A DNA stretch of 64,000 bases from Streptomyces mobaraensis (GTDB lineage Bacteria; Actinomycetota; Actinomycetes; Streptomycetales; Streptomycetaceae), in the NCBI RefSeq assembly GCF_020099395.1, contig NZ_CP083590.1, positions 3,162,001 to 3,226,000 of the forward strand, in the 5' to 3' direction. Positions 1-64,000 of the stretch are shown in pieces. The notes under the pieces are model-generated. The model had not been told where the DNA came from, searched no databases, and saw nothing but the letters and a program-made list of their open reading frames with translations. The position numbers and the translations under genes are program-made. How positions within the stretch are numbered: the stretch's first letter is position 1; each line of letters opens with the position of its first letter.

Positions 1-356
1 TTGCCCTCGGGGTCGGCCATGACCACCCAGCTCCGGCCCGGGCCCTGGCCCACGTCCACCGTGGTGGCGCCAAGGGCGAGCAGCCTGGCCACCTCGTCGT
101 CGGTACTGCGGTCGATCGGGCTGACGTCCAGGTGGAGCCGGTTCTTCACGATCTTGCCCTCGGGCACTCGGATGAACACCAGGGTGGGCGGCATCTGGCG
201 GGCCCGTACCTCCTCGACGGTCGGCTCCCAGGAACCGATCTCGACCTTCCCCTCGATCCGGTCGATCACCTTGAAGCCCAAAACCGCGCACCAGAACGCC
301 GCGAGCCGCTCAGGATCGCGGCAGTCGACGACCAACTCGGTGAACCTACTGGCCAC
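1..356 (-). CDS. VOC (glyoxalase/bleomycin-resistance-like) family protein, partial
   Basis: The gene runs off the left edge, so its C-terminus is missing. The visible 118 residues begin ASRFTELVVDC and contain the RLAAFW...LGF pattern and the NRLHLDV segment typical of Streptomyces VOC-fold proteins (glyoxalase-like domain). These are usually metal-binding dimers of unknown substrate. I chose GTG at 356. A GGGGGAG run lies only a few bases upstream, closer than ideal, and no better in-frame start is seen. The family call is firm and the function unknown. Confidence 0.75.
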   Translation of the reverse strand, partial: MASRFTELVVDCRDPERLAAFWCAVLGFKVIDRIEGKVEIGSWEPTVEEVRARQMPPTLVFIRVPEGKIVKNRLHLDVSPIDRSTDDEVARLLALGATTVDVGQGPGRSWVVMADPEG

Positions 357-470
357 TACTCCCCCAGGCAGTGCGGACGGACGCCCAGTCTAAGAGGCCG
401 CAGATCGCACCCGCCCGCCGAGACACTGTCCGGGCGCCCGGCCGCCGGCCGTGCGGATGTCCTCCGGGGA

Positions 471-1014
471 ATGCCACTGCACCAGTACGGCTACTTCGCG
501 CTGTTCAGCCGGCATGTCCCGGCAGACGACATGATCTCCCGGATCGGCATCAGGCCCGACGAAGTGAGCGTTCACGGCAGTCGGTTCACCGAGCCGGCGG
601 TGGTCCCGGTCGACCATTCGTGGAAGGTCGTGTGCCGAGATCCGGGGCTCCGCGTCGACGAGCAGATCGCCCGCCTCCTCGATCGGCTCCGGCCCCACAC
701 GCACCGCGTCTCCGCCCTCGCCCGCGAGCTGACCGGGACCGGCGGCGGAGCGGTGCTCCAAGTCGTGCGCTACTTCGACGACGACCAGGCCCGGCCGAAT
801 GCCACCGACGCCCCTGTCTCTTCGGCTGGCACCTGGACCGCAACGTTCTGGACTTCCTGGCCGCCACGGCGCCGAACTCGACGTCGACGAATACGACATG
901 ACCGTGACGAGTCCATCGGCCAGGCCGGTGGGTATGGAGCGGCTCGCTGGACGCGCCGGCCCGGCCGCATCCTGCGACCAGGCCCACCGGAAGGTTACGA
1001 AGCCCCCCGGTTGA
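471..1014 (+). pseudogene. DUF4279 family gene broken by two frame changes
   Basis: An ATG at 471 after CCGGGGA opens a protein beginning MPLHQYGYFALFS that reads well to about RYFDDDQARPNATDA (near 825). The expected continuation (LFGWHLDRNVLDFLAAT) is in the next frame, and the last segment (GAELDVDEYDM) is in the third frame, ending at TGA 1012-1014. The joined product matches the small DUF4279 family, whose function is unknown. Each change equals loss of one base, near 820 and near 875. Either the gene is decayed or the sequence has two errors here. Its tail overlaps the end of the convergent toxin gene by 20 bases. Confidence 0.6.
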
Positions 1015-1273
1015 TGACGCGCACGATGGTGATGGTCGGCGGGTCGATGCCTTCCCCATCCGAAACGACGTAACGAACGGCCGACATGGCGACCAGGGCC
1101 GTTCGGTCCCACTCGCCTCCCCCCATGGGCCGCGGAATGGACAAGCCCCCGTAGGGAGCCGGAGCGATCTCGGCGGAAATGGCGGCACTGACGGTCTTCG
1201 CAAGCTGCTCACCCAGCTTGATCAGGTCGGCACGCGCCTCCGGGGTGTACGCGACGCGGTACGCGTAGCTCAC
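995..1273 (-). CDS. RelE/ParE-like toxin of a small type II toxin-antitoxin pair
   Basis: The product is 92 residues, beginning VSYAYRVAYTPEARADLIKL and ending in a beta-rich tail (AVRYVV, TITIVRVI). Size, the N-terminal strand-helix with TPEAR, and the C-terminal strands fit the RelE/ParE toxin fold, usually an mRNA nuclease or gyrase inhibitor. The GTG start overlaps the stop of the upstream gene as GTGA, so the two are co-translated. No catalytic residues can be assigned from sequence alone. The alternative is an orphan RelE-like protein without toxicity. Confidence 0.55.
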   Translation of the reverse strand: MSYAYRVAYTPEARADLIKLGEQLAKTVSAAISAEIAPAPYGGLSIPRPMGGGEWDRTALVAMSAVRYVVSDGEGIDPPTITIVRVINRGAS

Positions 1274-1548
1274 CAACCACGCCCTTCTCGCTCCTGGTAC
1301 CACTCCAGCGGGTGCGCTTCCAAGTGCCCCTCCTGAAATCGACGGACCTGCTCGTCGCCGGAAGGGTCGGCGGCCTCGATCGCGATACCGGACCACAGGG
1401 CCAAGACGTGTGCCCGCTCGGTCAAGGTCGCGCTGCCGATGGCCTTGTCGAACTCTCCGCGCATACCTTCCGGAAGGGCACGCCGGATCTCCGCGCTCGT
1501 ACGCAGACGCTCCGGAGGGCCACACGGACGCTCTGCGGGTGCACTCAT
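1270..1548 (-). CDS. Putative antitoxin partner of the RelE/ParE-like gene
   Basis: This 92-residue acidic protein (MSAPAERPCGPPERLRTSAE...) lies directly upstream of the toxin-like gene with a 4-base GTGA overlap. It has a predicted helical middle (RGEFDKAIGSATLTERAHVLALW) and an acidic, Trp-rich end. Position and size fit an antitoxin, but I see no recognisable HTH or MazE/Phd domain. ATG at 1548 is preceded by GGAG about 8 bases upstream. The antitoxin role is inferred from context. Confidence 0.5.
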   Translation of the reverse strand: MSAPAERPCGPPERLRTSAEIRRALPEGMRGEFDKAIGSATLTERAHVLALWSGIAIEAADPSGDEQVRRFQEGHLEAHPLEWYQEREGRGW

Positions 1549-1607
1549 ACTCTGTGCTCCTTTCTGCCGCATCAATGCCGCAGCACAGCGATCGTACGGC
1601 ACCCGGA

Positions 1608-1931
1608 TCAGCCACTGTGTCCCAGATCACCCACGCCGTACCCGCCCACCGCGGCGCCGGTCAGACCGCCAGCCGCCAGGCCACGGCCCTGGCGCGCCTG
1701 CGGTTGAGACGGCGCAGCCCCGACGCGATCACGGCGGCGGCCGAGCGGTCCGCGCGGGCGGGGGTCGCGGCGCGGCTCCGCGACGACCGCCACCGGACGT
1801 TCCGGCATCAGCAGCGCCGCGTAGTCCGTGAAGCGGCGGGCGCCGCAGTCGCGGCAGCGTTCCTCGCCTCCGCCCCGCTCCCAGCCGGCGCGGTGCCCGC
1901 AGTGGTGGATCAAGCGCCCTACGGCTCGCAT
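1608..1931 (-). CDS. Small Cys-containing hypothetical protein (DUF6255-like)
   Basis: This 107-residue protein begins MRAVGRLIHHCGH. It carries a CGH...CRDCGARRFTDYAALL segment that looks like a four-ligand Cys/His zinc site, followed by a basic low-complexity tail. Its start overlaps the stop of the upstream gene as TGATG, so the two are translationally coupled. The N-terminal half resembles the small streptomycete proteins grouped as DUF6255, which I recall only loosely. No function can be given. Confidence 0.55.
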   Translation of the reverse strand: MRAVGRLIHHCGHRAGWERGGGEERCRDCGARRFTDYAALLMPERPVAVVAEPRRDPRPRGPLGRRRDRVGAAPSQPQARQGRGLAAGGLTGAAVGGYGVGDLGHSG

Positions 1932-2254
1932 CAGTTGCCCCTCCTCATCCCCATCGCGGACGCGGAGTGCGCCACGATCCAGTGCGTGTACACGGCGGCG
2001 GTGGCGTCCCCGCCCCCGGCGGCCCTCCTGACCGCTTCGAGCGCGGCGCACTCGTCGCAGCCGGTCTGGTACGGGCGCAGCCCGGCCGCCTGCCGCTCCT
2101 CGCGGGTCGCGAGGCGGAGGGCCTCGGGCGGAACGGTCCACGACTCGCCGCCGCTCGGGCTCCGCACGTGGACGAGGCCGTCGGCGGCCTCCGCCACCTG
2201 CGCGAGGCGGCCGTCGCGGACGTCCACCACGTAGCTGCCTGCTCTGTATGTCAC
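1931..2254 (-). CDS. Conserved hypothetical protein, streptomycete type
   Basis: The product is about 107 residues, starting near VTYRAGSYVVDVRDGRLAQV. It is a small beta-barrel-like N-terminus (YVVDVRDGRLAQVAEA, VHVRSPSGGESWTVPPEALR) of a kind often found beside XRE-DUF5753 regulators in Streptomyces, followed by an LRPYQTGCDEC segment. The start is either GTG 2254 or GTG 2263, and neither has a strong ribosome site. It is divergent from the XRE gene and coupled to the next small gene. Function unknown. Confidence 0.5.
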   Translation of the reverse strand: MTYRAGSYVVDVRDGRLAQVAEAADGLVHVRSPSGGESWTVPPEALRLATREERQAAGLRPYQTGCDECAALEAVRRAAGGGDATAAVYTHWIVAHSASAMGMRRGN

Positions 2255-2418
2255 TGCCCACACCCCGGAAGTGGCTTGAATCGACCCCTGCGGCCACTTT
2301 GGAGCTCCGAAGTACTTGATTGCAACGTTTCGCTTTAGCGTTACCACTAACGGATTAACTGCCGTATGCGTGCTGACGGTTGCCGTAGAGTCGCCCCGCG
2401 AAACGAGGGGGTGATCAC
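2255..2418. promoter_or_regulatory. Divergent promoter region with a candidate operator
   Basis: This AT-richer gap separates the small leftward operon from the XRE gene. It holds an inverted repeat CGTTA-CCAC-TAACG at 2339-2352 and an adjacent CGCT-TT-AGCG at 2331-2340. Placement between a DUF5753 regulator and divergent genes suggests an autoregulatory site. This is an inference. Confidence 0.35.
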
Positions 2419-3288
2419 TTGTCGGACGCCATTCCCACCCTGATGCGCCGGCGGCTCGGGGCGGAGCTGCGGACCTTGCGGGTCCGGGCAGGATTGAGCC
2501 TTGCGGAGGCGGCCAAGCTGCTCGGCACCTCATCGCCAAGCCTGAGCAAGATTGAGAACGGCAAGCTGCGGAGTCGCCTCGATAGCTTTTTCGCCGTGTA
2601 CGGCTTCGAAGACGAGGTACGGATCGCGGAGATCCGAAGGTTGGCGAAGCTCGCCGAGACAAACCGCCGGAGGGGCCTGTTCACTCAATACAGTGATGTC
2701 ATCGACGACTCGATCGCCGACATCATCGAGCTCGAAGAGCTGGCAAGCCAAGCCGATACCTACGCAGCCCTGGCCATTCCGGACCTGCTGCAGACCGTGG
2801 ACTACGCCTTGGCGGTCATCGAGGCCAGCCGCGCATGGAATACCAGTCGCCAGGTGAGGACCGTCGCCGACCTCCGCATGAAGCGCCAACGGGCTCTGCA
2901 CAACCGTCGGCTCGACGATCTGCCCGTTCCGCCGCTCATGATGCGCTGCGTTTTGGACGAGGCGTGCCTGAGACGCCAGGCAGGACCGCCCGAAGTGCTC
3001 GCAGAACAACTCAAGTACCTGCTGGACGCCTCACAGATGCCCAACGTGGAGATACGCGTCATCCCGTTCGCCGCCGGTGCACACACCAGCGTCAGCGGCG
3101 CATACACCGTCTTCCACTTCGACGAGGGCGTGCCGGTCGTGGCGATCGAGCCGCTGACGACGTCCTTCTGCCTGGATGAGGACACCCACACCGTGCGCTA
3201 CGACTCGGCGTTCAACCAGCTCCGCGAGCAGGCCCTCGACATAGCCGCCTCACGCGACTTCATCAACCGCCTCATCAAGGACTTGTGA
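2419..3288 (+). CDS. XRE-family regulator with DUF5753 domain
   Basis: The protein is 289 residues. An N-terminal helix-turn-helix (about residues 10-65: LRTLRVRAGLSLAEAAKLLG, PSLSKIENG) is followed by the DUF5753 effector-like domain (about 95-280, with LLQTVDYALAV, RQRAL, IPFAAGAH and YDSAF). Such proteins are abundant in Streptomyces, often paired with a DUF397 protein, and some control development or antibiotics. No DUF397 gene is adjacent here. The start is TTG 2419 with GAGGGGG about 7 bases upstream, and no better start is visible. Confidence 0.88.
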   Translation: MSDAIPTLMRRRLGAELRTLRVRAGLSLAEAAKLLGTSSPSLSKIENGKLRSRLDSFFAVYGFEDEVRIAEIRRLAKLAETNRRRGLFTQYSDVIDDSIADIIELEELASQADTYAALAIPDLLQTVDYALAVIEASRAWNTSRQVRTVADLRMKRQRALHNRRLDDLPVPPLMMRCVLDEACLRRQAGPPEVLAEQLKYLLDASQMPNVEIRVIPFAAGAHTSVSGAYTVFHFDEGVPVVAIEPLTTSFCLDEDTHTVRYDSAFNQLREQALDIAASRDFINRLIKDL

Positions 3289-3343
3289 TCAATCGCACGA
3301 AGCACTCCGACGGCCCTGCGCTGAGGGTCGCCGGAGCAGCCGA

Positions 3344-4264
3344 CTACGACTTGTACCAGCCCGGAAGGATCTTCAGTCGCGCGATGTTGATGTCGCACTG
3401 CGACTCGCACGACAGCTTGATGTCGTTCTTTCCGCCGTTGAGTTGAACGTAGTTGAAGGTGTGCGACCACCCGTCACCAGGCCACTTCTTCCAGTTGACC
3501 GTAGTGCTCAACTTCTCGCCGTTGACCCAGAGGGATCCGGTCGCAGCGCCATTCTGCGCGCCGTAGTCCACCCACACTGTGTACTTGCCGGCTTCTGTGA
3601 CCGGCAGGTCCTTCCACTCGATCGAAGAACCCTGCTTCATGGTGACGTAGACGCCGCCCTCCGTGGGCGCGCCCTTCACGTCCTTCGCCGTGGACGCCCC
3701 GCCGCCCAGTTGCAACGTCGCCGCGTCTCGATTGAGGTCCTTGACGGGTTTCGCCGACGGCTTCGTCTCGTCCTTCTTCCCGTCCTTCTTCTCCGTCTTC
3801 TCGGACGGCTTCCCCGACGGCGTCTGCTGCGCCGAATTGTTCTTGCCGTCGTCCCCGTCGCCCTGGTTCGCGTACACCGCCGCGCCGATGCCGCCGGCGA
3901 CCACGACCACCACGGCTATCGCGGCTATGAGCAGGCCGCGCCGCTTCGGGCGCTGCGGGCCCGGGGCGCCGGGCGGGGGGCCGGGGTGGCGGGGGGCGCC
4001 GCCGGGGAGGGTCTCCGGGGCGGCGTAGTGCGGCGTCGGCTGCTGGGGGGCGGGCATGCCCGCGCCGTACGTACCGCCGCCCTGCTGCGGCGTGTACTGG
4101 CGTGAGCCGACCGGCCGGACCTGGTTGTACGACGTACGGGGGACGCCGGGCTGCGGCGCGGACGCAGCCGCGTCGGTGCCCTGGTCACCGCCCTCCGAGC
4201 GGTACAGGTAGCCGAACGGATCCTCGTCCTCCGGCTTTCCGTTGCCGTTGTTACCGGCCGTCAT
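3344..4264 (-). CDS. Membrane-anchored protein with C-terminal carbohydrate-binding module
   Basis: The product is 306 residues. Residues 1-108 are a cytoplasmic Pro/Gly/Gln-rich stretch, 109-132 a single membrane helix, 133-175 a Lys/Ser/Asp-rich extracellular linker, and about 176-306 a beta-sandwich of the CBM6/CBM35 kind (VYVTMKQGSSIEWKDL, GKYTVWVDYGA, LWVNGEKL, NDIKLSCESQCDINIARLKI). It probably binds a glycan in the wall. No catalytic domain is attached. ATG at 4264. The gene converges with the XRE gene, with 55 bases between them. Confidence 0.75.
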   Translation of the reverse strand: MTAGNNGNGKPEDEDPFGYLYRSEGGDQGTDAAASAPQPGVPRTSYNQVRPVGSRQYTPQQGGGTYGAGMPAPQQPTPHYAAPETLPGGAPRHPGPPPGAPGPQRPKRRGLLIAAIAVVVVVAGGIGAAVYANQGDGDDGKNNSAQQTPSGKPSEKTEKKDGKKDETKPSAKPVKDLNRDAATLQLGGGASTAKDVKGAPTEGGVYVTMKQGSSIEWKDLPVTEAGKYTVWVDYGAQNGAATGSLWVNGEKLSTTVNWKKWPGDGWSHTFNYVQLNGGKNDIKLSCESQCDINIARLKILPGWYKS

Positions 4265-4430
4265 CCCCTGTCACTCCCCACGTGATGTGCCGTCCGGCAC
4301 CCACGTTCGTGTAACCGGATCCGCGGCTGTCGAGGCCGGTTCGGCCACCACGGTCCGGCGGCGGTGCCGCATCGGCGCAGCCTACCCCGTGCGGCAAGGG
4401 GCACGCCCTGGCACGGGGGCTACCGGCCGG

Positions 4431-6305
4431 TCACCCGGCCCGCCGGCCGGCCCGGGCGCGGGACCGCTTCTCGACGTACATCCGCTGGTCGGCGGAGCGC
4501 AGCACCTCGTCGGCGGACATGCCGCAGCCCGCCCAGCCGATGCCGAAACTCGCCCCCACGCGCACCGCCCGGCCGTCGACCCGGATGGGCGGGATGATCG
4601 CGTTGCGCAGCCGGACCGCCAGGTCCTCCGCGTCGGCGCGGCCGAGGCCGTCGGCGAGGACGACGAACTCGTCGCCGCCCATGCGGGCCACGGTGTCGCC
4701 GTCGCGGACGCCGCTGCTGAGCCGCCGGGCGACCTCGATCAGCACCGCGTCGCCCGTGTGGTGCCCGAACCGGTCGTTGATCGACTTGAAGCCGTCCAGG
4801 TCGCAGAAGAGGACGGCGAGGCCCTTCTCGCTCTCGTCGCTGTCCTCGTCGAGCGGGACGGTGTGCACGTGGTGGTCGCGGTGGTCGTAGCCGCCGGAGC
4901 CGGAGTAAGCCGCTCCGAAGTCGCCCGCCCCCGTCCCCGCCGGGTAGTCGGCCATGCCGTAGTCCCCCACGGCGTAGTCGCCCGGGCGGTAACCGCCGGG
5001 CGACCGGTCGTCGGCGAGCGCGTCCGGGGCGCGGTCGTGCCCGTACGCACCGTCGCCGCCCGGAATGCCGCCCGGGCCGCCCGGGATGCCGCCGGGTATG
5101 CCCAGCGGCTCGCCGAACGGACCGCCGAAGGGGTCTCCGACGCCCACGACCTCTTCGAAGCCCTCCAGCCGCCCGAAAGGCCCGTGATCGGCCGTGGCGT
5201 GCTGCGGCTCGCTGCCGGGCGGGCGGGCGCAGAGCCGGCTGCTGAGCCGGGCGCGCAGCTCGGCGCTGTTGGGGAGGCCGGTGAGGGAGTCGTGGCTGGC
5301 GCGGTGGGCGAGCTGGAGCTCGTGCCGCTTGCGGTCCTCGATGTCCTCGACGTGGGTGAGCAGGTAGCGCGGCCCCTCGGCGGCGTCGGCGACCACCGAG
5401 TTGCGCAGCGAGACCCAGACGAACGTGTCGTCCCGGCGGCGCAGCCGCAGCTCGGCCCGGCCGCCCTCGGCGGAGGTGCGCAGCAGGGTGCCGATGTCCT
5501 CGGGGTGGACGAGGTCGGAGAACGAGTAGCGGCGCATCTGCGAGGCGGACCGGCCGAGCAGCCGGCAGAGGGCGTCGTTGGCGCGGTGGAGCCGCCCGTG
5601 CTGGTCGCCGCCGAGCTCGGCGATGGCCATGCCGCTGGGGGCGTACTCGAACGCCTGCCGGAAGCTCTCCTCGCTGGCGCGGAGGGCCTGCTGCTCGCGC
5701 TCAAGGCGGACGAGGGCGCGCTGCATGTTGGCGCGCAGCTTGGCGTTGCTGATCGCGATCGCGGACTGGAACGCGTACATCTGGAGCGCTTCCCGGCCCC
5801 AGGCGCCGGGGCGGCGGCCGTTGCTCGGCCGGTCGACGGAGATCACGCCGAGCAGCTCGCCGCCGGCCGCGCCGGCCGAGTACATGGGCGCGAGGAGGCG
5901 GTCCATGGGGTGCCACTCGTCGGGGAAGCGCGGGGCGGGGCCGGTGGTGCGCCATTGCGGGACGTCGTCGTCGTCGAGGACCCAGCCCTCGGTGTACGGG
6001 ATGAAGCGCAGCTCGCCCCAGCGCTCGCCCATGCTGAGCCGGCGCTCCCAGGACACCCGCGAACCGACCCGGCCGGACAGGAACGCCTCGGCACTCGCGC
6101 TCCCGGCGACGGCGGCGACCACGAGGTCACCGTCCGGGCGGACCAGGTTGACCGCCGCGAGCTCGTAGCCGAGCCCGTTCACCACGCCCTCCGCGACGGT
6201 CTGCAAGGTGTCCGCGAGGCTGCGGGCGGTGTTCAGATTCGCCACCGCCTGGTGAACCTGCCGCAGGGTCGTCAGACGCACATACGGCTCCGACTCGGTG
6301 TCCAT
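4431..6305 (-). CDS. cdgB: Diguanylate cyclase CdgB-type (GAF-PAS-GGDEF)
   Basis: The protein is 624 residues. A GAF domain spans about 20-190, a PAS/PAC domain about 205-328, and the GGDEF domain starts at HDSLTGLPN (338). The active-site signature GGDEF is intact at 543-547, and the inhibitory RxxD site (RDGD, 534-537) sits the expected five residues before it, so synthesis of c-di-GMP with product inhibition is predicted. A Gly/Pro/Tyr/Asp-rich insertion of about 135 residues (359-494; bases 4824-5231) splits the first helix of GGDEF from the FCDLDGFKSIN strand. In Streptomyces CdgB feeds c-di-GMP to BldD and controls development. ATG at 6305. A Crp-like box lies 122 bases upstream. Confidence 0.85.
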   Translation of the reverse strand: MDTESEPYVRLTTLRQVHQAVANLNTARSLADTLQTVAEGVVNGLGYELAAVNLVRPDGDLVVAAVAGSASAEAFLSGRVGSRVSWERRLSMGERWGELRFIPYTEGWVLDDDDVPQWRTTGPAPRFPDEWHPMDRLLAPMYSAGAAGGELLGVISVDRPSNGRRPGAWGREALQMYAFQSAIAISNAKLRANMQRALVRLEREQQALRASEESFRQAFEYAPSGMAIAELGGDQHGRLHRANDALCRLLGRSASQMRRYSFSDLVHPEDIGTLLRTSAEGGRAELRLRRRDDTFVWVSLRNSVVADAAEGPRYLLTHVEDIEDRKRHELQLAHRASHDSLTGLPNSAELRARLSSRLCARPPGSEPQHATADHGPFGRLEGFEEVVGVGDPFGGPFGEPLGIPGGIPGGPGGIPGGDGAYGHDRAPDALADDRSPGGYRPGDYAVGDYGMADYPAGTGAGDFGAAYSGSGGYDHRDHHVHTVPLDEDSDESEKGLAVLFCDLDGFKSINDRFGHHTGDAVLIEVARRLSSGVRDGDTVARMGGDEFVVLADGLGRADAEDLAVRLRNAIIPPIRVDGRAVRVGASFGIGWAGCGMSADEVLRSADQRMYVEKRSRARAGRRAG

Positions 6306-6426
6306 AGCTCGCTCTCCCCCGAGACCTCGACAGCGACTCTCCAGATTTTCTTGTCGTCCGATTACACGGCCACTGAATCACAGGGAGCTGACAACTCGGT
6401 ACACAGGGTCAACAAATAGGGCCTTC

Positions 6427-6442
6427 TGTGACTCATGTCACA
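6427..6442. promoter_or_regulatory. Crp-type binding site upstream of cdgB
   Basis: TGTGA-N6-TCACA is a perfect inverted repeat. It also fits the streptomycete Crp motif GTG-N6-GNCAC. It lies 122 bases upstream of the cdgB start and 266 upstream of the flavin reductase, so cdgB is the likelier target. Confidence 0.55.
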
Positions 6443-6650
6443 GTGCGTAACGACGCCCCTTACCTTGCGTTCGCAGTCGTCCTACGGTTCTGGTCCGCAA
6501 ATAAGGCAGAGCCTGCCGCGTTTTCCGACGGTAATTCCGGGCCTTTACGAGGAGATCGACGAGGTCAGAGGCGGTACGAACAGGTGACCGAATGACGGGA
6601 CGGAAACCCGTCCGGAACATCCCGGGGCCACCCGAGGGCCTAGTCCGCAA

Positions 6651-6669
6651 TACCAGGACGGTCCTGGTA
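6651..6669. promoter_or_regulatory. Perfect 9-1-9 inverted repeat, candidate operator
   Basis: TACCAGGACGGTCCTGGTA is a perfect inverted repeat with a one-base centre. It lies 39 bases before the first possible start of the flavin reductase gene and just upstream of a TAGCGT -10-like hexamer (6703-6708). Symmetry and spacing suit a dimeric repressor. No regulator gene is adjacent. Confidence 0.5.
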
Positions 6670-6707
6670 CCGCAGCCCGATGCAGCGGTTCGTCACGGGC
6701 GGCTAGC

Positions 6708-7268
6708 GTGCGTCGTGTGTTGCAGACGACTTCGCCCACCGAGGCCCGCATACCGCATGCTGACGGTGTGACCGCCGAGGAATTCCGCGCCGCCCTCGCC
6801 CGCCTGGCGGCGGGCGTGGTCCTGGTGACCGCGCACGACCCCGACGACGGCCCCCGCGGCGAGGACGTCGGCATGACGGCGACGGCGTTCCTCTCCGTAT
6901 CCCTGGACCCACCCCTCGTGATGGTGAGCGTTCGCAACGACTCCCGGATGGAGGAGCTGCTCGCCCGGCAGCCCCTCTGGGCGGTCTCCCTGCTCGCCGA
7001 GAGCCAGCGGCAGGTCGCCGGACGGTTCGCGATGAAGGGACGGGTCAGCGACCGGCTCCTCTTCGAGGACCTCCCGCACGACCGCGGCGAGCTCTCCGGC
7101 TCCCCGCTCGTCCGGGGCGCCCTCGCGGTACTGGAGTGCCGGACGGAACAGCGGGTGGTCGCGGGCGACCACACCCTCTTCATCGGCCGCGTCCTGAAGG
7201 CCGCCGCCTCGACGACGGAGAGCGGACCGCTGACGTACTTCAAAGGGCGGTACCGGCACCTGTCGTGA
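6708..7268 (+). CDS. Flavin reductase family protein
   Basis: The protein is 186 residues. It has the FMN-binding split-barrel flavin reductase fold: FRAALARLAAGVVLVTA, GMTATAFLSVSLDPPLVMVSV, the RQPLWAVSLL strand, and a GDHTLFIGRV end. Such enzymes supply reduced FMN to a monooxygenase, but no monooxygenase is adjacent. Starts are GTG 6708 or GTG 6717. A TAGCGT hexamer at 6703-6708 raises the possibility of a leaderless transcript starting at 6717. An inverted repeat lies just upstream. Confidence 0.88.
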   Translation: MRRVLQTTSPTEARIPHADGVTAEEFRAALARLAAGVVLVTAHDPDDGPRGEDVGMTATAFLSVSLDPPLVMVSVRNDSRMEELLARQPLWAVSLLAESQRQVAGRFAMKGRVSDRLLFEDLPHDRGELSGSPLVRGALAVLECRTEQRVVAGDHTLFIGRVLKAAASTTESGPLTYFKGRYRHLS

Positions 7269-7302
7269 ACGCGCGGCGCGGACCGGCCCCCGGACCGGAC
7301 CC

Positions 7303-7731
7303 TCAGCCCCAGTCCCGCGCGGAGCGCCCCCGCTTCGTCTCCGCGCGCTGCTTCTTCTCCCGCAGCCGCCGCTCGTTGATGCCGCGCGGTATGCGCGTCG
7401 GCTTCCGCGGCTTCGGCGGCGGCGCGGTGGCCTCGGCCAGCAGCGCGGCCAGCCGGACGGCCGCCGCCTCCCGGTTGCGCCACTGCGAACGGTGCTCCGA
7501 CGCCCGTACGGTCACCACCCCGCCCACCAGCCGGCCCGCGAGCCGCTCCAGGGCGCGCTCCTTCCACACGGCGGGCAGGGCGTCGGTGGCGGCGAGGTCG
7601 AAGCGCAGCTCCACCTGGCTGTCGCTGGTGTTGACGTGCTGCCCGCCCGGCCCGGAGGAGCGCGAGAAGCGCCAGACGAGCTCCGCCTCGGGCAGGCTGA
7701 CGGCACCGCGGATGACGTAGGGACCGGACAT
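7303..7731 (-). CDS. arfB: ArfB-like alternative peptidyl-tRNA hydrolase / ribosome rescue factor
   Basis: The product is 142 residues with the catalytic GGQ at 29-31 in SSGPGGQHVNTSDSQVEL, the hallmark of codon-independent release factors. The tail is basic (KPRKPTRIPRGINERRLREKKQR), as needed to enter the empty mRNA channel of a stalled ribosome. It lacks the codon-recognition domain of RF1/RF2, which fits ArfB (YaeJ). ATG 7731 follows a GGGGG run that is close to the start. It converges with the flavin reductase gene. Confidence 0.85.
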   Translation of the reverse strand: MSGPYVIRGAVSLPEAELVWRFSRSSGPGGQHVNTSDSQVELRFDLAATDALPAVWKERALERLAGRLVGGVVTVRASEHRSQWRNREAAAVRLAALLAEATAPPPKPRKPTRIPRGINERRLREKKQRAETKRGRSARDWG

Positions 7732-7960
7732 GCCCCCATCGTCCCCCGTCCGGTCCGCCCGCGTCACCTCGTTATGCCCCACGTTATGCCCCGCTCCGCG
7801 CCGGGGCCGCGGGGCCGCCGTCCCCGACCGGCCATCAGAAACCGGTAAAGAAAGTAAAGCGGGATGGAACCCCACCCCCCTCAGTCGGCGTTATCCCGGG
7901 TGACGGGACCGTGTGGCAGCAGCACCCGGTCCGCGAGTCGACGAGAAAGGGATCACCCCC

Positions 7961-8536
7961 ATGCCTGTAAGCCTGTCCAAGGGCGGCAACGTCTCCCTCA
8001 CCAAGGAGGCCCCGGGCCTGACCGCCGTCACCGTCGGCCTCGGCTGGGACGTCCGCACCACCACGGGCACGGACTTCGACCTCGACGCGAGCGCGATTGC
8101 GGTGAACCCCGGCGGCAAGGTCTACTCGGACGCCCACTTCGTCTTCTTCAACAACAAGCAGACGCCGGACCAGACCATCGTGCACACCGGTGACAACACC
8201 ACCGGTCAGGGCGAAGGCGACGACGAGCAGATCAACGTCAACCTGGCCGCCCTCCCGGCCGACGTCGACAAGATCGTCTTCCCGGTCTCCATCTACGACG
8301 CCACCGCGCGCTCGCAGAACTTCGGCCAGGTGCGCAACGCCTACATCCGCATCGTCAACCAGGCCGGCGGCGCCGAGATCGCCCGCTACGACCTGAGCGA
8401 GGACGCGGCCACCGAGACGGCCATGGTCTTCGGCGAGCTCTACCGCAACGGCGCCGAGTGGAAGTTCCGCGCCGTCGGCCAGGGCTACGCGTCCGGCCTC
8501 CAGGGCATCGCCCAGGACTTCGGCGTCAACGTCTGA
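7961..8536 (+). CDS. TerD family protein
   Basis: The protein is 191 residues and full length for TerD. It has the conserved [17 protein letters not shown] and HFVFFNN blocks and the acidic calcium-binding loops DFDLD and GDDEQI. TerD proteins bind calcium and are linked to tellurite and stress responses, and in Streptomyces to calcium-dependent development. ATG 7961 is preceded by GAGAAAGGG. The gene is monocistronic and ends in a strong terminator. Two direct copies of GTTATGCCCC (7771 and 7783) lie in its upstream region. Confidence 0.93.
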
Positions 8537-8563
8537 GGTCCCGCTCGCCGCTGAGCGACCGTA

Positions 8564-8605
8564 CGAAGCCCCCTCCGGCTCCGCCTTCCGCCGGAGGGGG
8601 CTTCG
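8564..8605. terminator. Terminator hairpin after terD-like gene
   Basis: A perfect 15-base stem (CGAAGCCCCCTCCGG with its complement) encloses a 12-base loop, 28 bases after the TerD stop. Confidence 0.8.
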
Positions 8606-8735
8606 CGCTCCCGGAAGGCTCCGCCGGGAAAAGCGGAGAAAAAAATCGCCGCCGGATGTCGAGGCGGCGCTCCCCGCTCCGACCGAGGGGTGACAGCGCG
8701 CCAAGGGGGCGCGCGAGAACGAGGAGAGACCCGGA

Positions 8736-9098
8736 ATGAAGTACCTCGCGATGATCTACGGCAACCAGGCCAAATGGGACGCCTTCCCCGCCGAGGCATG
8801 GCCGGAAGCCATCGCCCGGCAGGAGGCGTTCAACAAGAAGTACCGGGAGACCGGGGAGCTGCTGGGCGCCTACGGCCTGGCCGACGCCGCCAACGCCCGG
8901 CTCGTGCGCCGCGAGAACGGGGTCCCGTCCGTCACCGACGGGCCGTACCTGGAGACCAAGGAGTACATGGCCAGCTTCTACCTCTTCGACTGCGAGAGCG
9001 AGGAGCGCGCGCAGCAGATCGCCGCGGAGATGCCGTTCGCCGACACCGACCCGGTCGAACTCTGGCCGGTCCTCCACGAGTCCGCGTCCGGCGCGTGA
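8736..9098 (+). CDS. YCII/DGPF-domain protein
   Basis: The protein is 120 residues, MKYLAMIYGNQAKW..., with the DGPYLETKEYMASFYLFDC block that defines the DGPF/YCII-like family. These small ferredoxin-fold proteins are usually encoded just before an ECF42-type sigma factor, exactly as here. ATG 8736 follows GAGGAGA. Its stop overlaps the start of the sigma gene (GTGA), so the two are co-translated. A role as sensor or partner of the sigma factor is inferred from this constant pairing. Confidence 0.88.
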   Translation: MKYLAMIYGNQAKWDAFPAEAWPEAIARQEAFNKKYRETGELLGAYGLADAANARLVRRENGVPSVTDGPYLETKEYMASFYLFDCESEERAQQIAAEMPFADTDPVELWPVLHESASGA

Positions 9099-10348
9099 GC
9101 GGGGCACGAGGCGTCGGGGACCTGCTGCGCGAGCTGGCGCCGCAGGTCCTCGGCGCGCTGGTCCGCCGGTACGGCGCGTTCGACACGTGCGAGGACGCCG
9201 TCCAGGAGGCGCTGCTCGCCGCCGCCCTCCAGTGGCCGGCCGAGGGCACGCCCGACAATCCCAGGGGCTGGCTGGTCACCGTCGCCTCCCGCAGGCTGGT
9301 CGACCAGGTGCGCGGCGAGACCGCGCGCAGGCGCCGCGAGGAACGGATCGCCCTGGCCACGCCGCAGGCGGAGCTGCTCGCCCGCGCCGCCGACGCCGCG
9401 CCGGACGCGGACCGGGACGACTCCCTGGCGCTGCTGTTCCTGTGCTGCCACCCGGCGCTGTCCGCGCCGAGCCGGATCGCGCTGACGCTGCGCGCGGTCG
9501 GCGGCCTGACCACCGCCGGCATCGCCGCGGCCTTCCTCGTCCCGGAGGCGACCATGGCCCAGCGGATCAGCCGGGCCAAGCAGACCATCCGGAACTCCGG
9601 CACCTCCCCGCGCCTGCCGGAGCCCGCCGAGCGGGAGGAGCGGCTGCGCGAGGTCCTGCACGTGCTCTACCTGATCTTCAACGAGGGATACACCGCCACG
9701 GCCGGCGACGGGCTGACCGCACCGGACCTCTCGGCCGAGGCGATCCGGCTCACCCGCATGCTGCACCGCCTCGCCCCCAACGACGGCGAAGTGGCCGGCC
9801 TGCTGGCGCTGATGCTGCTCACCGACGCGCGCCGCCCGGCGCGGACCGGGCCCGGCGGCGACCTGGTGCCCCTCGCCGAGCAGGACCGCGGCCGGTGGGA
9901 CCGGCGCCTCGTCGCCGAGGGCGTCGGCCTGCTCTCCCGCACGCTGCCGCGCGGCCGGGTCGGCCCCTACCAGCTCCAGGCGGCCATCGCCGCGGTCCAC
10001 GACGAGGCCGAGCACGTCGACGCCACGGACTGGCCCCAGATCCTCGCCCTGTACGAGCTCCTCGAACGGGCCGCGCCGAACCCCATGGTGACCCTCAACC
10101 GCGCGGTCGCCGTCGCCATGGTCCAGGGCCCGGCCGCCGGACTCGGCCTGCTCACCACCCTGGAGTCCGACCGGCGCCTGGCCCGCCACCACCGCCTGCT
10201 CTCCACCCGGGCCCACCTCCTGGAACTGCTCGGCGACCACGAGGCCGCGGCCCACGCCTACCGCGAGGCCGCCCGCCGCACCACCAGCGCACCGGAACGC
10301 CGGCACCTCACCGGCCGCGCGGCGCGGCTCGCCCCGGTGGGCCGTTGA
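9095..10348 (+). CDS. ECF42-type RNA polymerase sigma factor
   Basis: The protein is 417 residues. Sigma-70 region 2 (LVRRYGAFDTCEDAVQEALLAA, NPRGWLVTVASRRLVDQ) and region 4 (LTLRAVGGLTTAGIAAAFLV, MAQRISRAKQTIR) occupy the first 170 residues. A long C-terminal TPR-like extension follows (YLIFNEGYTA, NRAVAVAMVQGPAAGL). This architecture matches ECF42, which lacks an anti-sigma factor and uses the extension as an internal regulator. The start GTG 9095 overlaps the YCII stop by four bases. Confidence 0.9.
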   Translation: MSGARGVGDLLRELAPQVLGALVRRYGAFDTCEDAVQEALLAAALQWPAEGTPDNPRGWLVTVASRRLVDQVRGETARRRREERIALATPQAELLARAADAAPDADRDDSLALLFLCCHPALSAPSRIALTLRAVGGLTTAGIAAAFLVPEATMAQRISRAKQTIRNSGTSPRLPEPAEREERLREVLHVLYLIFNEGYTATAGDGLTAPDLSAEAIRLTRMLHRLAPNDGEVAGLLALMLLTDARRPARTGPGGDLVPLAEQDRGRWDRRLVAEGVGLLSRTLPRGRVGPYQLQAAIAAVHDEAEHVDATDWPQILALYELLERAAPNPMVTLNRAVAVAMVQGPAAGLGLLTTLESDRRLARHHRLLSTRAHLLELLGDHEAAAHAYREAARRTTSAPERRHLTGRAARLAPVGR

Positions 10349-10403
10349 CCGGCCGACCGCCCTCCAGGACGGCGAGCGTTCGGCAGCCCGTCAGGTCCCG
10401 GAG

Positions 10404-11084
10404 TCACCCGTCCCCCGGCACCACCAGCCCCGCCTCATAAGCCGCGATCACCAGCTGTACCCGGTCGCGGGCGCCCAACTTGCCCATGATGCGGCTGACG
10501 TGGGTCTTGGCGGTGAGGGGGCTCAGGCCGAGGGCGGCGCCCAGTTCGGGGTTGGTGAGGCCGCGGGCCACCAGGGTGAGGACTTCCCGTTCGCGGCCGG
10601 AGAGGGCGGAGAGGCCGGAGAGGGAGGGGAGGGATGCCGTGGCGGCGGCGGGGCCCGTGGTGCGGAGGAGGCGGGCGATCAGGCGGGATGTCGGGCCGGG
10701 GGCCAGGAGGGACTCGCCGGCGGCGACGGTCCGGACGGCGTCCAGGAGCACGGTCGGGCGGGCGTCCTTCACCAGGAAGCCCGACGCCCCCGCGCGGAGG
10801 GCGCCCAGGACGTACGCGTCGGTGTCGTAGGTGGTCAGCACCAGCACCCGGACTCCCCTCAGCTCCCCGTCCGACGCGATCAGCCGGGTCGCCTCGATGC
10901 CGTCCAGATCCGGCATGCGGACGTCCATCACCACCACGTCCGCGCGGGCGGCCCGGGCCAGGTCCACGGCCTCCCGGCCGGTGCCCGCCTCCCCCACGAC
11001 CGTCATGTCCGGCGCGGTGCCCAGCAGCAACGCGAAGGCCGCGCGCACGAGTTGCTGGTCGTCCGCCAGTACCACCCTGATCAC
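10404..11084 (-). CDS. NarL/FixJ-type response regulator
   Basis: The protein is 226 residues. The receiver (VIRVVLADDQQLVRA, phosphoacceptor in VVMDVRMPDLDG, conserved Lys in FLVKDARP) is followed by a LuxR-type HTH (LSGREREVLTLVARGLTNPELGAALGLS). The GTG start at 11084 overlaps the stop of the histidine kinase gene by four bases. It is the last gene of an MMPL-kinase-regulator operon and probably controls that exporter. Confidence 0.92.
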   Translation of the reverse strand: MIRVVLADDQQLVRAAFALLLGTAPDMTVVGEAGTGREAVDLARAARADVVVMDVRMPDLDGIEATRLIASDGELRGVRVLVLTTYDTDAYVLGALRAGASGFLVKDARPTVLLDAVRTVAAGESLLAPGPTSRLIARLLRTTGPAAATASLPSLSGLSALSGREREVLTLVARGLTNPELGAALGLSPLTAKTHVSRIMGKLGARDRVQLVIAAYEAGLVVPGDG

Positions 11085-12322
11085 CGACCCGCGACCTCCC
11101 CTCCCGTCAGCGGCAGCACGGCCGTCACCGCGAACCCCGGCCCGCCCGCCCGCGGCCCGGCGCGCAGACCGCCGCCCACGCTCCTGGCCCGCTCCCGCAT
11201 GCCGATGATGCCGTAACCTCCGCCGCCCGAGGGTGCGTTGTCCACGCGTACACGATCCCCGCCGTCGTCGACCACCGCGATCCGGAGTTCCCCCTCGCCG
11301 CGGCACACCGTCACCCCGATCTCCGCCGAAGGGCCGCCGTGCCGCACGGCGTTGGTCAGCGCCTCCTGGACGATGCGGTACGCCGCCGCGCCCACCGCAG
11401 GTCCGACGGCGCACTCGCCGCGCACGCTCAACCGCACCCGCGCCCCCGTGCTCCCCGCCGCGCGCACCAGGTCGGGGAGGCCGTCCAGGCCGGGCGGCGG
11501 GCCGTACTCGGCGGGCTCGCCGGCGCGCAGCACCTCCAGCATGTCGCGCAGTTCGACGCGCGCGGCGCGGCAGGTGTCCGCGATGCCGTCCAGGGAGCGG
11601 GCGAGTGCCGCGCGGTCGAGCCGGGCCGGCTCGGCGAGCAGGACGTGGGCCGCGACCGAGGTCTGCACGCCGACGAGGGTGATGCTGTGGGCGAGCAGGT
11701 CATGCAGGTCGCGGGCGATGCGCAGGCGTTCCTCCACCACGCGGCGCTCGGCCTCCCGTTCGCGGGCGCGGGCGTCGCGTGCCGCGCGGTCGACGAGGGC
11801 CGCGACGTGGTCCCGGTGGACGCGCACCGCCTCGCCGAACACCACGATGTCGGCGATCCAGCCGGCGCGCAGCAGCGTCGGCAGGACGGAGTCGCCCCGG
11901 CCCGCGGCGAGCATGGCGACGGCGGAGCCGACGAGGATCCCGCCGAGCGTCAGGAAGCTGCGCGCGGGCGGCCCGGCGGCGGCGAGCGTCCAGAGGGCGA
12001 CCAGGCCGGACGGCAGGACGGCGTAGTACGGGTCCTGGCCCGCGTGGTACGGGCCGGCCAGGCAGACCTCGGCGAGGACGGTCAGGAGCGGCGCCCTCCG
12101 CCGCACCGCCAGCACCAGCGCCGACCCCGTGAGCAGCGCCCAGCCGCCGGGCCCCGGAGGGCGTCCCCCGCCCGGCGCGAGCACGCACAGCAGGCTCTGC
12201 ACGGCGAGCACGCCGAGCGCCACGGCCACGTCCTGTCCCCCGAACCACCGCTCCTGGGGCGGCCGTTGCGGCAGCAGGACGCGGGAGATCAGCGGGGTGA
12301 CGAGATCCCGGTACGGCATCAT
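11081..12322 (-). CDS. HisKA_3-type sensor histidine kinase
   Basis: The protein is 413 residues. Several N-terminal membrane helices occupy about residues 30-170. The HisKA_3 phosphoacceptor motif ARDLHDLLAH has His207, and a HATPase domain follows (AYRIVQEALTNAVRHG, VVDDGG, GGYGIIGMRERA). It is the partner of the downstream LuxR-type regulator. ATG 12322 overlaps the MMPL stop (ATGATG context), with a second in-frame ATG at 12319. The short extracytoplasmic loops suggest a membrane-stress sensor of the DesK/LiaS type, which is inference. Confidence 0.9.
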   Translation of the reverse strand: MMPYRDLVTPLISRVLLPQRPPQERWFGGQDVAVALGVLAVQSLLCVLAPGGGRPPGPGGWALLTGSALVLAVRRRAPLLTVLAEVCLAGPYHAGQDPYYAVLPSGLVALWTLAAAGPPARSFLTLGGILVGSAVAMLAAGRGDSVLPTLLRAGWIADIVVFGEAVRVHRDHVAALVDRAARDARAREREAERRVVEERLRIARDLHDLLAHSITLVGVQTSVAAHVLLAEPARLDRAALARSLDGIADTCRAARVELRDMLEVLRAGEPAEYGPPPGLDGLPDLVRAAGSTGARVRLSVRGECAVGPAVGAAAYRIVQEALTNAVRHGGPSAEIGVTVCRGEGELRIAVVDDGGDRVRVDNAPSGGGGYGIIGMRERARSVGGGLRAGPRAGGPGFAVTAVLPLTGGEVAGR

Positions 12323-14406
12323 CCCTCCACCGGACGCCGGGAGAGCCGCCCCGGCCACCACATCCACCGCTTGAGCAGCAGGCTCGCGGAGGTCACCAGG
12401 TACGTGCGGACCAGGAAGGTGTCCAGCAGGACGCCGACCGCGATGATGACCCCCATCTCCACCAGCGACACCAGCGGCAGGCTCACCAGCACCGCGAAGG
12501 TGGCGGCCAGCACGATGCCGGCGGAGGCGATGACGCCCCCGGTGGTCCGGAGCGCGGTGAGCGCCGCGTCCTCCGGTCCCGCGCCCCTCAGACGCTCCTC
12601 GCGCGCCCGGTGCATCAGGAAGATGCCGTAGTCCACGCCGAGCGCCACCAGGAAGACGAACGTCAGCAGGGGCAGGCTCGGATCGAGCCCCTCGAAGCCC
12701 AGCACGGGCCGGAACAGCAGGCCGCTGACGCCCATCGCGGCACCCCAGGAGGCGATCACGGCGAGCAGCAGGACGACGGGCGCCACCAGTGAGCGCAGCA
12801 GGACCACCAGCACGGCCAGCACCCCGGCGAGCACCAGCGGTATCACCCTGCGACGGTCCTCGGCGTCGGTGTCGGCCAGGTCCATCTGCTGGGCCGTGGC
12901 CCCGCCGACGACGGCGTCCGCGCCCGGCACCGCGTGCACCCGGTCGCGGAGCGCGGCCACCGTCCGCTTCTCGGCGGCCGATTCGGGCCGCGCCGCCGGG
13001 AAGACCAGCACTTCCGTGCGGTCCGGCCCGCTCCGGCCGGGCGTCACCGCCGCGACGCCCGGCACGGCCCGGGCCGCGTCGGCCACCCGCTCCGCCCGCG
13101 CGGTCCGTGTGATCACGACGGCCGGGGCGCCCGCCCCCGGGAAGGACCGCGCGACGGCCTCCGTCGCGGTGACCGACTCCGGCCGGTCCACGAACGCGTC
13201 CTCCTGCCGCAGCGTCCCCGGCAGCAGCAGGGCGCCCACGGCCAGCGCGCCGAGCACCGCGCACCCGCCGGCGAGCACCGCCACCGGCCGGCGCGCCGCG
13301 GAGCCGCCGAGCAGCGCGAACAGCGAGCGCCGCGCCGGCCCTTCCGCGCCGTACTCCGGGATAAGCGGCCAGAACACCCGGCGCCCCAGCAGCACGAGAA
13401 CCGCGGGCAGCAGCGTCGTCATCGCCGCCAGCGCGCACACCACCCCCACGGCTCCCACCGGGCCCATCCCACTGCTGCTGTTGAGGTCCGCCGCCAGCAG
13501 GCACAGCAGCCCCGCGACCACCGTCCCAGCGGACGCGAACACCGCCGGGCCGCAGCCGCGCAGGGCGGCGGCCATCGCGTCGTACGGGCGCCGGTGGCGG
13601 CGCAGTTCCTCGCGGTACCGGGAGACGAGCAGCAGGGCGTAGTCCGTGCCCGCGCCGAAGACCAGCACGGTCATCACCGAGGTGCCCACGCTGGTGACGG
13701 TGACGCCGAACGCCTCGGCCAGCCCGTACGCCAGCGCCATGGCCGCCGTGCCCGCCACCCCGACGACGGCGAGCGGGACCAGCCAGAGGAAGGGACTGCG
13801 GTAGATCAGCATCAGCAGGACCGCGACCGCGACGCCGGTGCCCAGCAGCAGCCGGCCGTCGAGCGACGCGAACACCTCGTTCTGGTCGGCGGCCAGCGCG
13901 GCCGGTCCGCCGATCCGGGCGGTGAGCCCCGCGGGCGCCCCGCGCACCGCACGGCGCACGTCGTCGACGGCGTCGGCCTGCTCGGCGGTGTCCGGCAGCC
14001 CGGTGAGGGCGAGGGCGGTCAGGGACGTGGCGTGGTCCCCGGACTCGACGCGCGGGGGGAGGGCGTCCCGCAGCGGGTGCCGCTCCGCGATCCGCCGCAC
14101 CCGTACGCGCTCGAACCGCCGGTCCGCGTCGGTGAGTCCGCCGTCCCGGTGCAGGACGAGGAGGGTGTCGGCGATACCGCCGCCGGGCAGGTGCCGGGCC
14201 AGCTCCTCCACCCGCGTCGCCTCGGCGCCCGCGGGCAGGTAGTCGACGACGCCGTCCCGCGTCACCCCGCCCAGCCGCCCCTCGAACGGCGCGGCGACGG
14301 CGAGCAGCGCGGCCCACAGGACGACCACGGCCCACGGCAGCCACTTCCTCCGCCCAGCCGTCCGCTCCACGCCGTCCCCGCCGCTCCTCCCTTTCGGTCC
14401 CCTCAC
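12319..14406 (-). CDS. MMPL family RND-type transporter
   Basis: The protein is 695 residues with two MMPL halves. Each half has one membrane helix, a large exterior domain and five further helices; signature loops are GAGTDYALLLVSRYREEL and ALGVDYGIFLMHRAREER. MMPL proteins export lipids or hydrophobic compounds. GTG 14406 is preceded by GAAGGGGCGG. It is the first gene of an operon with a sensor kinase and regulator, all overlapping, which suggests the kinase detects the exported compound or the damage it causes. Confidence 0.9.
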   Translation of the reverse strand: MRGPKGRSGGDGVERTAGRRKWLPWAVVVLWAALLAVAAPFEGRLGGVTRDGVVDYLPAGAEATRVEELARHLPGGGIADTLLVLHRDGGLTDADRRFERVRVRRIAERHPLRDALPPRVESGDHATSLTALALTGLPDTAEQADAVDDVRRAVRGAPAGLTARIGGPAALAADQNEVFASLDGRLLLGTGVAVAVLLMLIYRSPFLWLVPLAVVGVAGTAAMALAYGLAEAFGVTVTSVGTSVMTVLVFGAGTDYALLLVSRYREELRRHRRPYDAMAAALRGCGPAVFASAGTVVAGLLCLLAADLNSSSGMGPVGAVGVVCALAAMTTLLPAVLVLLGRRVFWPLIPEYGAEGPARRSLFALLGGSAARRPVAVLAGGCAVLGALAVGALLLPGTLRQEDAFVDRPESVTATEAVARSFPGAGAPAVVITRTARAERVADAARAVPGVAAVTPGRSGPDRTEVLVFPAARPESAAEKRTVAALRDRVHAVPGADAVVGGATAQQMDLADTDAEDRRRVIPLVLAGVLAVLVVLLRSLVAPVVLLLAVIASWGAAMGVSGLLFRPVLGFEGLDPSLPLLTFVFLVALGVDYGIFLMHRAREERLRGAGPEDAALTALRTTGGVIASAGIVLAATFAVLVSLPLVSLVEMGVIIAVGVLLDTFLVRTYLVTSASLLLKRWMWWPGRLSRRPVEG

Positions 14407-14764
14407 GTCCCGCCCCTTCCGCCCCGGCCCGGGCGCCTCGCGCGGTGCCGGTCACCGCCACGATCAGGCTTCCGCGCCACACGGACGGACGCGTCCGCCG
14501 CGGGGCCGAGCCGGCCGTACTCCCCGGGGACGCACGTCGGAGGGGTGTACTCCCGGGGGAGCAACGGGCTGCGGGGAGGGGGAGTTCGGCGCACACTCCG
14601 TCACCTCGCGTGCCGGACGGCCGACTGCGGCCGGTCCCGTCCGCACCGATGGCGGGACGACGACAAGGGGCCGGAGCCCGTCGGGAAGGCCCGGCGGCCC
14701 CGTACGGATGAAGCCCGTCCCTTTCCGGGGACGGCCGGGCCGCCGGGCGTCATCATCGGACGCG
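14407..14764. other. Intergenic region, divergent promoters
   Basis: This 358-base gap lies between the MMPL operon and a small Cys-rich gene. Open frames here have no homology I recognise and no ribosome sites. It should hold the promoter of the MMPL operon, but I see no clear operator or repeat. Confidence 0.4.
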
Positions 14765-15049
14765 ATGGCCGACAGCGACGAACCCCAGGAGCCCGCCCCC
14801 GAGCCCGGCGACGGCGACGCGGACGAACACCGTCCGCACCCCGTCTGCCACTGGTGCCAGGGCTCCGGCTTCGTCCCCCGCGTGCTGGCCCACAACCCCG
14901 GCCCCGACCCGTTCCGCGGCCCGGCCGACACCGTGCACCGCACGGGTCAGTGCCGGCACTGCCGGGGGACGGGGTCGTACGACTCGGCCCTCGACCCGAC
15001 GATCGGGCCCGAGGACCGGGCGGGTGACGTGCCCTGGGGCGGGCGCTGA
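14765..15049 (+). CDS. Small protein with DnaJ-like CxxCxGxG zinc motifs
   Basis: The product is 94 residues, MADSDEPQEPAPEPG..., acidic at the N-terminus. It has two zinc-knuckle motifs, CHWCQGSGF and CRHCRGTGS, separated by about 38 residues. Two such motifs can bind one zinc ion, as in DnaJ zinc fingers and many small streptomycete proteins. No J-domain is present. The start is ATG 14765, with an alternative ATG 14708; the ribosome site is weak in both cases. The function is unknown. Confidence 0.6.
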   Translation: MADSDEPQEPAPEPGDGDADEHRPHPVCHWCQGSGFVPRVLAHNPGPDPFRGPADTVHRTGQCRHCRGTGSYDSALDPTIGPEDRAGDVPWGGR

Positions 15050-15139
15050 CCGCAACAGCACGCCCCTCCGCCGCCGGAGTGCGGACCGGGACGAATGCGG
15101 TGATGCTGGGTGGGTCAGGCATGCGTAAGGAGGACGCCC

Positions 15140-15328
15140 ATGTCCATGCTCGACAAGCTCAAGGGTCTGCTCAAGGGCCACGAGGACACCGCCCGGCAGG
15201 GTGTCGAGAAGGCCGGTGACGCCTTCGACGACAGGACCGGGAACAAGTACCAGAGCCAGGTCGACGCCGCCCAGCGGAAGATCGACGAGCAGCTCGGCAA
15301 CCGGCCGCCCACGGACGGGCAGCCCTGA
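15140..15328 (+). CDS. MT0933-like antitoxin family small protein
   Basis: The product is 62 residues, MSMLDKLKGLLKGHEDTARQG..., a short amphipathic, highly charged helical protein ending in a Pro/Gly tail (NRPPTDGQP). It matches the Rv0909/MT0933-like antitoxin family common in actinomycetes. No toxin gene lies beside it, so it may be an orphan with another role. ATG 15140 has an excellent ribosome site, AAGGAGGA, at 15126-15133. Confidence 0.75.
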   Translation: MSMLDKLKGLLKGHEDTARQGVEKAGDAFDDRTGNKYQSQVDAAQRKIDEQLGNRPPTDGQP

Positions 15329-15600
15329 CGCGGCGGCGGTTCGTGGCCGTGACGGGGCGTGGGCGGCAGCCGTGAGGCGGCGCGGGCCCGTGACCGTGGC
15401 GCGGCGCGGGCGGCAGCCGTGACGCGGCGTGGGCCTGTGACCGTGACGCGGCGACGGTCCGTGTCCGTGACGCGGCGTGGGCCCGTCAACGTGACACAGC
15501 GTGGGCGGCAGCCGTGACGCTGCACCGGCCCGTGGCGCCGACACAACGCCGGCGGCAGCCGTGACCCGGCGTCGGCCGGCTGGTGTGACCGACGCCGGCC
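15329..15600. repeat. Degenerate GC-rich tandem repeat after the antitoxin-like gene
   Basis: About ten imperfect copies of a 22-24 base unit (core CCGTGACGCGGCGTGGGC) run from near 15345 to 15590. Units ending GGGCGGCAG alternate with units ending CCCGTGA, giving a higher-order period of about 46. The open frames through it look like compositional artefacts. The gene-free stretch continues to 15904. Confidence 0.65.
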
Positions 15601-15759
15601 GCCGGCACGGCCCGTGGCTCGATCCCCAGCACGGCCCTCAGCGCGGTCCGGGGCCCGGTCCCCCGTGCCACCCACGGCCCGGCCTCCGGCCGTAAGCGGC
15701 ATCGGCGGCTGGGGCAGCACCCCAGCCCAGCCCCACCCCCCGTCCTCAGACCCCGCGTG

Positions 15760-15800
15760 GCATCGCCGCCGCGCGGGGTCCCGCCGCGCGTAGGCGATGC
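15760..15800. terminator. Long hairpin, possible bidirectional terminator
   Basis: GCATCGCC at 15760-15767 pairs with GGCGATGC at 15793-15800 around an inner GC-rich stem (CGCGGG/CCCGCC region). It sits between the convergent antitoxin-like and GNAT genes. Confidence 0.45.
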
Positions 15801-15904
15801 CGCGCGGAGTCCCGCCGCGCCGGGCGACCGCTGCCGGCCCGCCCGGCACCGCGCACGCCCCGACGCGCCCCCACGCGCGCCCCACGCCACGCTCCGCGCC
15901 CCCC

Positions 15905-16462
15905 TCACCACAGCCGGTCGATCTCCCCGGGGTAGAGCCCGATGCGGCACCCCCGGAACGACCCCGCCGCCCGCCTCGCCCGGGCGGAAAAGAATCCGGC
16001 CATGGTGACTTTGTCGAATCCCGGACCGTCGCTCGGGAGCGGATCGCCCGGTGTCCCGCCGACGAGGACGGTGCCCTCGAGCGCCTCCCAGCCCGCGCTC
16101 TCGTAGAAGGGCCGCAGCGGCCGGTCGCAGGTGAAGAGCCCGAGATCCGCCCCGTCCGCGGCGATCCACTCCCGTGCGGCGGCCACCAGCCGCCGCCCGT
16201 GGCCGCGGCCCCGCCGGGCCCGGTCGGTGACGACCGCGCTCAGCCCGGCGGCGCGGTAGCGCGCGCCCTCGTGCTCGATCTCCTTCGTCAGGACGTCCAG
16301 CGCCGCCGCCACCTCACCCCGGGGTGAGACGAGGAGCATCGCGACCGGGCGCAGCGCGGGGTCGGGCGGCCCGCCGCCGGCCCACACCTGGGCGCGCAAC
16401 GCGTCCGCGCGGGCGGCCAACTCCGCTGGAACGCACCCCTCCGCGTAGGTCCTGACCTGCAT
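15905..16462 (-). CDS. GNAT family N-acetyltransferase
   Basis: The protein is 185 residues. The GNAT acetyl-CoA loop is visible in VVTDRARRGRGHGRRLVAAA and a C-terminal substrate segment in FTCDRPLRPFYESAGWEAL. The substrate is unknown. The extra 30-residue tail ([11 protein letters not shown]...) is not part of the usual fold. ATG 16462. It converges on the repeat tract. Confidence 0.8.
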   Translation of the reverse strand: MQVRTYAEGCVPAELAARADALRAQVWAGGGPPDPALRPVAMLLVSPRGEVAAALDVLTKEIEHEGARYRAAGLSAVVTDRARRGRGHGRRLVAAAREWIAADGADLGLFTCDRPLRPFYESAGWEALEGTVLVGGTPGDPLPSDGPGFDKVTMAGFFSARARRAAGSFRGCRIGLYPGEIDRLW

Positions 16463-16810
16463 TCCGCCTCCTCGGTCCGGCGTTCCCCGGCGCCGCGCGG
16501 AGCGTCCTGTCGACGCCGCCCGCGCCGGGGACGAATCCCCGCGAACTCCCCTGCCCCGACGCGGCCTCGCTACGCGTCCCAGGTGTCACACGCGCCACTA
16601 CAGCCCCAACTCTGCCTTTCCTAAACCTGAAACCCCAACTCCGACCGGAACTGACCCTTTTTTGAAAACAGCAGATCACATCCTTGTTGCGCCCCTGTCA
16701 AAAACGGTCAGTTGCTGGCACGCTCTCCTCCATTCCGCTTCTGCACCCCTCAAGCACCAGCGGGCAGCCCCACCCCGGGCAGCTCGTAACCCCCCTCAGA
16801 GGAGACAGAG
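16463..16810. promoter_or_regulatory. Regulatory region of the M4 protease gene
   Basis: This 348-base gap has AT-richer blocks (CCCTTTTTTGAAAAC near 16656-16670, CTGTCAAAAACGG near 16697-16709) expected of a regulated promoter. CCCCAACTC is repeated near 16603 and 16633. A GAGGAGA ribosome site lies just before the protease start. No known operator is recognised. Confidence 0.4.
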
Positions 16811-18430
16811 TTGAGACTCACCGCCACCCCCCGCACCACGGCCCTGCGCGCCGCCGCCCTCGTCGCCTCCGCGGCGATGGTCGTCGTCGGCGTGCAGACG
16901 GGCAGCGCGAGCGCCTCGGGTGACCGTGACAGCGGAGGGCTGCCACTGACGCTCTCCGCGACCCAGCGCACCGCCGCCATCCAAGAAGCCCAGAGCGGCG
17001 CTTCGGCGACCGCCGCCAAGATCGGCCTGGGCGGCAAGGAGAAGCTGGTCGTCCGCGACGTCGTCAAGGACGCCGACGGCACCGTCCACACGCGCTACGA
17101 GCGCACCTACGACGGACTGCCCGTCCTCGGCGGCGACTTGATCGTCCATGAGGGCAAGGGCGCGAAGGGCGGCCGTGAGGTCACCAAGGCGACCGACGCG
17201 GCCATAGCCGTGCCCTCGACCAGCCCCTCCCTGGCCCCGGCCGAGGCGAAGAAGTCGGCGCTGAGCGCCGCCGCCGACCAGAAGACCGCCAAGGCCGCCG
17301 GCCAGGCCCCGCGCAAGGTCGTCTGGGCCGCGCAGGGCAAGCCGGTCCTGGCGTACGAGACCGTGGTCACGGGCGTGCAGAAGGACGGCACTCCGAGCGA
17401 GCTGCACGTGATCACCGACGCGGCGTCCGGCAAGAAGCTGTACCAGTACGAGGCCATCGAGACCGGCACCGGTACCAGCACCTACAGCGGCACCGTCCCG
17501 CTGACCACCACCAAGTCGGGCTCGCAGTACCAGCTCATCGACGGCGCGCGCGGCGGCCACAAGACGTACGACCTCAACCAAGGCCAGTCCGGCACTGGTT
17601 CGCTGTACACGAACAGCACCGACACCTGGGGCGGCGGCCGGCAGACCGCCGGCGTCGACGCGCACTACGGCGCGGCCGTGACCTGGGACTTCTACAAGAA
17701 CACCTTCGGCCGCAACGGCATCCGCAACGACGGCAAGGGCGCCTACTCCCGCGTCCACTACGGCAACAACTACGTCAACGCCTTCTGGTCCGACTCCTGC
17801 TTCTGCATGACCTACGGCGACGGCGAGGGCAACAAGAACCCCCTCACCGCCCTCGACGTGGCGGCCCACGAGATGAGCCACGGCGTCACCGCCGCCACGG
17901 CCAAGCTCGTGTACAGCGGCGAGTCCGGCGGCCTCAACGAGGCGACCAGCGACATCTTCGGCACCGCCACCGAGTTCTACGCCAACAACAAGACCGACGT
18001 GGGCGACTACCTCATCGGCGAGAAGATCAACATCTTCGGCAACGGCAAGCCGCTGCGCTACATGGACAAGCCGAGCAAGGACGGCAAGTCCAAGGACAGC
18101 TGGTACTCCGGCATCGGCGGCGTGGACGTCCACTACTCGTCCGGCCCGGCCAACCACTTCTTCTACCTGCTCTCCGAGGGCAGCGGGAAGAAGACGATCA
18201 ACGGTGTGAACTACGACAGCCCGACCGCCGACGGGTCCAAGGTCACCGGCATCGGCCGGGACAAGGCCCAGAAGATCTGGTACAAGGCGCTGACCACGCA
18301 GTTCACCTCGAACACCAACTACGCCAAGGCGCGTACCGGCACCCTGAACGCCGCCGCGTCGCTCTACGGCAACAACAGCGCGGAGTACAAGGCGGTGGCG
18401 GCGGCCTGGTCCGCCATCAACGTCAAGTAG
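16811..18430 (+). CDS. Secreted M4 (thermolysin-like) metalloprotease
   Basis: The protein is 539 residues. A signal peptide (about 1-37) is followed by a pro-region (about 38-215, FTP/PepSY type) and the M4 catalytic domain. The zinc motif HEMSH is at 353-357 and the third ligand Glu377 is in GGLNEATSD. The catalytic HxxxH histidine lies in the VDVHYSSGPANHFFYLL segment. The start is TTG 16811 behind GAGGAGAC. It is an extracellular neutral protease for protein scavenging. It is monocistronic with a terminator 36 bases after the stop. Confidence 0.93.
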   Translation: MRLTATPRTTALRAAALVASAAMVVVGVQTGSASASGDRDSGGLPLTLSATQRTAAIQEAQSGASATAAKIGLGGKEKLVVRDVVKDADGTVHTRYERTYDGLPVLGGDLIVHEGKGAKGGREVTKATDAAIAVPSTSPSLAPAEAKKSALSAAADQKTAKAAGQAPRKVVWAAQGKPVLAYETVVTGVQKDGTPSELHVITDAASGKKLYQYEAIETGTGTSTYSGTVPLTTTKSGSQYQLIDGARGGHKTYDLNQGQSGTGSLYTNSTDTWGGGRQTAGVDAHYGAAVTWDFYKNTFGRNGIRNDGKGAYSRVHYGNNYVNAFWSDSCFCMTYGDGEGNKNPLTALDVAAHEMSHGVTAATAKLVYSGESGGLNEATSDIFGTATEFYANNKTDVGDYLIGEKINIFGNGKPLRYMDKPSKDGKSKDSWYSGIGGVDVHYSSGPANHFFYLLSEGSGKKTINGVNYDSPTADGSKVTGIGRDKAQKIWYKALTTQFTSNTNYAKARTGTLNAAASLYGNNSAEYKAVAAAWSAINVK

Positions 18431-18465
18431 CCCCGCCCCTTCGCAGGGTCCCCAGGGACCGCAGT

Positions 18466-18497
18466 CCGTGCCCCCGGCCGCCGCGCCGGGGGCACGG
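18466..18497. terminator. Terminator hairpin after M4 protease gene
   Basis: A perfect 13-base stem (CCGTGCCCCCGGC and complement) with a 6-base loop lies 36 bases after the stop codon. Confidence 0.8.
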
Positions 18498-18519
18498 GCG
18501 TCGTGACACCATCGGGGAC

Positions 18520-19017
18520 GTGATCGACCTCGGCTACTCGCTCTCCCGCCGCTTCCCCGACCCGCCGCAGACGGACTACCGCACCGCCGACGTCCGGGCC
18601 CTGCGGCACGACCTCTTCTGCGGCGACGTCTACCTCGCCGACACCAAGGAGGACCGGGAGCTGTCCACAGCCTGGGGATGGGTGCCGGTGCTGGACTTCG
18701 CCTGGGCGCTGTGCGACATCGTCGAGGAGCTGGACCGCGACCCGCGCGGCTCCCGGTCGGCCACCCCGCGGTACGCCGAGCTGGACTTCACCGAGTCCAG
18801 CGACCGCCTGCTCTTCGAGCGGCGCTTCGGCTGGGTGGAGGTCACCGCGGACTGGGTCCCCGCCGACGAGCCCCCGCTCGTCCTCGACCACCGGGCGCTC
18901 CGCCGGGAGGCCCGGGACTTCCTGCACGACCTGATCGCCGACCTCTCCGACATGCACGAGGGCCTGGCGGACAACCCGGTCGTCTGGACCCTGCAGAGCC
19001 GCTTCCCGCGCGTGTGA
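18520..19017 (+). CDS. Conserved hypothetical protein
   Basis: The protein is 165 residues, VIDLGYSLSRRFPDPP..., acidic and without membrane helices or a signal. Segments WGWVPVLDFAWALCDIVEEL and FTESSDRLLFERRFGWVEV give an alternating helix-strand pattern. It looks like a streptomycete protein of unknown function, and I recognise no catalytic motif. The start is GTG 18520 in GGGGACGTG. The stop codon is followed at once by a degenerate repeat. Confidence 0.65.
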   Translation: MIDLGYSLSRRFPDPPQTDYRTADVRALRHDLFCGDVYLADTKEDRELSTAWGWVPVLDFAWALCDIVEELDRDPRGSRSATPRYAELDFTESSDRLLFERRFGWVEVTADWVPADEPPLVLDHRALRREARDFLHDLIADLSDMHEGLADNPVVWTLQSRFPRV

Positions 19018-19170
19018 CGACCGCCGGGGGCCCGACGTCCGCCTGATACCTGACGGAGGCCGGAGACCGACGACCGCCGGAGACCCGCCGAACGCCGACG
19101 GGTCCTGACGACCACCGGAGCCCTGACGGCGGCCGCAAACCGACGACCGCCGGGGCCCTCGGGGCCCAAG
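19016..19170. repeat. Degenerate GC-rich repeat after the hypothetical gene
   Basis: About five imperfect copies of CGACGACCGCCGGAGNCC, spaced 20-40 bases apart, begin at the stop codon of the preceding gene and fill most of the gap to the exporter gene. Confidence 0.5.
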
Positions 19171-19249
19171 TGACCCGAGAGGCGGCCGTCACCCATCACG
19201 CCTACGCTGATCCGAGAGCTTCTGCACCCCATGGCTGCGAGGTTCCGCG

Positions 19250-20812
19250 ATGAGCCCCACGTCCGAACCGACCACCGCCACCGGCGCCGCCCCCGCCGCC
19301 GACCCCCGCCGCTGGTGGGGACTGGTGTTCATCGGCCTCGCCCAGCTGATGGTCGTCCTCGACGCGACGATCGTGAACATCGCCCTGCCGTCCGCCCAGC
19401 GCGACCTGTCGATGTCGGACACCAACCGGCAGTGGGTGATCACCGCGTACACCCTGGCGTTCGGCGGGCTGCTGCTGCTCGGCGGCCGGATCGCGGACCT
19501 GGTCGGCCGGAAGCGGACCTTCCTCGCGGGCCTGATCGGCTTCGCCGTCGCCTCGGCGCTGGGCGGCGCCGCGCGGACGGACTGGCAGCTCTTCGGCTCG
19601 CGGGCGCTGCAGGGCGTGTTCGCCGCCCTGCTGGCGCCCTCCGCGCTCTCCCTGCTGACGACGACGTTCACGGACCCGCGCGAGCGCGGCAAGGCGTTCG
19701 GCGTGTACAGCGGCATCGCGGGCGCGGGCTCGGCCGTCGGGCTGCTCGCGGGCGGTCTGCTCACCGAGTACCTGGACTGGCGCTGGTGCATGTACGTCAA
19801 CGCCCCGATCGCCCTCATCGCCTTCGCCGGCGGCCTGTGGTCCCTGCACGACCACCGCCCCGAGCGGCGCACCCGGCTGGACCCGCGCGGCGTCGTCCTG
19901 GCCTGTACGGGCCTGGTCGCCGTCGTCTACGGGTGCAGCGAGGCCGAACCGCGCGGCTGGGACAGCCCCCGGGTGCTCACCCTCCTCGTCGTGGGCGTGG
20001 CACTGCTGGCGCTGTTCGGCTGGTGGCAGACCCGGGCCGGCAGCCCGCTGCTGCCACCGCGCATCGTGCGCGACCGCAACCGGGCGGGCGCGTTCCTGAC
20101 GCTGGGCCTGGCCGTGATCGCCATGTTCGGGATGTTCCTGTACATGACGTACTACTTCCAGCTGGTCCTCGGCTACCGGCCGGTCCAGGCCGGTCTGGCG
20201 TTCCTGCCGATGTCCGCCACGATCATCGTCACCAGTACCCAGATCGCGTCCCGGCTGCTGCACCGGCTGCCGCCGCGGCTGCTGATCGCGCCGGGGACGC
20301 TGCTGGCGGCCGTCGCCCTGTTCCTGCTGACGTTCCTGCCGGTGGAGGCGGACTACGCGGTGCACGTCCTGCCGTCGACGATCCTCTTCGGCCTGGGCAT
20401 GGGCCTGATCTTCGTGGCGGTGATGGACACCGCGACGAAGGGCGTCGACCCGAACGACTCCGGCGTCACCTCCGCCACCGTCAACACCTGCCAGCAGGTG
20501 GGCGGTTCGATCGGCACCGCGCTGCTCAACACCATCGCGACCTCCACCGCCGGCACGTACATCGCCGCGCACCTGAAGTCGGCGGCGGCCACCGGGCCGG
20601 TGACGCCGGCGGCGCGCTCGGCGATCGCCAAGGACGGGGTGGTGCACGGCTTCCACGTCGGGCTGGCCGTGGCCTCGGTGATCATGCTGGCCGCCTCGGC
20701 GGTGGCCTGGGTGGTGATCACGGCCCCGGCCCCGCGCCACGGCGACCGGACGCCGGAGGGCGAGCCCGGCGGGGCCCGGACGGCACGGGAGCCGGGCCGG
20801 ACCCGCCCGTAG
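19250..20812 (+). CDS. DHA2 family (EmrB/QacA-type) MFS drug exporter
   Basis: The protein is 520 residues with fourteen predicted helices. Motif A is in GGRIADLVGRKRTF, motif D1 in LDATIVNIALPS, and motif C is suggested by GAGSAVGLLAGG. DHA2 proteins export drugs or dyes by proton antiport, often protecting the producer. ATG 19250. It converges with the peptidase gene, with only eight bases between stops. No dedicated regulator is adjacent. Confidence 0.9.
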   Translation: MSPTSEPTTATGAAPAADPRRWWGLVFIGLAQLMVVLDATIVNIALPSAQRDLSMSDTNRQWVITAYTLAFGGLLLLGGRIADLVGRKRTFLAGLIGFAVASALGGAARTDWQLFGSRALQGVFAALLAPSALSLLTTTFTDPRERGKAFGVYSGIAGAGSAVGLLAGGLLTEYLDWRWCMYVNAPIALIAFAGGLWSLHDHRPERRTRLDPRGVVLACTGLVAVVYGCSEAEPRGWDSPRVLTLLVVGVALLALFGWWQTRAGSPLLPPRIVRDRNRAGAFLTLGLAVIAMFGMFLYMTYYFQLVLGYRPVQAGLAFLPMSATIIVTSTQIASRLLHRLPPRLLIAPGTLLAAVALFLLTFLPVEADYAVHVLPSTILFGLGMGLIFVAVMDTATKGVDPNDSGVTSATVNTCQQVGGSIGTALLNTIATSTAGTYIAAHLKSAAATGPVTPAARSAIAKDGVVHGFHVGLAVASVIMLAASAVAWVVITAPAPRHGDRTPEGEPGGARTAREPGRTRP

Positions 20813-20820
20813 GGCCGCCG

Positions 20821-21957
20821 TCACGACACGACGAGCAGCTCCCGGCCCGTCGTGTTCAGCCGCCGCCCGCCGTCCTCCGTGCAGACCACGATGTCCTCGA
20901 TCCGCACCCCGAACCGGCCCGGCAGGTAGATCCCGGGCTCGATCGAGAAGCACATCCCCGGCACCAGCGTCAGGTGCTCGCCCTCGACCATGTACGGCGG
21001 CTCGTGCGTGGTGACGCCGATCCCGTGGCCCGTCCGGTGGACGAAGTACTCGCCGTACCCGTTGCGGGCGATCACCTGGCGGGCGGCCCGGTCGACGTCC
21101 TGGCAGGCGGCCCCGGGCCGGACGGCCTCGAACGCGGCCTGCTGCGCCTCCCGGACCAGGTCGTGGACCTTGCGCTCCTCGGCGCCCGGCTCCCCGACGT
21201 GCACCGTACGGGTGGTGTCGGAGCCGTAGCCGTCCATCAGGCCGCCGAAGTCCATGACGACCATGTCGCCGTCCTGGATCGTCCGGTCCCCCGCCTCGTG
21301 GTGCGGGTTGGCGCCGTTGGGGCCCGAGCCGACGATGGTGAAGTCCACCTGCTGGTGGCCGTGCTCGCGCAGCAGCCGGTCCAGGTCGGCGGCCACCTCG
21401 CGCTCCCGGCGCCCGGCGAACGGCAGCCGGACGACCTCCTCGTACGTGGCGTCGGCCGCCGCGCCCGCCGCCGCGAGCCGCTCGACCTCGTACGCGTCCT
21501 TGACCGCCCGCAGCATGGGCAGCGCCTCGGTCAGCGCGGCGTGGGCACCGCCGGGGCGCAGCCGCTGGAAGGCCAGCAGGTGCAGCGCCCAGGTGTTGTC
21601 GGACACCCCGTAGCGGCCCTGCGGTTCGAGGTGCCCGGCGAGCGCGTCGTAGGGGCTCTCGGCGTCCCGCCAGCCGGCGACGGTCAACGCCTGCGCGCCG
21701 GGCGCCTTTTCGGCGTCGGGCCGCTCCAGCTCGGGGACCAGCAGCAGCGGCCTGCGGCCCGGGGTCACCACCAGCGCGGTGAGGCGCTCGGTGACGGGCG
21801 GGTGGTAGCCGCAGAGCCAGGCCAGGTCGGGGCCGGGCGCGATGATCAGTCCGGCCATGCCGGCCTGGGCGGCGGAGCGGGCCGCGCGCTCCATCCGGGC
21901 CGCGTAGTGCTCCGGTCCCAGCGGGCCGGAGGACGCTTCCATCGACGTGATCGCCAT
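20821..21957 (-). CDS. M24 family Xaa-Pro aminopeptidase
   Basis: The protein is 378 residues. An N-terminal creatinase-like domain (about 15-150) precedes the pita-bread catalytic domain. All five metal ligands are visible: Asp236 (MDFGG), Asp247 (GSDTTRT), His311 (HRTGHGIG), Glu340 (SIEPGIY) and Glu354 (RIEDIV). It is a cytoplasmic dipeptidase or aminopeptidase for peptides with proline in second position. ATG 21957. Confidence 0.92.
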   Translation of the reverse strand: MAITSMEASSGPLGPEHYAARMERAARSAAQAGMAGLIIAPGPDLAWLCGYHPPVTERLTALVVTPGRRPLLLVPELERPDAEKAPGAQALTVAGWRDAESPYDALAGHLEPQGRYGVSDNTWALHLLAFQRLRPGGAHAALTEALPMLRAVKDAYEVERLAAAGAAADATYEEVVRLPFAGRREREVAADLDRLLREHGHQQVDFTIVGSGPNGANPHHEAGDRTIQDGDMVVMDFGGLMDGYGSDTTRTVHVGEPGAEERKVHDLVREAQQAAFEAVRPGAACQDVDRAARQVIARNGYGEYFVHRTGHGIGVTTHEPPYMVEGEHLTLVPGMCFSIEPGIYLPGRFGVRIEDIVVCTEDGGRRLNTTGRELLVVS

Positions 21958-22012
21958 GGGTGCAGCGTAATCCGGGTGGAGACGTTCGGCAGGTGATCTC
22001 TACCCCAGGGTT

Positions 22013-22120
22013 GAGACGTCTCTCCTCCGAGGGGAGGAGACGACCCCACCCCAGGACCGATTTTCCCCTAATCCTCGAGTAATCGTTGGACCCGGGTAAA
22101 GAGCGTCCCTAGCGTAGGGA
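22013..22120 (+). promoter_or_regulatory. MMPL promoter with two candidate operators
   Basis: TTGGAC (22086-22091), an 18-base spacer and TAGCGT (22110-22115) form a good -35/-10 pair. The palindrome TCCCTA-GCG-TAGGGA (22106-22120) covers the -10 box. Upstream, GAGACGTCTC (22013-22022) merges into a hairpin with GGAGGAGAC (22033-22041). Confidence 0.5.
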
Positions 22121-22235
22121 TGCCCGTTCGGACATCAGTACCCTCCGCCGGGCCGCGCCGATCCTTGCACCACCCACTCAGTATCCACTCAGTGTTGCCG
22201 TAGATCCACGTAATTCCAAGGGGGAGCTCCACACC

Positions 22236-24398
22236 ATGTTCCGACGAGTCGGACGGTTCGCCGTCCACCGGCCCTGGCTCACGATCCTGGCCTGGGTCGT
22301 GGCAGCCGTGGCCCTCGGTGTCCTGGCGCCGGGCCTGAAGTCCACCACGGACCAGGCGGAGTTCCTTCCGTCCCACTACGAGTCCGTGCAGGCGGGCAAG
22401 GTCCAGGAGAAGGCGTTCCCCCAGGACGAACAGGCCGCCGCCGTCGGCGTCTTCAAGCGTTCCGACGGGGGGAAGCTCACCGCCCAGGACAAGCGCGACG
22501 TGGCGAAGATCGCCGCCGCCCTCCAGGACAAGCACTACAAGAAGATATCCAAGGTGACGACGGGGCCGGAAGCGGTCTCGCCCAACGGCGAGATAGCCCT
22601 GGCCAACATCTACTCCGGCGAGAAGAACTGGTCGGACGACACCGTCATGGAGTCGGTCAAGTCCCTCCGCAAGGACGCCAAACCCCTGCTCAAGGGCACC
22701 CAGTTGCAGCTGGGCGTCACCGGCTCGGCGGCGTCCAACCTCGACTCCAAGGAGCAGTCCGGCGACACCGACGGCATGATCATGATGGCCACGCTGGTCC
22801 TCATCATCGTGCTGCTGCTGGCCATCTTCCGCAGCCCGCTCATCGCCATCCTGCCGGTCCTCATCATCCTGCTCGTCACCTCGGTGGCCAACGGCCTCAT
22901 CGGCACCGCGGCCGACGTCGGCGGGCTCAAGGCCGACGCCAGCGTCACCCCGATCCTCATCGTGGTGCTCTTCGGCGTGGGCACCGACTACATCCTCTTC
23001 CTGCTGTTCCGCTACCGCGAGCTGCTGCGCAAGGGTGAGGAGCCCAAGGCGGCCCTGGCCGAGGCCGTCGCGCGGGTGGGCGAGACCATCGCCTCCGCCG
23101 CCGGCGCGGTCATCGCCTCCTTCCTGGCCCTGCTGCTGTCCACGATGGGCATGATGAAGGCCCTGGGCCCGTCCCTGGCGATCGCCGTCGGCGTGACCCT
23201 GATCGCCGCCCTGACGCTGGTCCCCGCCGTCTTCTCACTGCTCGGCACCAAGGCCTTCTGGCCCTCCAAGGCCTGGAAGAAGACCCCGAAGAACCGCACG
23301 GCCAACGCCGTCGGCGGCCTGGTCTCCCGGCGCCCCGGCATCGTGGCGGCGCTGTCCACCGTGGTGCTCGCCGTCCTGGCGATCGGCGCCTTCGGCTTCA
23401 AGTCGCAGTGGGACATGGACAGCCAGCTGCCCGACAAGCTGGAGTCCGTCCAGGCGATGAAGGACCTCCAGAAGGGCTTCTCCGCCGGCCAGGCCGACCC
23501 GGCCATGGTCTTCGTCAAGGCCAAGGACGGCGCACGGCTCGACAAGGGCGAACTGGACGCGTTCCGCGGCAAGCTCGCGGCCGTCAAGGGCGTGGCCTCG
23601 GTCAGCCCGGCCCTGCCCAACAAGGACGGGTCCGTCGCCCAGTTCAGCGTGGTCACCAAGGCCAAGCCCAACCACGACGAGGCCATCAAGCTCGTCGGCG
23701 GCGAACTGCGCGACACGGCGCACCAAGCGGCCCCCAAGGGCAGCAAGGCCCTGGTGGGCGGCACCTCGGCGGTCCTCACCGACATCGAGAACGCCGTCCA
23801 GCACGACTACAAGGTCGTCTTCCCGGTCGCCGGCCTCGCGATCATGCTGATCCTCGGCCTGCTGCTGCGCAGCCTCGTCGCCCCGCTCTACCTGATGATC
23901 GCCGTCGCCCTCGGCTTCGGCGCCACCCTCGGCTCCACGGTCTGGCTCTTCCAGGACCTCAAGGGCGAGGACGGCATGCTCTTCATGCTGCCGATCATCA
24001 TCTACCTCTTCGTGGTGGCGATCGGCACGGACTACAACATCCTCATGGTCGCCCGCCTCCGCGAGGAGGTCCGCAAGGGCGTGGCCCCACGCGAGGCCAT
24101 CCGCACCGCGGTCGCCCAGTCGGCCCCGACGGTCGCCTCCGCGGCGATCATCCTCGCCGGTACGTTCGGTGTGCTGCTGCTCGCCGAGAACTCCATGCTC
24201 CAGCAGATGGGCTTCGCGGTCGCCTTCGGCATCCTGCTCACCGCGTTCGTGATGGCCATGCTGCTCGTGCCGACGGTCACGTCGCTGCTCGGGCACAAGG
24301 CGTGGTGGCCGGGCCACCAGGACGCTCCGCGTCAGGATCCGCCGAAGGCGGAGTACGGCGGCATGCACGACGCGCCGTCGTACAGCGGACACCGGTAG
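22236..24398 (+). CDS. MMPL family RND-type transporter
   Basis: The protein is 720 residues with two MMPL repeats. Each has a lead helix, an exterior domain and five membrane helices; signature loops are FGVGTDYILFLLFRYRELL and IGTDYNILMVARLREEV. It is related to but distinct from the MMPL exporter at 12319-14406. Export of lipid or a hydrophobic metabolite is expected. ATG 22236 follows AAGGGGGAG. The Gln/Asp/Pro-rich tail (PGHQDAPRQDPPKAEYGG) is cytoplasmic. The operators over its promoter suggest tight repression, but no regulator is adjacent. Confidence 0.9.
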   Translation: MFRRVGRFAVHRPWLTILAWVVAAVALGVLAPGLKSTTDQAEFLPSHYESVQAGKVQEKAFPQDEQAAAVGVFKRSDGGKLTAQDKRDVAKIAAALQDKHYKKISKVTTGPEAVSPNGEIALANIYSGEKNWSDDTVMESVKSLRKDAKPLLKGTQLQLGVTGSAASNLDSKEQSGDTDGMIMMATLVLIIVLLLAIFRSPLIAILPVLIILLVTSVANGLIGTAADVGGLKADASVTPILIVVLFGVGTDYILFLLFRYRELLRKGEEPKAALAEAVARVGETIASAAGAVIASFLALLLSTMGMMKALGPSLAIAVGVTLIAALTLVPAVFSLLGTKAFWPSKAWKKTPKNRTANAVGGLVSRRPGIVAALSTVVLAVLAIGAFGFKSQWDMDSQLPDKLESVQAMKDLQKGFSAGQADPAMVFVKAKDGARLDKGELDAFRGKLAAVKGVASVSPALPNKDGSVAQFSVVTKAKPNHDEAIKLVGGELRDTAHQAAPKGSKALVGGTSAVLTDIENAVQHDYKVVFPVAGLAIMLILGLLLRSLVAPLYLMIAVALGFGATLGSTVWLFQDLKGEDGMLFMLPIIIYLFVVAIGTDYNILMVARLREEVRKGVAPREAIRTAVAQSAPTVASAAIILAGTFGVLLLAENSMLQQMGFAVAFGILLTAFVMAMLLVPTVTSLLGHKAWWPGHQDAPRQDPPKAEYGGMHDAPSYSGHR

Positions 24399-24439
24399 GA
24401 GCCCGGTGGCTCCCTCCGCCGCTGCCGCGGTGGGGGGAG

Positions 24440-24652
24440 CCCCGGTCCCGCCCTTTCACCGTTTCTAGCGGGGGCAAGCCCCCGCACCCCCGAAACCGCG
24501 CTTCGCGCGGTTGTCCTCAAACGCCGGACAGGCTGGAGTGCGCGCCCGGGCACGCTATCCAGCCTGTCCGGCGTTTGAGGACGAGCGGCGAAGCCGCGAC
24601 AAGGGGGGTCTGGGGGCTTGCCCCCAGGAAACGGTGAAAGGGCGGGACCGGG
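24440..24652. repeat. Large palindromic intergenic repeat, copy 1
   Basis: Two arms of about 97 bases (24440-24540 and 24557-24652) are inverted copies of each other around a 16-base centre. The outer 26 bases of each arm (starting CCCCGGTCCCGCCCTTTC) and the inner 25 (GTCCTCAAACGCCGGACAGG onward) match exactly, while the middle has diverged. This sequence type recurs between genes in many Streptomyces genomes. Copy 2 is at 47007-47168. Confidence 0.8.
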
Positions 24653-24659
24653 GCAACGA

Positions 24660-24688
24660 CGAAGCCCGGGCCGAAGGCCCGGGCTTCG
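24660..24688 (-). terminator. Terminator hairpin downstream of tRNA-Thr
   Basis: A perfect 13-base stem (CGAAGCCCGGGCC and complement) with a GAA loop lies 17 bases beyond the 3' end of the leftward tRNA gene. Confidence 0.75.
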
Positions 24689-24704
24689 CGCTACGCGCAG
24701 CAAA

Positions 24705-24778
24705 AGCCGCCTGTCGGATTCGAACCGACGACCCCCTGTTTACAAGACAGGTGCTCTGGCCAGCTGAGCTAAGGCGGC
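24705..24778 (-). tRNA. tRNA-Thr (anticodon TGT)
   Basis: Read leftward, the acceptor stem GCCGCCT pairs with AGGCGGC. A D-arm (TAGCTCAGCTGG), an anticodon stem CTGTC/GACAG-type with loop TTGTAAA, and a T-arm GTCGGTTCGAATCCGAC follow. Anticodon TGT reads ACA. The CCA end is not encoded. A strong terminator follows. Confidence 0.95.
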
Positions 24779-24899
24779 ACGCGGCAAGCACGCGAGAGCA
24801 GTCTAACCGGAGACAGCCTCGTCGCTCCCCCCAATTTTCGCGACCGCGACCTGCTGACAACGGCCCGCTCCCCAGGTACCGTCACCGCATCCCGTCCGC

Positions 24900-24915
24900 A
24901 TTGGACTGGACCACT
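24900..24915. promoter_or_regulatory. DasR-responsive element-like site upstream of msiK
   Basis: ATTGGACTGGACCACT matches the DasR consensus (A-C/G-TGGTCTAGACCA-C/G-T) at 13 of 16 positions, 62 bases before the msiK start. DasR is the GntR repressor of amino-sugar and chitin use, and MsiK powers chitobiose uptake. Confidence 0.45.
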
Positions 24916-24977
24916 CAGCACCACTCCCTCTACTCGGATCGTCCGGCACGTTCCTGCCGGTGAAGGGACCCACCACC

Positions 24978-26114
<1,137 letters not shown>

Positions 26115-26129
26115 TTCCCGCCGTCGTGC

Positions 26130-26230
26130 CGCCCGCCCCGGCGCGGGCGGCACGACGGACCGCGCGACGGCCGCGGACGGGCGACGCGACGGACCGCACG
26201 ACAGCCGCACGACGGGCGGCGCGACGCCCC
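26130..26230. repeat. Degenerate GC-rich repeat after msiK
   Basis: Imperfect copies of GCGCGACGGACCGCACGACNGCC fill the first part of the 273-base gap after msiK. The rest of the gap to 26387 shows no feature beyond an AT-richer stretch (CTAAATGTCGCGGTCTCATTA, in part) that may hold the next promoter. Confidence 0.4.
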
Positions 26231-26387
26231 TCACGGCCAGTCAACCGGGCGCGTCACCGATTTGGCGCCGTCCTTCCCTGGTCCGGCGCCCCGGGCGTCA
26301 ACCCTTCCCACCGAAGGGCCGAGGTAATGCCACCCGATCGGGTGACTAAATGTCGCGGTCTCATTACGCCTCGCTACCATCTGCGGC

Positions 26388-26804
26388 ATGAACCAGGCCG
26401 CCCGCCGCATCGGCAGAACCCTCGCCCTCGTCCTCCCCGTCGTCATGGTGCTCTCCGGGACCCTCGCCGTCACCCGGGTCCCGTGGGCGGCGCCCAACGC
26501 CGAGTCCCAGGTGCTCACCGCGTCCTCGGACACCGCCTCCAGCCAGGCCAGGGCCCGCGCCCCGCACGAGGTGCTGCGCGACAAGCTGCTCACGGAGCTC
26601 CAGGAGAAGAATCCCGGGGTGGCCCTGACCCACCTCCAGGCCGCCACCAACGGCCGCCCCTCGCTGGCCCGTTACTGCGTGGACATCGCCCGCGTCCTCG
26701 GCCAGGCCGCCGTCGCCAAGTACCACTCCGCGAAGAAGGCCCAGGCGTACTCGCGCCCGGTCTGCGACACCTCGTACGCCTCCGGGGTGGCCCAGGGCCA
26801 CTGA
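26388..26804 (+). CDS. Hypothetical secreted or membrane-anchored protein
   Basis: The protein is 138 residues. A basic N-terminus and hydrophobic segment (about 11-29: TLALVLPVVMVLSGTLAV) form a signal peptide or anchor. The exported part is helical (EVLRDKLLTELQEKNPGVALTHLQ) with two cysteines (YCVDI, PVCDTS) that could pair. I do not recognise a family. ATG 26388. No clear operon partner is seen. Confidence 0.65.
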   Translation: MNQAARRIGRTLALVLPVVMVLSGTLAVTRVPWAAPNAESQVLTASSDTASSQARARAPHEVLRDKLLTELQEKNPGVALTHLQAATNGRPSLARYCVDIARVLGQAAVAKYHSAKKAQAYSRPVCDTSYASGVAQGH

Positions 26805-26870
26805 CGGCCCTCCCGCCCCCGGCGGCGGCCGGTCGCACCGCACCCCGCGGCACGGCATATCGTGCGGGGC

Positions 26871-27593
26871 ATGACCGGCACGCACCCCGTCCCCACACCC
26901 GCGCAAGCCGTGATCCTGGCCGGAGGCCAGGGGTCACGGCTTCGCCCTTACACCGACGACCGTCCCAAGCCGATGGTCGAGATCCCCGGCACCGGCATGC
27001 CGATCATCGGCCACCAGCTGGCCTGGCTCGCCGCCGAGGGCGTCACCGACGCCGTCGTCTCCTGCGGCCACCTCGCCGAGGTGCTCCAGGCGTGGCTCGC
27101 GTCGGCCGATCTCCCGCTGCGGGTGACGACGGTGGTCGAGAAGGAGCCGCTCGGCCGCGGCGGCGGCCTCCGGCACGCCGCCGCCTCGCTCCCCCACCCG
27201 GACCGGCCCTGGTACGCCACCAACGGGGACATCTGGACGCGGTTCTCGCTGCGCGAGATGGCCGCCTTCCACCACGAGCGGGACGCCACCGCGACCCTCG
27301 CCCTGGCCCGGCCCCGGATCCCCTGGGGTGCGGTGGAGACCGACGAGTTCGGGCACGTCCTGGACTTCATCGAGGCCCCGCCCTCGCCCTACCTGATCAA
27401 CGCGGGCGTCTACGTCTTCTCGGCGGACTTCGCCGGTCTGCTGCCCGAGCGCGGCGACCACGAGCGCACTACCTTCCCCCGCCTCGCCCGCGAACGGCGG
27501 CTGGCCGGCTACCCGTTGCCGCACGGCGCCTACTGGCGGGCCATCGACACGGCCAAGGACCTCACGGAGGCGGCCAGGGAACTCGCCGGCTGA
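26871..27593 (+). CDS. Sugar-phosphate nucleotidyltransferase family protein
   Basis: The protein is 240 residues. The nucleotide-binding signature AVILAGGQGSRLRPYTDDRPKPM is at the N-terminus, and the metal-binding Asp is probably in ATNGDIW. The end (HGAYWRAIDTAKDL) is typical of short GalU/RmlA-like transferases without the left-handed helix domain. It probably makes an NDP-sugar, but the substrate cannot be told. I chose ATG 26871 over the GTG nine bases upstream. Confidence 0.85.
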   Translation: MTGTHPVPTPAQAVILAGGQGSRLRPYTDDRPKPMVEIPGTGMPIIGHQLAWLAAEGVTDAVVSCGHLAEVLQAWLASADLPLRVTTVVEKEPLGRGGGLRHAAASLPHPDRPWYATNGDIWTRFSLREMAAFHHERDATATLALARPRIPWGAVETDEFGHVLDFIEAPPSPYLINAGVYVFSADFAGLLPERGDHERTTFPRLARERRLAGYPLPHGAYWRAIDTAKDLTEAARELAG

Positions 27594-27604
27594 CGCCCAC
27601 GGCA

Positions 27605-27648
27605 CGCGCCGCGGCCCCGTACCCGGGTGGGTACGAGGTCGCGGCGCG
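27605..27648. terminator. Bidirectional terminator hairpin
   Basis: A 20-base stem with two mismatches (CGCGCCGCGGCCCCGTACCC against its partner) and a 4-base loop lies between two convergent genes. Confidence 0.7.
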
Positions 27649-27661
27649 CGATACCGGTTCG

Positions 27662-29266
27662 TCAGCCCAGGAGGCCGCCGAGGGCGCCGCCACCGCCCGT
27701 CGTGCCGCCGGACGTTCCCGTGCCGCCCGACGTCGTCCCGCCGCCGCCCGAGCCTCCGGTGTTCGCGGCGCCCGAGGGGCTGTGCGGTGCCGCCGGGGCG
27801 GCGGGACGCTGGTGGGGCGTCCGGGTCGCGGGGCGCGGACCGCCGGTGCCGGCTTCCGCATGGCCGGAAGTCGCCGCTCCCGTGGGCGTCTTGACCGACC
27901 CGGGGACGGCCGGCTTCGCGCTCGGCGACGGCGACTTGTGGCCCGTGGCGCTCGGCCGGGGCGTCCCCGGCGTCGCGGGGCCGTGTGTCCCGCCGCGCGG
28001 GGAGGAACCGGCCGACGGACGCTGCGGCAGCGGCGAGCCGGGCAGGTTGTTGACCGGCGGGGCGGACGGGCCCGGGGCCGGAGCCGGCCGCGAGGAGCGG
28101 ACCGCGCCGCCGAGCATCGAACCGACCAGCAGGGAAAGGCCGATGAGCACCGTCGCCATGATCGTGCCGCGGCGCAGCACCCGCCGTCGCAGCTGCCCGA
28201 TCCCGGCCCGGGGGCCGAGCCGCCGCCACGCCTCGCTCGCGAGCCGGCCGTCGACGGAGTACACCGGGGCGCCCGCGATCACCAACGGGCTCCAGGCGGC
28301 CAGGTAGATGATGTCCGGCGCGTCGTAGGCCGGCACGGTCCGCCAGCTCACGGTGACCAGCAGGGTGGCCGAGAGCAGGACGCCGATGGCCGCGGCGAGG
28401 CGCTGCCAGAGGCCGAAGATGGTGAGGACGCCGACGATGATCTGGAGGAAGGCCACGGTCAGGCCCGCGCCCACCGGGTGGGCCAGCGCCAGCTCCCGGA
28501 GCGGGGCGGCGGCGGGCCAGGGGTGCAGGGAGGTCAGCCAGGTGACCATGGAGCCGCGTTTGCCGCCGTCGAAGTAGACGGGGTCGCAGAGCTTGCCCAT
28601 GCCGGCGTAGACGGAGATCAGCCCGAGGAAGACGCGCAGCGGCAGCAGGACGACGCCCAGGTTCATCCGGCGCCCGGGGTAGTAGGCGTGCAGGAGGGAG
28701 TCGCCGCGGTCGCGGCCTTCGCCCTCGTCGTCCTCGTCGGCCCAGTCGTCGCCGGCCTCGTCGAACCCGCCGTGGCCGTACGGCTGTTCGTCGAACGCGC
28801 CATGGGCCGTGCGGACGCCGCTGAGCAGCGGCTCCCCCGGCTCCAGGGGCCCGCGGGGGCCGATGACGGTGGTCGGGGCGTCGTCGACGCCGATCCGCGG
28901 CAGGACCTGGGTGGCCCCGGCCTCGCCGCCCCCGGCGGTGCGGGCGGCCCCGGACTCCCGTACGGCGTCGAGGAGCCGGGTCGGCGCCGCGTCCCCGGGC
29001 TCGGCCCGCCCGCTCCACACCACGGGGGCCCGGCGCCTGGCCGGGCCCTTGACGGTGGGCAGCTGCGCCGTGTCGGCGGCGACTCCGGCGTAGTGCCGGG
29101 CGGCGGCGTGCGGGGGACGCGCGAGCTGCACGCGGAAGCTCAGGTGGTTGCCGGAGACCTGCGCGGGGTCGGACGGGACTTTCACCGTACTCAGCGCGGG
29201 CTGGTCGTCGTACCCGGAAGAGCTTCCCCCCGTAGGTGTGCGGGGTGTTCTGGTGTCCACGCTCAT
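27662..29266 (-). CDS. DoxX-like membrane protein with long disordered termini
   Basis: The protein is 534 residues. A cytoplasmic disordered N-terminus of about 200 residues is followed by a DoxX-type four-helix core (about 200-370: RVFLGLISVYAGMGKL, VAFLQIIVGVLTIFGL, AAAIGVLLSATLLVTVSW), another helix near 385, and a Pro/Ser/Gly/Thr-rich tail of about 150 residues ending GGLLG. DoxX proteins are linked to thiol and sulfur redox balance. The tail is probably extracellular. ATG 29266. Confidence 0.82.
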   Translation of the reverse strand: MSVDTRTPRTPTGGSSSGYDDQPALSTVKVPSDPAQVSGNHLSFRVQLARPPHAAARHYAGVAADTAQLPTVKGPARRRAPVVWSGRAEPGDAAPTRLLDAVRESGAARTAGGGEAGATQVLPRIGVDDAPTTVIGPRGPLEPGEPLLSGVRTAHGAFDEQPYGHGGFDEAGDDWADEDDEGEGRDRGDSLLHAYYPGRRMNLGVVLLPLRVFLGLISVYAGMGKLCDPVYFDGGKRGSMVTWLTSLHPWPAAAPLRELALAHPVGAGLTVAFLQIIVGVLTIFGLWQRLAAAIGVLLSATLLVTVSWRTVPAYDAPDIIYLAAWSPLVIAGAPVYSVDGRLASEAWRRLGPRAGIGQLRRRVLRRGTIMATVLIGLSLLVGSMLGGAVRSSRPAPAPGPSAPPVNNLPGSPLPQRPSAGSSPRGGTHGPATPGTPRPSATGHKSPSPSAKPAVPGSVKTPTGAATSGHAEAGTGGPRPATRTPHQRPAAPAAPHSPSGAANTGGSGGGGTTSGGTGTSGGTTGGGGALGGLLG

Positions 29267-29347
29267 CTAACCGAGTGACCGGAGCTTAGGACACTGCCTT
29301 GACCGACACGGGTGTCCGAGACCCGTCAAGGCGGACAACGAGCGGGC

Positions 29348-29395
29348 CCGCAAGGGCCGGACGGGGCGGGAATCAGCCCGTCCGGGGCCTTGCGG
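29348..29395 (-). terminator. Terminator hairpin after rlmB
   Basis: An 18-19 base stem (CCGCAAGGGCCGGACGGG against CCCGTCCGGGGCCTTGCGG) lies 13 bases beyond the rlmB stop, so the DoxX gene downstream needs its own promoter. Confidence 0.7.
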
Positions 29396-29407
29396 ACGGC
29401 GGGAACC

Positions 29408-30358
29408 TCACGCCCGGCGGCGCGCCGCCTCGTACAGCACGACGCCCGCCGCGACACCGGCGTTCAGCGACTCGGCACCGCCCGGCATCGGGATCCGCAC
29501 CCGGAAGTCGCAGGTTTCGCCGACGAGCCGGGAGAGGCCCTTGCCCTCGCTGCCCACGACGATCACGACCGGGCCCTCCAGAGCGTCCAGCTCGTGCAGC
29601 TCGACGTCGCCGTCGGCGGCCAGGCCGACGACCATCAGGCCCTCCTTCTGGTACGCCTCCAGCATCCGCGTCATGTTGGTGGCGCGGGCCACGGGCGTCC
29701 GGGCGGCGGTGCCGGCCGAGGTCTTCCAGGCGCTGGCCGTCATGCCGGCCGCGCGCCGCTCCGGCACGACCACGCCGTGCCCGCCGAAGGCGGAGACGGA
29801 ACGGACGACGGCGCCGAGGTTGCGCGGGTCGGTGATGCCGTCGAGGGCGACGATCAGCGCGTCCTCGCCGTCGGCCTGGGCCGCCGCGGTGAGGTCCTCG
29901 GGGTGCGCGTAGTCGTACGGCGGCACCGAGAGGACCAGGCCCTGGTGGTTGAGCCCGTTGGTCATCCGGTCGAGCTCCGGACGCGGGGCCTCCATGAGGT
30001 TGAGGCCCTTCTCCGTGGCGAGCTGGATCGCCTCGCGGACGCGCTCGTCGTTGTCCAGGTACTGCTGGACGTAGAGCGTGGTCGCGGGGACGCCCTCGCG
30101 CAGCGCCTCGACCACCGAGTTGCGGCCGACGACGAGCTCGTTGGTGCCCTTGGGGCCGCCGCGGCGCGGGGCCGGGCGGCGGGCGGCCTGCTTGGCCGCG
30201 GCGTTGGCGACGCGGTTCTTCTTGTGGCCCTTGCGCATGTGCGCGGGCGGGGTCGGGCCCTTGCCCTCCAGGCCCCGGCGCCGCTGGCCGCCGCTGCCGA
30301 CCGTCGCGCCCTTCTTGTTGGACGTGCGGCGGTTCCTGCGCTGGCTGTTGCCGGCCAT
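29408..30358 (-). CDS. rlmB: 23S rRNA (guanosine-2'-O-)-methyltransferase RlmB
   Basis: The protein is 316 residues. A basic N-terminal extension (about 1-75, [14 protein letters not shown]...) precedes the substrate-binding domain and the SPOUT methyltransferase domain. Knot motifs are [30 protein letters not shown] and [20 protein letters not shown]. It methylates the ribose of a conserved guanosine in 23S rRNA. It lies 90 bases after cysS on the same strand, the usual actinomycete order. Confidence 0.93.
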
Positions 30359-30448
30359 GGGGTCACCTGTTTCTTCACTGCCAGAGCCGCTGGCCGCGGC
30401 TCAGTAGACGTACGTACGAAAAGTGTCGCTCAGGACGGCGACCAATGC

Positions 30449-31837
<1,389 letters not shown>

Positions 31838-31979
31838 GGAACCAGGGTAGTGGGCCCACGGCAGTGCCCCGGGCGCCCGGCACCCTGATCCGTCCCTGAT
31901 CCGGACCCCCGGTGCCCTCGGGGGCGTGCGCGGCGGGGCGCGGAGCGGTCCGCGCGCGCCCGCTCGGCACGCTTTGCCC

Positions 31980-32072
31980 GCTATTTAATGTTTTGCGGCA
32001 AAAATGCAATTCCGCGTGGTAACTTCCCGGGCACACCTCGGGACCGGAGCGCCGCGGACACCAGGAGGGGCG
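31980..32072 (+). promoter_or_regulatory. AT-rich promoter and leader of the first acyltransferase
   Basis: GCTATTTAATG and TTTTG-CGG-CAAAA (31991-32003, a perfect inverted repeat) form an AT-rich island in very GC-rich surroundings. AGGAGG at 32063-32068 precedes the chosen TTG start. Confidence 0.45.
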
Positions 32073-33266
32073 TTGCACTCCACTCTGCCGGTACAACAGG
32101 ACCACCCCCAACCCCGGGCGCGGCCACCGGCACCCCCCGCGCGCCGCCCGGGCCGGCTGGCCGCCCTGGACGGGCTGCGGCTGTGCGCGGCGCTGATGGT
32201 CGTCGCGTACCACTGGATCGCCTTCGACAGCGGCGCCTGGGGCCACCGCTCCGCCCGCGCCCTCTTCCCCACCGCGTACCTGCCGGCCTCCTACGGCTGG
32301 CTGGGCGTCCAGCTCTTCTTCCTGATCAGCGGGTTCGTGATCTGCATGAGCGGCTGGGGCAAGGACGTCGGGCGGTTCGCCGTCTCCCGGATCACCCGCC
32401 TCTTCCCCGCCTACTGGTTCGCGGTGCCGCTGGTCGCCCTCGTCGTCCGGCTGTGGCCCGTGGTCAACTCCCCCACCGCCCTCCAGGACGTCGCCGTCAA
32501 CCTCACGATGCTCCAGGACCCCCTGGGAGTGGAACCGGTCGACGGCGTGTACTGGACCCTCTGGATCGAGGTCCGCTTCTACCTGCTGTTCGCGCTCGTC
32601 GTCCACAAGGGGCTCGACTACCGGCGCGTCGTGGCCTTCTGCGGGCTGTGGGGCGCCGGGGCGGTCGTCGCCCGGGTGACCGGCGACCCGCTGCTCGAAC
32701 GCGTCCTGCTGCCCTACGACTGCTGGTACTTCATCGCGGGCATCGCCTTCTACCTGATGTACCGCTTCCGCCCGGCCCCGCTCCTCTGGCTGATCGTCGG
32801 CGGCACCTTCCTCATCGCCCAGCACGACCTGCTGGTCGCGGAGCGCCGCGCGGAGGCGTACATGGGCCACCGGGTGCCCCACTGGCCCACCCTCGCCCTG
32901 GTCGGCGTGTTCTACCTCTCCGTGATGGCGGTCGCACTGGGGTGGACACGGCGGCTCGACTGGCGTTGGCTGTCCACCGCGGGTGCACTGACCTATCCCC
33001 TCTACCTGCTCCACGAGCGCGTCGGGTGGGTGGTCATCCGGCACGCGGACGGACACCTTCCGCGCCTGGTGCTGCTCCCTCTCCTGCTGGTGGGGGCGCT
33101 GACGGCCGCCTGGCTGGTGCACCGGGGGATCGAGCGCCCGCTGGCCCGCCGGCTCGGGGACGCGCTCCGGCGCGCCGTCACCCGGCGGGGAGCCGGGCCG
33201 CCGGGTGCCACCGGCACCGTCCGGTCACCCGGTCGTCACCGAACCGTCGGCGAAGGGCGTGGATGA
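32073..33266 (+). CDS. Acyltransferase family 3 membrane protein (first of tandem pair)
   Basis: The product is about 397 residues with ten or so membrane helices. It has the family 3 start RLAALDGLRLCAALMVVAYHW, including the conserved His, then FFLISGFVICMSGWG and ITRLFPAYWFAV. Such enzymes O-acylate cell-surface sugars, peptides or antibiotics. I chose TTG 32073 because AGGAGG lies just before it; an in-frame ATG at 32004 has no ribosome site. It shares long identical stretches with the next gene, so the pair is a tandem duplication. Confidence 0.85.
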   Translation: MHSTLPVQQDHPQPRARPPAPPARRPGRLAALDGLRLCAALMVVAYHWIAFDSGAWGHRSARALFPTAYLPASYGWLGVQLFFLISGFVICMSGWGKDVGRFAVSRITRLFPAYWFAVPLVALVVRLWPVVNSPTALQDVAVNLTMLQDPLGVEPVDGVYWTLWIEVRFYLLFALVVHKGLDYRRVVAFCGLWGAGAVVARVTGDPLLERVLLPYDCWYFIAGIAFYLMYRFRPAPLLWLIVGGTFLIAQHDLLVAERRAEAYMGHRVPHWPTLALVGVFYLSVMAVALGWTRRLDWRWLSTAGALTYPLYLLHERVGWVVIRHADGHLPRLVLLPLLLVGALTAAWLVHRGIERPLARRLGDALRRAVTRRGAGPPGATGTVRSPGRHRTVGEGRG

Positions 33267-33412
33267 ATACCACCATCCAGGGGAGACGGTGGAGAAAAAC
33301 AGGGACAGGAGACCACGGTCGCAGCCATGCGCACGTCCTCTGTGTCAGCATTCCCGCACGCCCCCGCTCTGTATGACGATCCGACTAGCCCACGGAAACG
33401 GAAGAGGACGAC

Positions 33413-34636
33413 ATGCGCTTCGCCAGGCGAGGTGAACTCGACGGCGCCCCACGAGCCGTCCGGCGCCCGGCACCCCGGCTCGCCGTACTGGACGGACTCC
33501 GTCTGGTGGCGGCCCTCATGGTCGTGGTCTTCCACTACACCGCCCTGCGCGGCGGCTGGGACCAGCACCCGGACAAGGTCTTCCCCGTCCTGCGGACGGT
33601 CACCCGCTACGGCTTCGTCGGCGTCGAGGTCTTCTTCCTGATCAGCGGGTTCGTGATCTGCATGAGCACCTGGGGGCGGTCGCTCGGCGACTTCGTGGTC
33701 TCCCGCGTCTCCCGGATCTACCCCGCCTACTGGTTCGCGGTCTTCCTCACCGCCGGGGTGATCACGCTGTGGCCGCAGGTGCGCAGCGTGGAGAGCTGGG
33801 ACGTCGTCCTCACCAACCTCACGATGGTCCAGGAGGCCTTCGGGGTGTGGGACGTGGACGGCGTCTACTGGACGCTGTTCATCGAGCTCAAGTTCTACGT
33901 CCTCTTCGCGATCGTGGTGGCCACCGGCGTCACGTACCGCAAGTGCGTCCTGTTCTGCGGCGTCTGGACCGTCGCGGCGGTCGTCGCCCCGCAGTCCGGC
34001 AGCAAGCTGCTGGAGATGTGGGCGACCCCGCTCTACACGCCCTACTTCGTGGCCGGCATCGCCTTCTACCTGATGCACCGGTTCAAGCCCACGGCGCTGC
34101 TGTGGGCCATCGTCACGGTCTCCCTGCTGATCGCGCTGCACGGGGTGCCCAAGCGGGTCGCCGACAACACCAACAGCAGCATCCCCACCTGGCCGGCCAA
34201 GCTGCTGGTGTTCGCGGCCTTCGTGATCATGGCGCTGATCGCGCTGGGGTACTTCAACCGGATCCAGTGGCGCTGGCTCACCACCGCCGGCGCGCTCACC
34301 TACCCGCTGTACCTGATCCACCAGTACATCGGCATGACCGTCATCCACGGCCTGCGCTCGTACATCCCGCCGTACCCGCTGGTGGCCGGCCTGATCGCGG
34401 TGATGCTGACGGCCGCCTGGCTGATCCACCGGTGCGTCGAACGCCCGGTGGGCAAACGCCTGAGGCGCGCGATGCAGCAGGGCATGGAGGAGATGCGCCG
34501 CAACTCCACCGTCCCCGCCCTGCGCGCACCCGACCCGCAGAGCGGCCTGACGATCCTCCAGGAGCCCCGCCACCCCAAGCCCTTCGAACCGGCCGACTCC
34601 GGCCGCGTGGGCGCCGGTACGGGCGACGCCGGCTGA
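33413..34636 (+). CDS. Acyltransferase family 3 membrane protein (second of tandem pair)
   Basis: The protein is 407 residues. It has the same architecture as its left neighbour: RLAVLDGLRLVAALMVVVFHYTAL with the conserved His, FFLISGFVICMSTWG, SRIYPAYWFAVFL, VDGVYWTLFIELKFY. The C-terminal cytoplasmic tail after the last helix is about 60 residues and differs from the first copy. ATG 33413 follows GAAGAGGAC. It is 146 bases after the first gene, possibly with its own promoter. Confidence 0.88.
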   Translation: MRFARRGELDGAPRAVRRPAPRLAVLDGLRLVAALMVVVFHYTALRGGWDQHPDKVFPVLRTVTRYGFVGVEVFFLISGFVICMSTWGRSLGDFVVSRVSRIYPAYWFAVFLTAGVITLWPQVRSVESWDVVLTNLTMVQEAFGVWDVDGVYWTLFIELKFYVLFAIVVATGVTYRKCVLFCGVWTVAAVVAPQSGSKLLEMWATPLYTPYFVAGIAFYLMHRFKPTALLWAIVTVSLLIALHGVPKRVADNTNSSIPTWPAKLLVFAAFVIMALIALGYFNRIQWRWLTTAGALTYPLYLIHQYIGMTVIHGLRSYIPPYPLVAGLIAVMLTAAWLIHRCVERPVGKRLRRAMQQGMEEMRRNSTVPALRAPDPQSGLTILQEPRHPKPFEPADSGRVGAGTGDAG

Positions 34637-34648
34637 CGGACGACCCCG

Positions 34649-34683
34649 CGCACGCGCCCGCCGGGGAACGGCGGGCGCGCACG
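34649..34683. terminator. Terminator hairpin between convergent genes
   Basis: A stem of at least 11 bases (CGCGCCCGCCG with CGGCGGGCGCG) and a short loop serve the acyltransferase gene and perhaps the convergent oxidoreductase gene. Confidence 0.65.
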
Positions 34684-34688
34684 GCCGC

Positions 34689-35087
34689 TCAGAGGCTGCC
34701 GACCACCTTGCGGGGCGAGACACGCACGACGACCCGCTCGGCGTCGTTCTTCGCGTCCGGGTTGAAGTCCGCGTACGCCTTGCCCGTGTACTTCCGGGAC
34801 AGCTCGTCGATGAGCTCCTGACCGCCCTCGGTGGTCAGGGTCGCTTCACCGCGGACCTCGGCGTAGGTGTAGGGGGCGTTCGGCGGGTTCACCATGACGG
34901 TGATCCGCGGGTCGCGGCGGAGGTTCTTCTCCTTGCGGCGCCCGGCGGTCGTGGAGATCAGCAGGTCGTCGCCGTCCCGCTTGACCCAGGTGACGGACAG
35001 CTGCGGGCTGCCGTCCGGCTGGACCGTGGCGACGGTGACGAAGGCGGGATTGTCGTCCAGGTACTGCTTCAGGTCGTCCGAGAGCAT
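34689..35087 (-). CDS. PPOX-class F420/FMN-dependent oxidoreductase-like protein
   Basis: The protein is 132 residues, a split-barrel flavin-binding fold: FVTVATVQPDGSPQLSVTWVKRDGDDLLISTT, RKEKNLRRDPRITVMV, YAEVRGEATL. This matches small actinobacterial PPOX-class proteins that use F420 or FMN. The substrate is unknown. ATG 35087. It stands alone between a convergent acyltransferase gene and the isoprenoid genes. Confidence 0.85.
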   Translation of the reverse strand: MLSDDLKQYLDDNPAFVTVATVQPDGSPQLSVTWVKRDGDDLLISTTAGRRKEKNLRRDPRITVMVNPPNAPYTYAEVRGEATLTTEGGQELIDELSRKYTGKAYADFNPDAKNDAERVVVRVSPRKVVGSL

Positions 35088-35205
35088 CCGGGCCCTTCCC
35101 TTGAGTGACGGGCGCGCGCCGGGCGGGCGCGCGCACGACGGAGTGTCGGTACCGGATCACGGTATGCCACCGTGCCGTCACACAAGGGCGTAACGCCCCA
35201 GGCGC

Positions 35206-35700
35206 TCAGCGCCGGTACACCAGCGCCGTCGCCACCGCCGCCAGGCCCTCCGCGCGGCCGGTCAGACCCAGCCCGTCGGTGGTCGTCCCGGAGACGGACA
35301 CCGGCGCGCCGACCGCCTCGGACAGCGCGCGCTGCGCCTCGGCCCGCCGCTTCCCGATCTTCGGCCGGACGCCGATGACCTGCACCGCCACATTGCCGAT
35401 CGCGAAGCCCTCGGCACGGACGATGCGGGCCGCCTCGGCCAGCAGGGTCACGCCGGAGGCACCCGACCACTCGGGCCGGTCGGTGCCGAAGTGGGCGCCC
35501 AGGTCGCCGACGCCCGCGGCAGAGAACAGCGCGTCGCAGGCGGCGTGCGCGGCGACGTCACCGTCGGAGTGGCCGGCGAGTCCGTGCGTCGCCCCCTCCC
35601 AGAGCAGGCCCGCGCACCACAGCTCGCGGCCCTCCTCGAAGGCGTGCACATCCGTGCCGATGCCCACCAGAGGCAGGAGCCCCGGGCTAAAAACCGTCAT
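35206..35700 (-). CDS. ispF: 2-C-methyl-D-erythritol 2,4-cyclodiphosphate synthase
   Basis: The protein is 164 residues, typical for IspF. The metal ligands are in GIGTDVHAF (Asp17, His19) and [10 protein letters not shown], and the substrate loop in [14 protein letters not shown]. It catalyses the fifth step of the MEP isoprenoid pathway. Its start overlaps the end of ispD by 14 bases in another frame, so translation is coupled. Confidence 0.95.
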
Positions 35701-36481
35701 TTGCCCTCCTCCGGGCGATCACTGCCTCGGCCAGCACCAGGTCCAGCGGCCTGGTCACCTTGAACGCCTCCTCGTGGCCGGGGACGACCACGACGGGGAC
35801 GCCCAGCCGTTCGACCATCCCGGCGTCGTCGGTGGCGCCGTCGCCGACCGCCTTCCCGAACCGCGCGTGGGCCGCGTCCAGCGTGCGCCGGTCGAAGCCC
35901 TGGGGGGTCTGCACGGCGCGCAGCAGCGCGCGCTCCGGGGTGCCGGTGACCGTCTCGGGAGCGGTCGCGTCCGCCCCGTCCCGCGGGGCGACCTGCTTGA
36001 CCGTGTCGGCCAGCGGCAGGGCGGGCACCACGGCCGGGTGACCGGCGCGGACGGCCGCGACGACGGAGTCGACCGTGTCGACGGGGACGAGCGGGCGGGC
36101 CGCGTCGTGCACGAGGACGGTCCCGACGTCGTCGGGCAGCGCCCTCAGGCCCAGGCCCACGGACTCCTGCCGGGTGGCTCCGCCGGGGACGACCACCACC
36201 TCGGTCCGGTCGCCGGCGAGCGGGAACTCGTCGAGCAGGGACCGCACCTCGGCCTCGCCGTCCGGCGGGGCGACGACCACGACCAGGGAGACCGCCCGGG
36301 AGGCGGTCATGGCGCGGACGGCGCGGACCAGCATGGGCGTGCCGCTCAGGGCACGCAGCGCCTTGGGCGCGCCGGGGCCGAGCCGGACACCCCGTCCGGC
36401 CGCGGGGATCACCGCGGCGGTGCGGGGCGCGGGCACGCCGGAACGCTCCGGCCCGTCGGGAACAGTGGCTCGATCAGACAT
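35687..36481 (-). CDS. ispD: 2-C-methyl-D-erythritol 4-phosphate cytidylyltransferase
   Basis: The product is about 264 residues from ATG 36481. The nucleotide loop [31 protein letters not shown] and [17 protein letters not shown] are characteristic of IspD. It makes CDP-methylerythritol in the MEP pathway, upstream of IspF, whose gene it overlaps. The ribosome site before ATG 36481 is weak and the frame stays open upstream, so the start is uncertain. The open extension is not conserved-looking. Confidence 0.92.
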
Positions 36482-36831
36482 CGCGTTGGCGTTCAGGTTT
36501 GCTTCCTCGGCCGAGTTGGGTATGGCCTGGGGGAACCCCGAGCGCGCAGGGCTCGGGACGTGCCGGGCGCTCACCGTGACCAGCCCCTTCCGTGAACGAC
36601 TGGTCCGGCCGCTCGCCCACCGGCGTCCGCGCACCGGCCCTCGGGGCGGTGGTACGGGCCATGGGTGGCACGGGCGGGGAAACACCGGTTCCCGGCCGGA
36701 GCAGAGATGCCGCAGCGCCCGTCGGACGAGCTTTCGTTCGTCGGCGGGCACCGCGGCACTTCCACGTCGCGACCTCTGCGTCGCACTTCTGTTGTGCGGC
36801 GGGGAGCCGGCACCTGAGCGTCAGGTGTGCG
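36482..36831. other. Gap between carD and ispD
   Basis: These 350 bases lie between two leftward genes. Open frames are compositional. It may contain an ispD promoter, but I see no convincing operator, hairpin or repeat. Confidence 0.35.
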
Positions 36832-37314
36832 TCAGGACGCGAGGACCTCGTCGAGCAGGGCCTCGGCCTTGTCCTCGTTCGTGTTCTCCGCGAGGGCGAG
36901 CTCGCTCACCAGGATCTGGCGGGCCTTGGCGAGCATGCGCTTCTCACCGGCGGACAGACCGCGCTCGCGCTCCCGGCGCCACAGGTCGCGCACGACCTCG
37001 GCGACCTTGATCACATCGCCGGAGGCGAGCTTCTCCAGGTTCGCCTTGTAGCGGCGGGACCAGTTCGTCGGCTCTTCGGCGTACGGCGCCCGAAGAACCT
37101 CGAAGACCCGGTCGAGCCCGTCCTGGCCGACCACATCGCGAACACCGACGAACTCCGCATTGTCCGCCGGCACCCGAACCGTCAGGTCACCCTGGGCGAC
37201 CTTCAGCACCAAGTAGGTCTTGTCCACGCCTTTGATCTGGCGAGTTTCGATGGCCTCGATCAGCGCGGCCCCGTGATGGGGATAGACCACGGTGTCGCCA
37301 ACCTTGAACGTCAT
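36832..37314 (-). CDS. carD: CarD family transcriptional regulator
   Basis: The protein is 160 residues. The N-terminal RNA polymerase-interaction domain ([23 protein letters not shown]) is followed by the helical DNA-minor-groove domain ([32 protein letters not shown], with the conserved Trp). CarD stabilises open promoter complexes, notably at rRNA promoters, and is essential in mycobacteria. ATG 37314 has GGAAGGGG upstream. It is upstream of ispD on the same strand, the usual actinobacterial order. Confidence 0.95.
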
Positions 37315-37611
37315 GTGACAGGTACCCCTTCCGTGGCTATCCAGTCTAACACGGGAAGTGTTCGTTCTGAATGGCGTTTCCGCAGGTCAGGGCATATCTC
37401 GGGGCTTGACAACAACGGCCGGGACGTGCTGCGCGGGGGTTCCGGAAGCAGGTATTCGCAGGTCGGAGCGGTTGTCCGGGGCAAGCGAAACGGGCACGTT
37501 ACACGTACCGGGACGGGCCCGCGAGCGGTCGAACGTCCCGTTTTGCCGGGGTCCGGTCGCGGCAGTTCCGGTACTCCGTTCGGGGCGGCGGGGCCTTCCG
37601 CGCGCGCATTA

Positions 37612-37644
37612 CGGAATTGATCAAGCCGAACTTGATCAATTCCG
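37612..37644. promoter_or_regulatory. AT-rich perfect 14-base inverted repeat between carD and lipoprotein gene
   Basis: CGGAATTGATCAAG, a CCGAA spacer and CTTGATCAATTCCG form a perfect inverted repeat in the 522-base gap 37315-37836. It has no U-run and lies 193 bases from the lipoprotein start and 298 from carD, so a protein-binding site is likelier than a terminator. The rest of the gap shows no gene. Confidence 0.5.
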
Positions 37645-37836
37645 GAACTCGTTCCCCCTCACCGCTCACATTCCTTACCGATAATCCACCGGACACCTCC
37701 TCCGATAAGCCGGTGGTAGGACGCTCGACGGCCGAGTGGACCTTGAGGGGCGGGTCGGGTGCGGGGGCCAGGCGACGGCTCGGTAACCTAAGCCCGCTGA
37801 CACACCTCTTACTTCGTCCAAGGAGATGCCGCCGCC

Positions 37837-38556
37837 GTGAGCAGCAGCCTTCGACGCGGCGCTCTCGCCGCCACCGTCCTCGCGCTCTCGATCGCCTCGC
37901 TCTCCGCCTGCGCGGCGGGCAACGACGCGCAGACGCTGCAGGTCAAGCCGGACAACGTCGCCGCCTCCGTCGGTGACATCAAGCTCCAGAACGTCACCGT
38001 GGTCACCCAGCCGGGGCAGACCACCACCGGACCTGCCGTGATCACGGGCCAGGTGTTCAACAACGGCAAGCACGACCAGACGCTGAACGCGGTCAAGCTG
38101 CCCGGCAAGAACGTCGCGGTGCAGCTCACCGGCGCCAAGGGCAGCGGCCCGATCGTGGTCCCGGCCGGGGGCGCGGTGACGCTGGGCGGCAAGGGCAACG
38201 CCTCCGCCGTCCTGCCGAACGGCCGCGAGAGCCTCAAGGACGGCGCGCAGCAGCAGCTGTCGTTCGTCTTCAGCAGCACCGGTGACGTCCGGATCGGCGC
38301 CTTCGTCGTCCCGGCCACCAGCTACTTCAAGGACTGGGGGCCGGCGGAGCCCTCCCAGTCCCCGCAGACCTCCGCGTCCCCGCAGCCGGGCAAGCCGGGC
38401 GGCGGCAAGCAGGGCAAGCCGGGCGGCGCGACCGCCCCGGCGTCCGGCAAGGCCGAGGACAAGTCCAAGAAGGACGGGAAGCCGGAGAGCGGCGACAAGG
38501 GCGAGAAGGGCGACAAGAACCGCCAGACCCCGGCGGCGCCCGACGCCGAGCGCTGA
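37837..38556 (+). CDS. Lipoprotein, DUF461/PCuAC-like
   Basis: The protein is 239 residues. A signal peptide ends in the lipobox ASLSAC (Cys near 25). A beta-sandwich domain follows (about 35-170: IKLQNVTVV, GPAVITGQVFNNG, FVFSSTGDVRIGAFVV), then a Pro/Gly/Lys-rich tail. The fold resembles DUF461/PCuAC copper chaperones, but no Met/His copper motif is visible. The gene converges on phoP, the typical streptomycete position. GTG 37837 follows AAGGAGA. Confidence 0.75.
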   Translation: MSSSLRRGALAATVLALSIASLSACAAGNDAQTLQVKPDNVAASVGDIKLQNVTVVTQPGQTTTGPAVITGQVFNNGKHDQTLNAVKLPGKNVAVQLTGAKGSGPIVVPAGGAVTLGGKGNASAVLPNGRESLKDGAQQQLSFVFSSTGDVRIGAFVVPATSYFKDWGPAEPSQSPQTSASPQPGKPGGGKQGKPGGATAPASGKAEDKSKKDGKPESGDKGEKGDKNRQTPAAPDAER

Positions 38557-38589
38557 GTCCGTCCGGGATCCTGGGACGGAAAACGCGGC

Positions 38590-38618
38590 AGGGCCTGGAG
38601 CCGTCGGCTCCGGGCCCT
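38590..38618. terminator. Terminator hairpin between lipoprotein gene and phoP
   Basis: A 13-base stem with one mismatch (AGGGCCTGGAGCC against GGCTCCGGGCCCT) and a GTC loop lies between two convergent genes. Confidence 0.7.
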
Positions 38619-38654
38619 GGCCGTTCCGCCGCGGTGGTGCCGCGGCCTACGGGC

Positions 38655-39336
38655 CTACGGCTCGAACTTGTAGCCGAGGCCGCGCACCGTCACCAGGTAG
38701 CGCGGGGCCCCCGGGTCCGGCTCGATCTTGGCGCGCAGCCGCTTGACGTGGACGTCGAGCGTCTTGGTGTCGCCCACGTAGTCGGCGCCCCACACCCGGT
38801 CGATGAGCTGCATCCGGGTCAGCACCCGCCCGGCGTTCCGCAGCAGCATCTCCAGCAGGTCGAACTCCTTCAGCGGAAGGTCGACCTTGCCGCCGGCGAC
38901 GGTGACGACGTGCCGGTCCACGTCCATCCGCACCGGGCCGGCCTCCAGCGCCGCGGGCGCGACCTCCTCGGGCTCCCCCCCTGCGACGCAGCACCGCGCG
39001 GATGCGGGCGACCAGCTCGCGCGAGGAGAACGGCTTGGTGACGTAGTCGTCGGCCCCTATCTCCAGGCCCACGACCTTGTCGATCTCGCTGTCCTTGGCG
39101 GTGACCATGATGACGGGCACGTTGGAGCGGCCCCGCAGCTGCCGGCAGACCTCGGTGCCGGGCAGGCCCGGCAGCATCAGGTCGAGCAGGACGAGGTCGG
39201 CGCCGTTGCGCTCGAACTCCTCCAGGCCCTCGGGGCCGGTGGCCGCGATGGCGACCTCGAACCCCTCCTTGCGCAGCATGTAGGACAACGCGTCGCTGAA
39301 GGACTCTTCGTCCTCGACGACGAGCACTCGGGTCAC
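38655..39336 (-). pseudogene. phoP: phoP response regulator, frameshifted in the interdomain linker
   Basis: Residues 1-118 are an intact OmpR-type receiver (MTRVLVVEDEESFSDAL, phosphoacceptor Asp52 in LLDLMLPG, Lys in VTKPFSS). A run of seven G on the coding strand (38975-38981 on the given strand as C) has one base more than the frame allows. With six G the reading RRRGEPEEVAPAALEAG continues into the winged-helix domain (KVDLPLKEFDLLEMLL to GLGYKFEP, 38655-38933). As given, the receiver runs into a junk tail ending at 38647. The intact product would be about 226 residues. PhoP is the master regulator of phosphate starvation and lies downstream of phoR. A sequence error or a real phase-variable mutation are both possible. 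Confidence 0.85.
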
Positions 39337-39412
39337 GGGGCGACCTCCGGTCGGATCTCGTTCTGGCGGTGCGGGCGGAAGAAGGCGGCGGGGCGCGCGG
39401 GGCGCGGGAGCC

Positions 39413-40669
39413 TCACCGGTGCGGCTCCGGGGTGGCGAGGCCGTGGAGGTGGCCCGTCGCCTCGGCCGCGTCCCGGGGGTCGTCGGAGTCGAGGCGGCGC
39501 AGCCGGAGCCGGTCGCGGCCGACGCCCGCCTCCGGGAGGCGGAGGGTGAAGGTGGAGCCCTGGCCCTCGGCGCTCCAGACGGTGACCTCGCCGCCGTGCG
39601 ACGCGGCCACGTGTTTGACGATCGACAGGCCGAGGCCGGTGCCGCCGGTGGCGCGGGAGCGGGCGGGGTCGACCCGGTAGAAGCGTTCGAAGACCCGCTC
39701 GCGGTCCTTCTCGGATATGCCGATGCCCTGGTCGGTGACGGCTATCTCGATCAGGTCGCCGCCGGGCGCGGCCACTCTGCGGGCGGCGATCCCCACTCTG
39801 GTGCGGGCGGGGCTGTAGTTGACGGCGTTCTCGACGAGGTTGCCGAGGGCCGCGGCGAGCTGGCCCCGGTTGCCCCAGACGTGCAGGCCGGCGGCGCCGC
39901 CCGAGGCCATGGTGATCTGCTTGGTGCCGGCCTGGTGGCGGCAGCGGTCGACGGCCTCGGCGACGAGCTCGTCCACGCGGACGGGCTCGGCGTCCTCCAG
40001 GGGGTCGTCGTTCTGCACCCGGGAGAGGTCGATCAGCTCCTGGACCAGGTTGGTCAGCCGGGTGGCCTCGATCTGCATCCGGCCGGCGAAGCGGGTGACG
40101 GCCTCGGGGTCGTCGCTGGCGTCCATCACGGCCTCGGAGAGCAGCGACAGCGCGCCCACGGGGGTCTTGAGCTCATGGCTGACGTTGGCGACGAAGTCCC
40201 GGCGGACCGCCTCGATACGGCGGGCCTCGGTGAGGTCCTCGACCAGCAGCAGCACCAGGCGGGACCCCAGCGGCGCCACTCGCGCGGAGACCGCGAGGGC
40301 CTCCCCGCGGCCGGTGCCGCGGCGCGGGAGGTCCAGCTCGACCTGGCGTATCTCCCCGTCGCGGCGGGTGTCGCGGGCCATCTGGAGCATCGCGTCCACG
40401 GCCAGCCGGCCGCCGCGCACCAGGCCCAGGGCGTACGCCGCCGAGCTGGCCTTGACGACGGCGTCGCCCTCGTCGAGGACGACGGCGGAGGAGCGCAGCA
40501 CGGACAGGACGGTGTCGACGCCAGGCGGCAGGACCGCGTCGGTGTGCAGCGAGCTGCGGCTGGGGCGTGCCTGGTCGCGCTCGCTCCAGCGGAACGCCAG
40601 CATGGCGATCACACCGGTGCACAGGCCGGCGAGGGCTGCCGCTGCGGCGACGGCCGCGTCCACGTTCAT
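39413..40669 (-). CDS. phoR: Phosphate sensor histidine kinase PhoR
   Basis: The protein is 418 residues. One N-terminal membrane helix (about 5-27) is followed by a PAS-like domain (about 50-145) and HisKA with His165 in FVANVSHELKTPVGAL. The HATPase part has NLVENAVNYSP, DQGIGIS and GTGLGLSIVKH. It matches the SenX3/PhoR kinase, which phosphorylates PhoP on phosphate shortage. ATG 40669 is divergent from phoU with a PHO box between. phoP follows 76 bases downstream. Confidence 0.92.
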   Translation of the reverse strand: MNVDAAVAAAAALAGLCTGVIAMLAFRWSERDQARPSRSSLHTDAVLPPGVDTVLSVLRSSAVVLDEGDAVVKASSAAYALGLVRGGRLAVDAMLQMARDTRRDGEIRQVELDLPRRGTGRGEALAVSARVAPLGSRLVLLLVEDLTEARRIEAVRRDFVANVSHELKTPVGALSLLSEAVMDASDDPEAVTRFAGRMQIEATRLTNLVQELIDLSRVQNDDPLEDAEPVRVDELVAEAVDRCRHQAGTKQITMASGGAAGLHVWGNRGQLAAALGNLVENAVNYSPARTRVGIAARRVAAPGGDLIEIAVTDQGIGISEKDRERVFERFYRVDPARSRATGGTGLGLSIVKHVAASHGGEVTVWSAEGQGSTFTLRLPEAGVGRDRLRLRRLDSDDPRDAAEATGHLHGLATPEPHR

Positions 40670-40742
40670 GCCTCCAGGTTATGCGGGGGCACCGACAGCC
40701 CCACAGTCAAAAGGGGGGCGCCTCGAACACACGTTGCCGAGA

Positions 40743-40771
40743 GTTCACCTTGAGGTCGGCGGTGGTTCACT
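40743..40771. promoter_or_regulatory. PHO box in the phoR-phoU intergenic region
   Basis: GTTCACC (40743-40749), GGTCGGC (40754-40760) and GTTCACT (40765-40771) start at exact 11-base steps, the spacing of the direct-repeat units bound by streptomycete PhoP. Two units match the GTTCACC core well; the middle one is poor. Confidence 0.7.
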
Positions 40772-40882
40772 CCGGGGGTCGACACCCGTCGCGTTCCGGC
40801 CGGATCGTGGTACCGGAAGGCACCGAAAAGCGCCGGCACCCGGCCCCGGCCGCCGCACCACTCGAAGCGAGAGAAGGACACG

Positions 40883-41572
40883 ATGCGGGACGCGTACCAC
40901 GAGGAGCTGGACTCGATAGGCGACGGGCTGGTCGAAATGGCGCGGCTCGTCGGCTCCGCCATAGGGCGCGCCACGACGGCGATCCTGGACGCGGACCTCA
41001 AGCTCGCGGAGGCCGTGATCGCCGGCGACAGCAAGGTGGACGACCTCCAGCGGGACCTGGAGGCGCGGGCCATCGCGCTGCTGGCCCGGCAGCAGCCGGT
41101 CGCCACGGACCTGCGGATCGTCGTGACGTCCCTGCGGATGAGCGCCGACCTGGAGCGTTCCGGCGATCTGGCGCAGCACGTCGCGAAGCTGGCCCGGCTG
41201 CGCTTCCCGGACACGGCGGTCCCGCGCGACCTGCACTCCACGGTGCTGGAGATGGGCCAGCTCGCCCAGCGGCTGATGGCCAAGGCGGGCGAGGTGCTGA
41301 TCACCAAGGACGTGGACCTGGCGCTCCAGCTGGAGCAGGACGACGACGCCATGGACCTGCTGCACCGCGCCCTCTTCCAGCATCTGATGGACGACCGCTG
41401 GCAGCACGGCATCGAGACGGCCGTGGACGTGACCCTGCTGGGCCGCTACTACGAGCGGTTCGCGGACCACGCCGTCTCGGTCGCCAAGCGCGTCGTCTAC
41501 CTGGTCACCGGGGAGCACGCCGACGAGCTCAACCAGACGGCGGGCGCCCCCGGCGCGGGGGAGAGTTCGTGA
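40883..41572 (+). CDS. phoU: Phosphate signalling regulator PhoU
   Basis: The protein is 229 residues, all helical, with two PhoU repeats. The metal-cluster motifs are near EARAIALLARQQPVATDLRIVV...DLERSGDLAQHVAK and YYERFADHAVSVAKRVVYLVTGE. PhoU dampens PhoR activity in response to phosphate uptake. ATG 40883 follows GAGAGAAGGA. It is divergent from phoR under a shared PHO box. Confidence 0.95.
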   Translation: MRDAYHEELDSIGDGLVEMARLVGSAIGRATTAILDADLKLAEAVIAGDSKVDDLQRDLEARAIALLARQQPVATDLRIVVTSLRMSADLERSGDLAQHVAKLARLRFPDTAVPRDLHSTVLEMGQLAQRLMAKAGEVLITKDVDLALQLEQDDDAMDLLHRALFQHLMDDRWQHGIETAVDVTLLGRYYERFADHAVSVAKRVVYLVTGEHADELNQTAGAPGAGESS

Positions 41573-41704
41573 TACCCCGCGTGCGCCCGTACGCCCCCTG
41601 ACGCACCCGGTGCGCCCACACACTCGTACATCGAGCGCATTGACGGCCGGCGGCGGGTGAGCGTTGAGTGGGGTGTGGCAGACCACCCATCGAGGAGGTA
41701 CCGC

Positions 41705-41842
41705 ATGACCGGTTCTCTCGCGAACACCCCTGAGCGTGTGATCCCCGCAGCGCCCGCGATGAGCGGATGCCAGTGCGGCCCAGGTTGCTCCTGTGGTTGC
41801 CAGCAGGGCGGCTCCTGCCAATGCGGCGGCAGCTGCGGCTGA
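41705..41842 (+). CDS. Metallothionein-like 8-cysteine peptide
   Basis: The product is 45 residues, MTGSLANTPERVIPAAP then a Gly/Gln/Ser/Cys-only end. Cysteines are at 22, 24, 28, 30, 32, 38, 40 and 44, giving CQC, CSC and CQC pairs that resemble metallothionein thiolate clusters. No His or aromatic residue lies in that half. ATG 41705 has GAGGAGG about 7 bases upstream, so translation is well supported. A strong terminator follows. A metal-binding role is inferred; it could instead be a precursor peptide, but no maturation enzyme is adjacent. Confidence 0.7.
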   Translation: MTGSLANTPERVIPAAPAMSGCQCGPGCSCGCQQGGSCQCGGSCG

Positions 41843-41866
41843 CACGCCTCACACGTCACTCACGGG

Positions 41867-41905
41867 AAGGGCCCCCGGGCGGCCGAACGCCGCTCGGGGG
41901 CCCTT
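41867..41905. terminator. Terminator hairpin between Cys-rich peptide gene and gpmA
   Basis: A perfect 11-base stem (AAGGGCCCCCG with CGGGGGCCCTT) and a 17-base loop lie between two convergent genes. Confidence 0.75.
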
Positions 41906-41925
41906 GCCCGTACCGTGCCGAGGTC

Positions 41926-42687
41926 TTACTTCTTCTTGCCCTGGTTCTTCACGGCCTCGATCGCGGCCTTGGCGGCCTCCGGGTCGAGGTAGGTGCCGCC
42001 GGGGACGACCGGGCGGAAGTCGGCGTCGAGCTCGTAGGCGAGCGGGATGCCGGTGGGGATGTTGAGGCCCGCGATGTCGGCGTCGGAGATGCCGTCCAGG
42101 TGCTTGACCAGGGCGCGCAGCGAGTTGCCGTGGGCGGCGACCAGGACCGTGCGGCCGGCCAGCAGGTCCGGGACGATGCCGTCGTACCAGTACGGCAGCA
42201 TGCGGACGACGACGTCCTTGAGGCACTCGGTGCGGGGGCGCAGCTCCGGGGGGATGGAGGCGTAGCGCGGGTCCTCGCTCTGGGAGAACTCGGCGCCGTC
42301 CTCCAGGGCGGGCGGCGGGGTGTCGTACGAGCGGCGCCAGAGCATGAACTGCTCCTCGCCGAACTCGGCCAGCGTCTGGGCCTTGTCCTTGCCCTGGAGG
42401 GCGCCGTAGTGGCGCTCGTTCAGGCGCCAGGAACGGTGGACGGGGATCCAGTGGCGGTCGGCCGCCTCCAGGGCCAGCTGCGCGGTGCGGATGGCGCGCT
42501 TCTGGAGGGAGGTGTGGACCACGTCAGGGAGCAGGCCGGCGTCCTTGAGCAGTTCTCCGCCGCGGACGGCCTCCTTCTCGCCCTTCTCGTTCAGGTTGAC
42601 GTCCACCCAGCCGGTGAACAGGTTCTTCGCGTTCCACTCGCTCTCGCCGTGGCGGAGGAGGATGAGCTTGTACGGTGCGTCGGCCAT
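41926..42687 (-). CDS. gpmA: 2,3-bisphosphoglycerate-dependent phosphoglycerate mutase
   Basis: The protein is 253 residues. The phosphohistidine is in LRHGESEWN (His13) and the second histidine in [11 protein letters not shown], with [15 protein letters not shown] between. It interconverts 3- and 2-phosphoglycerate in glycolysis. ATG 42687 follows AAGGG. The frame is open further upstream but without a ribosome site, and family length supports 42687. The Lys-rich end KNQGKKK is usual for streptomycetes. Confidence 0.95.
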
Positions 42688-42828
42688 GCCCTTGAGCGTA
42701 ATCGACGGGCTGGGGGTGCCGCTCACGATGCCGTTTGACGCACCTTGTCAATTGAATGGCGTGCTCACGCCAGACGCTCGTAACGTGCGGACCACCGAGA
42801 CGGCACTTACCACAGGGGGGGCGGACGC

Positions 42829-44103
42829 GTGATGACGCGGATGGGCAGGGCGGCGAGGGAAAGCGTGGCGGGGCTCCCCCGTGCGTTCTGGTGGCTGTGG
42901 GTCTGCACGCTGGTCAACCGGCTGGGCGGGTTCGTCGCCACGTTCCTCGCGCTGTACCTGACGCTGGAGCGCGGCTACTCCCCGTTCTTCGCCGGGCTGG
43001 TCGCCGCCCTGCACGGGCTCGGCGGGGTGATCGCCTCGGTCGGGGCGGGCGTGCTGACCGACCGGCTCGGACGGCGGCCCACCCTGATGATCGCCCAGGT
43101 CGGGACGGCCGCCTCGGTGGCGCTGCTCGGCTTCGTCCACGATCCCGTGTCGATCTCGGGCGCCGCCTTCCTGGTGGGCTTGGCGAGCAACTCCTCGCGG
43201 CCCGCCGTCACCGCGATGATGGCCGACATCGTCCGGCCCGAGGACCGGCTCCGGGCGTACTCGATCAACTACTGGGCGATCAACCTCGGCTTCGCGATCT
43301 CCTCGACGGCGGCCGGGTTCGTCGCCGAGTACAGCTATCTGGCCGGCTTCCTCGGAGAGGCCGCGATCACGCTGGCCTGCGCCGTCCTGGCCTACTTCAC
43401 GCTCCCCGAGTCGCGGCCCGAGCCGGCCGCGCCGTCGGCCGCCGGCGAGGGGGCGCCCGCCGTGGGGCTGGGCACGGTGCTGCGGGACGGCCGGTTCATG
43501 GGCGTCACCGGCCTGGCGTTCCTGGTGGCGCTCCTCTTCACACAGAGCTCGGTCGCGCTGCCGGTGGCGATGGGCCGGGCCGGGCTCTCCACCCAGGACT
43601 ACGGCATGGTCATGGCCGTCAACGGCATCATGATCGTCGCCCTCCAGATCCCGGTGACCCGCCTCATCGAACGCCGCGACCCCCGGATGCTGCTGGTCTT
43701 CTCCGCCCTGCTCGCCGGGTACGGCTTCGGCCTGACCGCGTTCGCCGGCTCGGTCGGCTTCTTCGCGCTGACCATCGCCGTCTGGACGCTCGCCGAGATC
43801 GTCAACGCCCCCACCCAGTCCGGCATGGTGGTGCGCTTCTCGCCGCGCCACGCGCGGGGCCGCTACCAGGGTGTGTTCTCGCTGTCCTGGACCCTGTCGT
43901 CGCTGGTCGCGCCGCTGACGGGCGGCGCGGTCATCGAGGAGTTCGGCGCCGACGTGCTCTGGGCCGGGTGCGCGGTGATCGGCACCTTCGCGGCGGCCGG
44001 CTACTGGCTGCTGACCCGGAACCTGCCGGAAGAAGGCGCCATGGACGCGGTACGCACGGGGGGAACGGAGCGGGAGGAGCGGCCCGCACCGCAGGCCGCC
44101 TGA
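42829..44103 (+). CDS. MFS transporter
   Basis: The protein is 424 residues with twelve predicted helices. Motif A is in GVLTDRLGRRPTLM and there is a central loop near PESRPEPAAPSAAGEG. It resembles the YdeE/MdtH-like MFS exporters; the substrate is unknown. The start is GTG 42829 or ATG 42832. Upstream, GGCGTG-CT-CACGCC (42758-42771) and TCAATTGA (42748-42755) are small palindromes. It converges with the YbjN gene, with 7 bases between. Confidence 0.85.
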   Translation: MMTRMGRAARESVAGLPRAFWWLWVCTLVNRLGGFVATFLALYLTLERGYSPFFAGLVAALHGLGGVIASVGAGVLTDRLGRRPTLMIAQVGTAASVALLGFVHDPVSISGAAFLVGLASNSSRPAVTAMMADIVRPEDRLRAYSINYWAINLGFAISSTAAGFVAEYSYLAGFLGEAAITLACAVLAYFTLPESRPEPAAPSAAGEGAPAVGLGTVLRDGRFMGVTGLAFLVALLFTQSSVALPVAMGRAGLSTQDYGMVMAVNGIMIVALQIPVTRLIERRDPRMLLVFSALLAGYGFGLTAFAGSVGFFALTIAVWTLAEIVNAPTQSGMVVRFSPRHARGRYQGVFSLSWTLSSLVAPLTGGAVIEEFGADVLWAGCAVIGTFAAAGYWLLTRNLPEEGAMDAVRTGGTEREERPAPQAA

Positions 44104-44110
44104 CCTGCCG

Positions 44111-44638
44111 TCAGGCCGACGGGGCGTCAGGCCCCGTACGCCCCTCCCCCGTCAGCCGTCCGAACGCCTCCAGGTTGCGCGTGGACTCGCCCCGCGCGGT
44201 GCGCCACGCGTACTCCTTGCGGATCGCGCTCGCGAACCCCATCTCCAGCAGGGTGTTGAAGCTGCCGTCCGCGTTCTCCAGCACCACGCCGAGAATCCGG
44301 TCGACCTCCTCCGGCGTGACGGCCGCCAGCGGCAGCCGCCCGACGAGGTAGACGTCACCGAGGTGGTCGACGGCGTACGCGACGCCGTACAGCCGGGTGT
44401 TGCGCTCCAGCAGCCAGCGGTGCACCGCCTCGTGGTTCTCGTCGGGGCGGCGCACCACGAAGGCGTTGACGGAGAGGGAGTGATTGCCGACGACCAGCGA
44501 CACGGTCGTCGACAGCTTCCGGGTGCCGGGCAGCTTCACGACGTACGTGCCGTCGGCCGGGCTCTCCCACTCGATCGCGGCCTCGGCGAGCGTGCGCTCG
44601 ATGACGGTCCTCGCGTCGGACATCTGCCGTTCAGCCAT
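44111..44638 (-). CDS. YbjN domain-containing protein
   Basis: The protein is 175 residues. The T3SS-chaperone-like YbjN fold is seen in [53 protein letters not shown] and [21 protein letters not shown]. Its role is unknown, but it is nearly always linked to mshA in streptomycetes. Its start overlaps the mshA stop by 8 bases, so the two are co-translated. Confidence 0.88.
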
Positions 44639-45998
44639 GCGACGAGCGTAGGCGACGCCGCCGCTCGCCGATCGCCTCGGTGTACACCGCGGCCGTGGCG
44701 GCGGCCGCCGTGTCCCAGCCGAAGGACCGGGCGTGTGCCGCCGCCGCGGCGCCCATCGTGTCCGCGAGCTCCGGCGCGTCCGCGAAGCGTTCGAGCGCCC
44801 GCGCGTAGTCGACGGGGTCGTGGCCGTCCACCAGGAAGCCGCTGGCCCCGTGCCGGACCGCCACCGGAAGCCCGCCCACCGCCGCCGCGACGACCGGCGT
44901 GCCGCAGGCCTGCGCCTCCACCGCCACCAGGCCGAACGACTCGCTGTACGAGGGCATGACCAGCACGGACGCCGCGCGGTACCAGTCCGCGAGCCGTTCC
45001 TGGTCGACCGGCGGACGGAATCTGACCACGTCGGCGATGCCCAGCCGGGCGGCCAGCTTCTGGAGCTCCTCCGGCTTCGCCAGACCGCTGCCGCTCGGGC
45101 CGCCGACCACCGGGACGACGATCCGCGAGCGCAGCGTGGGCCGGCGGTCCAGCAGCTCGGCCACCGCGCGCAGCAGCACGTCGGGCGCCTTCAGCGGCTG
45201 GATCCGGCCGGCGAACAGCGGGACCAGCGCGTCCCGCGGCAGCCCGAGCCGGTCGCGGGCGGCGGCCCGGCCGTCGGCCTCCCGGAACCGCTCCAGATTG
45301 ACGCCCGGATGGACGACGGCGACCTTGTCCGGCGCCGCGTCGTAGTGCCGGACCAGCTCCTCCGCCTCCCCCTCCGTGTTGGCGATCAGCCGGTCGGCCG
45401 CGCGGACGATCTGCGTCTCGCCGATCACCCGGGCCTGCGGCTCCGGGGTGTCGCCCGCGGCGAGCGCCGCGTTCTTCACCTTGGCCATCGTGTGCATCGC
45501 GTGCACCAGCGGCACGCCCCAGCGGTCGGCCGCCAGCCAGCCGACATGGCCGGACAGCCAGTAATGCGAGTGGACGAGGTCGTAGTAACCCGGCCGGTGG
45601 CCCGCCCACGCCTGCGTCACCCCATGGGTGAAGGCGCACAGCTGGGCCGGCAGCTCCTCCTTCGCCAGCCCCTCGTACGGGCCGGCATCGATGTGCCGGA
45701 CGAGGACACCGGGCGCCAGCTCCACGGCGGGCGGCAGCTGCCCGGTGGTCGCCCGGGTGAAGACCTCCACCTCGATGCCGAGCGCGGCGAGCCGCTTGGC
45801 GAGCTCGACGATGTAGACGTTCATGCCGCCCGCGTCGCCCGTGCCGGGCTGGTGCAGCGGCGACGTGTGGACGCTGAGCATCGCGACGCGGCGCGGCAGC
45901 CGGCCCTGCGCGCGGCGCAGGAACTGCTGGGGCCGGGAGAAGGGGCTGCCATGCGTACGGGTGCGGCGCGTGCCGCGCCGGGGTGCGTACTGGCTCAC
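44631..45998 (-). CDS. mshA: D-inositol-3-phosphate glycosyltransferase (mycothiol biosynthesis)
   Basis: The protein is 455 residues from GTG 45998 (AGGA upstream). It is a GT-B glycosyltransferase of family 4: N-terminal [33 protein letters not shown], and the C-terminal donor site [21 protein letters not shown]. MshA joins GlcNAc from UDP-GlcNAc to inositol-3-phosphate, the first step of mycothiol synthesis. mshD, the last step, is at 53885-54817. Confidence 0.95.
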
Positions 45999-46185
45999 CG
46001 TTCGGGTCCTCCGTCCGCCTGTGGGGGGCGTGCGTGGGTCTGATGCGTCAGGGGGCCTCGTGCAGGGCCTGATGCAGGGGTCAACCCTTCGAACACGAGG
46101 CCGGGGATTCCCCTTCCCTCCTTTACCAAAGAGTGATGCGGCCCTCACGGTCCGGCGCCGAACCGGAACCGCTTACGCTCGGTGC

Positions 46186-47001
46186 ATGGCCGCCGCCCGA
46201 CCCGCCCCCGCCCCGCCGCACCGCCCCGTCGGGACGGCGACACGCGGCACGACCAACCCGAACCGGTTGCGCCGGATGGACCGCTGGATCACCGCCGCCC
46301 ACGCCACCGCCCTGCGCCGCGCCGCCGACCCCGTCGCCGTCGACCTCGGCTACGGCGCCGCCCCCTGGACCGCCGTCGAGCTGCTGGACCGGCTGCGCCG
46401 GGTACGCGCCGACGCGCGGGTGGTCGGCGTCGAGATCGACCCGGCCCGGGTGGCCGCGGCCGTGCCCTACGAGCGGGACGGGCTGACCTTCGCCCACGGC
46501 GGCTTCGAAGTACCCCTCGCGCCCGGCCGCCGGCCCCTGATCATCCGGGCGGCGAACGTGCTGCGGCAGTACGACGAGGCTTCCGTCGCCGCCGTCTGGG
46601 CCCGGCTGTGCGCCCGGCTCGACCCCGACGGGCTGCTCGTCGAGGGCACCTGCGACGAGATCGGGCGGCGGCACGTATGGGTCGCCCTCGGTCCGGAAGG
46701 GCCGCGGACCGTCACCTTCGCGACGCGGCTCGGGTCGCTCGGGACACCGTCCGACCTGGCGGAGCGGCTGCCGAAAGCGCTCATCCACCGGAACGTGCCC
46801 GGGGAGCCCGTGCACGCTTTTCTGCGGGAATTCGACCGGGCCTGGGCGGCGGCCGCTCCTTACGCCTCGCTGGGGGCCCGACAGCGGTGGATCCGGGCGG
46901 TGACCTCCCTGGCCGGGAACTGGCCGCTCGCGGACGGGCCCCGGCGGTGGCGGCAGGGGGAGGTCACGGTGCGGTGGGAGGCGGTGGCCCCTCGGGGGTG
47001 A
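46186..47001 (+). CDS. Class I SAM-dependent methyltransferase-like protein
   Basis: The protein is 271 residues. A Rossmann core has motif I in AVDLGYGAAPWTAVELLDRL, an acidic residue after strand 2 (VVGVEIDPARV), and RPLIIRAANVLRQYDEASV for motif III-IV. Motif I departs from the usual GxGxG. The substrate is unknown. ATG 46186 is divergent from mshA with a 187-base gap. The stop is followed at once by palindromic repeat copy 2. Confidence 0.78.
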   Translation: MAAARPAPAPPHRPVGTATRGTTNPNRLRRMDRWITAAHATALRRAADPVAVDLGYGAAPWTAVELLDRLRRVRADARVVGVEIDPARVAAAVPYERDGLTFAHGGFEVPLAPGRRPLIIRAANVLRQYDEASVAAVWARLCARLDPDGLLVEGTCDEIGRRHVWVALGPEGPRTVTFATRLGSLGTPSDLAERLPKALIHRNVPGEPVHAFLREFDRAWAAAAPYASLGARQRWIRAVTSLAGNWPLADGPRRWRQGEVTVRWEAVAPRG

Positions 47002-47006
47002 CGGTG

Positions 47007-47168
47007 CCCCGGGCCCTCCCCTTCGCCGCTTCCTGGGGCTGCGCCCCAGACCCCGCTTGTCGCGGCTCCGCCGCTCGTCCTCAAGCGCCGGACGGGCTGA
47101 ATTCAGCCCGCCTGGGGGGTGCGCGGGCGCAGCCCTCGCAAGAAACGGTGAAAGGGCGGGACCGGGGC
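47007..47168. repeat. Large palindromic intergenic repeat, copy 2
   Basis: The left arm (47007-47100) ends CGTCCTCAAGCGCCGGACGG. The right arm (47101-47168) ends AAACGGTGAAAGGGCGGGAC and shares its outer 26 bases exactly with copy 1 at 24440-24652. Both arms meet at the centre CTGAATTCAG. It fills the whole gap between the methyltransferase and nudix genes. Confidence 0.78.
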
Positions 47169-47605
47169 TACTCCACCCCCAAGACCACCAGCAAGGCGTC
47201 CACCAACCCCCGGTCCCGGTCGTGCGTCAGACGAGTCCGCGCCTCGTCAGGGGACAACCACGCCAGGCGGTCGACCTCCCGGTTGGGGACGAACGTGCCA
47301 CTGACGGGCCCGGCCGCCCAATAGCGCACCTCTTTGGTGCGGCCGTCGGCCACCGGGTACCGCGAGGTCGGCAGGGGCGGCCCCAGGACGCAGTCCAGAC
47401 CCGTCTCCTCGCGGACCTCGCGGAGCGCCCCGGACCGCGCGTCCTCCCCCCGCTTCAACTTGCCCTTCGGGAACGACCAGTCCAGGTACTTCGGCCGGTG
47501 GACGAGCGCGAGCTCGATCCCCTCCGGGCCGCGCCGCCACAGCACGCACCCCGCCGCGCGGACGACCGCGTTCTCCGCCCCGGCGGGCGGCCGCACGGGC
47601 TTCAC
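47168..47605 (-). CDS. NUDIX hydrolase
   Basis: The protein is 145 residues. The Nudix box is complete: GKLKRGEDARSGALREVREETGLD. Length and the WRRGPEGIELALVHRPKYLDWSFPKG entry suit a diadenosine-polyphosphate or MutT-like enzyme. The start GTG 47605 overlaps the stop of the CHAD gene by four bases. With CHAD and ppk it forms a polyphosphate-linked operon. Confidence 0.9.
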   Translation of the reverse strand: MKPVRPPAGAENAVVRAAGCVLWRRGPEGIELALVHRPKYLDWSFPKGKLKRGEDARSGALREVREETGLDCVLGPPLPTSRYPVADGRTKEVRYWAAGPVSGTFVPNREVDRLAWLSPDEARTRLTHDRDRGLVDALLVVLGVE

Positions 47606-48759
47606 CGGGCGGGCACCCCCATCCGCTGCCAGACCCGGACGAAGGCGAAGCGCGCGGCCTCCACCTCGTAGCGCTGGTCCGCGCGGAGCACGCCCAGGGC
47701 GTACGCGGTGGCCGGGGCGATGCGCGGGGTGCGGGCGGCGGCAGCGGCGTAGGAGGCGGCCTCGGCCGCGTCGCGGTGGCGGTCGAGGGCCTGGCCGGCG
47801 CTCAACAGCCTTATGGTGAGGCCGGGTTCCACCTCCGTCTGGTGCTGTTCGTCGAGCACCTCCTGCGCGTACCGGCGCAGCCGCACCAGCAGGCGTACCT
47901 GGTGCCAGGGGGCGTCCTGCCGGCTCTCGGCCGCGGGGACGCCCGCGTCGGCGAGGGCGTGGGAGAGCGCCTCGGCGTTGTAGGGCAGGCCGGCGGCGGT
48001 CAGCGGCAGGGTGTCGACCTCCTCCAGGAGCAGTCGGTGGCTCTGCTCCGCCAGCAGCGGCAGGGCCTCCTGGGCCCGCAGGTCGTGGGCGGCGGAGTCG
48101 AGCGGCGGGTCGGTCGACAGGACGGCGACGGCGTCGGCGACCGCGTGGAAGCGCGCGGAGCCGAGCGCCTGGAGGGCCGCCGAGTGGGCGCGCGTCCGGG
48201 CCAGTGTGAGCTGGCGTTCCAGCAGCGCGCCGGCGCGCGCGGCGCCCACGGCGGGTGCGGCGGCGCTCCCGGCCTCGGCCGCGCCGGACAGTCGGTGCAA
48301 CGCGCCCCGCAGCCGCGCGAGCCGGGCCGCGCAGGCGTACTCGCGTCCCAACGTCTCGGTCAGCCAGGCGAGTTCGGAACGGAACTGATCGGTCCAGGGC
48401 ACCTCGGTCAGCGGGCGGAAGACCTGGAGCGTCCCCGCGATGCGGCGGGCGGCGGCGCGCAGCAGCCGGACGGCCTCGGCCGCCTCCTCGGCGGCGGTCC
48501 CGGCGCCGTGCCCGCTGTCGCCGTGCAGCCGCAGGCCGCGCAGGAACTCCGTCGCCTGCTGGTGGAGGTAGCGGGCGAGGACGTCGGCGGCGCTGCCGGT
48601 GCCGTGCGCGGGCCTGCCGTCGCCGGGCGCGCGGCGCGCCTGGGGCGGTGGCGCGGCGGCCGTGTCCGTCGTCGTGTCGGTCGTCGTGTCGGTCGTCGTG
48701 TCGGTCCGCCCACCGGCCGCGGTGAGGGCGCCCGAGGCGTCACGGGGTCGCTGTGCCAC
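47602..48759 (-). CDS. CHAD domain-containing protein
   Basis: The protein is 385 residues. A low-complexity N-terminus with repeated Thr-Asp-Thr-Thr units (12-base DNA repeats at about 48661-48707) is followed by the helical CHAD domain (about 60-380) rich in conserved Arg and His ([46 protein letters not shown]). CHAD proteins bind polyphosphate. The start overlaps the end of ppk by 20 bases. Confidence 0.9.
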
Positions 48760-51151
48760 GCCGGCGCCTCCGGGCGTCGATGAGGATTTCCTGGACGTTG
48801 CGCAGCGGCCGGCCGTCGGCGTCGGTCGCGTGCCGGGTCCAGCCGCCGTCCGGGCCGAGGTGCCAGGACGCGGTCCGGTCGGACATGCCGAGTTCCAGCA
48901 GCCGGCTGAGCGAGGCGCGGTGCGCGGGGTCGGTGACCCGGACGAGCGTCTCGATGCGCCGGTCGAGATTGCGGTGCATCATGTCGGCGCTGCCGAGCCA
49001 CACCTCGGGCTCACCTCCGTTCGCGAAGGCGAAGACGCGGGAGTGTTCCAGGAACCGCCCGAGGACGCTGCGCACCCGGATGTTCTCCGACAGCCCGGGC
49101 ACGCCGGGCCGCAGGGCGCAGATGCCGCGCACCCATACGTCCACCGGGACCCCGGCGCGCGAGGCGCGGTAGAGGGCGTCGATCACGGTCTCGTCCACCA
49201 TCGCGTTGACCTTGATCCGGATGGAGGCCGGCCGGCCGTCCCGGCGGTGGGCGACCTCGCGCGTGATGCGGGCGACCAGGCCGTCGCGGAGCGAGCGGGG
49301 GGCGACGAGCAGCCGCCGGTAGGTCTGCCGGCGGGAGTAGCCGGACAGCCGGTTGAAGAGGTCGGACAGGTCGGCGCCCACCTGGGGGTCGGCGGTGAGC
49401 AGTCCCAGGTCCTCGTAGAGCCGGGCGGTCTTCGGGTGGTAGTTGCCCGTTCCCACGTGCGAATAGCGTCGGAGGGTGTCGCCCTCCTGCCGTACCACCA
49501 GCGACAGCTTGCAGTGCGTCTTCAGGCCGACGAGCCCGTAGACGACGTGGCAGCCGGCCTCCTCCAGCTTCCGCGCCCACTTGATGTTCGCCTGCTCGTC
49601 GAAGCGCGCCTTGATCTCGACCAGGACGAGCACCTGCTTCCCGGACTCCGCGGCGTCTATCAGCGCGTCGACGATCGGGGAGTCGCCGGACGTCCGGTAC
49701 AGCGTCTGCTTGATGGCGAGGACGTCCGGATCGGCCGCGGCCTGTTCGAGGAAGGACTGGACGGAGGTGGAGAACGAGTCGTACGGATGGTGGAGCAGCA
49801 CGTCCCGCTCGCGCAGGGCGGCGAACACGTCCGGTGCCGTCGCGGACTCCACCTCGGCCAGATCGCGGTGCGTCCCGGCGACGAACGTGGGGTACTTGAG
49901 CTCCGGCCGGTCCAGGGCGGCGATGTGGAACAGCGCGGTGAGGTCGAGCGGCCCCGGCAGCGGGTAGACCTCCGCGTCGGAGATCTTCAGCTCGCGGACG
50001 AGCAGGTCGAGGACGTACGGGTCGATGGACTCCTCGACCTCCAGCCGCACGGGCGGGCCGAAGCGGCGGCGCATGAGCTCCTTCTCCAGCGCCTGGAGCA
50101 GGTTCTCCGCGTCGTCCTCCTCGACCTCCAGATCCTCGTTGCGCGTCACCCGGAACATGTGGTGCCCCAGCACCTCCATCCCCGGGAACAACTCCTCCAG
50201 GTGCGCCGCGATCACGTCCTCCAGCGGCACGTACCGCTGCGGCGACGCCTCCAGGAACCGCGACAGCAGCGGCGGCACCTTCACACGTGCGAAGTGCTCA
50301 TGCCCGCTGACCGGGTTGCGGACGACCACGGCCAGGTTGAGCGACAGCCCGGAGATGTACGGGAAGGGGTGCGCCGGGTCGACGGCGAGCGGGGTGAGGA
50401 CGGGGAAGATCCGCCGGCGGAAGAGGGTGAAGAGGCGTGCCTGCTCCTTCTCGGTCAGCTCGGCCCAGCGGATCAGGTGGATGCCCCGCTCGGCCAGCTC
50501 GGGGGCGACGTCCTGCTGGTAGCAGGCGGCGTGCCGGGCCATGAGCTCCCGGGAGCGGGTCCAGATCAGCTCCAGCACCTCGCGCGGCTGGAGGCCGGAC
50601 GCGGAGCGGGTGGCGACGCCGGTGGCGATGCGGCGCTTGAGGCCGGCGACGCGGACCATGAAGAACTCGTCGAGGTTGCTCGCGAAGATCGCCAGGAAGT
50701 TGGCGCGTTCGAGGAGCGGTGTCGCCGGGTCCTCGGCCAGCTCCAGCACCCGCTCGTTGAACGCCAGCCAGCTGCGCTCGCGGTCCAGGAAGCGGTTCTC
50801 GGGCAGCGGCTCGCCGTCCCGGGCCGGGTCCTGCTCGCGGTCGTCGTAGCCGTCCGCGTAGTCGATCCCGGCGTCCGCCGCGCGGGCCTCCGCGTAGGGA
50901 GCCGCCGCGTAGGGAGCCGCCGGGTAGGGGGCCACCGGATGGGGGGCGGGCTCGGGCCCGTCGTACGCGTCGTACTCGGCGTAGCCGTCGAGGTCGGCGT
51001 CCAGGTCGGGTTCCGGTTCGGGGACGTCCGGGGCGGCCGGGCCCGCCCGGTGCGCGGCGGCGAGGAAGCCGCCGGGGCGCGGGCCCGCGTACCGGTCGCC
51101 GGAGGGCCCCTCCGCCTCCCGGGGGCGCGAGAACGCCGGAGGATCTGCCAT
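48740..51151 (-). CDS. ppk: Polyphosphate kinase
   Basis: The protein is 803 residues. A disordered acidic N-terminus of about 120 residues with [14 protein letters not shown] repeats precedes the PPK1 core: [39 protein letters not shown], the phosphohistidine in [15 protein letters not shown], and [22 protein letters not shown]. It reversibly makes polyphosphate from ATP, and in streptomycetes it affects antibiotic output under phosphate limitation. ATG 51151 follows GAGGGT; an upstream in-frame start at 51247 is less likely. A PHO-like sequence lies upstream. Confidence 0.94.
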
Positions 51152-51254
51152 ACCCTCATTGTTCCGCTCGTCCGGGAGGGCGGGCACGGCGGAGACCGCG
51201 GCGGCGCGTGGCCTGCGTTGTCGTGCGTGGGGGGCGACCGGCTGCATTCCGCAA

Positions 51255-51289
51255 GACTGGCAACCGCGGTTGAATCACGGGTAACGCCC
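51255..51289 (-). promoter_or_regulatory. Possible PHO box upstream of ppk
   Basis: Read toward ppk, GTTACCC, TTCAACC and GTTGCCA occur at about 11-base steps, resembling degenerate PhoP repeat units. No unit matches the GTTCACC core exactly, so this is tentative. Confidence 0.3.
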
Positions 51290-51368
51290 ACATGGCGTGC
51301 GGGGAACCCGGGAGCCTCCCGGGGGTGACCGGAGGATTCCGGTGCCGCGCCGCGGGGCACGGCCGGGC

Positions 51369-52397
51369 CTACGGAACGACGTGCCGTACCCACCGCAGCG
51401 CCGCCCAGGCGGCGAGCGCGGCCAGTGCGACGAGGATGCCCGCCTCCAGCCACGCCAGGGGCCAGTGGTCCCCCGGCGGATGGTGGTCGAGGTACCAGCG
51501 GTCGGCGTTGTGCGTGGTCAGACAGCGCTCCGGGGAGACCCCGACGCCGCAGGCGTCGTCCGGTATACGTTCACCCGAACGAGTGAGCATCCCGCGCCCG
51601 ATGACCCAGGTGCCGTCATTCGGATACCCCGGCATGCGGAGCGAGACCGTCCGGGTGCGGGGCCACAGATGGGGGCGGAGGTAACCCAGCGCGGAGCGCA
51701 CCACCCCGTACCCCAGCAGCGTCACGAACATCGCCGGCACCGTGCGCCGCGTCGCCAGCGCCGCGAGCGCCCCGAACGCGACGCCGCACAGGGCGTTGGC
51801 GACCGGCATCGGGCCGAGCATCCCGAACGAGTCGTACCAGCGCTGGCCGGGCAGCAGTTCGGTGGGGACGGCGGTCCAGCACCAGGTGTAGAGCGCCGAC
51901 ATCAGCGACACCCCGACGAGCACCAGCACCGCGGGCACCGCGAGTTTGGCCGCGAGCCAGCGGGCCGGCGGGAGGGACTGGGTCCACGCCAGCCGCCACG
52001 TACCGCTCTCCAGCTCCCGGGCGACCATCGGGCCGGCCGTGAACAGGCCCGCCAGCAGCGGCACATACTGCACCAGCAGCCCGTTGAAGTGCAGCGCGTC
52101 ACCGTACCCGGCCCGGAAGTCGGCGGCCGGCGACCAGCGTTCGGCGCATTCCCGGTCCCCGCCGGCGCAGAGGTCGGCGAGGGTCCGGATGTCCGCGTCC
52201 TTCCGCAACAGCAGTCCCAGTAGCGCCAGTTGCACCAGCTCGGCGACCAGCAGCAGCGTCAGGACGACCAGGGTCGCCCGGTGCTGGCGCAGGACGAGCC
52301 AGACGAAGCCGCGCGGCCGGAACCGGCTCCGGCCGGACTCCGTTGCCGTGGAGTCGGCGGGGACCGGTGAGGAAGCGGGGGACAGAGTGGCGGTCAC
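51369..52397 (-). CDS. ABC-2 type transporter permease
   Basis: The protein is 342 residues with about six membrane helices (VLTLLLVAELVQLALLGLLL, YVPLLAGLFTAGPMV, AVPAVLVLVGVSLMSALYTW, WLEAGILVALAALAAW) and the ABC-2 GPMVARELESGTWRLAWTQSL segment. A loop with three Cys (LCAGGDREC, DDACGVG) faces outside. The GTG start overlaps the stop of the ATPase gene. It is the membrane partner of the upstream ATPase under the GntR regulator. Confidence 0.85.
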   Translation of the reverse strand: MTATLSPASSPVPADSTATESGRSRFRPRGFVWLVLRQHRATLVVLTLLLVAELVQLALLGLLLRKDADIRTLADLCAGGDRECAERWSPAADFRAGYGDALHFNGLLVQYVPLLAGLFTAGPMVARELESGTWRLAWTQSLPPARWLAAKLAVPAVLVLVGVSLMSALYTWCWTAVPTELLPGQRWYDSFGMLGPMPVANALCGVAFGALAALATRRTVPAMFVTLLGYGVVRSALGYLRPHLWPRTRTVSLRMPGYPNDGTWVIGRGMLTRSGERIPDDACGVGVSPERCLTTHNADRWYLDHHPPGDHWPLAWLEAGILVALAALAAWAALRWVRHVVP

Positions 52398-53329
52398 GCG
52401 GCGGCCCTCCCGGACCGGGGTTCGGCGCTCGGGGTGAGCAGCGGGGGGACGGCGGGGGCGCGAAGGTGGGCGAGGAGCAGGTCCTCCAGGGTGGGCTCCG
52501 ACGTCTCCCACCGGCCCGCGATCGGCCCTTCCGGCCGGAGGACGGCGGTGAGCTGCCGGCCCGTCGTCCGCGCCGAGACGACCGTGTGCGCGTCGAACGC
52601 CTTCGGCAGGCCCGGCCCCTCGTGGCGGCCCACGACGACACGGTGGACGCCGATCAGATCCTCGACCTCGCCCGCCAGCCGGATCCGGCCGCCGCCCAGC
52701 AGCAACAGGTAGTCGCAGACGCCGTCGAGCTCGGAGAGGACGTGCGAGGCCAGCACGATCGTGGTGGCGTGCTCGGCGGCCTCCGTCATCAGGGCCGCCG
52801 TGATCTCGTGCCGCACCAACGGGTCGAGGTCGGCCATCGGCTCGTCCAGCAACAGCAGGTCGGGCCGCTTGCCGAAGGCCAGAGCGAGCGCGACCCGCGT
52901 GCGCTGGCCCGCGGAGAGCGCACCGACACGCGCGTGCGACGGCAGGTTCCCCTCCCGCACCAGGCGTTCCGCCGCCGCCTGGTCCCAGCGGCCCGGGTTG
53001 AGCTCGCGTCCCATGCGCAGCGTGTCGGCGACGGTGAACTGCGGGTACAGCGGCTTGTCCTGTGGCAGGTACGCCACCCGGGGCCGCGTCCCCCGGTGCC
53101 CCACCGGCCCGCCCAGCACCTCCAGCCGCCCCGACTCCGGCCGCCGCAGCCCCGCGACGACGGAGAGCAGGGTCGACTTGCCGGCGCCGTTGGGACCGAC
53201 GAGCGCGCAGACCCGTCCCGTGGGCACCCGGAACGAGCAGTCCCGCAACGCCCAGGAGCGCCGGTGCTTCACGCCCAGCCCGGCCGCCTCGACGGCGGTT
53301 CCGCCGGGGACGTAGGTGAGGTCGGTCAT
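52394..53329 (-). CDS. ABC transporter ATP-binding protein
   Basis: The protein is 311 residues. Walker A GPNGAGKST, signature LSAGQRTRVALAL, Walker B LLLLDEPMADLD and the switch His in VLASHVL are all present. The C-terminal 80 residues (VHRVVVGRHEG...) are typical of exporters of the YtrB/BcrA kind. The start overlaps the end of the GntR gene as ATGA. The set resembles Ytr-type systems that respond to cell-wall antibiotics. Confidence 0.93.
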   Translation of the reverse strand: MTDLTYVPGGTAVEAAGLGVKHRRSWALRDCSFRVPTGRVCALVGPNGAGKSTLLSVVAGLRRPESGRLEVLGGPVGHRGTRPRVAYLPQDKPLYPQFTVADTLRMGRELNPGRWDQAAAERLVREGNLPSHARVGALSAGQRTRVALALAFGKRPDLLLLDEPMADLDPLVRHEITAALMTEAAEHATTIVLASHVLSELDGVCDYLLLLGGGRIRLAGEVEDLIGVHRVVVGRHEGPGLPKAFDAHTVVSARTTGRQLTAVLRPEGPIAGRWETSEPTLEDLLLAHLRAPAVPPLLTPSAEPRSGRAAA

Positions 53330-53781
53330 CCGGTCCTCTCGTCGGCGTGGTCGGTACGGTCGGTGCGGTCGAGGGCGTACGGGCCGCCGCCGGGCGGCGC
53401 GCCGCCGAAGCACTCGTCCAGGACGGACGCCACCAGGGCGGAGACGTCGTCCCGGTCGAGCCCCGCCGCGCGGGCCCGCTCGGCCCAGCCGGCCAGTTCG
53501 GCGCGGAGCGGCGAGTCGGCGGCGGCGCCCGGCCGGGCCAGGGAGCGCCGGACGAACGTCCCGAGCCCGGGGCGCGCCTCGACCAGGCCCGCGCGGTCGA
53601 GTTCGCGGTACGCCTTCAGGACGGTGTTGGGGTTGATGGCGGTGGCCGCCACGACCTCGCGGGCGGTGGGGAGCTGGTCGCCCGGCATCAGCAGGCCCAG
53701 CCGGAGGGCCTGTTCGACCTGCCGGGCGATCTGCACGTAGGGAGCGACGCCGCTGCGGCGGTCGATGCGGAACTCGACCAC
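53326..53781 (-). CDS. YtrA-family GntR transcriptional regulator
   Basis: The protein is 151 residues. The GntR winged helix (about 10-75: GVAPYVQIARQVEQALRLGLL, LPTAREVVAATAINPNTVLKAYRELDRAGLVEARPGLGTFV) is followed by the short dimerisation tail of the YtrA subgroup. It is first in the operon with an ABC exporter and probably represses it through the inverted repeat just upstream. GTG 53781 follows AGGGTGAGGG. Confidence 0.92.
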   Translation of the reverse strand: MVEFRIDRRSGVAPYVQIARQVEQALRLGLLMPGDQLPTAREVVAATAINPNTVLKAYRELDRAGLVEARPGLGTFVRRSLARPGAAADSPLRAELAGWAERARAAGLDRDDVSALVASVLDECFGGAPPGGGPYALDRTDRTDHADERTG

Positions 53782-53807
53782 GCCCTCACCCTGCTTCCAC
53801 TGACCTA

Positions 53808-53829
53808 TTCCACTAAATACCTAGTGAAA
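53808..53829. promoter_or_regulatory. Likely operator of the YtrA-type regulator
   Basis: TTCCACTA-AATACC-TAGTGAAA is an inverted repeat with one mismatch, centred 37 bases upstream of the GntR start. Its AT-richness and position suit autorepression. Confidence 0.6.
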
Positions 53830-53884
53830 GCAGGATGACGTCACTCCGCTTCCTTCGTCAACAGCCGCCCTGTGCGGGGAGGGG

Positions 53885-54817
53885 TCAGGACTCCGTGCGG
53901 TACATCAGATCCGTCTCGTGCACGGTGAAGCCCAGCCGCTCGTACACCGTCACGGCCGGCACGTTGTCCGCGTCCACGTAGAGCATCGCCGTCGGCAGCC
54001 CGGCCGCGGCGAGGTGGCGGAGGCCGATGGTGGTCAGCGCCTTGCCGAGGCCGCCGCCCTGGGCACCGGGCCGGATGCCGACCACGTACACCTCGCCGAG
54101 GCCCTCCTCGGCGTGCACCTTCGTCCAGTGGAAGCCGACGATCGCGCCGTCGCGTTCGGCGAGGAAGAAGCCCTCGGGGTCGAACCAGCCCTCGGCCTTG
54201 CGGTCGTCCAGGTCGCGCTGGGTGAGCGAGCCCTGTTCCGGATGGTGGGCGAACGCCTCGGCGTTGACGGCGAGCCAGGCCGCGTCGTCGTCCCCGGGCC
54301 GGAAGGTCCGGACGGTGACGCCCTCGGGCAGCCGGGGCTCGGGCAGGTCCAGGCCCTCCAGCGGACGCCGCATCTGCCGCAACTCGCGGAACAGGCTCAT
54401 CCCCAGCACCTGCGCGAGGTGGCGGGCGGCCGGGTGGCCGCCATGCGCCCAGACCCGCAGCCGCTTGCCGGACTCCCGCAGCAGCGCGTTGCCCAGCGCC
54501 CGGCCGTGGCCGCGCCCCCGGTACGCCGGGTGCACCACGAGCTCGCCGGCGGGCGCCTCGACGGGATCGGTGTCCTCCAGCTGCGCGTACCCGGCGAGGA
54601 CCTCGGTGCCGTCGGTCACGTCGTGCAGCAGCAGGTGGCGGACGCCCGGCCGGCCGCCCTTCAGCTGAAGCCGGCCCTGCTCGGAGACGGCCTGCCGGCC
54701 GTCGGCCGCGGCGGCCTCCGCGATCAGCCGCAGCACGTCCCGCGCACGCTCGGGCGCCGGCTCGTCCAGCACCTCGATCCGGCGCCGCCCGCTGTCGTCG
54801 TTCCACTCGTCAGTCAT
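53885..54817 (-). CDS. mshD: Mycothiol synthase
   Basis: The protein is 310 residues with two GNAT domains. Acetyl-CoA loops are ELVVHPAYRGRGHGRALGNALL in the first and VVGIRPGAQGGGLGKALTTIGL in the second. The end GFTVHETDLMYRTES is characteristic. MshD acetylates Cys-GlcN-Ins in the last step of mycothiol synthesis; only the C-terminal domain is catalytic in characterised enzymes. ATG 54817. Confidence 0.95.
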   Translation of the reverse strand: MTDEWNDDSGRRRIEVLDEPAPERARDVLRLIAEAAAADGRQAVSEQGRLQLKGGRPGVRHLLLHDVTDGTEVLAGYAQLEDTDPVEAPAGELVVHPAYRGRGHGRALGNALLRESGKRLRVWAHGGHPAARHLAQVLGMSLFRELRQMRRPLEGLDLPEPRLPEGVTVRTFRPGDDDAAWLAVNAEAFAHHPEQGSLTQRDLDDRKAEGWFDPEGFFLAERDGAIVGFHWTKVHAEEGLGEVYVVGIRPGAQGGGLGKALTTIGLRHLAAAGLPTAMLYVDADNVPAVTVYERLGFTVHETDLMYRTES

Positions 54818-55020
54818 GGCACCGAGCCTATGCCGCGGCCGGAGCGGGACAGCGGTGCGGGGCGGGGCCCCCGCGGCGTACGGCACGGGGGGAAACGCCC
54901 GAGCGCTACCGATTCGTCACCTCAAGGCTCCTGCGCACTACGCGCGTTGACCGTAGGCTGCGGCAGACCGCATCACCTGGCACGCGCCAGACCGGCACGA
55001 ACATTCACAAAGGGGAACCC

Positions 55021-56856
55021 ATGCACGCGACGCCGCCACGGAAGCGTCTCGCGAGACGGCTGGCCGCCAGCGCCGCCGCCCTCGCCGCCACCGCCGGTGT
55101 CCTCGCCGCCACGCCCGCAGGGGCGGCGACCTCGCACGGTCACGGCCATGACCACGGGCATGGCCGTGACCACGGCCGGACCGTCGACGTCCAGCTGCTG
55201 TCCTTCAACGACCTGCACGGCAACCTGGAGCCGCCGCAGGGCTCGTCCGGCACCGTCACCGAGGCGCAGAAGGACGGGACGAAGAAGGTCATACCCGCCG
55301 GCGGGATGGAGTACCTGGCCGACGCGCTCCGCACCGCGCGCAAGGGGCACGAGTACTCGATCACCGCCGCGGCCGGCGACATGATCGGCGCCAGCCCGCT
55401 GATGTCCGGCCTCTTCCACGACGAGCCCACCATCGAGGCGCTCAACAAGCTGAAGCTCGACGTCACCTCCGTCGGCAACCACGAGTTCGACGAGGGCCGG
55501 GCCGAGCTGCTGCGGATGCAGCGCGGCGGGTGCCACCCCAAGGACGGCTGCTTCGAGAAGGGCAAGAAGTTCCGGGGCGCGGACTTCCCCTACCTCGCCG
55601 CGAACGTCACCGACGAGAAGACCGGCAAGCCCATCCTCAAGCCGTACACGATCTGGCGGCACAAGGGCGTGAAGATCGGCATCATCGGCCTGACGCTCAA
55701 GGGCACCCCCGACGTCGTCACGGCCGAGGGCGTCAAGGGCCTGAAGTTCGCCGACGAGGTCGCGACCATCGACAAGTACGCCAAGGAGCTCGACCGCCAG
55801 GGCGTCAAGGCGATCGTCACCCTCGTGCACGAGGGCGGCATGCCGGCCTCGGGCGCGTACAACGACGACTGCGACTCGCCGGGCGCCGGCGCCGGCATCT
55901 CCGGCCCGATCGTCGACATCGCCAAGAAGGTCACGCCGAAGGTCGACGCCTTCATCACCGGCCACACGCACCAGGCGTACGCCTGCACCATCCCCGACCC
56001 GGCCGGCAACCCGCGCACGGTGACCTCGGCCGCCTCCTTCGGCCGGCTGTACACGGACACCACGCTGACGTACGACCGCCGCACCCGTGACTTCGTCCGC
56101 ACCCCGGTCGCCCGGCCGCACGCCACCAACCACGTCGTCGACCGCGACCGGCCCAAGGCCGCGGACATGACCTCCCTCATCGCCCGCTGGAACGCGCTCG
56201 CCGCCCCGATCGCCAACCGGCCCGTCGGCTACATCAGCGCCGACATCAACGGCCGCGGCTCCGAGGCGTACGAGAAGCCGCTCGGCGACGTCATCGCCGA
56301 CTCCCAGCTCGAGGCCCTGGCCCCGGCCGACAAGGGCGGCGCCCAGATCGCCTTCATGAACCCCGGCGGCATCCGCTCCGACCTCGCCTACAAGGCCGCG
56401 GGCGGCGAGGGCGACGGCGTCGTCACCTACGGCAAGGCGTTCACCGTCCAGCCGTTCACCAACATGATGCAGACCGCCGACCTCACCGGCGCACAGGTGA
56501 TCTCCGTCCTCCAGCAGCAGGTCAGCGGCGCGGTCAACGGCCCCCAGCCGAAGATCCTGCAGATCAGCAAGGGCCTGACCTACACCCTGGACCTGACGAG
56601 GACCGGCGCCGACCGCGTCGTCGCCTCAACCGTCAAGCTCAACGGCACGGCGATCGACCCGGCGAAGACGTACCGCGTCGCGGCGAACGAGTTCCTGATG
56701 GGCGGCGGCGACGGCTTCGCCACCTTCAAGGAGGCCAAGAACAAGCGCGTCGGCGCGTCGGACCTGGACGTCTTCCTCGCCTACCTGGGCGCGCACTCCA
56801 CCAAGACCAGCCCCCTGTCCCCGCCGAAGGCGGACCGGATCACGGTCGTGAAGTAA
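55021..56856 (+). CDS. Secreted 5'-nucleotidase / metallophosphoesterase
   Basis: The protein is 611 residues. A signal peptide (cleavage near residue 36) is followed by a His/Gly/Asp-rich stretch (37-53), the calcineurin-like domain (Asp64 and His66 in FNDLHGN, Asp120, Asn153-His154 in GNHEFDEGR, GHTHQAYAC) and the C-terminal 5'-nucleotidase domain (FMNPGGIRSDL, VQPFTNMM, NEFLMGGGDGF). It releases phosphate from extracellular nucleotides. No cell-wall anchor is seen. ATG 55021 follows AAGGGGA. Confidence 0.94.
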   Translation: MHATPPRKRLARRLAASAAALAATAGVLAATPAGAATSHGHGHDHGHGRDHGRTVDVQLLSFNDLHGNLEPPQGSSGTVTEAQKDGTKKVIPAGGMEYLADALRTARKGHEYSITAAAGDMIGASPLMSGLFHDEPTIEALNKLKLDVTSVGNHEFDEGRAELLRMQRGGCHPKDGCFEKGKKFRGADFPYLAANVTDEKTGKPILKPYTIWRHKGVKIGIIGLTLKGTPDVVTAEGVKGLKFADEVATIDKYAKELDRQGVKAIVTLVHEGGMPASGAYNDDCDSPGAGAGISGPIVDIAKKVTPKVDAFITGHTHQAYACTIPDPAGNPRTVTSAASFGRLYTDTTLTYDRRTRDFVRTPVARPHATNHVVDRDRPKAADMTSLIARWNALAAPIANRPVGYISADINGRGSEAYEKPLGDVIADSQLEALAPADKGGAQIAFMNPGGIRSDLAYKAAGGEGDGVVTYGKAFTVQPFTNMMQTADLTGAQVISVLQQQVSGAVNGPQPKILQISKGLTYTLDLTRTGADRVVASTVKLNGTAIDPAKTYRVAANEFLMGGGDGFATFKEAKNKRVGASDLDVFLAYLGAHSTKTSPLSPPKADRITVVK

Positions 56857-56880
56857 GCACCGGACGGCGGCACCATCCGT

Positions 56881-56924
56881 GACGTCGCCCCGCGGCGGAA
56901 CCCTCCGCCGCGGGGCGCGACGTC
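56881..56924. terminator. Terminator hairpin after 5'-nucleotidase gene
   Basis: An 18-base stem (GACGTCGCCCCGCGGCGG with its complement carrying a 2-base bulge) and a 6-base loop lie 25 bases after the stop. Confidence 0.8.
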
Positions 56925-56951
56925 CTCACACGGCCGTGATGGTTTCCGACG

Positions 56952-57881
56952 TCAGGACCGCTCGTCGAAGAGGTCCTCGGCGCGGGTGACGGTGAAGGCA
57001 CGGTCGAGCCACAGGCCGAGAGTGTCGAGATCTGCGCAACCGCTGACGCGTTCCCGCACCGCGTCCGGCACGTCGAGCTCGCGGTGGGCCAGGATACGAA
57101 GTACCTGCTGCGCACGCTCCCTGAGGCGGCCCTCGGCGCACCCCTCGGCCAAGCCCTTCTCCCGGCCCTCGGCCAAGCCCTTGTCGTACGTCTCCTCAAT
57201 GAGGGTGCCGCGGCCGGGGAAGTACGTGCGGACGTTCATCAGCTTCCTCCAGATTTCCCTTGCCCGGGTGTCTCCCAGGCCGATCTCCAGCATTTCCCAG
57301 TAGTACTTGGAGGTCTCCCGGTCGACCGTGTACAGCGCTTGAGCCAGTGTCTCCAGTATGGCCGTGGCATCCGGATGCCGCCCGTGTGTCAGCGCGGAGA
57401 ACGCCGCCAGGGTGAGGTCCTGTGCGGCCTCTTCGACGTCCAGGATGATCGGAAGATTGCCCGGCCCCAGGACGAGCGGCTGTACGGAGAGTGACGTCCA
57501 CTCGGCGTGCCCCAGGGGGAAGGGACCGACGGCCCAACCTGCCGTGGCCTTGTCCTGGCACACGACGAGCAGCAGCGCCGGGCAGGAATACTTCGCCATC
57601 AGAAACGACAGGTAGTAGGCCCAACTCACCGGCTTGTCCTCGGCCCTGCGTCCCTGCGCCTCGATGGCGAGCAGGAACCCGTCGCCACCGTCGGGCGGCC
57701 TGATACGCAGAACGCTGTCCACCCGGCGTTCCAGCGGTCGGATCTCCGTGACATCCCCTGTGAGGACTTCGACGGCCGCTTCTTCCGGCAGGGAGACGCC
57801 AAGGATCCGGAACACCGGTGACAACAGCCCGGGGCGCTCCTGAAAGATCCGGTGTGACGTCTCATGTTGTGACGTGACCAT
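56952..57881 (-). CDS. Rpn-like PD-(D/E)XK nuclease-fold protein
   Basis: The protein is 309 residues, MVTSQHETSHRIF.... The segments RRVDSVLRI and GFLLAIEAQGR resemble the D...ExQ core of Rpn/PDDEXK transposase-related nucleases. The coiled C-terminus has the repeated KGLAEGREKGLAEG and CAEGRLRERA units that mark this family. Many paralogues occur in streptomycetes, mostly as hypothetical proteins. ATG 57881, with a weak ribosome site. Activity is unproven. Confidence 0.65.
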   Translation of the reverse strand: MVTSQHETSHRIFQERPGLLSPVFRILGVSLPEEAAVEVLTGDVTEIRPLERRVDSVLRIRPPDGGDGFLLAIEAQGRRAEDKPVSWAYYLSFLMAKYSCPALLLVVCQDKATAGWAVGPFPLGHAEWTSLSVQPLVLGPGNLPIILDVEEAAQDLTLAAFSALTHGRHPDATAILETLAQALYTVDRETSKYYWEMLEIGLGDTRAREIWRKLMNVRTYFPGRGTLIEETYDKGLAEGREKGLAEGCAEGRLRERAQQVLRILAHRELDVPDAVRERVSGCADLDTLGLWLDRAFTVTRAEDLFDERS

Positions 57882-58101
57882 GGGCTGAACGTAGGACTGC
57901 CGTGGAGCATTCACCCCGCTTTCGGCGGGCGGTCACTCATTCGACGCCTGGCGCGATCACCTGTTCCTTTGCGAACTCGCGTTCCTCGCCGTTCGCCACG
58001 GCGTGCGGCGCATTCCGGTGCGCCGCCCGGCGAGAGCCCGAGCGGCGCCGCGCGCCCTCCGCGCGGGTCAAGGGGCAGGCGCACGGCGAACGCCCGTGGC
58101 C

Positions 58102-59499
58102 TCACCCGCCCGGTACCTCCGCCGGCGGCTCCACCGCCGCCCCCGGCAGCCGGACGACGGCCACCGTGCCGCCGCCCTCCGCCGGCCGGAGGCCGACCTC
58201 ACCGCCGGCGCGGCGGACGGTTCGGGCGACGATGGAGAGGCCGAGACCGCTGCCGGGAAGGCCGCGCGCGGACGGGGAGCGCCAGAAGCGGTCGAAGACG
58301 TGCGGGAGTTCCTCGGCGGGGATGCCAGGACCGTGGTCGCGGACGGTGAGCTCGCCGCCGGACAGCCGGACCTCGATCTCCCCGCCGGGCGGGCTGAACT
58401 TCACCGCGTTGTCGAGCAGATTGACGATCGCGCGCTCCAGCGCGGGCGCCTCGGCGCGTACGTACCAGGGGTCGAGCGCCACCGTCATCGTGAGCCCCGT
58501 GGCGCGCAACCGGGCGCGTTCGACGGCCCGCGCCGCCGCCTCGTGCAGTCCGACGACCTGGACGGGTGCTGCGCCCGGGGCGCTGTCGGGCCGCGAGAGC
58601 TCCTGGAGATCGCCGATGAGATCGGCCAGTTCGGTCATCTGCGCCTTGACGCTGCCGAGCAGCGCCTTGCGGTCCTCGGGCGGGATGGCCCGGCCGGTCT
58701 CCTCGCTGCGGACGAGCAGGTCGATGTTGGTGCGCAGGGAGGTGAGCGGGGTGCGCAGTTCGTGGCCGGCGTCGGCGATGAGCTGCTGCTGGCGGTCCCG
58801 GGAGGAAGCGAGGGCGGCCGTCATGGAGTTGAAGGAGCGGGAGAGCCGCGCGATCTCGTCCTCGCCCTCGGCGGGGATGCGGACGGCCAGGTCCTCGGTG
58901 CGGGCGATGTGTTCGACGGCACCGGTGAGCTGGTCCACCGGGCGGAGGGCCGCGCGGGCGATGACGAGGCCGATGGCCGCCGCGCCGAGGACGCCGATGC
59001 CCGCGGTGACGACGAGGACGATGGCGAGCGCGTTCATGGGCCGGTCGACGTCGCTCACGGGCTGGGCGATCATCACGGCGATCCCGGGCGTCACCCGGGA
59101 GGTGGCCACGCGCATCTCGGTGCCGTCGTCGGCCCGGGCGTCGTGCAGGGCGTCGTCCAGCCGCCCGGTGGCGACGGCCAGGTCCTCGACCGCGACGCGG
59201 ACCGGGGACCGGCCGAGCTGGGTGCAGGCGACGCCGTCGGCCGTGACGGCCTGAATCGTGTACGGGGACGGGGAGACCAGCTTGTCGGGGACGCGGGTGC
59301 CGCACCGGTCGAGCAGCCCCTGCACGTAGTCGTCGGCGACCTTCTGGCGGCTGAGCGTGGTGTCCCGTTGCTGTTCGAGCTGCTCCTTGGTCAGTATCCA
59401 GCAGGCTCCGGCGGCCACCGCGACGGCGACGGCGACGGCCGCGGCCGTGAGGAGGGCGAGCCGGGAGCGGAGGGGCAACCGGCGAAAGCGCTTGATCAT
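58102..59499 (-). CDS. OmpR-partner sensor histidine kinase
   Basis: The protein is 465 residues. TM1 (12-34), an extracellular sensor loop (about 35-154) with two Cys (DRCGTR, GVACTQ), TM2 (155-181), HAMP (about 182-234), HisKA with His246 in [13 protein letters not shown], and HATPase ([27 protein letters not shown]) are all seen. It is MprB-like. Its ATG overlaps the regulator stop (ATGA). The HtrA-like protease gene beside it suggests an envelope-stress role, like MprAB-PepD of mycobacteria. Confidence 0.93.
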
Positions 59500-60299
59500 T
59501 CGGTGCCGTCCGCCCGTTCCGCGCCGTGCGCACCGTCCGCGCCGTGCGCACCCTGAGCGCCGTCCGCCCGGAGGACGTAGCCGACGCCGCGCACGGTGTG
59601 GACGAGGCGCGGCTCACCGCCGGCCTCGGTCTTGCGGCGCAGGTACATGACGTACACGTCGAGGGAGTTGGACGACGGCTCGAACTCGAAGCCCCATACG
59701 TGCTTGAGGATTTGCTCGCGGGTGAGCACCTGGCGGGGGTGGGCGAGGAAGAGTTCGAGGAGGGTGAACTCGGTGCGGGTCAGCTCCACATGGCGGGCGC
59801 CGCGCGTGACCTCCCGGGTGTCGAGGTCCATGCGCAGGTCGGCGAAGGCGAGGACGTGCGTCTCCTCGGGCGCGGCGGGGGTGGCGTACGCGCTGCGGCG
59901 GAGCAGGGCGCGGATGCGGGCGAACAGCTCGTCGAGCTCGAACGGCTTGACGAGGTAGTCGTCCGCGCCGGCGTCGAGGCCGGTGACGCGGTCGCCGACG
60001 GTGTCGCGGGCGGTGAGCATGAGGATGGGGGTGGTGACGCCGGCGGCGCGCAGCCGGCGGGCGGCGGTGAGGCCGTCCATGCGGGGCATCAGCACGTCGA
60101 GGACGATCAGTTCGGGCTCGTACGCCGTGACCTTGGCGAGCGCGTCCAGGCCGTCGACGGCCAGTTCGGTGCCGTAGCCCTCGAAGGCGAGGCTGCGGCG
60201 CAGCGCCTCACGGACGGCGGGCTCGTCGTCCACGACCAGGATGCGGGCGGGCGCGGGGGTGTGCGCGGTCGTGGACGCGGACGGGTCGGCGGAGCTCAT
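59496..60299 (-). CDS. OmpR-family response regulator
   Basis: The protein is 267 residues from ATG 60299 (GAGGAACG upstream). The receiver ([20 protein letters not shown], Asp in [11 protein letters not shown], Lys in [10 protein letters not shown]) is followed by the winged helix ([47 protein letters not shown]). The tail repeats Gly-Ala-His-Gly-Ala-Asp-like units. The frame is open upstream through a tandem repeat but that stretch is not protein-like. It pairs with the downstream kinase. Confidence 0.93.
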
Positions 60300-60386
60300 C
60301 TCGACGTTCCTCACGTGTTTCATTTCGGCGGGCGCCTCGGCTGCTTCGGCGGGCGTCTTGGCTGCCTCCGGTGCCGCCTTGGCTGC

Positions 60387-60432
60387 TTCGGCAGTCGCCA
60401 GGGCTTCTTTTCGGCAGTCGCCAGGGCTTCTT
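60387..60432. repeat. Perfect 23-base tandem duplication in a repeat-rich gap
   Basis: A 23-base unit beginning TTCGGCAGTCGCCAGGG is present twice head to tail (60387-60409 and 60410-60432). Around it, in 60300-60569, other imperfect copies of TTCGGCGGGCG and CTTGGCTGC occur. The gap separates the regulator from the protease gene. Confidence 0.75.
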
Positions 60433-60569
60433 CCGGCGGGCGCCACGGTTTGGCGGGTGCCTCGACGGTCAGCTCGGCGGTCGCCTCGCGGTCGCCCGGG
60501 CGGCCGGCGGCCGGTCCGCCGGTACCTCAGCTTCCCACGCGGCCCTCCGCGGCTCCCGCGGCCCGCGGC

Positions 60570-61844
60570 TCAGTCGCCGCTGCCGCCCGTGCCGCCCGCG
60601 CGGAGACCGGCCAGGTCGGCCTTGACGTCGTTGACCGGGATGGCGAAGCCGAGGCCGACGCTGCCCGCAGAGTCGGACGATCCGCCGCCGCCACCGGAGC
60701 CGGGCGCGAACATGGCCGAGTTGATGCCCACGATCTCGCCGTTCATGTTGATGAGCGCGCCGCCGGAGTTGCCCGGGTTGAGGGAGGCGTCGGTCTGGAT
60801 GGCCTTGTAGGTGGTCTTGGACGAGCCGGTGTCGCCGTTGTACTGCTCGCCGCCGAACTCGAACGGCCACTGGGGGCCGTTGTCGCGCTGGCGACCGCCG
60901 CCGCCCTGCTCCTTGGGCACGGTGACCTCGCGGTTGAGGGCGGAGACGATGCCGCTGGTGACGGTGCCGGTGAGGCCCTCGGGCGAGCCGATCGCGACGA
61001 CCTGGTCGCCGACCTGGAGCTTGCTCGAGTCGCCGAGCTTGGCGGGCTTGAGGCCGCTCGCGCCCTCGATCTTGATCAGGGCGAGGTCCTTGCCGGGGTC
61101 GGTGCCGACGACCTTGGCGTTCTTGGTGGTGCCGTCGTGCAGGGTGACCTGGACGGTGTCCGCGCCGGCGATGACGTGGTTGTTGGTGATCACTTCGCCG
61201 CTCGCGCCGACGATCACGCCGGAGCCGGTGGACCGGCCGCCGGAGGTGGCCGCCTTGATCTCGACGATGCTGGGGCTGACGGCCTGGGCCACGGCGCTGA
61301 CGCCCGCGCTGCGGCTGGCCGCGTTCTGCACCGGGGTCGGCCGGCCGGTGTCGCCACCGCCGCCGGTCAGCCCGGAGACCAGCGCGGCGGACCCGCCGCC
61401 GACCAGGGCGGCGACGAGGGCGCAGGTCGCGACGAGGGTACGGGCGCCACGTCGGCGCCGGGGCGGCTCGGGGGCGGGGGCGGGGTGGCCGAAGGTGGCG
61501 TAGCCGCCGTGACCGCCATGACCGTCGTGACCGCCATTGCCGCCATTGCCGCCGTGGGTGCCGTGAGCGTCATGACCGCCGTGGTTGCCGTAACCGTCGG
61601 GGCCTATGGGGCTCGCGGGGCCGAAGGGAGCGTACGCGCCGCCTCGGTGCACACCGGTGGCGTACGTGCCGCCGCCGTGGGCGGCACTCCCGTCGGCGCC
61701 GGCCCCCGTGGCGGCGCCGGGCCAGACGGTGGAGCCGTCCGGCGTGCTCACCGGGCCCTGCGGCGGCTGGGCCGGCAGGGCGGGGTAGGCACGGGGGGAC
61801 TCAGGGTGCTGGTGACCGCTCGGGCGGGGGTTCTCCGTCGTCAT
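60570..61844 (-). CDS. HtrA-like trypsin-family serine protease without PDZ domain
   Basis: The protein is 424 residues. A cytoplasmic N-terminus rich in Gly and His (about 85-115) is followed by a membrane helix (about 136-157) and a trypsin-like domain with His223 (NNHVIA), Asp253 (KDLALIKI) and Ser360 (NPGNSGG). No PDZ domain follows; the protein stops after GLGFAIPVNDVKADL. It is an extracytoplasmic quality-control protease. ATG 61844 follows GGGAGGAAA, and a palindrome abuts that site. It lies upstream of the OmpR-type two-component genes on the same strand. Confidence 0.9.
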   Translation of the reverse strand: MTTENPRPSGHQHPESPRAYPALPAQPPQGPVSTPDGSTVWPGAATGAGADGSAAHGGGTYATGVHRGGAYAPFGPASPIGPDGYGNHGGHDAHGTHGGNGGNGGHDGHGGHGGYATFGHPAPAPEPPRRRRGARTLVATCALVAALVGGGSAALVSGLTGGGGDTGRPTPVQNAASRSAGVSAVAQAVSPSIVEIKAATSGGRSTGSGVIVGASGEVITNNHVIAGADTVQVTLHDGTTKNAKVVGTDPGKDLALIKIEGASGLKPAKLGDSSKLQVGDQVVAIGSPEGLTGTVTSGIVSALNREVTVPKEQGGGGRQRDNGPQWPFEFGGEQYNGDTGSSKTTYKAIQTDASLNPGNSGGALINMNGEIVGINSAMFAPGSGGGGGSSDSAGSVGLGFAIPVNDVKADLAGLRAGGTGGSGD

Positions 61845-61861
61845 ATGTATGACTTTCCTCC

Positions 61862-61877
61862 CTGTTCATGAGAACAG
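61862..61877. promoter_or_regulatory. Palindrome directly before the protease ribosome site
   Basis: CTGTTC-ATGA-GAACAG is a perfect inverted repeat 18 bases upstream of the protease ATG, touching its GGGAGGAAA ribosome site. It could be an operator or an mRNA hairpin. The rest of the 355-base gap 61845-62199 shows no gene. Confidence 0.45.
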
Positions 61878-62199
61878 TCTGAGTGGGCGCTGAAAAGCTC
61901 GCCAGAAGGATGCGCTGCCACCGGCCCCCGGCACCGCCCCGCACCGCCGGGGCACGGCTCCGGCGTGGCGCGGACGGGTCGCGGGGCGCGCGGGTATCCC
62001 CGAGCGCCCCTGACAGGGTTCCGTCATGGTCCGAACGGGCGATACGGCACTGTCCGGTGGGCATCCTGATGTTGCGGAGGGCAGGGACGGCTCCGGGAGC
62101 ACCGGGCCGCCTTTCCCACCCCTCCCCATCCATTCGGTTTTCCCCGCAGCGCCCGGGACGGCCCGGAAGCGCGCTCGGAGTGTTCGAGGAGTGAGGACG

Positions 62200-63477
62200 A
62201 TGACGATGATGACGACGACAAACGCGAATGGCACGGCCCCCGCCCCCGCCCACGGCATCGCCGACCCCGGCGCATACGGCTGGGGGGTCTTCCACGAACG
62301 GCACCCCGTCCTCGTCCGGCGGCTGTGCGAGGGCAATCCGTACGGGCCGGAGCAGCGGGCCCGTCTCGACGCCCTGCTGGACGAGTCCCGCACGGGCAGG
62401 GTCCGGCCGCCGGCGCCGGAGACGGCCGCGGCCGCTCCGTGGGCGGCCCGGGACCGGCGCCGCTTCGGCCGGCCGTGGAGCGAGGCGCCGTTCCTGTGGG
62501 CGGAGAGCTACTTCTACCTACGCCTGCTGGAGTGCGTCGACCACTTCTCCCCCGGCCCCTGGCAGGGGGTCGATCCGTTCGCGCCCATGAAGAGCGCCGA
62601 ACTGGCCGATCCCGGGCTGGAGTCCGATACCGGCTGGCTGGACGGGCTCGCCGGCGCGCCGCCCGACGAGGCGTTCCGCGCCCTGGTCCTGGCCTCCCTC
62701 TACGGCAACCGCGCCGACCTCGGGTTCCGGCTGGTCCAGGCGGTCGCCGACCCCACGGAAGGTGACTCGGCGAACGGCGATCCCTCGGATCCCTCGGATC
62801 CCTCGGACGGCGATCCCTCGGGCGGTCCGGGAGCCTCCGGCATCCCCTTGCTCGCGGACGACATCGAGGCCCTGTGGAAGCACGTCAGCCGCCGCCCACC
62901 GGGCGACGTCCACATGATCCTCGACAACGCGGGCCGGGAGCTCCTCGCCGACCTGCTCCTCGCGGACCACCTGCTGACGACCGGACGCGCGACGTCCGTG
63001 GTGCTGCACGTCAAACCGCGGCCGTACTACGTCTCCGACGCCACGGCCTCGGACGTCCGGGACTGCCTGGTGCGCATGGCCGGCTTCGGGAACGAGGCGG
63101 GCCGGGCGGCCCGGCGCCTCCGGGAGGCCGCCGCCACCGGCCGGCTCCGGCAGGCCACCCACGACTTCTTCTGCTCGCCCCTCGAATTCGCCGGCATGCC
63201 CGCCGATCTCCGCGCCGGCCTCGCCTCGGCCGGCCTGTGCGTGTACAAGGGCGATCTCAACTACCGGCGCCTGGTGGGCGACCGCGCCTGGCCGGCGGAC
63301 CGCCCGTTCGCCGACGCCGTGGCCGGCGTGCCCGGGTCGCTCGTCGCGCTCCGCACCCTGAAGTCCGAGGTGGCGGTGGGTCTCCCGAGGGAGACCGCGG
63401 ACCGGCTGGACACCGCACGGCCGGGCTGGCGCACGGACGGTTCGCAGGCCCTCGTCCAGACACGGCTGCGGCCGTGA
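62200..63477 (+). CDS. ARMT1/DUF89 damage-control phosphatase family protein
   Basis: The protein is 425 residues. The DUF89 signatures are clear: HMILDNAGRELLADLLLADHLL with the metal-binding Asp-Asn, VLHVKPRPYYVSDAT, and VYKGDLNYRRLVGDRAW. The family removes phosphate from damaged sugar or cofactor phosphates. A Ser-Asp-Pro repeat (about 62779-62820; three 9-base units) sits in a surface loop. ATG 62200 follows GAGGAGTGAGGA. Confidence 0.88.
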   Translation: MTMMTTTNANGTAPAPAHGIADPGAYGWGVFHERHPVLVRRLCEGNPYGPEQRARLDALLDESRTGRVRPPAPETAAAAPWAARDRRRFGRPWSEAPFLWAESYFYLRLLECVDHFSPGPWQGVDPFAPMKSAELADPGLESDTGWLDGLAGAPPDEAFRALVLASLYGNRADLGFRLVQAVADPTEGDSANGDPSDPSDPSDGDPSGGPGASGIPLLADDIEALWKHVSRRPPGDVHMILDNAGRELLADLLLADHLLTTGRATSVVLHVKPRPYYVSDATASDVRDCLVRMAGFGNEAGRAARRLREAAATGRLRQATHDFFCSPLEFAGMPADLRAGLASAGLCVYKGDLNYRRLVGDRAWPADRPFADAVAGVPGSLVALRTLKSEVAVGLPRETADRLDTARPGWRTDGSQALVQTRLRP

Positions 63478-63540
63478 ACGGGACGGGCGGAGGGCGTTCG
63501 CGCCCGTGGAGGCGGGAGCCTCGCGGCCGGCACGCCCGAC

Positions 63541-63627
63541 GGAGCCGGTGGGGCCGGTGGGGCCGGTGGGGCCGGTGGAGCCGGTGGAGCCGGTGGAGCC
63601 GGTGGAGCCGGTGGAGCCGGTGGAGCC
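63541..63627. repeat. 9-base tandem repeat tract
   Basis: Nine full copies and a partial tenth of GGAGCCGGT or GGGGCCGGT run head to tail; copies 2-4 carry the G variant. The tract lies in the 218-base gap between the ARMT1 and LacI genes. Confidence 0.9.
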
Positions 63628-63695
63628 TGCGAGATCAGTGGAAACGGTGGCGCGGCCTGTGGTGCCCGCGCCGGTGCCGTGGGCCTGGTGGTCCG

Positions 63696-64000
63696 CTACT
63701 CCCCGCCGCACCCGCACGACCGCCGGACGACCAGCGCCGAGGGGAACTGCTTCAGCCGCTCCCGCCGCGTGCCCGCGAACCGCAGGCCGTCGTCCAGCAC
63801 CAGGTCGACGGCCGAGCGGGCCATCGCCTGCCGGTCGGAGGCCACGGTGGTCAGCGGCGGGTCGGTGAGCGCCGCCTCCTTGACGTCGTCGAAGCCGGCG
63901 ACGGCCAGCTCGCCGGGGACGTCGATGCGCAGCTCCCGGGCCGCGCGCAGCACGCCGATGGCCTGGTCGTCGGTGGCGCAGACGACGGCGGGCGGGCGGT
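63696..64000 (-). CDS. LacI-family transcriptional regulator, partial
   Basis: Only the C-terminal 100 or so residues are in the window; the gene continues past the right edge. [37 protein letters not shown] and [16 protein letters not shown] are the effector-domain signatures of LacI regulators, and the end RRSCGCGGE is usual in streptomycetes. The helix-turn-helix and the sugar specificity cannot be seen. Confidence 0.9.

Follow-up and report, generated by a model that had tools for sequence, protein, structure and literature searches.

The deposited genome of Streptomyces mobaraensis carries a phoP gene whose receiver and DNA-binding domains lie in different reading frames, with the frame change at a run of seven G in the linker. 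We regard the out-of-register run as probably a homopolymer error left behind in the deposited assembly, and we infer that this and similar lesions in the record arose in sequencing or assembly, not by mutation of the cultured strain. If so, the organism would carry an ordinary intact phoP, the cell would make normal PhoP, and the G-rich codons of the linker would turn the site into an error-prone run. The error reading is favored because +1 lesions recur on G/C runs in unrelated genes of the record, and because the out-of-frame share of runs is high at length seven while no decay is seen behind the shift. What carries it is the uniform sign of the lesions and their tie to G/C runs, not the number of frame switches flagged in the record.

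The frame break in phoP and its neighborhood

On the minus strand of the window (the whole stretch of DNA analyzed, 64,000 nucleotides), positions 38981..38975 read as seven G, C on the plus strand, with an A at each flank. The phoP open reading frame (ORF) that begins at the GTG at 39336 passes through this run and extends to 38647 (38647..39336, minus strand), giving a protein of 229 residues in which the receiver is followed by about 110 out-of-frame Arg/Gly-rich residues and the stop lies just past the normal end. In translation, the normal phoP sequence after the run sits in the neighboring frame and ends at a stop at 38655, and the out-of-register part, stop included, covers 38655..38975 on the minus strand. 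Pfam placed a receiver domain in the first frame (PF00072, E 1.9e-30, residues 4-113; 38998..39327, minus strand) and found no Trans_reg_C domain in the 229-residue protein that starts at the phoP GTG. The winged-helix Trans_reg_C domain was recovered from the second frame (PF00486, E 1.4e-29; 38664-38891), and the closest solved chain by sequence to this piece is that of RegX3 (2oqr, E 2e-47).

A codon-usage HMM that takes no account of homopolymers, and whose training set was the long ORFs of this genome, placed the frame change at 38977-38988 and, by its criteria, flagged no other frame switch in the 64-kb window. A cruder run-based test listed one more place in the window, 47616, which we took for a gene boundary. 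In tblastn with a relative's PhoP as query, residues 1-121 matched in one frame and residues 119-226 in another, each piece at 96% identity. A preliminary description of this DNA had proposed a one-base frameshift of phoP at the seven-G run, with receiver and DNA-binding domain both present in different frames; the sequence, the ORFs, the HMM and tblastn confirm the frameshift, and the PF00072 and PF00486 matches confirm the two domains. With the same query, no second phoP copy was found in the genome: the next best matches were only paralogues (49-51% identity), and the idea of a backup copy taking over was rejected.

At 38984-38975 the linker encodes Arg with the rare codon AGG, and G-rich sequence comes next; most of the relatives whose linker was read have CGC or CGG and then GGC here. 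The run is long because of this combination of AGG and G-rich sequence.

The surroundings of the gene are those of a Streptomyces phoP: the PF00072 receiver is present, phoR adjoins it and phoU is divergent. What is missing is PF00486 in the same frame as the receiver. The sensor kinase gene phoR (39413..40669, minus strand) is an intact ORF with HisKA and HATPase_c domains in Pfam; it matches the PnpS and PhoR models, but below their cut-offs. phoU (40883..41572, plus strand), divergent from phoR-phoP, is intact and scores above the cut-off of TIGR02135 (E 5.3e-56), as does the intact polyphosphate kinase gene ppk (48740..51247, minus strand) with NF003922 (1275 bits), alongside a match to PF02503. 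A pattern search gave a weak candidate PHO box with three mismatches between phoR and phoU (40743..40760, plus strand). Ten matches with three mismatches were found in the window against a mean of 5.93 in shuffled sequence, and 10 of 100 shuffles reached ten, so that the number of such matches is not above chance. The earlier statement that phoR, phoU, the PHO box and ppk all remain therefore holds for the three genes, which are open; for the PHO box there is no more than a weak candidate.

PhoP and its linker across the genus

Comparing the linker with that of other streptomycetes, as the preliminary description had suggested, singled out this genome. The survey took in 110 loci, 30 (this genome included) plus 80 named ones, with some genomes counted twice. 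The linker was readable in 107; it is out of register in this genome and in one frame in all 106 others. Among these 106 other readable loci there is one run of six (L032, S. zhaozhouensis) and none of seven. A pattern search of 392 genus genomes found the AGG-type linker in 17, and only the copy in this genome is out of register. Of the 16 in-register copies, 15 have four G and one has six.

Using a relative's PhoP as query, we obtained some match in all 392 genus genomes and a score in the full-length range in 388 (best E of 7.3e-139 or lower, coverage being known only for the top of the list). Besides this genome, the exceptions are G345, in which phoP (L233, 1507) changes frame inside the DNA-binding domain in a context without a run of five or more; G010, in which the match ends at residue 66 and is followed by N; and G140, an assembly of 780 contigs in which only paralogues were found. 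By these scores a PhoP predicted to be intact is the rule in the genus, and a seven-G phoP run was encountered in no other genome sequence compared. The full-length scores in 388 of 392 genomes count in favor of a sequencing error.

We also searched public proteins for the shifted form, scoring only the 7,988 candidates that shared most words with it. Eleven singleton proteins (P0001-P0011) have out-of-frame PhoP-like C-termini, and in two of them, P0006 and P0008, the frame changes by eye in the same linker as in the window's phoP. Within the candidates scored, the presence of the same shifted protein in other strains was rejected, as the 11 singletons are 54-89% identical over part of the query and none is a copy. 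Literature searches on Streptomyces phoP frameshifts and on spontaneous mutation and strain improvement, which covered titles and the beginnings of abstracts, gave no clearly fitting published Streptomyces phoP frameshift among the matches listed, and examples may exist in print.

The DNA-binding domain behind the shift shows no sign of relaxed selection in its codons. Against relatives' loci (96 of the 97 supplied entered the codon comparison), it differs on average at 27.6 codons synonymously and at 2.7 nonsynonymously, close to the 25.9 and 2.4 found among the relatives' loci themselves, and 26 of the 96 loci have as many or more nonsynonymous differences. The domain thus looks normally constrained at the level of sequence, and decay of the downstream domain, none being seen in these codon differences, was rejected. 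The receiver has 3.0 nonsynonymous differences, more than most relatives (only 3 of 96 reach 3.0), which is a counterpoint to the error reading. Among the loci compared, that of S. klenkii has the fewest phoP codon differences.

A downstream domain that is intact and apparently under normal constraint, together with a shifted frame that meets no early stop, would also suit a reversible switch or programmed recoding, in which slippage of replication, RNA polymerase or the ribosome restores PhoP in a fraction of cells or transcripts. We consider such an arrangement very improbable. The long run is not kept even where the linker is of the AGG type, with four G in 15 of the 16 other genomes and six in one, and the 106 other readable loci supply a single run of six and none of seven. 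RNA folding, assessed over one 101-base stretch, is no stronger than in shuffled sequence (z 0.61, 139 of 200 shuffles folding at least as well). In the sampled part of the genome, 10 of 13 coding runs of seven remain in frame. Thus relatives do not share a long run at this position, as they would at a contingency locus, and the site lacks both a stimulating RNA structure and a frameshift kept among orthologues (106 of 106 in one frame), which mark programmed frameshifting. A kept switch was rejected, as the run is not conserved in relatives, and structure-driven recoding was rejected on the folding score. We accordingly give next to no credence to the idea that a real seven-G run reversibly turns the phosphate regulon on and off in this strain; were it true, part of the mycelium would be without phosphate control and would make secondary metabolites at high phosphate. 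The preliminary description had put forward loss, a switch and, as the duller reading, a homopolymer error. A homopolymer error is the best supported of the three, and the switch is disfavored by a run that is not kept in the genus.

Frameshifts on G/C runs elsewhere in the record

To place the phoP lesion in its record, we applied the HMM to 2,033,134 bases of the 7.67-Mb assembly, consisting of the window and 99 further pieces, mostly from mid-chromosome and with the plasmid contig included. It flagged 16 places (11 + 2 + 3) where the frame switches on one strand with no stop codon at the point of change. A G/C run of five or more lies in the context of 11 of these 16, against 3 of 13 in comparison sequences, which comprised the 80 named loci (797,543 bases, 7 events) and 200-kb samples of two single-contig genomes, G009 and G005 (3 events in each sample). 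From the counted coding runs, we estimate that by chance roughly one context in five holds such a run.

Eight of the 11 run-associated switches were judged to be within-gene frameshifts, on G or C runs of five to seven: phoP, a ricin-type gene (L116), a peptidase (L126, about 2989), a transporter (L131, about 11394), nuoN (L134, about 1600), a hydrolase (L147, about 6219), a serine hydrolase (L206) and a biotin-dependent carboxylase (L223, about 16985). The switches dropped before this count (L116 at 1683 and 1193, L130, L136, L144, L152, L153 and L228) were read, by eye and without a homology search, as the start or end of a gene, as a non-coding tail or as a break that has no run; those with a G/C run in context are L136 (-1), L144 (+1) and L152 (-1). 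All eight retained lesions shift by +1 (or -2), for which the chance is 0.004 at equal odds of sign. Leaving our judgment aside, the sign is + in 9 of the 11 run-associated switches (chance 0.03). The run-associated events in the comparison sequences (n=3) are all of the opposite sign.

Relatives back six of the eight, namely phoP, hydrolase, peptidase, nuoN, carboxylase and transporter; the ricin-type gene and the serine hydrolase are counted without such backing. Both pieces of nuoN lie in one frame in 11 of 11 relatives' loci and in two frames here, and the same holds for the carboxylase (11 of 11). The pieces of the transporter, in two frames here, are in one frame in both loci tested (L295 and L297, from 11 loci besides our own in which the other matches were short or partial). 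For the hydrolase and the peptidase, intact orthologues were identified by eye in relatives. The hydrolase of S. mobaraensis NBRC 13819 = DSM 40847 is 95% identical to the one here, and the peptidase is 90% identical to one labeled S. mobaraensis and 95% identical to that of another Streptomyces. We rejected these alleles as a same-strain check, since identities of 95% and 90% denote other strains; as sequences, they show that apparently intact orthologues exist, not the state of the genes in this strain. No orthologue of the ricin-type gene was found among 20 relatives, in which matches outside its own copy were of 63 bases or less.

Frame changes become more frequent with run length. Among coding G/C runs with both sides clearly coding, and with ordinary gene ends included, a same-strand frame change occurs at 28 of 2,628 runs of five, 6 of 285 runs of six and 3 of 13 runs of seven. 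At five and six, most of these changes look like ordinary gene ends; the three out-of-frame runs of seven are phoP, the hydrolase and the carboxylase. This rise fits sequencing error, and natural slippage equally. The record thus shows both features that an error would leave, the same lesion elsewhere in genes that are intact in relatives and a frequency that increases with run length.

Excerpts of published work describe residual errors of this kind. PacBio-only Streptomyces assemblies carry residual homopolymer errors, and long-read polishing of one Streptomyces assembly left 205 indels, almost every one of them in a G or C homopolymer (PMC4832174). Mutation lines of S. ambofaciens, according to an excerpt of that study, gave 3 insertions and 6 deletions in the wild type and 9 and 10 without nucS, for indels of 1-4 bases in homopolymers and elsewhere (PMC11109965). 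Because these lines show both insertions and deletions, the one-sided +1 set found here does not resemble a natural spectrum.

Several points speak against an error: the assembly is of good overall quality, with 2 contigs and 99.9% completeness; the sign is + in 9 of the 11 switches, not in all, when our judgment is left aside; two of the eight lesions are without backing from relatives; and the G009 and G005 pieces carry more flagged switches per base, at three per 200 kb each. Records of this kind often contain flagged switches, and this genome does not stand out by their number. Outside the window, which was left out of the density estimate because it had been picked for phoP, there are 7 lesions in 1.97 Mb, or about 27 when extrapolated to the genome.

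These data also bear on whether PhoP has been lost. A genuine and very recent frameshift in the sequenced culture, by slippage during laboratory or industrial passage, would have inactivated PhoP, leaving a receiver that carries about 110 Arg/Gly-rich residues in place of its DNA-binding domain, and low phosphate would not induce the regulon. A seven-G run is a plausible slippage site, and G345 likewise shows a phoP frame break. The species is in industrial use (PMC3622987), and an excerpt on S. filipinensis reports that phoP deletion mutants grow and give a higher filipin output (PMC6283541). In the excerpt of the S. ambofaciens study, loss of NucS barely alters indel rates in Streptomyces (PMC11109965), and slips may therefore stay uncorrected. 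We nevertheless think loss unlikely. Lesions of the same sign in unrelated conserved genes would require several recent mutations together, and PhoP is retained, by score, in 388 of the 392 genus genomes. With a real run, this strain of an industrially used species would be without the master regulator of its phosphate response, and effects on phosphate scavenging, sporulation and metabolite production would follow.

If the run is instead the assembly error that we favor, the record is a warning: a reader would take PhoP, the complex I subunit NuoN and the biotin-dependent carboxylase for broken, and miscalls of the same sort may affect regulators in other high-GC genomes.

Further irregularities were seen in these records. 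The second contig (C2; L112, L113) resembles a linear plasmid: its 29,134 bases end in terminal inverted repeats of 141 bases. Two aligned blocks of it, of 17,009 and 6,470 bases, are identical to the S. mobaraensis DSM 40587 plasmid NZ_CP094263. This agreement over 23.5 kb in all counts against the error reading, although only about 0.1 lesion is expected there at the chromosomal rate. The DSM 40587 plasmid, which is annotated as circular and is 5,277 bases shorter, differs from C2 in one scrambled stretch of about 365 bases, at which one of the two is probably misassembled. In L116 (1193-1683), a helix-turn-helix regulator-like gene has two apparent -1 frame changes with no G/C run of five or more, and may be a real pseudogene. 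L084, from Streptomyces sp. P3, shows six apparent frameshifts within 10 kb; the gene hit by one of them is phoR by sequence, and five of the six lack a run of five or more in context. It is probably a poor record.

Comparison with known systems

Phase-variable homopolymer loci, known as contingency loci, exist in bacteria. The phoP site resembles them in having a mononucleotide run within a coding region; it differs from them in that the run is not kept among relatives and that a single length is seen in the strain's record.

With long-read Streptomyces assemblies the record shares single-base lesions on G/C runs, which in an excerpt of one study were mostly called insertions, a term used there without naming the assembly that carries the additional base (PMC6923854). 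The density here, 7 in 1.97 Mb, is below the totals given in excerpts of the published studies (PMC6923854, PMC4832174).

The locus is most directly compared with the PhoP systems of Streptomyces. Like them, it has both domains, the linker, phoR before phoP and a divergent phoU; unlike them, it has the two domains in different frames, parted at the seven-G run.
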